Shown here: positions 1 to 33,465 of the stretch, one piece after another
Position numbering within the stretch: position 1 is the stretch's first letter
Layout: the number at the start of each line of letters is the position of its first letter
IMG/VR virus record: IMGVR_UViG_3300015263_000958
Coordinates: 1 to 33,465 of that record
Length of the DNA: 33,465 bases
From: a virus
Strand: one strand, 5' to 3'
Translations under genes and position numbers: made by a program
The notes under the pieces: generated by a model
The model's input: the letters and a program-made list of their open reading frames with translations, nothing else
The model's database searches: none
Told to the model about the DNA's origin: nothing

Positions 1-1913
1 CGGAAGGTGAGCATCTGCTGCTCGAAGTCCTTCGCGCTCTCGACGTAGTGCATGAACTGCCGGATCGGATTCTGCTCGATCGGCGTGAACCCCGCGGCCC
101 GCGCCTCGCTTTCGAACTGGAACGCGCGCCTCTTGAAGAACCCGCGTTCCTGACCCATGGCTCCCGACGTGCGGAGGAACTGGCTTGCGCGAATCCCGGC
201 CTCCTCGCCCTCGGGTGCGGTGAACGCACGGTTGAGGTAGAACTCGTGGAACCCCAGGTCCGCGCGTTGGCGCTTCAGCACCGAGTACACCTGATCGTAG
301 ATGTTCTCCACTTGCTTCATCACCGGGACGAACTCGGGCGCGAGTTCGCGAGTCGCGTTCGATCCGCCGCGCTCGTACGCATCGACGAACGCATCGCGGA
401 ATCCGGGCTGCTGGGAAAGACGCTCAAACTCCTGGGCGACCGGCTCGAAGGTGTCGCGCATGAGCCTGACGTCGAGCGCGGCCTTCGCCTGCCCGCCGCG
501 CAGCAGCGCGTGAGCACGACCCGCCCCCTCCGTCCGACTACTGGGCGCGAACGTCCGCATGATGTCGTCGAGGATGCTTGGCCGTGCGTTCGTCGCGGTG
601 AACTCGCGTGCCTGGCCCTCGAGCGGTTGCGCGATGTCGAGGGGGCGCTGCGGGAAGTTCGCCTCGAAGTCGGTGTAGCCCTCGTGGTGCGGCGCGTGCT
701 TGACTTGCGCGAGTACGTCTTCAAGGGAGAGGTGCGCGTTCGCTGCCGTCACCGCCGGGAACTTCTTGATCGGTAGCGACTGGAAGCCGCGGAGCGCGTC
801 TTCGAGGTGCTGGAACTCGTGCATCAGGGTACCGGCCTGGTCCTCGGCAGTCTTCACGTATGCCGGGTTGATCGCGATCCTGACTCCGCGGCGCCGCAAC
901 GCGTCCTCGTTGCCGGCGACTACGTTACGGAGACCTTCGATGTAACCGTAGACGCGCATGTCGTTGGTCTTAACGACCTCGACAGGGAACTTGATGCCGG
1001 CGCGCTCGCGGAAGAAGTCGACGACGCCCTGTGGGTCGTCGGTGCCCGCGATCTTGATGGCCTCGCGCCCGTACGACCTCGAGGCCGTGTCGTTGTAGCT
1101 CTTGAGGATCGAGCGGCGCGACTCCTCGGGGAGCGCCATGAACTCCCCATACGGGATCTGCGTCTCAGGGATTTCGGTGGCGAAGCGGCTCGTCTGCCCG
1201 AAGCTGGCCTGCAGGTTCTGCTCCGGCTTCTTGATCAAGTCCTCGGCGAGCGGAGGGGTCTCCGCGGTCGGCAGGGACGGGTGCCGGTACGCGCTGTAGC
1301 CGCCTGCCAGCGCGCCCACGCCGGCGCCGAGTGCGAGTTCGCCGGTGCTCGGAAGGCGCCCCTCGTGTGCGACCTCGCCGAGGGACACCGCCGCCGCCCC
1401 CCGCCCCGCTTCCCGCACGATCCTGCCCAGCGTGGAGGTTCCCTCAGCGTACTTCCCAAAGGGGATGGCCCCGATGGCCGACTCGCCCGCGATCTCGACC
1501 GGGGAGAATCCCTGGCGCCGCCCGGCCACATTCTCGATCGCCTCGGCCCCGGTCTCGCCCAGCGCCCCGACGATAGCGCCGAGGGGCCCGCCGCCGGTGA
1601 AGCCGGAGGCGGTGCGGAGGAGCAGGGGCGCGATCTTCGAGGGGGTGGTGACCGTGTCGACCACCTGATCGAGGATGCTGGCTCGAGGCTGTTCCGCGTT
1701 TTTGGGGGGTTCCGCAGTCTGCGGAACAGCGGGATTCGTGGAAAACGACGCCAGCGGGGAGGTGCTGGCGGGGGCGGGGTGGGGCACCAGGGGCGCAAGC
1801 TGCAGGGGCGCGGGCTCCGTCCGCTTCACGACCCCGGCGAGTACGTCGGTGGGCTTATCCTCCTCGGGGTCGGGCGGGATCACGCGCCCCGTGATCTCGT
1901 CCAGAAGGCTCAC
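1..1913 (-). CDS. Large virion protein, polyvalent type, with zincin-like site (C-terminus beyond the window)
   Basis: An uninterrupted frame of 637 codons runs off the left edge, so only the N-terminal part is present. I chose the GTG at 1913-1911 because a GGGAGG Shine-Dalgarno lies 7 bases upstream and overlaps the stop of the preceding gene. Residues 1-75 are Pro-rich. Residues about 85-215 are Gly/Ala-rich and hydrophobic, including GAGVGALAGG. Residues 365-369 read HEFQH, an HExxH zinc-protease signature, with E432 and E437 (QPLEGQAREF) as possible third ligands. This layout resembles the zincin modules of phage polyvalent proteins, which enter the host with the DNA. The segment after about residue 440 is helical and charged. 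The position at the distal end of the structural operon fits an internal or ejected virion protein. The coding frame and motif are seen; the ejection role is inferred. Confidence 0.85.
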   Translation of the reverse strand, partial: MSLLDEITGRVIPPDPEEDKPTDVLAGVVKRTEPAPLQLAPLVPHPAPASTSPLASFSTNPAVPQTAEPPKNAEQPRASILDQVVDTVTTPSKIAPLLLRTASGFTGGGPLGAIVGALGETGAEAIENVAGRRQGFSPVEIAGESAIGAIPFGKYAEGTSTLGRIVREAGRGAAAVSLGEVAHEGRLPSTGELALGAGVGALAGGYSAYRHPSLPTAETPPLAEDLIKKPEQNLQASFGQTSRFATEIPETQIPYGEFMALPEESRRSILKSYNDTASRSYGREAIKIAGTDDPQGVVDFFRERAGIKFPVEVVKTNDMRVYGYIEGLRNVVAGNEDALRRRGVRIAINPAYVKTAEDQAGTLMHEFQHLEDALRGFQSLPIKKFPAVTAANAHLSLEDVLAQVKHAPHHEGYTDFEANFPQRPLDIAQPLEGQAREFTATNARPSILDDIMRTFAPSSRTEGAGRAHALLRGGQAKAALDVRLMRDTFEPVAQEFERLSQQPGFRDAFVDAYERGGSNATRELAPEFVPVMKQVENIYDQVYSVLKRQRADLGFHEFYLNRAFTAPEGEEAGIRASQFLRTSGAMGQERGFFKRRAFQFESEARAAGFTPIEQNPIRQFMHYVESAKDFEQQMLTF

Positions 1914-1916
1914 GGC

Positions 1917-3320
1917 TTACCTCCCGTAAGTCGCCTGGTCGAGCATGTTCATCAGGTGGATGCGCTGGGGCCGGTTCTGCAGGGTGTCGGGCAGCTGGTC
2001 GAGGAGCGCCTGGATCCGCGCCCGCCGGTCGTTGGCGGTCGCTGCCGCCGACACTGGCGCCGGCTGCGACAGGTCGCCCATCGCCGCCATCCTGCGGGCC
2101 TTCTCCTCGGCGCTGACGGTGTCACCCGGGATCTCGGCCGCGCTTGCCTCCCCCGGTCCCAGACTGGCGAGGTCGGGGAAGTGTGCCGCGAGGCGGTCGT
2201 AGATGGTCTTGCGGTCGAGCCCCTTCGCGAACAACTCCTTCGCGAGCGCGGTCGCCATGTGGATCTTGTCCTGTAGCTGGTAGCCGAGCGTGTCGCCCAC
2301 AGCGCCGGCCGCCTTCATGCCGGCCTCGACGGCGGGCTTGGCGACCCCCGTGATGGCGTTCCCGGCGGCGTCGAGGGCGGCCTTGGGTCCGCTAGTCAGC
2401 GCGTCTGCGGCGATGGCGAGGTTTGGCGCCTGGGCCTTCGCGTAGCCCGCCACTCCGCTCGCCACATCCTGGGCGGCACCCACGGCTCCCGCGGCCAGCC
2501 TGGCGGCCGCTGGCGGCGGCGGAGCGGGCGGCTCGCCGATCTGCCCCGCCTGGATCTGTTCGCGGAGCGGAGGCTGAGTCGGGGGGTTCGGGTTGTTCGG
2601 ATCGTAGGTCGATCGCTCGATCTGGCCATTGGGGCCGAGCACCCACTGCTGCCCGCTCTCGCTACGAACGACCCCGGCGCCTGGGACGGTGACGGGGGCG
2701 GAGGGGAGCGGGGCGGCGACGCCGTTACCGGGCGCGAAGCCGTGGGTGGTTCCGCCGGCCTGGTCCTTGGCGCCAGGCTGTAGCGGGGGGATGTCCTGCT
2801 TGATCGCGCCCGCGAGTGAGTGCGCGAGGGTTGCGTCGTTCTCCGAGACGCGACCGAGCATCAGACCAAGTTCGTGCGTGGCCTGGTCCGCGGTGGCGGG
2901 GTTCCGCGCCGCTTCGCGCCACTTCATGTACTCGGCCGGGTCGATGCCCGCCTGGCCCAGCTGCAACGCGAGGCCGGAGTCGAGTTCGCCCGCCTTGCGC
3001 TCCTTCTCCTTCGCGAAGAGGTCGCGCTGGTTCGAGTTGTCAATCATCAGTTGACGGCGCTCCTTGTTCGCGGCCTCTTGCGCCACGTCGTTCTCCTGCT
3101 GCTGCGCGAGGGGCAGTAGCTCGCGCTTCTGTAGGGCGCCAGTCAGGTCGTGTAGGGTACGTGCCTGGCCGACCGCCTCCTTCGCCGCTGCGCGATCCGC
3201 CTCCTGCTGAGCCGCGCGTCTGGCCTCCTCCTCCCGTTGCTGGAGGAGCCTCTTCCGAATCGCCTCGTCGTTGGCGCGCTGCGCGTCTTCGTTGCTGCGA
3301 AGGAAATCTCCGAAGTCCAT
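1917..3320 (-). CDS. Virion protein with N-terminal coiled coil
   Basis: The 467-residue product is of unknown family. Residues 1-130 are highly charged and Ala/Gln/Arg/Glu-rich, predicting a long coiled coil. Residues about 190-290 are Pro/Gly/Ala-rich and probably disordered. The rest is Ala-rich helix, including a stretch around 300-350 that resembles the low-complexity helices of podovirus internal virion proteins. The ATG at 3320 is preceded by TAGGAGGGACGC, and the upstream gene's TAG stop is embedded in that Shine-Dalgarno. It sits between another coiled-coil virion gene and the giant virion gene, so a core or ejection protein is the most likely role. No enzymatic motif is visible. Confidence 0.8.
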   Translation of the reverse strand: MDFGDFLRSNEDAQRANDEAIRKRLLQQREEEARRAAQQEADRAAAKEAVGQARTLHDLTGALQKRELLPLAQQQENDVAQEAANKERRQLMIDNSNQRDLFAKEKERKAGELDSGLALQLGQAGIDPAEYMKWREAARNPATADQATHELGLMLGRVSENDATLAHSLAGAIKQDIPPLQPGAKDQAGGTTHGFAPGNGVAAPLPSAPVTVPGAGVVRSESGQQWVLGPNGQIERSTYDPNNPNPPTQPPLREQIQAGQIGEPPAPPPPAAARLAAGAVGAAQDVASGVAGYAKAQAPNLAIAADALTSGPKAALDAAGNAITGVAKPAVEAGMKAAGAVGDTLGYQLQDKIHMATALAKELFAKGLDRKTIYDRLAAHFPDLASLGPGEASAAEIPGDTVSAEEKARRMAAMGDLSQPAPVSAAATANDRRARIQALLDQLPDTLQNRPQRIHLMNMLDQATYGR

Positions 3321-3329
3321 GCGTCCCTC

Positions 3330-4403
3330 CTAGAACCCAAACACACCGCGCGTCGCGGCGGCTCCGGCCTTGGCGATTTCGGGTCGGTACGATCCGAGCA
3401 GGGTGCTCGCCGCGTAGGTGCCGTACTCCTTCGCGGTCGCGTCGGCCAACTGTGCCTCGACCTGCATCCGCGTCCTATCCCTCTCGGACGCGATCTGCGC
3501 GAGACCAAGTTGGCGCTGCAGGTCGATCTTGCGCTGCTCGAGCGCGTTCTGCGCGGCGGCGTTGTTGATGTCGAAGGTCAGCTTGCGACCCTGGAGGTAG
3601 CCGTTGAACATCTCGACCGCGGCCTGCGTGCTCTCGCCGAAGAACTTCAAGAAGTCGTCGCGCCACCGGCTCGCCTGGTCCGCGTTGATCCCCATGGTCG
3701 TCAGGTACGCCTGGGTGTCGGCGATCTTTCCCTGGAGGATGTTGGACGCATTGGCCTTCTGTGCTTCGAGCGAGAAGCCCGCGTTCGCGAGCGACAACTG
3801 GAGCGCGTTCTGCGCGTTCTGAATCCCGGCCTGCTGCGCGTACTCTGCGTTCTGCGAGGAAATGGTGATCTCCGCCTGGTAGCGCGCCGAGGCGGCCTGC
3901 TGCGCGGCCTGCTCGCTCGCGGCGAGGTCGCGTTCGGCGTACTGAGAGCCGATCTTCTGGAGGGTCGTGGCGCCGACACCGGAGTCCGCGAGCCCGGCGT
4001 TGGCAAGGTCTCCCTTCGCCCGTTCCATCTCCTGGGCTCGCTGAATGGCGAGGTCTCGAGAGACCGGGTCGTACGCGGAGTGGTAGAAGGCGTCCTGCAG
4101 GGCCTGGTAGTCACCCTGTGGCACCTGGACGACCGCGGGCGTGATCGGGGCGCCGGCCCGCGCTACCGGGGCCACGATCGCAGGAGGAACCACAGACCTG
4201 GGGGCCGCGATGGGCTTGGGCTGCGCGAACTGCTTCGTGAACGCCGAGTACAGGTCGGACGCCGAGGGGAGCTTCTGTTCCGCCTGCTGCGGCTGCTGGA
4301 AGCCTCCGACCTGGACACTCTTCGTGTACGTTTGCGGAGCCGGCACGCCCGCGTCTGCTCTCGTCGCGGTGAAGGTCTTAGAGAATGGGGTACTGTATGC
4401 CAT
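3330..4403 (-). CDS. Ala/Gln-rich helical virion protein
   Basis: The 357-residue product has a disordered, Pro-rich N-terminus (about residues 1-90). A long Ala/Gln/Glu-rich helical body follows (about 95-330), with repeated AQ/QA pairs typical of coiled coils. No signal peptide, membrane segment or catalytic motif is visible. The start ATG at 4403 has AGGAG nine bases upstream. Its stop overlaps the ribosome-binding site of the next gene, so the two are translated together. By position next to two other large helical proteins at the end of the tail module, it is likely an internal virion protein. The family is not recognised. Confidence 0.78.
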   Translation of the reverse strand: MAYSTPFSKTFTATRADAGVPAPQTYTKSVQVGGFQQPQQAEQKLPSASDLYSAFTKQFAQPKPIAAPRSVVPPAIVAPVARAGAPITPAVVQVPQGDYQALQDAFYHSAYDPVSRDLAIQRAQEMERAKGDLANAGLADSGVGATTLQKIGSQYAERDLAASEQAAQQAASARYQAEITISSQNAEYAQQAGIQNAQNALQLSLANAGFSLEAQKANASNILQGKIADTQAYLTTMGINADQASRWRDDFLKFFGESTQAAVEMFNGYLQGRKLTFDINNAAAQNALEQRKIDLQRQLGLAQIASERDRTRMQVEAQLADATAKEYGTYAASTLLGSYRPEIAKAGAAATRGVFGF

Positions 4404-4444
4404 TGGGGGCTCCTACCCTGCCATCATACCAGGATTTCTGGGCG

Positions 4445-4765
4445 CTAAATAGCCGCTAGTGCCTTGTAGAACGAGTCGTTCAACTGTTGTAACCGAAGGT
4501 CAGTGAGGGGTCCGTACTCCACACTGAACCCCATATCGGGCCTGCCCTTTCCGACCAAAAAGTCACGCACAGACGCGAAGTTGATGCGGACCATGTTCAG
4601 CATGTTCGCGCCGGGCTCGACGTATAGGACATTGGGCGCACTACCGTGTGTGGCGGCGATCTGCGTGTTCAGTTCGGTGAAGTTCCTGTTCAACTGTTCG
4701 ATGAACAGGATCACAGCCCCAGGCGAATCCGGCACCTTCTTGATTGGCGTGATACCGACCGACAC
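4445..4765 (-). CDS. Small hypothetical virion-module protein
   Basis: This is a 106-residue protein of unknown family. The GTG start at 4765 directly abuts the TAA stop of the upstream gene and has a GGAGGG Shine-Dalgarno nine bases upstream. The N-terminal half contains an amphipathic helix with the segment LNRNFTELNTQI, typical of short trimerisation-type coiled segments in tail proteins. No transmembrane segment or enzymatic motif is seen. A 41-base gap separates it from the next gene. It is probably a minor tail or adaptor component, inferred only from its neighbours. Confidence 0.7.
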   Translation of the reverse strand: MSVGITPIKKVPDSPGAVILFIEQLNRNFTELNTQIAATHGSAPNVLYVEPGANMLNMVRINFASVRDFLVGKGRPDMGFSVEYGPLTDLRLQQLNDSFYKALAAI

Positions 4766-5680
4766 TTAGATGTCCCTCCAAACCCTCTTCCCGCGCAGTC
4801 GCACGTCAACGTCGATCAGGTTCACCTCGAAGTCGGCCCCGTCTCCCGCGCGCGATAGTGCGAGCGCGATCCATCGCCCGTTCTGGGAGAAGTCGGTGAT
4901 GGTGGTCCGCGCCTCGCGAATACTCGCGAACGACACCGACCCAACGCGGGCCATCGACGCAGGCGTGGTGAGGTTGATTACCTGGACACCGGACCCCGCA
5001 AAGGCCACGCTGCCGGCCGAGGGGGTCGACGATGGGGTGGTGAGCGAGAGACTGTCCCCGGCCACGAGGGACGCGATGACCTGGGCCCAGTTTGCGGAAC
5101 CGGAGAGGTATGTCGTGTACGTGAGGAACGAATTGCTGCCGTTCTTGTACCCAGCGTGAAGGCTGATGTACAGGCTCTCGTACGTGAGGTAGGCAAGACT
5201 GAGGACGGTGGTTACGCCACTGCCCCCACTCATGGTGTTCGGAGTATGGGAGACGGTTCCGCCAACCACCTTGTCCGTCGAATGGCTCTGCCCGGCGGTG
5301 AGCGACGTGGACATGGTGGTGCCGGAGCCCACGGAACTCGTGGTGGAGCGGAATGGGTCGATCGGGCTCGTGCCGAGCCAGGACTCTGCGACGATGTAGT
5401 TGGCGTGCGAGTTGGGGAACGTGGCGAGGACGTTATAAGAGGAACCCGTTGGGGGATCCACCAGGTACCACAGTTCGACGACCGACTCCGTCCCGCTGGC
5501 GCGCCCGTTCTTCCGGGTCATCGCCACGCCGTTGTAGGTCACCGAGGTGGCGCCCGACGACGTATTGCCACGGTAGATCCAGACGAGCAGGAGCCGCGAC
5601 GCGGGGTCGCAAGTGATAGACTGCCCGGCGCTCGAGCCGTTGCTGGCCGATGCCCTCCAGGTGTCGAGAACGAGGGCCAC
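4766..5680 (-). CDS. Beta-rich virion protein, probable fibre or adhesin-like domain
   Basis: The 304-residue product is rich in Ser, Thr and Gly with alternating hydrophobic residues, which predicts a beta sandwich. The N-terminal 200 residues contain the pattern VTYNGVAMT followed by WYLVDPPTGS. I recognise that pattern from a repeated extracellular/phage beta domain of unknown function. The C-terminal 60 residues (TTITDFSQNGRWIALALSR) form a second small beta module. It starts with GTG at 5680 and has only a weak AAGG upstream, so translation probably depends on the preceding gene, whose stop lies 4 bases away. It is likely a tail appendage or head fibre; the role is inferred. Confidence 0.75.
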   Translation of the reverse strand: MALVLDTWRASASNGSSAGQSITCDPASRLLLVWIYRGNTSSGATSVTYNGVAMTRKNGRASGTESVVELWYLVDPPTGSSYNVLATFPNSHANYIVAESWLGTSPIDPFRSTTSSVGSGTTMSTSLTAGQSHSTDKVVGGTVSHTPNTMSGGSGVTTVLSLAYLTYESLYISLHAGYKNGSNSFLTYTTYLSGSANWAQVIASLVAGDSLSLTTPSSTPSAGSVAFAGSGVQVINLTTPASMARVGSVSFASIREARTTITDFSQNGRWIALALSRAGDGADFEVNLIDVDVRLRGKRVWRDI

Positions 5681-5683
5681 TGG

Positions 5684-6100
5684 TTATACCTTGAAGATGC
5701 CTTGCGCCCCGACCACCAGCTGTACGTCCGATCCGTTCGTGGTGAATGGCGATGCGCCGAGGTCGATGAGGTCGATCAGCTGCGACGTGGCGTCCGCGCC
5801 GGTGTTGATGAAGAAGGCGACGTACTGGATCGTCCCCGCGTTAATGGCGGTGTACGACACGTCGTCGGCGTCCAGGTAGGCGAGGTCGCCCGCGTCGTCC
5901 TGCACGGCGGTGAGGCCCGTGAGGGATTTGCGAGAGTACCCCGTCCCAGACAACTCGTTCGTGGCGGGCGTGAGGTCCGACACGAAGTTATGGTCCGCGT
6001 TAGGCGTGTAGCTGCTCTTGAGGAGGATGACCTTGATTGCCTGGCTCGCGAGCCAGTTCAGAATCGTGTACTTCCCCTTGTTGTAAACCGTGTCGGCCAT
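5684..6100 (-). CDS. Small virion-module protein
   Basis: The 138-residue protein starts at ATG 6100. The reading frame is open further upstream, but AAGGAAGGGACC directly precedes this ATG and contains the stop of the previous gene, which fixes the start. The sequence MADTVYNKGKYTIL and the later IKVILLKSSYTPNADHNFV follow a pattern common in phage tail-region proteins of about 130 residues. The second half is beta-rich (YVAFFINTG, GSDVQLVVGAQGIFKV). It is probably a tail or head decoration protein. No catalytic features are visible. Confidence 0.78.
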   Translation of the reverse strand: MADTVYNKGKYTILNWLASQAIKVILLKSSYTPNADHNFVSDLTPATNELSGTGYSRKSLTGLTAVQDDAGDLAYLDADDVSYTAINAGTIQYVAFFINTGADATSQLIDLIDLGASPFTTNGSDVQLVVGAQGIFKV

Positions 6101-6111
6101 GGTCCCTTCCT

Positions 6112-7380
6112 TTACACCGAGAAGCTGATCCCGGTGCCATTGTTGTCGTACAGAATCTCGCCCGTCATTTGCCCGGTGGCGCGGTACAGTGCCCGCACCC
6201 GGTAGGCGCGTCCCGTGCGGCGGCTCGCGTCGATGAGGCGCCGCGAGGTCGTGATGGCGCTCGTATAGGAGGCGCCCTTGTCGTTCACGCCACTGTTGAG
6301 GTAGTCCACGTACCCGTCGCTCCGCCCCAACACCACCTGCCCCACGTCGCTCCCCGCCCCCCACGCCACCCCACAGATGCCCGCCACGCCGGTGAACTTG
6401 CTCCACACCCACGCGGGCGCCTGCGTGCCAAGGAACTCGACGCGCGAGAGGACGTACAAGTCGGTACTCGCGGGGTCGAGCTTCAGGTAGTATTGGTTCT
6501 TGGACTGGTTCCAGATGCCGACCGCGGAGCTATAGACGACGTTGGCGCCCCGACTGACGAACAGTGGCTTGATCGGGATGGAGAGGTCGAGCGGATTCTC
6601 GGCCTGCGCGTCGGTGAGATACACGCCATCCAGACCGACGTAGATGATACCAAACGGCGTCACCTGCGCGGAGCGCGGGGCGACATTGCCGCGGTGGCTG
6701 TAGTTGGTCAACTCAGACGCGGTCGAAGGGTCGCCGAGAAAGCGCCAGAGCCCGGTGGACTTCATCGTGATCAGCGCGCCCTGGTAGGAGTGGACTCCGG
6801 TGATGACCCCGCCCTGGTTGTCATTGCAGCTGATCTGCGCGCCCCAGATTGTCTCGTCGTCGACATCCGACGCGTACACCGAGTACGTCAGTTCGTTCGG
6901 GTCGGTCGCCCACAGGCGGTTCTTATGGACCGTCACGTACGGGCCGAGCTTCATCGCACCGGGCCCGCCGGCAATCGTGGAGCCGTCGTACGTCTTGGCG
7001 TTGACGCCGTCGACCATGAAGGTCTTGTTCTTCGCCGGCCACGTCGCGAACGACCACAGCTTCCCGGTGGTGAGACCCCCGCCGCCAGTGATCGCGGCGA
7101 ATGTGCCGGCGCCGTCGTTGCCGGCGTAGAAGGCGATGGCCGCGCCGGTGTCGACCGCGACGATCAGAGTGGGGGAGCCCGTGCGCGGGTAGTGGCGCCA
7201 GATGGAACTCACCGACCCACCCAGCGCGGAGGCGTTGTACCCGGTGATGCCGCGCCGGCCGCGGATGCCGCCGCTCACCATGTACTCGACGTTATCGGCC
7301 TGCGTGAGTGCGTCGCCGGGGATCTCCATTTCGTTCCCCGGGGCGACCCAGAGGCCAGATCGGAAGCCGTTCCATCGCAT
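6112..7380 (-). CDS. Tail nozzle-type beta-propeller protein
   Basis: The 422-residue product starts MRWNGFRSGLWVAPGNEMEIPGD (shown in part) and continues ADNVEYMVSGGIRGRRGI. This is the pattern of podovirus tail nozzle or stabilisation proteins, in which a cluster of blades follows a near N-terminal G-x-L-x-x-R-x-G element. Repeated aromatic/Gly beta strands across residues 60-370 (for example GVITGVHSYQGALITMKSTG) are consistent with a beta propeller. It lies immediately downstream of the adaptor candidate, matching the adaptor-nozzle order of T7-like tails. Spacing to the adaptor stop is one base, indicating coupled translation. T7 gp12 is about 790 residues, so this would be a compact version. 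The assignment is by pattern and position. Confidence 0.7.
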   Translation of the reverse strand: MRWNGFRSGLWVAPGNEMEIPGDALTQADNVEYMVSGGIRGRRGITGYNASALGGSVSSIWRHYPRTGSPTLIVAVDTGAAIAFYAGNDGAGTFAAITGGGGLTTGKLWSFATWPAKNKTFMVDGVNAKTYDGSTIAGGPGAMKLGPYVTVHKNRLWATDPNELTYSVYASDVDDETIWGAQISCNDNQGGVITGVHSYQGALITMKSTGLWRFLGDPSTASELTNYSHRGNVAPRSAQVTPFGIIYVGLDGVYLTDAQAENPLDLSIPIKPLFVSRGANVVYSSAVGIWNQSKNQYYLKLDPASTDLYVLSRVEFLGTQAPAWVWSKFTGVAGICGVAWGAGSDVGQVVLGRSDGYVDYLNSGVNDKGASYTSAITTSRRLIDASRRTGRAYRVRALYRATGQMTGEILYDNNGTGISFSV

Positions 7381-7381
7381 C

Positions 7382-8071
7382 TCAGTAGACCGGGTGCCTC
7401 TTCACTCGCTTCGCCCGACCGGGCTCCGCGAACGACCGTTCCTTCATCCGCGCCATTCCGGCCTCGAAGAAGACCGGGGCGGTCTTGCCGTCAAAGAGGT
7501 TCGTCACGGTCTCGTCTTGGAACTGCAGACCGTGCGTCATCATGCCGGCGATCACCACGGGGATGTACTGGCGGCGGATCTCGGCGACCGGGTCGCCATC
7601 GGCGAGGATGGTTGGGGGCGCGATGAACGTGATCTCGCAACTTACGGCAGAGGCGGCATCCGGCACCGGGTCCACCTGCAGATTCGTCTCGTTCGGAAAG
7701 ATGCGCCAGATGCGCGGCTGGCCGGGGACCGCGGCGCCCGTGGAGTCGGTGTGGGAGATACGGATGGCGTCGAAGTCCCGCTCCTCTTTACGCTCGAGGA
7801 TCCCGGCCACGCCCCACTGCGGCACGATCAGCTTTTGGACCTCGATCGGGAAGATGTCGGTCCCCAGGCCGGAGGCGGCGTCCAGCGAATAGTCGCGCTG
7901 GTTGTAGACGAGGCTGAACGTGGTGGTCTGCCGGAGCGTCAGGATGCAGCCGTTCGCGGCCATCTCGAAGACGGTCTCGTCGTAGATCGGCGAGAGCACG
8001 TCAGAGAGGAAGTTCGCGCTGTCGTCGCCGAGGCGCTTGCCGACCTCGGCCAGTACTTCGTTCTTGGTCAT
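7382..8071 (-). CDS. Tail adaptor / head-to-tail connector candidate
   Basis: This is a 229-residue protein. I placed the start at ATG 8071, which overlaps the upstream TAA as TAATG and has GGAGGT ten bases upstream. The frame is open for 12 more codons without a better start. The helical N-terminus (MTKNEVLAEVGKRLGDDS) is followed by a beta-rich body containing RQTTTFSLVYNQRDYSLDA. This helix-then-strand layout is that of gp11/gp4-like podovirus adaptors that ring the portal. A long helical C-terminus (RRQYIPVVIAGMMTHGLQFQ) agrees. T7 gp11 is 196 residues, a similar size. Its place directly before the nozzle candidate supports the call. Confidence 0.7.
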   Translation of the reverse strand: MTKNEVLAEVGKRLGDDSANFLSDVLSPIYDETVFEMAANGCILTLRQTTTFSLVYNQRDYSLDAASGLGTDIFPIEVQKLIVPQWGVAGILERKEERDFDAIRISHTDSTGAAVPGQPRIWRIFPNETNLQVDPVPDAASAVSCEITFIAPPTILADGDPVAEIRRQYIPVVIAGMMTHGLQFQDETVTNLFDGKTAPVFFEAGMARMKERSFAEPGRAKRVKRHPVY

Positions 8072-9627
8072 TAGTTCAGCACCTCCACCAGGAGACTCTT
8101 GGCGCAAATGTCGTTCGCCGAGGCGATGCCGTTCTGGCCGGTGATCTTAATGGTCATCGTCGCGGCCGTGTTTTGCGTCCCCGCAAGACGAGAGCCGCGG
8201 ACGTTGCCATTGCTGGCCGTGGAGGCGAGGCCCATGCTCTCCTCGGTTGACGCACCAGTCCTGATTGCCGTGTAGGTCGAGAACACGTCGGTGTTGTTGA
8301 AGGCGGTCGCGCCAGTGTCTGTGGCCGCCTGCGTACCAAGGTACAGGCGAATGGTCTTGTTGTTCGCGTTCGCAGCGGTCGTGGCGATGGCGGTGACCCG
8401 AATCGCCTTGCCGTTCGCGGACAAGGTGTCGGCGGGGAGGGTGTAGGAGAACAGGTCCGTCTCGGTGGTGTTCGCGCCGGTGCAAACGCTCCCGGTCTGG
8501 ACGTTGATGACGCCCTCGAGTTTGTTCGTTCCGCTGCCCGTGCCGGAAGTTTGAATCTGGTCGGTTCCAAGGGTGCCGAGCGCGATCGTCCGGTCTGCGC
8601 TCAGATCGCCGCCGCCCGTGATTGGTGCGGTGGTATTGATCGTGCGCCCCGTGCCGACAACAGACGCGGAGGCGGGCGACTGCGACAGGGTCACCTCGGT
8701 GCGCGTGCTCCCGCCGTTGTCCGCGGCGGTCAGTGCCGCGCCGATGAAGTTCAGCGTGTCGCGCTGCGTGAGGGGCGCGCCGCCCTCCTCCTCGATCGCG
8801 TGTCCCTGCGGGACGCAAGACTCCGCCGCGCCCGCGGCGTCGACCCCGCCGGCCGCGTTGCCGGCCGCGCAGTTCGCGCCGTTGGCGGTCAGGGCCGCGG
8901 CCGTGCCGGTGGTGTTCGCGGCGATCGTGGCCGGGAGGTCCGCGGAGACAATCGCCTGACAGGTCAGGTTCCCGTTGGCGCCGATCACCTTCGCGTACTG
9001 CTGCGGGGGGCCCGCGGCACAGTCAGTGGGATCCGCAGCCAGCGCGGTAGACGTCGCGGCGTTGCCCGTGGTGTCGGCCGCGTTGTTGGGGATGTCGGCG
9101 CTCACCAGGCCGCGGAATGCCGGGGCGGCGGCGGGGGCGGTGGCGGGGCCAGCCAGGACCGTGTTCTCGGTCTGGATCGGGAACGACGGATAGGTGCCAG
9201 CCTCCAGCGGCGAGAAGACGCCGAGGTAGCTGTCGGTGGTGAAGATGATCGGGCCCGTGTTCTGATTGACCTTGACGACCAGGGTGTGGGACGCGATCGA
9301 CAGACTGGCGAGCGTCAGCGGGAACTGGATCGTGTGGTTCCCCGCGCTGATCTCGACAAGCTGCGTGTACGTGGTCGTGCCGTCGAGCACGATCTTCATG
9401 GTGAGTTGCGCGTCGCGGGTCGACGTATTGTTCGCCACGAGCGTCAACAGAACGAACCGCGAGTTGTCGGAGGTGCCCGTCACCACGGTCGTGGTGTCGA
9501 GGTCGGACAGTTGCACGTCAGTTGCGTTGACCTGATTCGAGTATGACGAGAGAAGGTTCACCTGCCCCGCGAGCGCCGTGGTGACGAACGCGAGCAGCAA
9601 ACCGAAAGTGGCGAGGATCTTCTTCAC
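8071..9627 (-). CDS. Exported fibre-like protein with Sec signal peptide
   Basis: The 518-residue product begins with a clear Sec signal peptide (MKKILATFGLLLAFVTTALA then GQ), with a probable signal peptidase I site after residue 20. The mature part is Thr/Ala/Asn-rich. Residues about 260-360 contain ITGGGDLSADRTIAL, a repeat element typical of tail fibres. The C-terminal 120 residues (YTLPADTLSANGKAIRV) resemble a beta domain found in phage and metagenomic surface proteins. GTG 9627 is preceded by AAGGAGATCACA. A secreted fibre-like protein is unexpected, because virion proteins normally assemble in the cytoplasm. It may be a surface adhesin, or the signal may have another role. Coding status is certain; function is inferred. 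Confidence 0.8.
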   Translation of the reverse strand: MKKILATFGLLLAFVTTALAGQVNLLSSYSNQVNATDVQLSDLDTTTVVTGTSDNSRFVLLTLVANNTSTRDAQLTMKIVLDGTTTYTQLVEISAGNHTIQFPLTLASLSIASHTLVVKVNQNTGPIIFTTDSYLGVFSPLEAGTYPSFPIQTENTVLAGPATAPAAAPAFRGLVSADIPNNAADTTGNAATSTALAADPTDCAAGPPQQYAKVIGANGNLTCQAIVSADLPATIAANTTGTAAALTANGANCAAGNAAGGVDAAGAAESCVPQGHAIEEEGGAPLTQRDTLNFIGAALTAADNGGSTRTEVTLSQSPASASVVGTGRTINTTAPITGGGDLSADRTIALGTLGTDQIQTSGTGSGTNKLEGVINVQTGSVCTGANTTETDLFSYTLPADTLSANGKAIRVTAIATTAANANNKTIRLYLGTQAATDTGATAFNNTDVFSTYTAIRTGASTEESMGLASTASNGNVRGSRLAGTQNTAATMTIKITGQNGIASANDICAKSLLVEVLN

Positions 9628-9637
9628 TGTGATCTCC

Positions 9638-9871
9638 TTACTGGTGAATCAACCTACCCAACCATCCGAGGAACACCCCGAGGACGCCTACGGCTCCGAC
9701 CACCACCGCGCGCCAGGTCTCGAGGTTCCTGATTCGCTTGTCGAGGCCGGCGACGACACCGTGCTCACCGTCGTCGTACTCGCCAAACAGGCGGCGCTTG
9801 AGGTCGTCGAGGCTTTCCTGAATCGTCTCGAGTGTGGCGGCGCGCTTCCCGTCAAGATATTCGTCTCCCAT
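9638..9871 (-). CDS. XhlA-like holin-associated membrane protein
   Basis: The 77-residue protein has an N-terminal amphipathic coiled coil (about residues 12-52, TLETIQESLDDLKRRLFGE and LDKRIRNLETW). One transmembrane helix follows near the C-terminus (about 53-73, VVVGAVGVLGVFLGWLG), and the protein ends in RLIHQ. This is the topology of XhlA-type haemolysin/holin partners and of some small spanin-like lysis proteins. The start is ATG 9871 with AGGGG nine bases upstream. It lies about 1.3 kb downstream of the transglycosylase gene with only exported proteins between, which supports a lysis role. An alternative is a generic membrane-anchored coiled-coil protein. Confidence 0.6.
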   Translation of the reverse strand: MGDEYLDGKRAATLETIQESLDDLKRRLFGEYDDGEHGVVAGLDKRIRNLETWRAVVVGAVGVLGVFLGWLGRLIHQ

Positions 9872-9880
9872 GGGACACCC

Positions 9881-10864
9881 CTATCGAAGGTCGCCTCGCG
9901 GCACTTCCATGCCGAAGGGCACGAAACCGAGAAACACCCGCTGCGGGATCACCTCTCCGCGAAACAATCCCGTGAGGTATCCTCGGTTGACAACCTTCTC
10001 TAGGTAGCCAGGATTGCTATACCGAGGAACGTGAAACTCTACGCGCCAGGGCAGCACGTTGCCGCCCACACCCTTATTGAACAGGGTTGCGATTGTCGTT
10101 GGCGAAAGGGCATTAAGACCCCAAATGGAGCAGTCTTGTAGGCTCCCGCCAAGATAAATAGTACTTGCCTGCTCTAGGCGGGCTACCTCAAACCACTGTT
10201 GGCTACTGTTACGAGTACCGTTCGTGGCGCTGTCGCTGCCATCGTTAACGCCATCGAGATAGACCGTGCTGGTGGGGGTTGCCGATTGCCAGGTAGCGGC
10301 AATGAAGTGCCAGGTGCCGCGCGTCAGGACGGTCGCGCCCGTTGCTATTTGATAGACGGCTCCGGCTGTGTTGTAGACAACAAAGACTACAACATCGGAA
10401 TTGTTCCACGCAAGAAACCATATCTTATCCGTATCCGCGCCGGTGAGCGCCTTAAGAACAGCCATCGAGGCGCCGGTGGTCCCCCCCCCGGAAACGGGAC
10501 GATTTACCCAACACGCGAATGTTCTATCTCCACCAAGATCCCCCGGGCCAGTGCCGGTGTCGTTTCTGTTGACGTTCGCGTACTGAGTGGTTCCGTTGAA
10601 AATGATGGAGGTCTTGTGGGCCGGGTTGGCGCCAGGCGAGCCAAACGTCGGAGAGTTGACCGCGGTCAAATTATAGGGCGATCCAGATGAACCGCTGTTC
10701 GCGATGGTTGGGCCAGATGATTCCGACATGGCCCAATGGACGTTCGGCCCGGGGGTCATTTCGGAGAGCAGGTAGTGGTTGTAATCTCCCGAAAGTCCGC
10801 CACCCCAATCAGCGAACGCCTGGGTGGTGAAGAGTAGAAGCAACGCTGCGAGGAGGCGCTTCAT
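9881..10864 (-). CDS. Secreted LamG/concanavalin A-like lectin protein
   Basis: The 327-residue protein starts at ATG 10864 with a signal peptide (MKRLLAALLLLFTTQAFA then DWG). The body is a LamG-like lectin fold: SIIFNGTTQYANV, GGDRTFACWVN, GTWHFIAATWQ and STVYLDGV are the recurring strand signatures of that family, at about residues 75-270. The frame is open upstream of this ATG, but the signal peptide and an ATGA overlap with the preceding gene fix the start. It has no visible catalytic residues. It is likely a carbohydrate-binding exported protein. Together with the two flanking signal-peptide proteins it forms an unusual export block inside the late operon. Confidence 0.8.
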   Translation of the reverse strand: MKRLLAALLLLFTTQAFADWGGGLSGDYNHYLLSEMTPGPNVHWAMSESSGPTIANSGSSGSPYNLTAVNSPTFGSPGANPAHKTSIIFNGTTQYANVNRNDTGTGPGDLGGDRTFACWVNRPVSGGGTTGASMAVLKALTGADTDKIWFLAWNNSDVVVFVVYNTAGAVYQIATGATVLTRGTWHFIAATWQSATPTSTVYLDGVNDGSDSATNGTRNSSQQWFEVARLEQASTIYLGGSLQDCSIWGLNALSPTTIATLFNKGVGGNVLPWRVEFHVPRYSNPGYLEKVVNRGYLTGLFRGEVIPQRVFLGFVPFGMEVPRGDLR

Positions 10865-11217
10865 TGGTTGCTGTACTCGATGTAGCTGACGGTGACCGTG
10901 GAGCCCGTCGCGCGGCACCAGATCGACGTCTGGGCGCTGGGCTCGCCGCTTTGGGCCTTCGAGTCGATGCAGAGCCAGTTACCGGGCGAGAGCTTTTTGC
11001 CGGTCGTCGAGGACGCGGTAGAGTCACCACAGTACACAGGGTTGGTGACGTCGTCGTTCGAGAGGCAGATCGAGTACCGTCCCGGGTCCGCGTCGCCGAT
11101 CTCGATGGCCGCGGCCGTGGTGACGCTCACCTGGCCGCTGCGCCGGAGGGTGCCGGCGTAGGCCAGGCTCGTGAGGAGGAGCGCGGCGGCGAATGCAACT
11201 GCGTAACGATTCTTCAT
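10861..11217 (-). CDS. Small exported beta protein
   Basis: The 118-residue protein has a signal peptide (MKNRYAVAFAAALLLTSLAYA) and starts at ATG 11217, overlapping the transglycosylase stop as ATGA. AAGGA lies ten bases upstream. The mature part contains VSVTTAAAIEIGDADPGRYS, ICLSNDD, VYCGDST and LSPGNWLCI. This pattern is familiar from small beta-sandwich phage decoration or head-fibre proteins, there without signal peptides. Four Cys residues could form disulfides in the periplasm, consistent with export. The frame is open upstream, but the signal and overlap favour this start. Function unknown. Confidence 0.75.
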   Translation of the reverse strand: MKNRYAVAFAAALLLTSLAYAGTLRRSGQVSVTTAAAIEIGDADPGRYSICLSNDDVTNPVYCGDSTASSTTGKKLSPGNWLCIDSKAQSGEPSAQTSIWCRATGSTVTVSYIEYSNQ

Positions 11218-11660
11218 GGGGTCAGTCCTTCCTTGATGTAGTCCTTGGTGCAGAGCACCTGGCGGATGTAGGCGTAGGTCTCGCGCGGGATGTAGTTCTC
11301 CCAATGAACCCCGTCGCGATCGAAGCAGTCCATGACGTGACGAAGCCCCCAGTTGTAGGAGGCCAGGGTGCGGCGCGTGTTGTGACCCGTCTTGACGTCG
11401 AGGAACGCCATGTAGTGCGCCTGCGCGATAATCGCGGTGCGCGGGTCGGTGGGGAGGGAACCTTTCGGGGCCCAGCCCATCATCTTGGCCCACTCCCACG
11501 TCTGGGGCATGAACTGCGCGATGCCGAGCGCGCCGCTCGGGCTCACCGCGTCCTCGTCAAACCGACTCTCGACCCAGCCCTGCGCCGCGAGCAGCGGCCA
11601 ACGATCCCCGGTGAGGGTTCGGTACAGGTCTAGGATTCTCTGTCGGTCTGCGGCGGTCAT
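11214..11660 (-). CDS. Lytic transglycosylase (SLT domain), lysis or virion muralysin
   Basis: The 148-residue protein carries a complete single-domain goose-lysozyme/SLT fold signature. Catalytic Glu31 lies in QGWVESRFDEDAVS, followed by SGALGIAQFMPQTW and later ASYNWG. It would cleave the glycan strands of peptidoglycan. No signal peptide is visible, so it needs a holin or delivery in the virion. I chose ATG 11660; a GTG at 11678 would add six residues and neither has a strong Shine-Dalgarno. Its neighbours are exported proteins and the XhlA-like candidate, so it is probably the endolysin. A virion-associated role cannot be excluded. Confidence 0.85.
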   Translation of the reverse strand: MTAADRQRILDLYRTLTGDRWPLLAAQGWVESRFDEDAVSPSGALGIAQFMPQTWEWAKMMGWAPKGSLPTDPRTAIIAQAHYMAFLDVKTGHNTRRTLASYNWGLRHVMDCFDRDGVHWENYIPRETYAYIRQVLCTKDYIKEGLTP

Positions 11661-11693
11661 TGTCTCATCCGCCCGCACTCAGTCATGCGGGTC

Positions 11694-11960
11694 TTACTTG
11701 ACTCTGTTGAGCCTGGGGTTCGCCTTGCGGGCGGCGGCGCCGGCGCGGCGGGTGGAAGCTGCGAGGATGGCCCCGGCCCTCTCGCTCGAGCCCCCCTCGC
11801 GTGCGGCGATCTTGGCCTGGACTGCCTTGAAGCCTGGGTGCGCCTTCCTCACCGGCGGGTTGTCGTGCGAGCCGGGGGTTGTCGCGTGCCCGTGAACATT
11901 GTCCCCCATTGACTTAAGAGCCTGGTGGTAATGCTTGTGCAGTGAATGGGGGGACGTCAT
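11694..11960 (-). CDS. Small basic phage protein of unknown function
   Basis: The 88-residue protein has many His residues at its N-terminus and ends in a basic segment. The core HPGFKAVQAKIA, AGAILAASTRRA and KANPRLNRVK is a recurrent small-protein pattern in phage genomes, often near capsid genes, with no established function. ATG 11960 has GGAG nine bases upstream. The product is highly positively charged and could bind nucleic acid or pack inside the head; this is inference only. It is separated from the transglycosylase start by 33 bases. Confidence 0.75.
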   Translation of the reverse strand: MTSPHSLHKHYHQALKSMGDNVHGHATTPGSHDNPPVRKAHPGFKAVQAKIAAREGGSSERAGAILAASTRRAGAAARKANPRLNRVK

Positions 11961-11962
11961 TC

Positions 11963-12520
11963 CTACTCCATCAGCGGGCGCGCGGAGAACTGGTGCCGGT
12001 GCATGTCGTACGTGAACGTCTCCGGGTTGCCGGTCTCCGGGTTCACCACGCGCGTGGTGCCCTGCACGCGGGCTTCGTTCAGAATGTCGTAGACGAACTT
12101 GGGAACCCGCTGCGGCACGCCACGCTTGAACCAGTACGTGTCGCCGTTGTGGACGACCGGCACGTCGAAGTTCTTGCTGGGCTCCTCGTGGGTGTGGATC
12201 ATCACCTCGAAGGGATGGTCGGGCTTCAACTTGCTGTAGTCCCCGAAGACCCCCTCCATCTTGGCCTGCAGGAGGAGCGCGGCGCCCTGCGCCTTCTCGA
12301 GTTCGGTGCGGAGGCGTTCGATCTCAAGATCCTTCGCGTGATCGGACGCGGAACTCTCCCGGTCCTTCGCGTCCGCAACCTTCGCCTCGAGTTCGGCGTC
12401 GGCGACGGGATCCTCGGTGTCGGGCGTCCAGGTGTTCTTGGGCGGCTCGAGCGGGGGAATGTTGTCGACCGCCTCGGCGAGGCGGGTCATCTCCTGTGCG
12501 TGGGTGCGCTTCCTGGGCAT
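11963..12520 (-). CDS. Hypothetical protein of the capsid-tail region
   Basis: The 185-residue product has a disordered, Pro-rich start, then an acidic coiled-coil segment (about residues 40-90). A compact C-terminal domain contains HPFEVMIHTHEE, GDTYWFKRGVPQRVPKFVYDIL and NPETGNPETFTYD. The C-terminal domain looks conserved in type (aromatic and Pro-rich, like a small virion adaptor), but I cannot name a family. ATG 12520 is preceded by AAGGAGGAGAGACA. It is the first gene after the hairpin at 12543-12576, so its expression may be set by that element. Confidence 0.75.
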   Translation of the reverse strand: MPRKRTHAQEMTRLAEAVDNIPPLEPPKNTWTPDTEDPVADAELEAKVADAKDRESSASDHAKDLEIERLRTELEKAQGAALLLQAKMEGVFGDYSKLKPDHPFEVMIHTHEEPSKNFDVPVVHNGDTYWFKRGVPQRVPKFVYDILNEARVQGTTRVVNPETGNPETFTYDMHRHQFSARPLME

Positions 12521-12542
12521 TGTCTCTCCTCCTTGAAACTGA

Positions 12543-12576
12543 AAGGGGCCGGCCGTTTTCGGTGGCTCGGCCCCTT
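12543..12576 (-). terminator. Hairpin after the capsid gene pair, weak terminator or attenuator
   Basis: AAGGGGCCG at 12543-12551 and CGGCCCCTT at 12568-12576 form a perfect 9-bp stem with a 16-base loop. On the leftward transcript the stem is followed by TTTCAGTTTC, an interrupted U-tract. T7 has its main late terminator right after its capsid gene. Here the hairpin follows the capsid and decoration genes and could lower transcription into the downstream genes. Leaky termination is inferred. Confidence 0.55.
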
Positions 12577-12599
12577 GGGTTACGATCGAACGATCAGAC

Positions 12600-13022
12600 C
12601 TAGATGTCGTCGCGGTAGGCCTTGATCAGGTTCTTGCCGCTGTTCACCTGGGCCGCGGCCTTGATGAGCAGGCCCGGGCCGGTGACCTTGCCGCTGGTCA
12701 GTGCGGCGCCCGTGCGGTCGACGTAGGACGTGGTGCCGTCCGCGGTGCTTCCGCCCGCGTGCTTGTCGACGAGCGCGGCGACCTTCGCCTGGCTGGAGTT
12801 GCCCGTGGTGGCGTTGTCGACCACGTTTTGCTGCTTGAGCGCGACGGCGGCCGTCCAGTTGGTCAACTTGGACTCGTTGAACCACCGGAGCACCCACGGC
12901 GACGGCGTCGAGCCGTCGATGTCGATGACGATCTCCGCGGAAACCGGCACGAAGCCGAGAACCACGTAGCAGTCGGCGGCGGTGGCCTTGCTGGTGAACT
13001 GTGCGTGTGCAACGTCTCTCAT
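12600..13022 (-). CDS. Head decoration protein candidate
   Basis: The 140-residue product lies directly downstream of the major capsid gene, bounded by two strong hairpins. Its middle contains SAEIVIDIDGSTPSPWVLRWFNESK, of which the strand-rich part VIDIDG is typical of small capsid-associated beta domains. The second half is Ala/Gly/Thr-rich. No signal peptide, membrane segment or catalytic motif is seen. ATG 13022 has AAGGAGAAGGACA upstream. Position and size fit a capsid decoration or cement protein. The alternative is a minor head protein of unrelated role. Confidence 0.65.
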   Translation of the reverse strand: MRDVAHAQFTSKATAADCYVVLGFVPVSAEIVIDIDGSTPSPWVLRWFNESKLTNWTAAVALKQQNVVDNATTGNSSQAKVAALVDKHAGGSTADGTTSYVDRTGAALTSGKVTGPGLLIKAAAQVNSGKNLIKAYRDDI

Positions 13023-13047
13023 TGTCCTTCTCCTTGGGTGGGCCTTG

Positions 13048-13067
13048 GGGGCTCCGGGTGGAGCCCC
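13048..13067 (-). other. Strong hairpin between capsid and decoration genes
   Basis: GGGGCTCC at 13048-13055 and GGAGCCCC at 13060-13067 form a perfect 8-bp GC stem closed by a 4-base loop, 27 bases downstream of the capsid stop. There is no U-tract on either strand, so it is more likely an mRNA 3'-end protector or processing site than a terminator. It may set the capsid/decoration expression ratio; this is inferred. Confidence 0.6.
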
Positions 13068-13093
13068 TGTGCCTTAGCCAGTTGTCGTCAGGC

Positions 13094-14110
13094 TTACGCC
13101 GTGTTCCCGACCGCGCACTCGATGCGGGTCATGAAGTTGTCGTTGAGGATCAGTTCGGTCCCCGTCCGCTTCCAGCCGATGGTTCCGACCTGATTCAGGG
13201 GGTCTGCCGGGCCCGCGGTGCCGCGGGGGTGGATGATGTTCTCCAGCGACATATTGTCGAGGGGAACCGTCCCGACCGCCTCGCGCGCGAAGATGAGGAC
13301 CGTGTGGACGTCCGCGAGGCCGCCAGTGCTCTTGGCGTTCGAGGAGTCGAAGCTTCCGCCACCACCGGGGTAGTTCTTGGCCTGCGTGGACTCGATGAAG
13401 CGGATGTTCTTGTACGCACCGCGCTCCGCCTCGTGGACGGGGCCCTGGCTCGCGTACTTCGCGACGGGTTGCCACCCGCTCGACTCGAGTTTGTCGAGGT
13501 CGAAGATGACTTCCGGCGTGGTGATCGCCCACAGCCCAGGACGAACCGGGGCGGTGGAGACGCGATCCGAAGCCGAAATCATCTGGTTGAAGTACTTCGC
13601 GTTCTGTTGGCCGAAGTACCGGATGACCTGATCGAGCAACGCGGTGCTGATCTTCTGCGTTGCGCCCAGGATCGCGCCGCGGTTCGCGGCGTTGCCACCG
13701 TAGAACACCGAGGTACCGGCGGCGAACTTGTCGCGTTGGAGCGCGTCGAGGGTCTGGCCGGTCTGCTCCGCGAGGATTTGCGTCCCCTCACGCAGCACGT
13801 CGGACTCGACGATGGCCTGCACGAGGTCCGAGGCCGTGATGTAGTCGCCATACTGAGCGAGGACGGCGCTGATGTCGGTCTTCGACAGCGAGGAGCCGGT
13901 CGGGGTCACGCCCTCGGTGAGAGGCGTGGTCGCGAGGCTCAGTGCGTTGAAGCGCCGAAAGACGATCTGGTTACCCGATCGACCCTTCAACGGCTTCTTC
14001 TGGGACACCATGCCGTGCGCCAGGTAGGGCGTCGCGCGCATGAGCAGCCCGCGGTTGAACCAGCTGGTTACTGCCGGGGGTACGTTGCCAGTTCCGGTAA
14101 GAGCACCCAT
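13094..14110 (-). CDS. Major capsid protein, N4-gp56 family type
   Basis: The 338-residue product has the hallmark segment of the N4-gp56 capsid family, LTEGVTPTGSSLS followed by AVLAQYGDYITASDLV, at about residues 65-100. The E-rich helix after it (REGTQILAEQTGQTLDALQ) and the C-terminal beta region (GTIGWKRTGTELILND) agree with an HK97-like fold. The length is normal for the family, and no N-terminal delta domain is evident. A separate scaffold gene lies immediately upstream. ATG 14110 has AAGGAGACAGAC upstream. Hairpins lie on both sides of the gene, so strong, separately tuned expression is likely. Confidence 0.92.
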   Translation of the reverse strand: MGALTGTGNVPPAVTSWFNRGLLMRATPYLAHGMVSQKKPLKGRSGNQIVFRRFNALSLATTPLTEGVTPTGSSLSKTDISAVLAQYGDYITASDLVQAIVESDVLREGTQILAEQTGQTLDALQRDKFAAGTSVFYGGNAANRGAILGATQKISTALLDQVIRYFGQQNAKYFNQMISASDRVSTAPVRPGLWAITTPEVIFDLDKLESSGWQPVAKYASQGPVHEAERGAYKNIRFIESTQAKNYPGGGGSFDSSNAKSTGGLADVHTVLIFAREAVGTVPLDNMSLENIIHPRGTAGPADPLNQVGTIGWKRTGTELILNDNFMTRIECAVGNTA

Positions 14111-14156
14111 GTCTGTCTCCTTGATCTCTCTCGACGCGGTATGCTCTCAACCGCCG

Positions 14157-14163
14157 TTCTATA
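14157..14163 (-). promoter_or_regulatory. Possible late minus-10 element before the capsid gene
   Basis: On the minus strand this reads TATAGAA, 47 bases upstream of the capsid start. The same heptamer occurs on the minus strand at 19951-19957 just before the small-terminase candidate, and in both places CGTT lies 15-16 bases upstream. Two occurrences ahead of two key late genes suggest a late promoter, but no recognisable minus-35 accompanies them. Confidence 0.3.
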
Positions 14164-14165
14164 CT

Positions 14166-14185
14166 CCACGTTATCAGAAACGTGG
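14166..14185. other. Hairpin between scaffold and capsid genes
   Basis: CCACGTT at 14166-14172 pairs perfectly with AACGTGG at 14179-14185 around a 6-base loop. On the plus strand it is followed by TTTTA, so it could act as an intrinsic terminator for antisense (rightward) transcription. On the minus strand it lies in the capsid leader and could protect or process that mRNA. Which role applies is not determinable from sequence. Confidence 0.5.
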
Positions 14186-14198
14186 TTTTAACGCAAGC

Positions 14199-15128
14199 CT
14201 AGTTCCCGTAGATCCGGCGCTCCCAGGCGCGGTACTCGTCGTCCGACATGCTGTTGATCGTGTCGACGTCGAGTTTCTTCGTCGGCGTCTTGCTGGGCCG
14301 CGTGACCTTGCCGCGCAGCTGGGCCGCGCCCTTCTTTGCGGCCTCGTCGATCTTCTTCACGATGTCCTCCTCTCCCTTGGCTCGGGCCTTCATGGAGTTG
14401 CGGATCTCGTTGAAGGTCTTCGCCGGATTTCCGCCAAACCGCTCGCTCATCTCGCGGATGAACGCGAACGTGTAGCGAGCAACCGCGGGGTCTTTGGACG
14501 CATCGAACATCCGACGCAGGTCAGGATTCGCGGCCTCCAGGTCGGCGACGTGGCGCGAGACCATGGAATCGTAGTCGTTGCCGTCGCCCATGTTCGTCAC
14601 CGACAACTCGCCGCGGGCGCGCTGCTCGGAGGCCACGCGAGCCGCGTCCAGCGCGACTTGCGCCTGGAACGCCTGCTCGTCGCGAGCGCGCTCCCAGCGC
14701 ATGTACTCGATCATGTCGTCGACGGTCTGGAGTTTGTCGCGCGGCTTGGGCGGCTGATCGGAGACCGCGGCCTTCGCGGGATCGCGGAGAGCACCCGACA
14801 GCTTCGCCTCCAGGTCGTTCGCTCGCCGCTCCGCGCGCTCGAGGCGGTCGAGCACCTCGCGCGGGATGGAAGAAGATGGGGAGGACTCCGCGGCCGAGCC
14901 CGCATCATCGCCCTCCCCGCTCGCGGGGGAGGAGGCCCGCGACTCGTCGCCTTCGCCTTCGCTGGCGTCGGCACCCTCGTCGGCGGCAGCTTCGCCGCCC
15001 TCGTCCGCTGACGGCTCGTCCTCGCCGAAGCCCATGTCGACTTCGTACGAAGCGTCCGCCGAAACGTCGTTACCGGATTCTACGTGCTCGCCCGGCTGGG
15101 CACGGTCTTCGCCTGCTTCGAGTGCCAT
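14199..15128 (-). CDS. Scaffolding protein
   Basis: The 309-residue protein has the composition expected of a capsid scaffold. Residues 1-85 are extremely acidic and disordered. Residues 90-110 form a coiled coil (REVLDRLERAERRANDLEAK). A helical middle follows, and the C-terminus is basic (about residues 245-275, KGAAQLRGKVTRPSKTPTKK). Scaffolds typically use such a basic helical C-terminus to contact capsid protein. It lies between portal and capsid genes, the canonical position. ATG 15128 has GGAGGAGATCAC upstream. No protease motif is seen, so the scaffold is probably released intact. Confidence 0.85.
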   Translation of the reverse strand: MALEAGEDRAQPGEHVESGNDVSADASYEVDMGFGEDEPSADEGGEAAADEGADASEGEGDESRASSPASGEGDDAGSAAESSPSSSIPREVLDRLERAERRANDLEAKLSGALRDPAKAAVSDQPPKPRDKLQTVDDMIEYMRWERARDEQAFQAQVALDAARVASEQRARGELSVTNMGDGNDYDSMVSRHVADLEAANPDLRRMFDASKDPAVARYTFAFIREMSERFGGNPAKTFNEIRNSMKARAKGEEDIVKKIDEAAKKGAAQLRGKVTRPSKTPTKKLDVDTINSMSDDEYRAWERRIYGN

Positions 15129-15152
15129 GTGATCTCCTCCTACGTTCTTGTA

Positions 15153-17213
15153 TCAGAACGGTGGTTGATTTCCAATCCCTGGGGGCTGCGGCGCCGCCAC
15201 CGCCCCACCCTCCGGCCCTTCGCCGGCTGGACCCGGCTGCGACCCGGTGTCGCGCAGCGGCACGCCGCCGCCGGGCTGGCCCTGCTCGTGGTCCTGTAGC
15301 GACTGCTGGAGCCGTTGCCCGTCCGCGGCGGAAATGAGCCCGGCCTTGGTGGCCGCGGCGACGAGCATGTCGGGCGGGACCGGAACCTGCTTCGCGAAGT
15401 CGAGGAAGTTCTGGAACACGGCCTGCGACTGCGTCGCGTCGAACGGCTTGATGGTGACAACGACGTCGTAGTCGATGCTGAACGCGCGCGACAGGAGACG
15501 CTCGACGTCGGCCGAGTCGGCTTCGCGCATCGGCGCCAGTGCCTCGTCGTTCTGGTTGCGCGGATCCGAGGCGAGCAGGCCGAGGATGCGATACGCCTGG
15601 GCGGCGGTCATCTTGTCCTTGATCATTCGGGCCAGGAGCCGCGTCACCTCCGTCATCTCGTCCGCGAAGGTGTCGAAGAAGATGTTCTGCGTCAGGAGCC
15701 CGCCGCGCTGGCGTGCATTGATCGCGCGCCCACTGACAGTCACTTGGTTCGTCTGGCCGAGCAGTTCGTCGTTCACGTTCACCGACTGGTGGATCTCCGC
15801 GTCGGCCTGCTTCTCGAGGTAGATGAGAACTTGCGGGATCTCGTCGGGGTCGATCTTCTTGGGCATCTCGGTCTCGTACTCGATCACCACGCCGGCGCCG
15901 AAGGCGTAGTTCTCGATGTCAGACCGATCCGCGCCGCCAGTCTTCTTATTGTAGAAGCCACTGTGCGCGCCGCGGGACGCCATCTCGGTGATGGCCGAGC
16001 GGCGCTTGTTCTTCTCGCGCTGCGGATCCTTCATCACGTCGGCCATGCCGAAGGGCAGCTGCCAGAAGTACAGGCCGAGTGACGGGTAGAAGCCGTAGTC
16101 GTCGAAGGGCAGTTCGGAGTCCTTGTCTTCGAGTAAGATGTTGTCGAGCAGGTACGCGCAGCGGCAGGACTCGACGGGCCGGCGCACGATGCGAACCAGA
16201 TCGCCCTCCTTCTCGCCCATCTCCTCCATGACCTGGCGCAACTGATCCATCTCGTCGGGATCGGAAATGACCTCGCCGTCCTTGAAGACCGCGACCGGGA
16301 CGGTGATCGTCTCCTTGTACTGCACCTCGAGAATCCGCACGCGCTGCGTCTGGGGATCCCAGAAGTCGCGCCGGATCGCCTGCGAGTCGCCCGCGAGTTC
16401 GCCGCGGCCCTGGACGCTCTGCGCGCCGGTGGGGCTCAGCCATTCGCCGAAGCGGGAGCGAATCTGCTCCTCGTACTCGGGCCAGGCGGCAATGGCCTGC
16501 TCGAGCGTGTACCACTGCGCGAAGATCACGTACTCGCAGTCGGCCCATTCACACTCGGGCCAGTTCGGATCCCAGAAGACGTTGAGCGGGTTGACGCGGG
16601 TGCAGCGGATCTCGCCCTGCGGCTTGCGTCGGTAGTCGTACCAGAAGCGCCAGAAGCCGAGGCCGGAGTGGATCTTGTCGAGGAAGACCTTCGAGTCCTC
16701 GCGCGGCATTCGGTTCTTGTCCCTCACCCACTTCACGAGCGCGCCGAAGACGCGGGCGCCCTCGTTGTCGCCGGGCTCGTACCCGACCAGTGCGGTCTCC
16801 TGCTTCGCGTCGCGCTGCACGCCACTGATCGTGAGCACCGGCGAGAGCATCTTGTTGATCACGAGGCGCGGGCGGCCGCCGTCCTCAGTGTCGAGGATCG
16901 ACTTGTCCTCGTCGCTCCACTGATCGTTCGAGAGGAACTTGCAGTTCTCGATGTAGGCGTTGCGCCACTTGACGCTGGCCTCACTCGACTGCTTCCACCA
17001 GCGGTGGATACGGTCGATGAACTGCTTGGTCTCGAGGATCTCCCCCAGCGAGCGGGAGTCCGCGTCGGCCCCGCCAGAGCCGGCGTGGGCGTCGGGCTTG
17101 TTCGCCAGGTTGTCCGCGACGGCCGGGGCCTGGGAATCGTCAGTGTAGCGGCCGCGGCGCTTCTTCCTGGGGGCAGGGGCGGGGGTGCGGGGGGAGGTCT
17201 TCTTCTTAGCCAT
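15153..17213 (-). CDS. Portal protein, P22-like type
   Basis: The 686-residue protein begins with a basic disordered tail. The portal core then follows: IDRIHRWWKQSSEASVKWRN, LSNDQWSDED and RLVINKMLSPVLTISG, a pattern of P22-type portals of about 700 residues. Middle elements are FWRFWYDYRRKP and VNPLNVFWDPNWPE. The helical stem and crown regions follow (NRKNQ-type helices from about residue 400 to 600), and the C-terminus is Gln/Pro/Gly-rich. It forms the dodecameric DNA gateway that receives the terminase. It follows the terminase gene after a 36-base gap. ATG 17213 lies close to GGAAG, with AGGG further upstream. Confidence 0.9.
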   Translation of the reverse strand: MAKKKTSPRTPAPAPRKKRRGRYTDDSQAPAVADNLANKPDAHAGSGGADADSRSLGEILETKQFIDRIHRWWKQSSEASVKWRNAYIENCKFLSNDQWSDEDKSILDTEDGGRPRLVINKMLSPVLTISGVQRDAKQETALVGYEPGDNEGARVFGALVKWVRDKNRMPREDSKVFLDKIHSGLGFWRFWYDYRRKPQGEIRCTRVNPLNVFWDPNWPECEWADCEYVIFAQWYTLEQAIAAWPEYEEQIRSRFGEWLSPTGAQSVQGRGELAGDSQAIRRDFWDPQTQRVRILEVQYKETITVPVAVFKDGEVISDPDEMDQLRQVMEEMGEKEGDLVRIVRRPVESCRCAYLLDNILLEDKDSELPFDDYGFYPSLGLYFWQLPFGMADVMKDPQREKNKRRSAITEMASRGAHSGFYNKKTGGADRSDIENYAFGAGVVIEYETEMPKKIDPDEIPQVLIYLEKQADAEIHQSVNVNDELLGQTNQVTVSGRAINARQRGGLLTQNIFFDTFADEMTEVTRLLARMIKDKMTAAQAYRILGLLASDPRNQNDEALAPMREADSADVERLLSRAFSIDYDVVVTIKPFDATQSQAVFQNFLDFAKQVPVPPDMLVAAATKAGLISAADGQRLQQSLQDHEQGQPGGGVPLRDTGSQPGPAGEGPEGGAVAAPQPPGIGNQPPF

Positions 17214-17249
17214 CTTCCAAACCCTGTTCTAACTCTAGCACAAACGGCC

Positions 17250-18674
17250 TTAACTCGCCATCCAACTGCGCCTAGTTCGGCGCCGGCGCGAGGCGAGCGG
17301 GTTAAGTTTCGGTAGAGCCGCCCTACCTTCGAGAATCTGGTCGGGGTCCGTTGGGAGCTTACGTTCGGTGATCTTGAACTCCCTGGTGGCGATGTACTCG
17401 GCGCAGTTGACTAGGTGCGAGTACTCGTTCTTGAAGGGCTGCGCCCCGATGCGCCCGTCGCGGCCCTTGGGGTAGCGGTAGGCGCCCAGCATCGCCTCGG
17501 TGAAGATCGGGCACCCCGTACGCGAGACGACCATAGCGGGCTTACCCAGTACGTTGCGCTCAAGACGCTGCTTCATCGCCTCCTTGCGCGGCACCCAATC
17601 GCGGGCGCCGGGCTGGATGTCGAAGCCCTTCGAGGCCGCGACCGCGGTGGCGGTGGTCAGGTCGGACTCCGCGCGGCGCGAGCCCGATGGATCGCCCCAG
17701 CCGCGGATGCCGTAGCCGGGGTAGTACTCGTTCAGCATCGACCGCAGGTAGTCGGAGTGCGAGTCGATCGCGCTGTTGAACGACTGCAGTTCGCGCAAAC
17801 AGCGCCACTGCCCCTCCGGCGTGATTTGCGTGATCAGCGTCGCGGGCGTCAGGCCGTAGTCCCAGCCGAGCACTAGGTCGACGCCGGGGATCGGGTCGAT
17901 CAGGCCGTCGATGACGTTCCAGTGATCGCGGAACTCGGGGTAGACGCGCTCGCCAGGCCAGAAGGCGACGACCTCGCCCTCGACGAAGCGACGAGCCTGA
18001 TCCGCGTCGAGGCGCTTCTTGATGTTGTCGTAGTAGCCCTCGCGCAGGTTCTTCTCGTTCTCGCGCGGCGGTTGCCACACCACGCAGTAGCCGCGGTGCT
18101 CGAGGTCTTCCTTGCTCGGTTCGATGAACTCCGAGTACGCCCAATGCGAGGGCGTCGGCGGGTTGAAGGTGAGAACGATCGTGAAGCGGTGCGCGCCCTT
18201 CTGCCGGAGGCGCATGTTCACCATCGTGAAGACCTCTTTCGGGAGGCCGGCGCCCATTGTGCCGCTCTGCTGGTAGGCGGGGACGACCTCCTCGAGCCAC
18301 GCGAACGAGAACTCCGTCGACATGAACTTCTGCACGTCCTCGGGGCGCTGCGCGGAGCGGAAGAACAGCTGGTGCTTGAGGGGCTTCCCGTGGGGGCCGG
18401 GAAGCGTGACGACGGCGATCTTGTCTTGCTCGCGCCACTCGGCGATGTCCGAGAACCACTCCATGAAGGTGGCCTTCGTGGAGTCCATCAGTTCGCGGTA
18501 GCTCTCGCGGACGACCACGCCGCGCACGGGCACCGGCGACTCGAGGCACTGGAAGATGAACTCCCAAGCGGCGGCGGAGGACTTGCCGGAGCCGACCGGG
18601 CCCCAGAGCACCTTCACCTCGGCGTTGCTCTCGTGGAACGGGATGACGGACTCGTTGGGATTGTATGGGTCCAT
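17250..18674 (-). CDS. terL: Terminase large subunit
   Basis: The 474-residue packaging motor has the ATPase Walker A GPVGSGKS at residues 25-32, the Walker B FSFAWLEE at 122-129 with its catalytic Glu, and the coupling motif TFNP at 169-172. The nuclease domain starts with the acidic GWDYG (Asp272), continues with GWGDPSGS near residue 320, and has a further acidic/Asn motif (KNEYSHLVNCAEY) near 420. These are the RNase H-like metal ligands. The length is normal for the family. ATG 18674 overlaps the stop of a small upstream frame. It would cut and translocate DNA at the portal encoded just downstream. Confidence 0.95.
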   Translation of the reverse strand: MDPYNPNESVIPFHESNAEVKVLWGPVGSGKSSAAAWEFIFQCLESPVPVRGVVVRESYRELMDSTKATFMEWFSDIAEWREQDKIAVVTLPGPHGKPLKHQLFFRSAQRPEDVQKFMSTEFSFAWLEEVVPAYQQSGTMGAGLPKEVFTMVNMRLRQKGAHRFTIVLTFNPPTPSHWAYSEFIEPSKEDLEHRGYCVVWQPPRENEKNLREGYYDNIKKRLDADQARRFVEGEVVAFWPGERVYPEFRDHWNVIDGLIDPIPGVDLVLGWDYGLTPATLITQITPEGQWRCLRELQSFNSAIDSHSDYLRSMLNEYYPGYGIRGWGDPSGSRRAESDLTTATAVAASKGFDIQPGARDWVPRKEAMKQRLERNVLGKPAMVVSRTGCPIFTEAMLGAYRYPKGRDGRIGAQPFKNEYSHLVNCAEYIATREFKITERKLPTDPDQILEGRAALPKLNPLASRRRRTRRSWMAS

Positions 18675-18769
18675 CAGAAGCTCGAGCAGTAGAGGGGGCA
18701 GCGGGCGGCCAGGAACAGCGCCCAGAGGATGAAGGCGATGCGGAGGCAGAGGTCGACGCGCACCCTCAC
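18674..18769 (-). CDS. Possible 31-residue single-span membrane peptide
   Basis: A short frame starts with GTG at 18769, overlapping the preceding lipoprotein stop as GTGA, and ends in a TGA that overlaps the terminase ATG. It encodes a charged N-terminus (VRVRVDLCLR) followed by a hydrophobic stretch (IAFILWALFLAARC). A GGAGG lies 4 bases upstream of the GTG. Tight stop-start overlaps on both sides suggest a real, translationally coupled small gene. Otherwise these 96 bases would be an unexplained gap in a packed operon. The peptide could be a small membrane effector; its function is unknown. Confidence 0.4.
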   Translation of the reverse strand: MRVRVDLCLRIAFILWALFLAARCPLYCSSF

Positions 18770-19488
18770 CGCACCTCCACCCCGTTCTCCCAGACGGTCA
18801 GGCGCTCGTGCGCGTGGAGGATCGCGCCACGCGGTAGCGTGAGCCACCGCGGCTCGACGGTCTCGGCGTGGTTCAGCGGCGTCGGGTTGGCGATGAAGCC
18901 CGCGACCGAGTAGCCGGTGAAGTCGCGCCGCAGCGTGATGCCGTTATGCTCGACCGCGCTCCACGGCACCGGCCCGTCCGAACGCCACTCGCGGAGCGCG
19001 GACCCGTAGGCGGCGCTGCGCCCCGGGTACGACCAGTGGTCGCTCGCCACCAGATGCAGCTGGAGCGGCACCGAGAGGAACGTGTACGCGGCGGGCAGCG
19101 GCCCCACCTCGATGTCGAGGTCGAGCGCCTCGCCGGCCTGCGTGATGATCAGTCGGTAGGGGGCGCCGGGGCAGAAGTCAGTCCGCGAGCCAAGCACGCC
19201 GGGCGGCCAGCCGCGGGAGGTGACGTTGGTCTGCGGGTCGTCCGTCGTGTTGCAGGCGCCGATGATGTAGAGGCCGCCCTCGACGAGTTCGCGGCCGTCG
19301 AGCGTGATCGAGAAGATGCCGGTGTCGTCGTAGACGTAGTGGACGCGGCCGAGCGCGGCGGCCCCAGCCCCTCCCCCGCCCCCGCCGCATGACGCACACG
19401 CGATCAGGAGCGCGAAGAACACCAGGGCCGCGGCAATGCGGATCAAGACCCAGGCAATGGCCTGGCGGATGTCGCGGCCGAGGCTCAC
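18766..19488 (-). CDS. Phage lipoprotein between terminase genes
   Basis: The 240-residue protein has a long hydrophobic N-terminal segment (residues 12-30) ending in the lipobox LLIAC (Cys31), then CASCGGGGGG, consistent with a membrane-anchored lipoprotein. The mature part is a beta-rich domain with paired Cys (ACNTTDD, TDFCPGAP) and the aromatic segment HLVASDHWSYPGR. No known family is recognised. It overlaps the upstream small-terminase candidate by ATGA. A lipoprotein gene inside the terminase operon is unusual. Superinfection exclusion is a possible role, by analogy with phage-encoded lipoproteins of other phages; this is inference only. Confidence 0.75.
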   Translation of the reverse strand: MSLGRDIRQAIAWVLIRIAAALVFFALLIACASCGGGGGGAGAAALGRVHYVYDDTGIFSITLDGRELVEGGLYIIGACNTTDDPQTNVTSRGWPPGVLGSRTDFCPGAPYRLIITQAGEALDLDIEVGPLPAAYTFLSVPLQLHLVASDHWSYPGRSAAYGSALREWRSDGPVPWSAVEHNGITLRRDFTGYSVAGFIANPTPLNHAETVEPRWLTLPRGAILHAHERLTVWENGVEVR

Positions 19489-19946
19489 TTGGTGGGCCTC
19501 CCGCGGTTGACGTTGTTGATCTGGATGTTGACGACGGAGGCTTCGCCCGCGCCGCCGGCTTCCTTCGCGTCTGGGAGCAGTTTGTCCCAGAGCTTCATCA
19601 CGAGGCTCACCTGGGGCTGCTCCTCGCGCGAAGCGCCCGTAACTAGACGCTTAGTCTCGTTCTGTAGCCAGCCGATCTCGCCCTCGAGCCAGGCGCGCAT
19701 GTGCTCGCGCAGGAGCTTCGAGAGCTTCGAGCCGGGCTCCGCCTGGGATAGAACGCTGGGTTGCTCCTTGGGGGCAATGGCCCTGATGCGTCCGTTCTTG
19801 AGCCGGATGACCTTAGTGCCAGGCTTCCGGCCCCGCTTCTTGTGCGGCTCAGCGGGCTCCGGGGGCAGCACCTCGGGGATGAGGGGGGCGGGGGAGGGGG
19901 ACTCAGGCGCCTCCTCCGGCGCGGCAATGGCGGCGGCGTCCTCCAC
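19485..19946 (-). CDS. Terminase small subunit candidate
   Basis: The 153-residue product is first in the late operon. Residues 1-35 are Pro/Glu/Ala-rich. A basic element follows (KKRGRKPGTKVIRLKNGRIR, like an AT-hook or DNA-binding arm), then a helical domain (LSKLLREHMRAWLEGEIGWLQ). It ends with VVNIQINNVNRGRPTK. Helical DNA-binding proteins in this position are usually TerS, but no definite HTH or family is recognised. The GTG at 19946 has no clear Shine-Dalgarno and lies about 5 bases from a TATAGAA element, so translation may be leaderless. Alternatively the true start is further inside. Confidence 0.6.
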   Translation of the reverse strand: MEDAAAIAAPEEAPESPSPAPLIPEVLPPEPAEPHKKRGRKPGTKVIRLKNGRIRAIAPKEQPSVLSQAEPGSKLSKLLREHMRAWLEGEIGWLQNETKRLVTGASREEQPQVSLVMKLWDKLLPDAKEAGGAGEASVVNIQINNVNRGRPTK

Positions 19947-19950
19947 ATCA

Positions 19951-19957
19951 TTCTATA
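19951..19957 (-). promoter_or_regulatory. Possible late minus-10 element before the late operon
   Basis: On the minus strand this reads TATAGAA immediately upstream of the GTG start of the first late gene. It matches the heptamer upstream of the capsid gene. If it acts as a minus-10, transcription would begin at or next to the start codon. No good minus-35 is seen at 17-18 bases, so a phage-modified or activator-dependent promoter is possible. Confidence 0.3.
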
Positions 19958-20000
19958 ACAGAGTCTCGCTGCGAACGACACCCCACCGTCATTTTCACGC

Positions 20001-20040
20001 ACCACAAATTTGTACTTGACTGCGCCGGCTAGCTTGTGGT
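20001..20040. promoter_or_regulatory. Operator-like palindrome and inverted repeat at the early promoter
   Basis: ACAAATTTGT at 20004-20013 is a perfect 10-bp palindrome just upstream of the minus-35. ACCACAA at 20001-20007 is repeated inverted as TTGTGGT at 20034-20040, bracketing the minus-35 and spacer. Such symmetry over a promoter is typical of a repressor or activator site. The protein that would bind is not identified. Confidence 0.4.
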
Positions 20041-20045
20041 TAGGT
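20016..20045 (+). promoter_or_regulatory. Rightward early promoter
   Basis: TTGACT at 20016-20021, an 18-base spacer and TTAGGT at 20040-20045 match the arrangement found at three other sites in this window. The start of transcription would fall near 20052, leaving a short leader with GGAG before the GTG at 20069. This would drive the early operon. Confidence 0.6.
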
Positions 20046-20068
20046 GCGAGTAGCTGAGCGGAGAGGGG

Positions 20069-20383
20069 GTGAAGATCGGTATGGGTATCGAGGCTCTGTT
20101 GGCGATCCTGGCGGGTTCTGATCTTCCGACCTACGTGGAGGTCGTCGCCGGGATCGCCGTGTTGCGGTGGGTGGGCCGCGACGGAACCGAGCGCGGGGCG
20201 CTGACGGCCGCGCTCGAGACGAGGCTGGGCGTGGCTCTGTCGACCGCACGCTGGCGCCTCGCAGCCGGCCTGCTGGGCGTGCGCGAGGATGTCGCGCGCG
20301 AGATCAACGACGCCACCGATGGGGCGCCTGGACACGATCAGGCGTTGCGGCGTCGACTGCTGGAAACAGCTGGGGTCGCGTAG
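20069..20383 (+). CDS. First rightward early protein, unknown
   Basis: The 104-residue protein is mostly helical with one hydrophobic N-terminal segment (IEALLAILAGS). A later helix-turn-helix-like stretch (ALTAALETRLGVALSTARW) suggests a possible DNA-binding or small regulatory protein, but the match is weak. GTG 20069 lies just after GGAGAGGGGG and about 17 bases from the predicted transcription start. ATG 20081 is an alternative start. It is the only gene between the divergent promoter region and the long structured non-coding stretch, which suits an early regulator or host-takeover protein. Function unknown. Confidence 0.6.
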   Translation: MKIGMGIEALLAILAGSDLPTYVEVVAGIAVLRWVGRDGTERGALTAALETRLGVALSTARWRLAAGLLGVREDVAREINDATDGAPGHDQALRRRLLETAGVA

Positions 20384-20443
20384 GCCCCGCGGAGAGGCTC
20401 ACGGCGGGGGGCCCACAAGGTCACCCACCCCCCGCCACGCGAC
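20375..20443 (+). other. Large nested stem-loop at the end of the first early gene
   Basis: GGCGGGGGG at 20403-20411 pairs with CCCCCCGCC at 20428-20436 (9 bp, 16-base loop). Outside it, GTCGCGT at 20375-20381 pairs with ACGCGAC at 20437-20443. No U-tract follows, so it is not a classical terminator. It could be an attenuator, an mRNA protector or a DNA cruciform near an origin. Confidence 0.5.
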
Positions 20444-20929
20444 GTGTGTATGTCGTGAGTTGGATCCGCAGTGTTTAGAAGATGGAGCGGTCCATCGGCC
20501 GGCCGGCCGCGAGGGCGCCCCCCGGCCCCCCCCGGCCCCCCGGTAGTGGTAAAACCCCCGGAAAAACCCCTACAGCTGCTCGTTTCTAACCGTAGATCCT
20601 ACCAGTACTTAGCTCGTAAGTATGTAATCCTGTTACTATAACACTAAGCCGCGCACGATCCTCCTCTTCTCGCGGGCCGAGCCCCCCGCGGCGGGGCGCC
20701 GACCGCCTACGCCAGCTGTGGGTTAGTACTGGCACAGCTGCGAAACCCGTTTGCAGGAACGCGAAAGCTCCGAGCTACGGGCACTAAGTGTCGCGTTAAG
20801 CCACGCCACAGCTGCGGCAATTCGCAACATTGCCAAAGCCGCGGCCGCTAGCGCCGAGCTAAGGCCTTGATTTCACGTCAGGCGCCGCTAGCGCCGACCT
20901 TGGCACAGTGGCTGCTACCTTGGCTCGGC
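20384..20929. other. Non-coding, repeat- and structure-rich intergenic region
   Basis: I see no supportable gene in these 546 bases. It holds the end of a large stem-loop, a C-run-rich block (about 20510-20570) and an AT-rich patch around 20581-20650 in otherwise GC-rich DNA. It also has four CAGCTG hexamers (20573, 20713, 20735, 20809; a fifth at 20367 lies just before), two of them extended as CACAGCTGCG. GGCAAT/ATTGCC forms a hairpin at 20816-20834, and there is a 14-base direct repeat (20844 and 20884). This combination suits a replication origin, a packaging signal or a regulatory region. There is no direct evidence for any one. Confidence 0.5.
20844..20897. repeat. Two 14-base direct repeats, 40 bases apart
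   Basis: GCCGCTAGCGCCGA occurs at 20844-20857 and again at 20884-20897. The core GGCGCTAGC-like sequence is partly palindromic. The pair lies just upstream of the start of the Cys-rich early gene, and ACCTTGGC is also duplicated between 20898 and 20925. They may be binding sites for a regulator or an initiator. Confidence 0.6.
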
Positions 20930-21643
20930 ATGAAGGCACTTTGGGTAGCAAGACCAGCGAACGAGAAGACGGGCGTCATCCCGACCGCCTACATCGGCGA
21001 GACCAAGGAAGACGCTTGGCGCAGCTGCGAGGGTTGCCGACTGCGTGATGGTTACACCGACCCGACCACGGGCCGGAAGACCCGCTGCTACGCGTGGAAC
21101 GGCACTGTCGCGAACATGGGGTTTCCGTCCGTCCGCCGCGGCTACGCCAGCAACCCCGACCGATATACCGCGGCGGCCGCGATCGCGAAGCGGGCTCGGA
21201 CTGCGCGAGCCATTCGGTTCGGCGCGCTCGGCGACCCGTCTGCAGTCGACGCAGAGGAGATCACGACCACGTCGACGCGAGCACGAGACCTTGGGCTCGC
21301 AGTGCTCGGCTACACGCACCATTGGCGCAAGACCGCCAATGCCTGGCTCGCGAAGCATCTAATGGCCAGCTGCGACAATCTCGCCGATGCCGATCGCGCG
21401 ATCGGCGAGGGTTGGGTACCGGCCGCGGTCGTCGACCAATTCGCGACTGGCACGAATGCCGAGACCACGCCAGCGGGCTCGAAGCTGATGCAATGCCCAG
21501 CCCAGCGGTCAGACGGTCGCACGCAGTGCAATGATTGCCGACTGTGCGACCCCCAGAACCCGTTCTGGACCAAGCAGACCACCTACCGCGGCATCGCCTT
21601 CGCCGACCACGGGCCGGGCTCGATCATGCGCGAGAAGGCCTAA
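20930..21643 (+). CDS. Cys-rich phage protein of unknown function
   Basis: The 237-residue protein starts at ATG 20930; the frame is open to a TTG at 20867, but the sequence before this ATG is the repeat region. Cys33 and Cys36 (SCEGC) and Cys53 (RCYAW) form one cluster. A second, CP then CNDCRLC near residues 189-206, forms another, which suggests zinc or iron-sulfur binding. Segments RFGALGDPSAVD and VLGYTHHWRKTANAWLAK recall the pattern of phage Gp37/Gp68-type (DUF5131) proteins, but a CxxxCxxC radical-SAM motif is absent and I do not assign the family firmly. It precedes a PP-loop ATPase gene, hinting at a shared role in sulfur or nucleic-acid chemistry. Confidence 0.8.
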   Translation: MKALWVARPANEKTGVIPTAYIGETKEDAWRSCEGCRLRDGYTDPTTGRKTRCYAWNGTVANMGFPSVRRGYASNPDRYTAAAAIAKRARTARAIRFGALGDPSAVDAEEITTTSTRARDLGLAVLGYTHHWRKTANAWLAKHLMASCDNLADADRAIGEGWVPAAVVDQFATGTNAETTPAGSKLMQCPAQRSDGRTQCNDCRLCDPQNPFWTKQTTYRGIAFADHGPGSIMREKA

Positions 21644-21670
21644 GGCCACAACCCCAACGGGAGGATCACC

Positions 21671-21979
21671 ATGGACTACGGAGTGCTCACGGGTGCGACA
21701 ATCAGGGGCGAACACGCCAGCGTTGGACTGTTCAACTGGGCCGGGCCCGATCAGGTCGTCGAACTGCAAATCATGTGGCAGCCCACTGAGGGCGGCGACA
21801 TGCAGTCGATATGCCTCAAGATGAACGGCGCCGACCTGCGGCGGGCCCTGCGGGCCGCCAACGCTGACAAGGATCCCGCCGCGGTCTGTAAGCGCGAAGG
21901 CCACGTATGGCGACTGACGCACGAAGACGGCCGCGATGGGCCCGCGCGCTGTGGCCGATGTGGACTGATCGACTTCTGA
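21671..21979 (+). CDS. Small protein with possible zinc ribbon at the C-terminus
   Basis: The 102-residue product has an N-terminal beta-rich part (GLFNWAGPDQVVELQIMW). The C-terminus contains CKREGHVWRLT and CGRCGLIDF, a C-x-x-x-H plus CxxC arrangement resembling a truncated zinc ribbon. ATG 21671 has GGGAGG eleven bases upstream. It sits between the Cys-rich protein and the PP-loop ATPase in the same early operon, all read rightward with short gaps. Function unknown; nucleic-acid binding is possible. Confidence 0.75.
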   Translation: MDYGVLTGATIRGEHASVGLFNWAGPDQVVELQIMWQPTEGGDMQSICLKMNGADLRRALRAANADKDPAAVCKREGHVWRLTHEDGRDGPARCGRCGLIDF

Positions 21980-21989
21980 GGGGACGCCA

Positions 21990-22763
21990 ATGCTCGACCT
22001 CGACCTCAAAGACTACGACCTGATCGTCGTGAACAGTAGCGGCGGCAAGGACTCCCAGGCGATGCTCCACATCATCGCGACCGCGGCCCGCGACGCTGGC
22101 GTGCTCGATCGCGTGATCGTGGCGCACGCTGCGCTGCGCGAAGAGTGGCCTGGCACGATCGAGATCGTGAAGGCCCAGGCGGCCGCGTATGGTGTGCCAG
22201 TCGAGATCGTGCGGCGCCGGCAGGGCGACTTGCTTGAGCACGTCCGCGATCGCGGCAAGTGGCCCGACAGTCAAGCCCGCTACTGCACAAGCGATCACAA
22301 GCGGGCCCAGGTCGACCGCGTGATCCGCGCCCGATCGAAGGACGGGGGCCGCGTGCTCAACTGCCTGGGCATCAGGGCCCAGGAGAGCACCGCACGGGCC
22401 AAGAAGCCCGCGATCGAGAGAAACACGCGACTGTCCACGCGTACGCGAGAGGTCACGAACTGGTTCCCGATCTTCCGCATGACGGAGGCCGAGGTGTGGG
22501 CGACGATCCGCGAGGCGGGGACGCCTAGCCACCGCGCCTACTCCCTCGGGATGCCGCGACTGTCTTGCATGTTCTGCGTTTTCGCGCCCCCCGCGGCACT
22601 GATGCTCGCGGGCCGGGAGAACCCTGAGTTACTGTCCGAGTACGTGGCCACTGAGCGACTGATCGGCCATCGGTTCCGCATGAACCTGGCGATCGAGGAC
22701 ATCGCGAAGGCCATCGCAGCCGGCGCGAAGCCGGCAGAAGAGGTGTCAACGTGGACGATGTAA
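21990..22763 (+). CDS. PP-loop ATPase, PAPS-reductase / DndC-like family
   Basis: The 257-residue protein has the adenylating PP-loop SSGGKDS at residues 16-22. Family elements follow: VIVAHAALREEWPG, then RYCTSDHKRAQVDR, CLGIRAQESTARAK and a CxxC in LSCMFC. This family binds ATP and activates a carbonyl or sulfate for sulfur transfer or reduction. Relatives include PAPS reductase and the DndC enzyme of DNA phosphorothioation. No DndD/DndE partner is visible here. The neighbouring Cys-rich gene is a candidate partner. Its length is close to the bare catalytic domain, without the C-terminal extension of DndC. ATG 21990 follows GAGGGG. Confidence 0.88.
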   Translation: MLDLDLKDYDLIVVNSSGGKDSQAMLHIIATAARDAGVLDRVIVAHAALREEWPGTIEIVKAQAAAYGVPVEIVRRRQGDLLEHVRDRGKWPDSQARYCTSDHKRAQVDRVIRARSKDGGRVLNCLGIRAQESTARAKKPAIERNTRLSTRTREVTNWFPIFRMTEAEVWATIREAGTPSHRAYSLGMPRLSCMFCVFAPPAALMLAGRENPELLSEYVATERLIGHRFRMNLAIEDIAKAIAAGAKPAEEVSTWTM

Positions 22764-22806
22764 AGCGAACTGCTGGGCCGCGTCAAAACGGCGTAAGGAG
22801 GCCACT

Positions 22807-23040
22807 GTGAAGAACCCGTACGGCAAAACCCGCAAGAAGGACAACCCCTACTTCGTCATCGAGCAGCACGGTTGGGTGTGGCGCGTGCTTAAGCTCTACC
22901 AGGCGCCCGCGGCCTCGACCAAGAACCACTTCAGCCGCGCGTTCTGCCTCGTGTCCTCTCCACACTGCCCCGGCGGTGAACTCGGCGACGTGTACGTGCG
23001 GGATGTCCCTGGGCTCACGATGCTCCTCGCGGAGGCCTGA
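22807..23040 (+). CDS. Small hypothetical early protein
   Basis: The 77-residue product starts at GTG 22807 with GGAGG six bases upstream. It contains KKDNPYFVIEQHGWVWRVLKLYQAP, of which the aromatic part HGWVWRVLKLY is beta-like. A later part reads FSRAFCLVSSPHCPGGELGD. Its stop lies one base before the next ATG, so it is coupled to the zincin gene. Family not recognised. It could be a host-interaction protein, as is common for early genes of this size. Confidence 0.7.
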   Translation: MKNPYGKTRKKDNPYFVIEQHGWVWRVLKLYQAPAASTKNHFSRAFCLVSSPHCPGGELGDVYVRDVPGLTMLLAEA

Positions 23041-23041
23041 C

Positions 23042-23479
23042 ATGCGACGACCACGCAAACTCCAGAGCAAGCACCAGGCGCAGGAAATCTGCGATCTACT
23101 CAGCGCCGAGTTCGGAGTAGAGCCGCCGCGCGTAGTGTGGCGGGGCGGCTCGCGCAATGGGCGCTATGTTCCGTACGGGCGCCAGGTGATCCTCGGCCCG
23201 TGCGCGTGGCGTGGCGTGGACTGCGTGCTGCACGAGTACGCGCACCACCTGGCCTACGTGACGTTCGGCTACACGGGCTCCACTGACGCGCGCGGCGAAA
23301 TTGTCCGCAACGTCAACGGGCGCCTCTCGCGCGGGCACGGGCCACTGTACCACCGCGCGCTGACACTGGTGGCGCTCGCCTGGTACGGGGACGAGACCAA
23401 GTACGCCTGGGACACTGAGTACAGGGCAATCGCAGCCGCCGGCCCGCATCGCGGCGGCGACACCAACGCAGCAGTTTAA
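23042..23479 (+). CDS. Small zincin-fold metallopeptidase-like protein
   Basis: The 145-residue protein has the zinc-binding HEYAH at residues 64-68 in VLHEYAHHLAYV, followed by SRGHGPLYHRAL at 97-107. The second His-bearing motif (HGPLYH, 99-104) resembles the third ligand of SprT/WSS1-like or metzincin-type domains. The surrounding short domain is consistent with a minimal protease, or an inactive zincin used for binding. ATG 23042 has GGAGG upstream; the frame is open earlier, but this start follows the previous stop directly. It could target a host protein; the substrate is unknown. Confidence 0.72.
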   Translation: MRRPRKLQSKHQAQEICDLLSAEFGVEPPRVVWRGGSRNGRYVPYGRQVILGPCAWRGVDCVLHEYAHHLAYVTFGYTGSTDARGEIVRNVNGRLSRGHGPLYHRALTLVALAWYGDETKYAWDTEYRAIAAAGPHRGGDTNAAV

Positions 23480-23505
23480 ACCCTGGGAATAGGGAGGACA
23501 GGAAC

Positions 23506-23868
23506 ATGGCAGAGTACAACTTCAACACCACCGATCGGCGATCGTACCTAATCCATGACGTGGACTGGCAGGACGCTACCGAGGGTTTGGCCCGGTACGG
23601 GACCAGGATGCTCGCGCAAATGCACCTGGCCACAAGCTTTGGCGCGTGCGGGATCCACTTGACCGCGTATCAAGTCAAGCTATCCAGCGAGCCCACGTCC
23701 GGCCACCCGGACGCGCCGGATTCCCTCGGTTACCAGGACATCGCCGACGAAGCCTGGCGCACCGAGTGGGACGGCCTGTGCGCGATCGACGGCGAGCGCG
23801 GACCATTCGAGACCGTCGAGATTCACGGCCGCGAGTACGTCGTCGTCGGCACGCCGTTCGTGAGGTGA
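23506..23868 (+). CDS. Hypothetical early protein
   Basis: The 120-residue product begins MAEYNFNTTDRRSYLIHDVDW. It has mixed helix and strand composition and ends in EIHGREYVVVGTPFVR. AGGGAGGACAGGAAC lies just upstream of ATG 23506. No signal, membrane segment, zinc motif or enzyme signature is visible. It is part of the unbroken early operon. Family not recognised. Confidence 0.72.
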   Translation: MAEYNFNTTDRRSYLIHDVDWQDATEGLARYGTRMLAQMHLATSFGACGIHLTAYQVKLSSEPTSGHPDAPDSLGYQDIADEAWRTEWDGLCAIDGERGPFETVEIHGREYVVVGTPFVR

Positions 23869-23924
23869 GCACAGTGAGGCGACGCAGATCAGGATGGCCA
23901 GCACCACTGCCAACAGGAGGCACC

Positions 23925-24254
23925 ATGATACTCGATCTACAGCAACGCATCATCATGCTCCAGGGGCTCTTCAACGCCAACCGCTACGAGCGGGGCCCGA
24001 ATGCACCGTGGGCCCCGGATCTAGCGGTCGCGCTCGCGGCCAGGAACTCGGTGATCAACTTCATCGGCGAGGGACACACCAAGCGACTGCGACTGCGCGC
24101 GTACATCATGCGCGAGTTGGAGGCCGAGCACATGGAGCCCTGCCGGCACGGCCACCTGGGCTGCGCGCAGCGCGACGGGGGCAACTGCTCCGACGAGGCT
24201 TTCGGCGCGGCTGTACAGTACGGCTTCGTGGACGAGGACGGGAACGAACTATGA
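23925..24254 (+). CDS. Hypothetical early protein with Cys-containing C-terminus
   Basis: The 109-residue product starts at ATG 23925, directly after AGGAGGCACC. An in-frame GTG at 23874, with GAGGTGAG upstream, could add 17 residues. The N-terminal half is helical (MILDLQQRIIMLQGLFNANR). The end has CRHGHLGCAQRDGGNCSDE, a possible metal site or just a Cys-rich loop. Its stop overlaps the next ATG (ATGA). Function unknown. Confidence 0.7.
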   Translation: MILDLQQRIIMLQGLFNANRYERGPNAPWAPDLAVALAARNSVINFIGEGHTKRLRLRAYIMRELEAEHMEPCRHGHLGCAQRDGGNCSDEAFGAAVQYGFVDEDGNEL

Positions 24255-24433
24255 CACGAATGGAACTGAGAGTGCTGCGCGAGACGGCGGCGGCTGGCGA
24301 GTGTGCCGGCCCCTGCCAGGGCCACAGGTGCAAGGCCTGCGGCAAGCGGTGGAAGAACGCGATGCCGCTCTGCCGGATGACCGAGAAGAAGCTGTGCCAC
24401 GACTGCGACGAGAAGGAGAGGGGGGCCAAGTGA
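24251..24433 (+). CDS. Small zinc-ribbon protein
   Basis: The 60-residue product has GECAGPCQGHRCKACGKRW (Cys17, 21, 26 and 29) and a second cluster in LCRMTEKKLCHDCDEKE. Several CxxC pairs in so short a protein point to a structural zinc ribbon. Basic residues (KRWKN) fit nucleic-acid or protein binding. ATG 24251 overlaps the previous stop. The next gene starts at an overlapping GTGA, so this small gene is read as part of a tight coupled chain. Family not identified. Confidence 0.65.
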   Translation: MTRMELRVLRETAAAGECAGPCQGHRCKACGKRWKNAMPLCRMTEKKLCHDCDEKERGAK

Positions 24434-24654
24434 GACACGCGCCACTGTACAAGGTCGGGACTCGGGTCAGGCGCACGCCTGGCGGCGAGCCCCACGAGAT
24501 CCTGGTCTCGAACGAGTGCCGGATCCGCTTACGGCCGATGAACGGCAAAACGCGGACCTTCACCACGGCCGAGGGCGAGGAGGTCACGATCCGCGAGCGC
24601 AAGGCATTCGACATCAGCCCGCACACCGAGTTGGAGGTACTCTCATGCGAGTGA
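24430..24654 (+). CDS. Small hypothetical early protein
   Basis: The 74-residue protein starts at GTG 24430, which overlaps the preceding TGA, and the purine-rich GGAGAGGGGGG acts as Shine-Dalgarno. The sequence PLYKVGTRVRRTPGGEPHEIL and the beta-rich middle (RIRLRPMNGKTRTFTTAEGE) suggest a small SH3-like or OB-like beta barrel, but this is only a composition-based guess. The C-terminus overlaps the next gene. Function unknown. Confidence 0.6.
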   Translation: MRHAPLYKVGTRVRRTPGGEPHEILVSNECRIRLRPMNGKTRTFTTAEGEEVTIRERKAFDISPHTELEVLSCE

Positions 24655-24791
24655 CGCTCACGTTCCGGGGACTGAACAGCGCCCAGGTCGCGGCGGTGTT
24701 CGGGGAAATGATGATCTTCGTCGACACAGTCGGCGCCGAGCTACGCGCCGAGGCCGAGGTCGAAGTTCAGAGCGAGGAGGTACCAACATGA
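24645..24791 (+). CDS. Very small hypothetical early protein
   Basis: The 48-residue product starts at ATG 24645 with GGAGGT nine bases upstream; its frame overlaps the end of the previous gene and its stop overlaps the next ATG (ATGA). The sequence is MRVTLTFRGLNSAQVAAVFG, then a helical acidic tail. The good Shine-Dalgarno and tight packing support it as a real gene despite its size. Function unknown. Confidence 0.55.
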   Translation: MRVTLTFRGLNSAQVAAVFGEMMIFVDTVGAELRAEAEVEVQSEEVPT

Positions 24792-25057
24792 TTTGCTCCA
24801 GCTGCAATCGAGAGGTCACCAAGATGCACCCAGACTTCCGCCAACGCCTGAGTGACGGCCGCTGGGGACACCTGGAGTTGGACCGCGAGACGGGCGCCAC
24901 GGTGCTCGTCGTCGAGCCCGATCCACCTCAGGAGCACGCTGACGTCAACGCGCACACCTGTAGGGGGTGCGGCTTCCTGTTCGTCTGCTCGGTGCCGGCC
25001 TGCCGCGAGCCGCTGCCCCTGTGCCCTAAGTGCGAAACGAAGCTAGGTGCCTGGTAA
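24788..25057 (+). CDS. Zinc-ribbon-like protein
   Basis: The 89-residue product has CSSC at its N-terminus and HTCRGCGFLFVCSVPAC and LCPKCETKLGAW at the end, together two or three CxxC pairs, strongly suggestive of zinc binding. The middle (residues 30-55) is acidic. ATG 24788 overlaps the preceding stop and follows GGAGGTACCAAC. It is the last gene before a hairpin and a possible promoter. Likely a nucleic-acid or protein-binding zinc ribbon; function unknown. Confidence 0.7.
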   Translation: MICSSCNREVTKMHPDFRQRLSDGRWGHLELDRETGATVLVVEPDPPQEHADVNAHTCRGCGFLFVCSVPACREPLPLCPKCETKLGAW

Positions 25058-25069
25058 GAAAAAGTTAAC

Positions 25070-25098
25070 GGGCCTTGCCATCATGCTTGACAAGGCCC
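25070..25098 (+). terminator. Hairpin, possible terminator overlapping a minus-35 element
   Basis: GGGCCTTG at 25070-25077 and CAAGGCCC at 25091-25098 form a perfect 8-bp stem with a 13-base loop, just after the zinc-ribbon gene's stop. The downstream sequence is only moderately T-rich. A TTGACA at 25087-25092 lies in the loop and the 3' arm and may be the minus-35 of a promoter for the next gene, though no clear minus-10 follows at 18 bases. Either a weak terminator or a structured promoter. Confidence 0.5.
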
Positions 25099-25158
25099 CC
25101 TGGTTGTGTTCTTGGGGTCGGACGAGTTGCCGGCACCGGGCCAGGGGAGGGACAACTC

Positions 25159-25566
25159 ATGGCAGAGGCTGATCGGATCGAGATAATCGGGTTCCTTCGT
25201 ATCGGGGGCCGCGAGGAGTCGTTCGAGTTCCGAGGAACCATCGTCGGCGAGACGCTGAACTCGCTTGTCCACGGGAGCAAGACCGCGCCCATTGCGCTTG
25301 AGCCCGTGGCGGAAGTGCCGGCCGGGACGACCGTAGTGCCCGTGCGTGACGTCGACGCCCTGCCACGCAGCGGCGCGCGAGACAAGACGTGCGTCAACTG
25401 CAACCTGCGCGAGGGCCGCTACACCCTGGTCCGCGGGCCGCGGAACGAGCGCGCAGTGCCGCGGATCCTTTGCTCGGAGTGTGTCAACGCGCTGCTAAGC
25501 GCCGGCCGGCTGGTCTCGGTGGAGTTCAAGCCACCACCGGCGCCCCCGGTGGCTAAGCGGCGCTAA
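25159..25566 (+). CDS. Early protein with a C-terminal zinc ribbon
   Basis: The 135-residue product starts at ATG 25159 with GGGAGGG upstream; the frame is open earlier, through the hairpin. The N-terminal half is beta-rich (IEIIGFLRIGGREESFEFRG). The C-terminal part has CVNCNLREGRYTLV and LCSECVNALLSAG, a clear CxxC-CxxC ribbon. It ends in a Pro/basic tail. Its stop overlaps, on the other strand, the stop of the first leftward gene (CTAA at 25563-25566), so the two operons converge with no visible terminator between them. Function unknown. Confidence 0.7.
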   Translation: MAEADRIEIIGFLRIGGREESFEFRGTIVGETLNSLVHGSKTAPIALEPVAEVPAGTTVVPVRDVDALPRSGARDKTCVNCNLREGRYTLVRGPRNERAVPRILCSECVNALLSAGRLVSVEFKPPPAPPVAKRR

Positions 25567-25751
25567 ACCGGCTCCGGCCCACGCGCGGTGCTTCGATAGA
25601 TCACGCCCCCTGGCGTCATGTAGAGCAGGGGGTCGCGCGTCGGATCTGGCTGACGCTCTCGACGATACGGGCCGCCCTTCTTGGGGCGCTCACGCTTCGT
25701 CGGCGGTGGCATCGGCCGGCGCACCAGCTTCACCTTGTCCTTCGCCTTCAC
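25563..25751 (-). CDS. Small basic protein, last leftward gene
   Basis: The 62-residue product begins VKAKDKVKLVRRPMPPPTKR and is very basic and Pro-rich throughout. GTG 25751 overlaps the upstream stop (GTGA) and has AAGGGGGG about eight bases upstream. The frame is open further, but this coupling fixes the start. It is probably disordered and nucleic-acid binding; function unknown. Its stop codon shares bases with the stop of the convergent plus-strand gene. Confidence 0.6.
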   Translation of the reverse strand: MKAKDKVKLVRRPMPPPTKRERPKKGGPYRRERQPDPTRDPLLYMTPGGVIYRSTARGPEPV

Positions 25752-25933
25752 CGCCGGCCCCCCTTCCTGCGCGAGGGCTGCGGCCTCGGGCGCTCCAGCT
25801 TGTACCACGCCCGCACCGCTCTCCCCTCGCGCCACGCGACGAGTCCCTTCTGCCGGCGCTCCTCGAGTTCGGCGGAGGGGCCCTGCCAGACCACCTTGCC
25901 GCCGAGCGCGACCGCGACTTGCTCGGGCGTCAT
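25748..25933 (-). CDS. Small hypothetical protein
   Basis: The 61-residue product begins MTPEQVAVALGGKVVWQG, then has a helical charged stretch (ELEERRQKGLVAWREG) and a basic C-terminus (PSRRKGGRR). The start at ATG 25933 overlaps the previous stop (ATGA). The opening segment resembles the first helices of an HTH, but it is too short to be sure. Coupled to the neighbours on both sides. Function unknown. Confidence 0.6.
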   Translation of the reverse strand: MTPEQVAVALGGKVVWQGPSAELEERRQKGLVAWREGRAVRAWYKLERPRPQPSRRKGGRR

Positions 25934-26124
25934 ACGCACCCCTCCCTGATCAACTTCTCGATCGCGCGGTTCATCTGGATGTTGTAGTAGCGTTGCCAAC
26001 ACGGGAGACATTTACACCGTGGGGCCCGCAGGCCCTTGTACCGGGCGTACGAGGCGCAGGCGCCCAGTAACCGTACATTGGGCGATGGTAGCTTCGTGCG
26101 ACGGCGGGGCTGCTTCTTCTTCAC
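25930..26124 (-). CDS. Small basic protein with a Cys pair
   Basis: The 64-residue product is basic at its N-terminus (KKKQPRRRTK) and carries CKCLPCWQRYY, Cys residues that could bind zinc together with ACASY upstream. GTG 26124 overlaps the preceding gene's stop, and its own stop overlaps the next ATG. Likely a nucleic-acid-binding small protein. Family not identified. Confidence 0.6.
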   Translation of the reverse strand: MKKKQPRRRTKLPSPNVRLLGACASYARYKGLRAPRCKCLPCWQRYYNIQMNRAIEKLIREGCV

Positions 26125-26339
26125 TCGGGGAACTCCTCCACCCGCCCGCAGTGGTCGCAGATGATCGAGTTGTGCGGCACTCCGGGGCGGACCTGGAGCG
26201 GCGCTGCGTAACGCTCTGAGCTACACGTCGGGCAGGGCGGGATCGCGCGGACGGCCTGGACCTTGTCCATGAGCCGGCGGATCGACGAGTCGCCCTGTGC
26301 CTTTCTGAGGTCTAAGAGTAGTCGCATGAACATACCCAC
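26121..26339 (-). CDS. Small zinc-ribbon protein
   Basis: The 72-residue product has a helical N-terminus and two CxxC pairs, CPTC (in PPCPTCSSERY) and CDHC (in IICDHCGRVEE), the classical treble-clef or zinc-ribbon arrangement. GTG 26339 has GGAGG nine bases upstream; ATG 26333 and ATG 26327 are alternative starts. Function unknown; such ribbons often act as adaptors on RNA polymerase or nucleases. Confidence 0.65.
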   Translation of the reverse strand: MGMFMRLLLDLRKAQGDSSIRRLMDKVQAVRAIPPCPTCSSERYAAPLQVRPGVPHNSIICDHCGRVEEFPE

Positions 26340-26342
26340 GGC

Positions 26343-26534
26343 TTACCTCCTTCTCGTCGACTGATTCAACGCAAGGGAAATGGCGCGGTTCTTCTGCCAC
26401 TCGGCTTCTTTCCGTAGGCCCTCGATGATGTGCCACAAGCACCCGCGGCACTCGTGGCCGTTGTGCCCCTCGTGCGCCTCGCAGAGGTAGCCGGCCCGCA
26501 CGCGGAGACCGTAGTATGTGGCGGTGGTGATCAC
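26343..26534 (-). CDS. Small Cys/His-rich protein
   Basis: The 63-residue product includes GYLCEAHEGHNGHECRGCLW, a C-x2-H and CxxC arrangement fitting a zinc finger, followed by a helix (IIEGLRKEAEWQKNRA). The start is GTG 26534, overlapping the preceding TGA as GTGA. The frame is open further upstream, but the upstream sequence belongs to another gene. A GGAGG lies too close to the GTG, so coupling is probably the main translation signal. Function unknown. Confidence 0.55.
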   Translation of the reverse strand: MITTATYYGLRVRAGYLCEAHEGHNGHECRGCLWHIIEGLRKEAEWQKNRAISLALNQSTRRR

Positions 26535-26833
26535 CCCTCCTCGGCGAGCGCGGCACGGGCGGCAAGAAAGGACTGTTGCACGTCCCACGGCATCGTGCGT
26601 TGGTGTTGCTTAAACCACGCATCCAGCGCGGCGATGCGCTCCCTGTCTGCCGCGATCTTCTCGACAGCCTCCCTCACGGAAAGCCCGTCAAGACACACCG
26701 TAATGTCGGTGAGTTCCTCCTTCAGCGCGGTGATGCGCTCGTCTCGGACGCAGATTGGGCAGCGTTCGTCGGTATACCCCGGATCGTCGCCCTCGTGCTT
26801 CGAGCACAACAGTTCGGTCCCCTTAAAGGTCAT
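26531..26833 (-). CDS. Zinc-finger plus coiled-coil protein
   Basis: The 100-residue product has ELLCSKHEGDDPGYTDERC (one residue shorter of PIC) and CPIC forming a CxxH/CxxC zinc site at about residues 10-28. A long helix follows (REAVEKIAADRERIAALDAW). ATG 26833 overlaps the preceding stop as TGATG and has GGAGGG upstream; the frame is open earlier in the neighbouring gene. Probably a small adaptor protein; function unknown. Confidence 0.65.
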   Translation of the reverse strand: MTFKGTELLCSKHEGDDPGYTDERCPICVRDERITALKEELTDITVCLDGLSVREAVEKIAADRERIAALDAWFKQHQRTMPWDVQQSFLAARAALAEEG

Positions 26834-27291
26834 CACGCCCTCCGCTTGACGACCTCGAGCCCCCGCTTGCGGAGCCGCTGCAGGAACTCCTGCCAGGATC
26901 CCCCGCGGTAGCAGTCCACCAGCGCCTCGACGATCTCTTGCTCGGAGGCGTGGGAGTACCACTGGTCAGGGGCGCGTGTCGGCTCCGGGGAGCCGCCGTC
27001 GATGCAGTCCTGGCAGTACGGGTTGAACGTCGGGCACCCGTGGGCCTGGACGGTGGGGTTAGGCTTCCCGAAGCGCCCAGGAAAGCAAACGGGACAGATA
27101 CTCGACCCATGGGGGCCACAACGCTTCGCCAGGTAAGCCCCCACCCCCACCCCGCCTCCCCCCGCTGGCCTGCCCGTGACGCCGGCCAGGGGATCCAGTC
27201 CGAGCGCCTGGCGCAGGGCGGCCTTCCGCTCCTGGTGGGCCCGCCAAAAGATTGACGGTATGCTCTCGGGGTCGTTGTCTGGTTTCTCCAT
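26833..27291 (-). CDS. Cys-rich zinc-binding protein
   Basis: The 152-residue product has a helical start (FWRAHQERKAALRQALGLDP), a Gly-rich hinge, and Cys clusters CGPHGSSICPVC and HGCPTFNPYCQDC at about residues 57-92, enough for two zinc sites. A helical C-terminus follows (QEIVEALVDCYRGGSWQEFL). AAGGAGAAAGTG precedes ATG 27291; a GTG one codon earlier is an alternative. It is the first gene after the repeat region next to the helicase. Function unknown. Confidence 0.7.
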   Translation of the reverse strand: MEKPDNDPESIPSIFWRAHQERKAALRQALGLDPLAGVTGRPAGGGGVGVGAYLAKRCGPHGSSICPVCFPGRFGKPNPTVQAHGCPTFNPYCQDCIDGGSPEPTRAPDQWYSHASEQEIVEALVDCYRGGSWQEFLQRLRKRGLEVVKRRA

Positions 27292-27315
27292 CACTTTCTC
27301 CTTCTCGGGCGCTTA

Positions 27316-27445
27316 GGCAGACACGGCAGACGCGTTTCCCAAAAGAGTTTTAAGAAAAAAAAAACGTAGTATTCACGGGGATTCGACCTTTTTTCAAAAC
27401 TTTTGGAGTTCCAAAACAGGCGTCTGCGCGTCTGCCGCGTCTGCC
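27316..27445. repeat. Long inverted repeat with CGTCTGC iterons, candidate origin
   Basis: GGCAGACACGGCAGACGCG at 27316-27334 and CGCGTCTGCCGCGTCTGCC at 27427-27445 match as inverted repeats at 18 of 19 positions. The right arm has CGTCTGC three times at 8-9 base spacing (27421, 27429, 27438), and the left arm carries two more in the opposite orientation. Between them are A- and T-tracts (A10 at about 27355-27364, T6 near 27389) in otherwise GC-rich DNA. The repeat lies just after the primase-helicase stop, where D5/P4-type replicons often keep their origin. Transposon-end and attachment-site explanations are less likely. Origin function is inferred. Confidence 0.7.
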
Positions 27446-27475
27446 CCAGAACCCTCGATGTGTGGGAGTTTGCCA

Positions 27476-30139
27476 TCAGAATGGGAGCCCGTCGCTGGTC
27501 TCGGTTGGTGGCCGCCCCGGCTCCGGGTTGGTCCAGTGGAGCCCGGGTCGCACCCTCACCCCGATGACCATACGCGTGCATCGCTTGCCCTTACGGGCCC
27601 GCGTGACGCCGCGGGGGAGCAGGGCGTTGGTCAGGCCCGCCTGCTGGCCCACAGCGGGCTTCCTGCGCTCGGAATCGCACCATTGCAGGTACGTGGCCCA
27701 GACCTCGGCCACGGTGGCCTCGTGCTCGGGGTCGAAGTCGAGGCAGGCGTCCGCGAAGTCGGCGAGCCAGTCGGACGCGTCGAGGTACTCGTCGGTTGCG
27801 TCGCGGACGCACGAGGGGGGCCGGAGCCCCGTCGAGTACCACTCCACCGCCCCCCGCACCGCCCAGGCCAGGATGCCTTCCGCCTCGCCGGCCAACTTGC
27901 GGTCGAGGTTCCCGTCAGGCTTGCGGGTGGCGTCGTAGTAGAACCGCACCCGGAGGCACCGCCGGCGGATCGCGGCGTCCACGTCGGGGGGCAGGGGCAG
28001 CTGGTTGCCGACGATCCACAGCTTGGCCGTGGGGAAGAACAGGTCGCGCTCCTGGTAGAGCTTACGGGCCCGCATGGTGTCCCCGCCCGTCAGTTCCTTG
28101 ATGAAGGCCACGTTCAGCTGCCCGTGCTGGGTTTCGTCGGCGAGGACGAAGCGGGCCCCCGGGAGGCTGGCCGCCAGGCGCTCGCGGTCCTGCTGGTTGC
28201 CCCGCCTCACCACGATCGCGGTCTCGGGTAGCTTCTCGAAGAAGCCCTCCATGATGCGCTGGATGGCGCGGACGAACGTGCCCTTGCCGTTGCCCCCCGA
28301 CCCGTGGAGGAAGAAGAACACCTGATCGCGGATCGAGCCCGTGAGGGTGTAGCCGGCCGCGCGCTGGAGGAAGCCCCGCAGGTCCGCGTCGCCGCGGGTC
28401 ACCTGCTCGAGGAACGCGTCCCACAGGGGGGCCTCGGCGGCGGGGTCGAACGCGATCCGCGTGCCGCGGGAAAGGAGTAGCTCGGGCGCCGCGGCCACGA
28501 GCACCCCCGACCGTAGGTCCACGATGCCGGTGGGGGTGGGCAGTAGGTGCTCGTGCTGGTCGAACTGCGTCGGCTTGCGCCAGAAGGCGCGCTCGTGCGT
28601 CATGGCCTTGATGACGCTCGTGATGCCGGTGGTGCTGCGGAGGCGCAGGATCCGCTTCGCCTGCTCTTGTTCGATCGCGGTGTCGACGTTCGCGCGGACG
28701 AAGTCTGCAATCGCCCGCCAGGCCCCATCCCCCCCCAGCCCCTCCCCTTCCCACAGTCCTGACGCCTGGTTGTAGGAGAGCCAGGTGTCCTGGGCCGGGA
28801 GGTAGGCGAGGCGGGAGGAGTCCCGCCCCGCAATGGCTTCCGCAACGCCGACGTCGGTGAGGTCTAGTGGGTCTTGCTGGGATCCACCGGAGTCGTGAGC
28901 ATGTCCGCGATCAGCGCGTCCGCTTTCCGCCACTCGATCACCAGCGTCGCAATGTCCTGCGCCAGTGTCCACGCTGTCTCCAGCGTCAGCGGCACCGCCA
29001 CCACCCGCACCAGTTCCTTCCCCTCCGCCGCTGCCGCATCCACCTTGGCCTGCTCCTCCGGTGTCTGTGGCTCCTTCGCTTCCTTGTTCGGGAGCACGAT
29101 CGAAATCCAGACGGTCCCCGGCATCACTTCTTTCGTCACCGGGTTCTGGAACCCCACCCCCAGGTAGGGGATCGAGGCCACGGCCGGCGCGCCCAGGCTC
29201 CCCACCTCCGCCTTCGCTGCCGGCGGATCGCCTAGCTGCAAGGAGCGTGGCGGCGGCTTGTTGCTCGGATCTTCTTTCTCGTCGCTCATCTTGACCTCCT
29301 GTGTCGTCGAGCGTTGGTAGCTCGGGTTTACGAGCGGCCGCTTCCTCGGCCGCGTCCATGATCCTGCGGATCTCCTTCTCCTCGACCCCAGCGCGGCGCG
29401 CGGCGGCGAGGATGACGTTCCTGACCTCGATCGGCTGGAGCGCGCCGGCGTAGGCGAACTGCATGAGCCGGTAGCACTCGGCGTTGAGCGTCGGCCGCCG
29501 CTTGCCGGGGCCGGCCTCTTGGATGCGCTTCTCGCAGTTCTCGAGCGCGTGCCTGACGTAGGCCGTGACGCGCTCCCCGACCGTGGCGCCCGCGTTGGGC
29601 TTGATCACGGGGGCGCGGCGCGGCGCGCTAGCCAGCGCCTCCTCGAGCCAGGTGGGGATGTTCGGCAGGGGGCGCTTCCAGGGCGGCGTCATCCACTGGT
29701 AGGTGCCCCCGGCCGGGTGCTCGCTCGGGGGCAGGACGACGTAGCCGCCGGTGGTCCGCACGTCCACGCCGGGGAGGCGCTTGACGCTATTCCTAATGTT
29801 GGAATTTGGATCCCACGCAAAGTAGGAATGCGCGCCGTTGGCGGTGCGCGCCATCGGGCCGGGGTTCGGTGCCCCGGGGCCCTCGTGCTCGTGGAGCAGC
29901 TTCGTCCACGAGTCCGCCCCCGCATCGCCGTCGAGGTCGACGACCAGCACCCCGGAGGGCTCGCCGCACGCTAGCGCAATGCCGAAGCCCTCCTCCCCCC
30001 ACCACCCCTCCAGCTGCTCCTGGTCGCGCGTAGCGTCCTTAACGCCGTGCGAGCAGGCGGGGATCTTCCCTAGCACCGGGAACACCCGCCAGCCGAGGCC
30101 GTTGGTGTAGTACTTGGCGGCCTTGAGGATTCTGTTCAT
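27476..30139 (-). CDS. Primase-polymerase / SF3 helicase fusion (D5-like)
   Basis: The 887-residue frame combines two modules. Residues about 1-175 are a PrimPol-type primase: GWRVFPVLGK, then the metal-binding VVDLD (Asp68, Asp70) and GAHSYF (His104), with a PriCT-like helical domain to about 280. Residues about 427-887 are a D5_N domain (VGVAEAIAGRDSS) plus an SF3 helicase with Walker A GSGGNGKGT (613-621), Walker B LADET (Asp668, Glu669) and sensor WIVGNQLP. It would initiate and unwind replication forks. Residues about 284-426 form a Gly/Asp/Ser-rich linker that is overprinted by a nested gene. Without it the protein would be about 745 residues, a normal length. Whether it is made as one chain or as two proteins is unresolved. 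Confidence 0.85.
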   Translation of the reverse strand: MNRILKAAKYYTNGLGWRVFPVLGKIPACSHGVKDATRDQEQLEGWWGEEGFGIALACGEPSGVLVVDLDGDAGADSWTKLLHEHEGPGAPNPGPMARTANGAHSYFAWDPNSNIRNSVKRLPGVDVRTTGGYVVLPPSEHPAGGTYQWMTPPWKRPLPNIPTWLEEALASAPRRAPVIKPNAGATVGERVTAYVRHALENCEKRIQEAGPGKRRPTLNAECYRLMQFAYAGALQPIEVRNVILAAARRAGVEEKEIRRIMDAAEEAAARKPELPTLDDTGGQDERRERRSEQQAAATLLAARRSAGSEGGGGEPGRAGRGLDPLPGGGVPEPGDERSDAGDRLDFDRAPEQGSEGATDTGGAGQGGCGSGGGEGTGAGGGGAADAGDSVDTGAGHCDAGDRVAESGRADRGHAHDSGGSQQDPLDLTDVGVAEAIAGRDSSRLAYLPAQDTWLSYNQASGLWEGEGLGGDGAWRAIADFVRANVDTAIEQEQAKRILRLRSTTGITSVIKAMTHERAFWRKPTQFDQHEHLLPTPTGIVDLRSGVLVAAAPELLLSRGTRIAFDPAAEAPLWDAFLEQVTRGDADLRGFLQRAAGYTLTGSIRDQVFFFLHGSGGNGKGTFVRAIQRIMEGFFEKLPETAIVVRRGNQQDRERLAASLPGARFVLADETQHGQLNVAFIKELTGGDTMRARKLYQERDLFFPTAKLWIVGNQLPLPPDVDAAIRRRCLRVRFYYDATRKPDGNLDRKLAGEAEGILAWAVRGAVEWYSTGLRPPSCVRDATDEYLDASDWLADFADACLDFDPEHEATVAEVWATYLQWCDSERRKPAVGQQAGLTNALLPRGVTRARKGKRCTRMVIGVRVRPGLHWTNPEPGRPPTETSDGLPF
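28864..29289 (-). CDS. Nested gene overprinted in the primase-helicase linker
   Basis: The 141-residue product is read in a different frame on the same strand, inside the primase-helicase frame. ATG 29289 has a perfect AGGAGG six bases upstream (AGGAGGTCAAG). By hand count about 120 of its 142 codons end in G or C, against roughly half for the long frame in the same interval, so this frame carries the coding constraint. The protein is ordinary in composition (IPYLGVGFQNPVTKEVMPGT, then VWISIVLPN and LETAWTLAQDIATLVIEW). No family is recognised. It ends at the point where the helicase D5_N domain begins, suggesting that a separate gene was inserted or arose here. Function unknown. Confidence 0.75.
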   Translation of the reverse strand: MSDEKEDPSNKPPPRSLQLGDPPAAKAEVGSLGAPAVASIPYLGVGFQNPVTKEVMPGTVWISIVLPNKEAKEPQTPEEQAKVDAAAAEGKELVRVVAVPLTLETAWTLAQDIATLVIEWRKADALIADMLTTPVDPSKTH

Positions 30140-30408
30140 TCAGTTCCCTTCAAGACGGTGATCGCTGCGTCGATCGTCGCGGCGGTGATCTTCTTCTCCT
30201 GGGCATCCTTGATCCCCTGCGCCGTTCGCCGCGCTGCGCCCTCGAGCCACCCGTGCTCGAGCAGCGAAAGCATCTCGCCGCGGTAGTGCCCGCGGTCGAC
30301 CTTCACGCGATGGGCGGGGTTCAGCGCGCACTGCAGCAGGTGCGCCGAGCCGTTCTGGAAGTCGAGCCGGCACGGGCCGGCGTGGACGTCGGCTACTTGT
30401 TCATCCAT
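30136..30408 (-). CDS. Small hypothetical protein upstream of the primase
   Basis: The 90-residue product contains CRLDFQNGSAHLLQCALNPAH (19-residue part shown shorter is SAHLLQCALNPA) and a helical C-terminus (IKDAQEKKITAATIDAAITV). It overlaps the previous gene by 16 bases and its stop overlaps the primase ATG (ATGA), so it is made together with the primase. No named family; the tight coupling suggests a replication accessory role, which is inferred. Confidence 0.68.
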   Translation of the reverse strand: MDEQVADVHAGPCRLDFQNGSAHLLQCALNPAHRVKVDRGHYRGEMLSLLEHGWLEGAARRTAQGIKDAQEKKITAATIDAAITVLKGTE

Positions 30409-30662
30409 CGTGAATGCTCCAGCACCATTGCGTGGGAGACCTCCTCTAGGAATACCCCCTCGTCTGGGTGCCTCCAGACGTGGCTGCTCAGTAAGTCATA
30501 CAGGTCTCGCGCCACGGCCCCGACGTTTCCCGCATCCGTCCATGTAATGGTATTCGCCAGGAGCGCCGACACCGCAGCCGCCTCTCGCAGGGAAAGGCGG
30601 ATCGTCACTTCTTGTTCCGGTGGCGGCGGCGGTGGTGGTACCTCTTGCACTATGACCTTCAT
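30393..30662 (-). CDS. Small hypothetical protein
   Basis: The 89-residue product begins MKVIVQEVPPPPPPPEQEV, then VTIRLSLREAAAVSALLANT, a beta-strand followed by a helix, and a C-terminal helical part. AAGGAGGGACAACTG precedes ATG 30662, which overlaps the upstream stop (TGATG). Families with such a strand-helix core around 85 residues are frequent in phage replication operons, with unknown function. No zinc site or membrane segment. Confidence 0.68.
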   Translation of the reverse strand: MKVIVQEVPPPPPPPEQEVTIRLSLREAAAVSALLANTITWTDAGNVGAVARDLYDLLSSHVWRHPDEGVFLEEVSHAMVLEHSRWMNK

Positions 30663-30853
30663 CAGTTGTCCCTCCTTGGCAGAAAGTCCCGCACGTAGTG
30701 CAGCCCGACCGCGAGCGCGAAGCCGGCGTCGAGCCATTCGTGATGCAGCGCGCCCTCGACTGCGACTGCGCCGAGGATCAGCATTGCAAAGATCGTGATG
30801 GCCCCTGGGGCGCAGCGGCGCAGCGGCGCTTCTGGTAAGTCACTGTGCTCCAC
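30662..30853 (-). CDS. Small membrane protein
   Basis: The 63-residue product starts at GTG 30853 with AGGGGGACGCA upstream; the frame is open earlier but the rest is a different reading context. It has a hydrophobic segment AITIFAMLILGAVAVEGAL and a second apolar stretch AGFALAVGLHYV, giving one or two transmembrane helices, and a charged C-terminus (RDFLPRRDN). It could be a membrane-associated replication or host-takeover factor. Its stop overlaps the next gene's start as TGATG. Confidence 0.55.
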   Translation of the reverse strand: MEHSDLPEAPLRRCAPGAITIFAMLILGAVAVEGALHHEWLDAGFALAVGLHYVRDFLPRRDN

Positions 30854-30926
30854 TGCGTCCCCCTGTTCGTGGGGTGCGCGGCGACAAGGGCCGGAGCCGA
30901 GGCGGCCGCGCAACCTCACCCCCACG

Positions 30927-31118
30927 TCAGTCGATCCCCAACTCCCGGTCGTCGACCGGGCGCTGTCCCTTCTCGCGGTAGGCGCCGCACCAGTCCCCCT
31001 CCTCGACGATCGGCCACACAGTCTCGCGATCCGGCATAACCACCGGGGGCTTCGCGCGGCAGACGCCTCGCTCGAACGCACACGGCGAGAAGTAACGACA
31101 CGTTTTGCATTGGTTCAT
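30927..31118 (-). CDS. Cys-rich small protein, phage CxxC family
   Basis: The 63-residue product begins MNQCKTCRYFSPCAFERG and ends EGDWCGAYREKGQ. The order CxxC, C, C (VCRAKPP), WP and DWCGAY is a pattern I know from a widespread family of small phage and bacterial proteins with unknown function. The Cys ligands probably bind zinc. GGAGAACCAG precedes ATG 31118; the frame is open further but without a good start. A 73-base gap follows before the next gene. Confidence 0.72.
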   Translation of the reverse strand: MNQCKTCRYFSPCAFERGVCRAKPPVVMPDRETVWPIVEEGDWCGAYREKGQRPVDDRELGID

Positions 31119-31137
31119 CTGGTTCTCCTCGGTGTTG

Positions 31138-31335
31138 TTAGTTCCAGCGCACTCTCCGCTCGTTCGTGTTGCCCTTGTCGAAGCCGGCGCCCTTGAAGAT
31201 CCCGACCGCCGCCGTGGGGCGACGCCATGCGATGAAGCCGCAGCCCGGCGCCCCGCACGCGGCGGTCTTTTGCGGGCGTTTTTCGATTTTCTCGGTGCGG
31301 TGGCCGGCGTCACACTCGTACTCGTAAATCGGCAT
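31138..31335 (-). CDS. FmdB-type zinc-ribbon protein
   Basis: The 65-residue protein opens with MPIYEYECDAGHRTEKIEKR and continues ACGAPGCGFIAWRRP, matching the FmdB-like regulatory-protein family (short CxxC-type zinc ribbon), of which the MPIYEYEC start is characteristic. The usual first CxxC is reduced here to a single Cys followed by GH, which is worth noting. ATG 31335 has AGGAGGAACCCC upstream. It is the first gene of the leftward operon, close to the promoter at 31357-31386. Regulatory role is possible but unproven. Confidence 0.8.
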   Translation of the reverse strand: MPIYEYECDAGHRTEKIEKRPQKTAACGAPGCGFIAWRRPTAAVGIFKGAGFDKGNTNERRVRWN

Positions 31336-31356
31336 GGGGTTCCTCCTGACACCCTC

Positions 31357-31386
31357 ACCTTAGCTCTCGGCTTAGGGCGCGGTCAA
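31357..31386 (-). promoter_or_regulatory. Leftward promoter of the replication operon
   Basis: On the minus strand TTGACC (31386-31381), an 18-base spacer and TAAGGT (31362-31357) closely match the other promoters here. The transcript would start near 31350 and reach the ATG at 31335 after a short leader holding AGGAGG. It would drive all leftward genes to 25563. Confidence 0.65.
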
Positions 31387-31400
31387 GGCCCTTTAGGGTC

Positions 31401-31430
31401 TTGCGAGACCCACACCAAACCCGCTAACCT
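31401..31430 (+). promoter_or_regulatory. Rightward promoter, possibly leaderless
   Basis: TTGCGA at 31401-31406, 18 bases, and TAACCT at 31425-31430. The context CCCGCTAACCTGGGTTA resembles CCCGCTAGGGTGGGGTTA at the next promoter. The GTG at 31438 lies 7 bases after the minus-10, so the mRNA may be leaderless. The minus-35 is weaker than at the other sites. Confidence 0.45.
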
Positions 31431-31437
31431 GGGTTAG

Positions 31438-31833
31438 GTGAGACTCGACTTTCCAAAGCGGCTCGACGCGCGTGTGATCGTCCGCGACCTGGAGCGGGCG
31501 TTCGACGAGGAGAACGAGGCGAAGCTGGCGATGGCGTACCTCCGTCTCTCCGAGTTCTATCGCTTGCCGTTTCCGCCGGCTGTGGTGCTCGTCGAGCGCA
31601 TCCACTCGAAGCCCATGTGGGCGGGAGCCACGTCGGAGAAGGGCCGCATCGAACTCATTCGCCCTGATCGCTGGAAGCGCAACCGCAAGCACAACTCCCG
31701 CGAGCGTTGGGTCGAGGTCGCGCTACACGAGTTCGCGCACTACCTGCTCCACTCACACCCGGAGCCGCGCGCCGACTGGTTCGCGGGCGAAATCCTGCAC
31801 CGCGCGAACCGTCGTGCAGCTAAGGGAGATTAG
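31438..31833 (+). CDS. ImmA/IrrE-like zinc metallopeptidase
   Basis: The 131-residue protein has HEFAHYLLH with the zinc motif HEFAH at residues 97-101 and an ADWFAGEIL element after it, the arrangement of the ImmA/IrrE family (third ligand Glu). Members cleave or bind regulators such as phage repressors. The N-terminal half (LARLSEFYRLP-type helices) is normal for the family. The GTG start has no Shine-Dalgarno and lies 7 bases from the promoter, suggesting leaderless translation. No partner repressor gene is visible. It could act on a host or prophage regulator; this is inferred. Confidence 0.8.
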   Translation: MRLDFPKRLDARVIVRDLERAFDEENEAKLAMAYLRLSEFYRLPFPPAVVLVERIHSKPMWAGATSEKGRIELIRPDRWKRNRKHNSRERWVEVALHEFAHYLLHSHPEPRADWFAGEILHRANRRAAKGD

Positions 31834-31836
31834 GTG

Positions 31837-31866
31837 TTGACTTCGCCGTTGCGCGCCCGCTAGGGT
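31837..31866 (+). promoter_or_regulatory. Rightward promoter of the SSB-like gene
   Basis: TTGACT at 31837-31842, 18 bases and TAGGGT at 31861-31866: the best match among the promoters here. It begins just after the ImmA-like stop. A transcript from about 31873 reaches the ATG at 31904 with AAGGAG as Shine-Dalgarno. Confidence 0.65.
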
Positions 31867-31903
31867 GGGGTTAAAGGCAGTTAACCGCGAGTAAGGAGAA
31901 CCC

Positions 31904-32392
31904 ATGAGAATCAAGCCCCGCGAATACGAGAACGCCCCGGAGGGCCCGTGCCGTGCGGTCTGCGTCGACTCGGTGGACCTCGGCTTCGTCGACGGGACGT
32001 ACGGGAAGAAGGAGAAGGTGAAACTCGTGTTCGAGACCGAGCACGAGAGTGAGAAGACGCCCGGCCGGCGCCTCACCGTCAGCGCACGTTTCACCGCCTC
32101 GATCCACCCGAAGTCGTCCCTTTCGAAGTTCGTGAAGTCGTGGACGGGTAGGGCCCCGTCGTCCGACGCGGAGTTCGACACCGAGAAACTCGTCGGCATC
32201 CCCGCGCAGCTGATGCTCGAACACAACGAGTACCAGGGCAAGACGTTCGTGAACATCACCGCGATCGGCAAGGCCGGCAAGGATCCGCTCAAGCCGAGCG
32301 GCGACTACGTCCGCGCCGCGGAGCGCGAGGGCGGCGCCGGCAAAGAGGAGGACGGGGGCTCGCCCCCGGATGGCGACGACATCCCCTTCTAG
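31904..32392 (+). CDS. Single-stranded DNA-binding-like protein
   Basis: The 162-residue product has an OB-fold-like beta pattern (VKLVFETEHESEKTPGRRLT, VSARFTASIHPKSSLSKFVK and LMLEHNEYQGKTFVNITAIG). The C-terminal tail is acidic and ends in DGDDIPF, the same type of tip that bacterial SSB uses to recruit partners. I therefore take it as a phage SSB or replication accessory protein. The length is normal. Its own promoter lies upstream, consistent with high-level early or middle expression. The nuclease encoded downstream could act with it in recombination. Confidence 0.72.
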   Translation: MRIKPREYENAPEGPCRAVCVDSVDLGFVDGTYGKKEKVKLVFETEHESEKTPGRRLTVSARFTASIHPKSSLSKFVKSWTGRAPSSDAEFDTEKLVGIPAQLMLEHNEYQGKTFVNITAIGKAGKDPLKPSGDYVRAAEREGGAGKEEDGGSPPDGDDIPF

Positions 32393-32446
32393 CCCTACCA
32401 GTGGGTGTGCGGCGAGGGCCAGTTAGGGTAGGCCGCACAAGCGGGG

Positions 32447-32482
32447 ATGATGGTGGGCGCTCCCCAGAAACCTCGAGACTGA
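32447..32482 (+). CDS. Possible 11-residue leader peptide
   Basis: ATG 32447 with GCGGGG before it opens MMVGAPQKPRD, ending at TGA 32480-32482, two bases before the lipoprotein ATG. The lipoprotein gene has no good Shine-Dalgarno of its own, so translation of this leader could deliver ribosomes to it. TAGGGT at 32424-32429 may be a minus-10 upstream. Confidence 0.3.
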   Translation: MMVGAPQKPRD

Positions 32483-32484
32483 CA

Positions 32485-32802
32485 ATGCGACTGACACTGA
32501 CACTGACAATGGCACTGGCACTGATGGGCTGCGCGACGAACACCGCGCTGCTGGCTACGTGTCAGCGCGCGGCGCAGCTGAACGACGACACCGACCGCGC
32601 GGCAGACGAGATTGCCGACCTCTTCCTGGCGCCCGTAGGCGAGACGCCAGAGGAGCGGGACGCGCGCCTCGACAGGACCGAGACGCTGATGCGTTCGGGC
32701 TGGGATCTCGAGGAAGAGGCGAGCCGCGCCACGTCCGAGTGCCTGGGCATTCCGCACCGCCCCCGCCACGTCGCCGGGGAGAAGCCGGGGTACACGCTGT
32801 GA
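32485..32802 (+). CDS. Phage lipoprotein
   Basis: The 105-residue product starts at ATG 32485 with MRLTLTLTMALALMGCATNT, a signal with lipobox LMGC (Cys16). The mature part is helical (ADEIADLFLAP, then RLDRTETLMRSGWDLEEEA) with a single further Cys pair. No named family. The signal-coding DNA is built of tandem ACTGAC hexamers, encoding Leu-Thr repeats. No strong Shine-Dalgarno is seen. Its stop overlaps the next gene's GTG. An early lipoprotein could act in superinfection exclusion or cell-surface change; this is inference. Confidence 0.7.
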   Translation: MRLTLTLTMALALMGCATNTALLATCQRAAQLNDDTDRAADEIADLFLAPVGETPEERDARLDRTETLMRSGWDLEEEASRATSECLGIPHRPRHVAGEKPGYTL

Positions 32803-32945
32803 CGGAGGCGAAGACCAACCGCCAGCTGGCGAACGAACTCCGCTGCACGCCGCGCAACGTCTCCAAGAGCCGCCGCCGCGGCTACATCTTCGTCGACGGC
32901 GAGAAGGTGCAGTACCGCGCGCCGGCACCCAGGAGGGGTAAGTAG
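32799..32945 (+). CDS. Small HTH-like basic protein
   Basis: The 48-residue product begins VTEAKTNRQLANELRCTPRN, followed by VSKSRRRGYIFVDGEK, which looks like the helix-turn-helix of a small DNA-binding protein with a basic recognition helix. GTG 32799 overlaps the lipoprotein stop (GTGA). Its stop TAG overlaps the next GTG. A short protein with only this motif might be an excisionase-like or transcription regulator. No dimerisation domain is visible, so the call is tentative. Confidence 0.55.
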   Translation: MTEAKTNRQLANELRCTPRNVSKSRRRGYIFVDGEKVQYRAPAPRRGK

Positions 32946-33465
32946 TGGCGACCCAACGCTGGGCCAAGCAGTCTACGCGCACCAAGCAGCACGTCATCTA
33001 CAAGTGCCGCTGCCACGGCCGGCGGATGCCGGGCGGGTCGACGGTGGCCGGCGTGTTCTCGCCCTACGGCTCGAGCGACTTCCTGATGCGGTGGGCGATC
33101 AAGGAGCACGACGAGGGCCGCGACCCGTTTGCCGTGCGTGATCAGGCCGGCGCGTTCGGCTCCTGCATCCATAAGCATTGGGAGTGCAGCGTCACCGGCG
33201 AACCGTTCCCGGTGCGCGACTACCCGCCCGCGTACGTGGAAATCGCCGAGCGGTCGACCGCGAAGCTGCACGAGTACAAGCAACGCAATAAGCTGCACGT
33301 CAAGCACACCGAGTTGGTGGTGCTCAGTGACGAGCACCATTTCGGCGGCACCATCGACCTCATCTGGGAGCACGAGAGCGGGGAACTCGTCTTGAGCGAC
33401 CTCAAGGGCTCCGCGCGCGTGAGCGTCAATCACCTGATCCAGGTGTTCGGCGGCTACCGCATCGC
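32945..33465 (+). CDS. RecB/Cas4-like PD-(D/E)XK nuclease (C-terminus beyond the window)
   Basis: The visible 173 residues include FGSCIHKHWE near residue 75 (motif with His, as in RecB-like nucleases), GGTIDLIWE with Asp138, LVLSDLKGSARV with Asp152-x-Lys154, and HLIQVFGGYR (QhxxY-like), in the order of the PD-(D/E)XK fold. Such phage proteins act as exonucleases in replication or recombination. Cys21 and Cys23 (YKCRCHG) lie near the N-terminus. GTG 32945 overlaps the previous stop as TAGTG and has AGGAGGGG upstream. Its place after the SSB-like gene suggests a recombination pair. Confidence 0.78.
   Translation, partial: MATQRWAKQSTRTKQHVIYKCRCHGRRMPGGSTVAGVFSPYGSSDFLMRWAIKEHDEGRDPFAVRDQAGAFGSCIHKHWECSVTGEPFPVRDYPPAYVEIAERSTAKLHEYKQRNKLHVKHTELVVLSDEHHFGGTIDLIWEHESGELVLSDLKGSARVSVNHLIQVFGGYRI

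Follow-up and report, generated by a model that had tools for sequence, protein, structure and literature searches.

Organization of the primase-helicase locus

In this study, the window refers to the whole of the 33,465-nt virus record IMGVR_UViG_3300015263_000958, a metagenomic contig from an uncultured phage. The minus strand of this window carries an 887-codon ORF with a second, much shorter ORF nested inside it, and the features of the locus are collected in Table 1. The 887-residue protein matched the Pfam families Prim-Pol (E = 3.7e-36), D5_N (E = 3.6e-15), and DUF5906 (E = 3.1e-8), as well as phrog_1156 (DNA primase; E = 5.5e-101, residues 7–865) and TIGR01613 (215 bits). The catalytic DxD and SxH motifs of Prim-Pol are present as VVDLDGD and PPSEH, and D5_N and an SF3/AAA+ core with a Walker A motif were found in the same ORF as Prim-Pol. 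By these domain and motif criteria, the predicted product is a member of the Prim-Pol/D5 primase-helicases (phrog_1156). The 90-residue gene immediately upstream had no match in PHROGs.

Table 1. Features of the primase-helicase locus
Feature	Position	Strand	Remarks
Upstream gene, 90 residues	30136–30408	minus	Stop overlaps the primase-helicase ATG (ATGA)
Primase-helicase ORF, 887 codons	27476–30139	minus	Prim-Pol, helical C-terminal domain, linker, D5_N, DUF5906/AAA+ helicase
Prim-Pol primase/polymerase domain, residues 10–164	29648–30112	minus	Pfam PF09250
Shine-Dalgarno AGGAGG of the nested gene	29295–29300	minus	5-nt spacer to ATG; read from the sequence
Long-frame linker, residues 284–425	28865–29290	minus	Gly-rich, acidic, apparently dual-coding with the nested gene; composition, AF2, charge
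Nested gene, 141 residues	28864–29289	minus	+1 frame relative to primase-helicase, wholly inside it; ATG preceded by AGGAGG
Candidate internal helicase start, in-frame GTG, residue 390	28970–28972	minus	GGAG 5 nt upstream; weak
D5_N domain, residues 441–581	28397–28819	minus	Pfam PF08706
DUF5906/AAA+ helicase core, residues 611–726	27962–28309	minus	Pfam PF19263 and alignment; Walker A GSGGNGKGT

An AlphaFold (AF2) model of the primase-helicase, run with 30 sequences, had a mean pLDDT of 77. Residues 1–302 (primase) and 423–868 (helicase) were ordered, and residues 303–422 had pLDDT values below 50, a disordered stretch that coincides with the nested gene. The linker consists of 27% Gly and 7% hydrophobic residues and is predicted to be a disordered tether between the two folded halves. 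The initial annotation had placed the beginning of D5_N at the stop codon of the nested frame. This was borne out by the model, in which the helicase fold starts from about residue 424, and by the LTDxGNA motif conserved in relatives, which aligns just past the nested stop.

Several features were observed elsewhere on the contig. Just downstream of the primase-helicase ORF (27307–27454), a 28-nt imperfect inverted repeat (82%) surrounds a 92-nt stretch in an AT-rich dip, with 44–46% GC versus 66% overall, and might serve as a replication origin or in regulation. A phosphoadenosine phosphosulfate reductase-like gene (21990–22763, plus strand; phrog_424, E = 1.5e-41) is a possible auxiliary metabolic gene. 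The head module (13094–18674, minus strand) encodes a terminase, a portal protein (phrog_156), and a major head protein (phrog_1357). It is distant from that of isolates, with the portal showing about 25% identity to those of Microcystis and Ochrobactrum phages and the capsid at most 35%. Judged from its sequence, the phage belongs to a little-sampled lineage.

A complete ORF nested in the linker

The initial annotation had described a 141-residue frame, with ATG and a perfect Shine-Dalgarno sequence, inside the 887-residue ORF but in a different frame. Its coordinates, frame, start codon, and Shine-Dalgarno sequence were all found to be correct, and the presence of an ORF nested in the primase-helicase linker is confirmed. 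This ORF begins at nucleotide 851 of the long frame (a +1 shift) and covers residues 284–425 of the latter; it thus lies entirely within a second gene, is read in another frame, and has its own start signal, as is characteristic of embedded genes. A +1 ORF of this length starting from ATG arose in codon-shuffled linkers with P = 0.034.

The coding signal changes frame at the nested ATG and reverts at the nested stop. Of the 142 nested codons, 120 end in G or C (GC3 0.845), the same number as had been counted by hand, and the proportion in the long frame, earlier put at roughly half, is 0.46 within the linker, compared with 0.90 before and 0.93 after it. A codon model gave a coding score of +31 to the nested frame and −49 to the long frame in this region. 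When the 28 same-strand nested ORFs of at least 50 codons in the predicted genes of the window were surveyed, the nested-minus-host difference in coding score was +83 for this ORF and −27 for the next best, none of the other 27 outscoring its host frame. The frame-specific coding signal of the nested ORF is above chance.

Codon usage gave the same picture. For synonymous usage, the nested gene (0.24) is inside the range of the phage genes (0.33, sd 0.11) and the linker (−0.41) inside that of shadow frames (−0.33, sd 0.10), in agreement with the earlier view of the linker as a shadow frame. RSCU of the nested gene correlated with that of the phage at a Spearman coefficient of 0.71, against 0.07 in the linker frame; the primase and helicase parts on either side gave 0.81 and 0.87, respectively. 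Hydrophobicity of the nested protein is ordinary (0.284 vs 0.277 for phage genes). No slippery heptamer was obvious by eye around the nested stop. Taken as a gene, the nested ORF is very probably real.

Primase-helicase as a probable fused protein

Among relatives of the D5 helicase, an ORF of at least 650 residues was found at 160 of the 179 loci with a helicase match, and the annotations of Kurnik, Pumpernickel, AcaML1, Caron, JNU_P9, and Peas show Prim-Pol and D5 in a single ORF. In some relatives (loci L012, L047, L010, and L163), primase and helicase are encoded by separate, neighbouring ORFs. The spacing between Prim-Pol and D5_N is 114–229 residues in the fused relatives and 277 residues here, or about 135 once the length of the nested gene is subtracted. 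Screening of the D5 relatives for interior off-frame coding revealed no convincing signal.

It had also been stated that no in-frame start with a Shine-Dalgarno sequence serves the helicase alone. From residue 270 to residue 512, the long frame contains neither ATG nor TTG, leaving GTG codons at residues 390 and 403 as the only candidates. Taken literally the statement does not hold, as the former has GGAG 5 nt upstream; however, chance alone would yield 0.29 such sites per 142 codons, which makes this GTG a weak candidate, and a separate helicase start there was not accepted.

The long frame stayed open through such a gene by chance in 11–27% of trials; openness alone therefore proves little. 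The primase has no stop codon of its own, so that, provided the contig is correct, a fused protein must result. Neither reads nor a second contig cover this region independently. A 16.7-kb contig of the same metagenome (L013; IMGVR_UViG_3300015263_000392) is near-identical and lacks the region, having no primase-helicase match; its terminase is 100% identical, so that the phage was indeed seen in metagenome 3300015263.

The initial annotation had left two alternatives, one protein with an overprinted linker or two proteins that open reading happens to connect. The first, a single fused protein overlapping the nested gene, is favoured by the predominance of single-ORF relatives, the lack of a helicase start above chance level, the disordered linker, and the wobble bases apparently constrained by the linker (see below); accidental open reading is weaker but retains some probability, given the split pairs in relatives and the frequency of chance openness. 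The primase-helicase fusion is probably real.

Searches with the nested protein

The nested protein fell into no family of Pfam, PHROGs, or NCBIfam; matches to DUF6879 (E = 0.02–0.05) and phrog_16288 (E = 0.3–0.5) covered short stretches and were taken as chance. No relatives were found in phages, plasmids, and PDB, in IMG/VR searched with peptides and a degenerate motif, or in 699 genomes of two phyla plus 4 others. A match in a Rhodococcus plasmid (E = 0.03) was discarded, the stretch containing a stop codon and not being annotated as a gene. The host gene, too, had only distant relatives, the nearest at about 30–48% over segments, and in searches for close relatives of the whole locus, using primase and helicase queries against IMG/VR and a genome scan, the best match was about 48% over a short segment. 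AF2 modelled the nested protein alone with low confidence (pLDDT 54) as a disordered N-terminus followed by a strand-strand-helix-strand-helix arrangement, and a fold search with this model returned nothing. Coupling to a replication gene suggests a possible accessory replication function; our guess would be a factor made in a fixed ratio to the primase-helicase.

Wobble bias of the nested gene and charge of the linker

At four-fold sites of the nested gene, G rather than C was used at 48 of 58 positions, with G/(G+C) of 0.81–0.83. In other genes of the phage this value is 0.27–0.65, and in a comparison set of 928 GC-rich genes from other loci the maximum was 0.72, none reaching the nested gene. 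Considering only wobble positions followed by G, the nested gene had 0.88, compared with a maximum of 0.78 among 842 genes. This wobble bias is present and lies outside the range of the comparison genes.

In the nested gene, G was chosen before A at 18 of 21, before C at 12 of 14, before G at 28 of 32, and before T at 2 of 7 sites; the corresponding fractions in phage genes are 0.48, 0.56, 0.33, and 0.46. A wobble G before A, C, or G turns long-frame His/Gln, Pro, and Arg into Asp/Glu, Ala, and Gly, respectively, whereas before T it merely swaps Val and Leu. G-preferring phages likewise avoid G before T, so the contrast with T is not specific. Two-fold Glu and Lys codons do not show this preference for G (GAG 0.67 vs 0.84; AAG 0.70 vs 0.93), and CAG was used in 5 of 5 cases. 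Being absent from Glu and Lys, the bias is unlike a general preference for G-ending codons.

The consequence for the linker was assessed from its charge, expressed as acidic minus basic residues, under context-aware phage codon usage applied to the synonymous choices of the nested protein. About −13 was expected and +12 was found, i.e., the linker is more acidic by about 25 charges (z = 6.0, for a statistic picked after the linker had been inspected); shadow frames of 35 other genes had z values from −2.5 to 1.9 (maximum 1.86). The linker contains 14 Arg and Lys residues versus 29.7 expected, and its second half 3 Arg versus 16 expected. The result persisted when the minus-strand genes or the flanking primase and helicase alone served as the reference, and was seen in each half. 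When the nested gene was shuffled within its own codon pool, the excess fell to z = 2.0 (P = 0.03; other genes, mean −0.75, sd 1.0), indicating that the charge signal rests mostly on the G-for-C bias. This bias could reflect selection on the linker, acquisition from a donor whose codon usage is unusual, or emergence of the gene on a Gly/Asp linker that was ancestral. The synonymous choices of the nested gene favour translation of both frames; for mutual adaptation of the two frames, the chances appear about even.

Proposed explanation

We consider it probable that this one stretch of DNA gives rise to two proteins, the fused primase-helicase and the nested protein. Ribosomes starting from position 30139 would make the 887-residue primase-helicase, consisting of Prim-Pol, a helical C-terminal domain, the tether, and the D5_N/AAA+ helicase, with the tether formed by approximately 140 disordered residues rich in Gly, Asp, and Glu. 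Other ribosomes, starting at the strong internal AGGAGG-ATG of the same mRNA, would make the 141-residue protein in the +1 frame.

The likeliest history would be that an established small gene came into the primase/helicase junction in a phase in which its −1 shadow was poor in stop codons and low in hydrophobic residues, so that the fusion stayed open. Later wobble changes from C to G in the nested gene may then have made the shadow read Gly, Asp, Glu, and Ala instead of Arg and Pro. We are less confident in this order of events and in the selection step than in the two products, and both might prove right or wrong with about equal chance. The full proposal is put forward tentatively, with the odds somewhat against it. 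It holds that the junction between the domains of a replicative primase-helicase took up a small gene, whose silent positions were then adjusted until its DNA also specified an acidic glycine tether. In more general terms, the −1 shadows of ordinary genes in GC-rich genomes would contain few stops and few hydrophobic residues, so that genes could enter multidomain proteins as ready-made linkers.

The direction of overlap bears on this history. The initial annotation had called the linker overprinted; the dual-frame overlap holds, but the direction may be the reverse, with the nested frame established and the linker, by its codon usage, the shadow. Pavesi et al. (PMC3744397) take as ancestral the frame that keeps the codon usage of the genome, although this criterion can fail for horizontally acquired genes. 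Applied to the RSCU correlations of 0.71 (nested gene) and 0.07 (linker), it identifies the nested frame as ancestral; de novo overprinting would have left the host frame nearer to genome usage than the nested frame, the opposite of what was found. The same values, together with the linker GC3 of 0.46 and the ordinary hydrophobicity of the nested protein, speak against classical overprinting with two products, in which the nested gene would have originated de novo in the +1 frame of a long, ancestral Gly/Asp/Glu linker and would owe its G-ending codons to linker codons starting with G. This alternative would account for the G-for-C wobble without later tuning and for a nested protein lacking detectable relatives, and the relative Pumpernickel has a long acidic linker at the same place; we regard it as unlikely, though the strongest of the competitors.

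Only slightly less probable, as an alternative to the selection step, is a recent acquisition of a real nested gene from a genome preferring G-ending codons, the linker being an untuned shadow tolerated as disordered. Some codons of the nested gene are indeed odd for the phage (ACA 0.30 vs 0.03, GAT 0.50 vs 0.15, AAA 0.30 vs 0.07), and G-preferring phages reach 0.72. However, 0 of 928 genes reached the G preference of the nested gene, the preference does not extend to two-fold Glu and Lys codons, a donor was not found, and a modest charge excess survives the own-codon shuffle.

An arrangement of three cistrons, with primase, nested gene, and helicase separate, the long frame open by chance, and the helicase starting at the GTG of residue 390 or another weak start, appears improbable. 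Split pairs in relatives, the frequency with which the long frame stays open by chance, and the GGAG preceding this GTG are compatible with it; nevertheless, the fusion would be made regardless, the primase having no stop of its own, the helicase would begin with 36 shadow residues from a start at chance level, and the bias from Arg to Gly/Asp is not predicted. Two compensating indels, from assembly error or in a pseudogene, could instead enclose what is an ordinary in-frame middle domain of a single protein. This is conceivable for a metagenomic contig lacking independent coverage, but a perfect Shine-Dalgarno-ATG and a stop at the two frame switches, with both frames open for 142 codons, make it very improbable.

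Comparison with known systems

The nearest known arrangement to that proposed here, two products from one stretch, is Rz1 in Rz. In the embedded spanin genes of the phage lambda type, a complete same-strand gene in the +1 frame, with its own start, lies inside another and both proteins are used; loss of a stop codon with read-through past the next gene is a proposed route to embedding (PMC6139136). Rz and Rz1 are paired lysis proteins, whereas here the host gene encodes a replicative primase-helicase and the nested gene lies in its interdomain linker. Gene E in gene D of phiX174 exemplifies the general class of internal overlaps, with one gene wholly inside another (PMC8227390). That phage has a very small, compressed genome, in contrast to the 33-kb contig here with its single convincing case.

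Fused Prim-Pol/D5 proteins of the P4 type, such as those of Micrococcus phage Kurnik and a Thermaerobacter plasmid, have the same domain order in one ORF. Unlike the present case, fusions of the Kurnik type have no convincing off-frame coding signal at the junction, and their Prim-Pol to D5_N spacing is shorter. Gene 4 of phage T7 (4A/4B) also encodes a primase-helicase fusion with a linker, the helicase alone being produced as well by initiation at an internal in-frame codon; the GTG at residue 390 might act alike, as a candidate only. The T7 helicase belongs to a different superfamily, and its gene is not known to contain an out-of-frame nested gene. The literature searched contained no report of a nested gene inside the linker of a phage primase-helicase.

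Nested genes in alternate frames are already known; what sets the present case apart is the site, exactly within the tether that flexibly joins the halves of an essential replication enzyme. A single genome here carries a signal suggesting that the silent sites of a nested gene answer to a second frame. If true, this would represent a route for inserting a gene without breaking a multidomain protein, and a test based on codon choice could reveal overlooked nested genes in GC-rich phages, which are normally discarded by gene callers.
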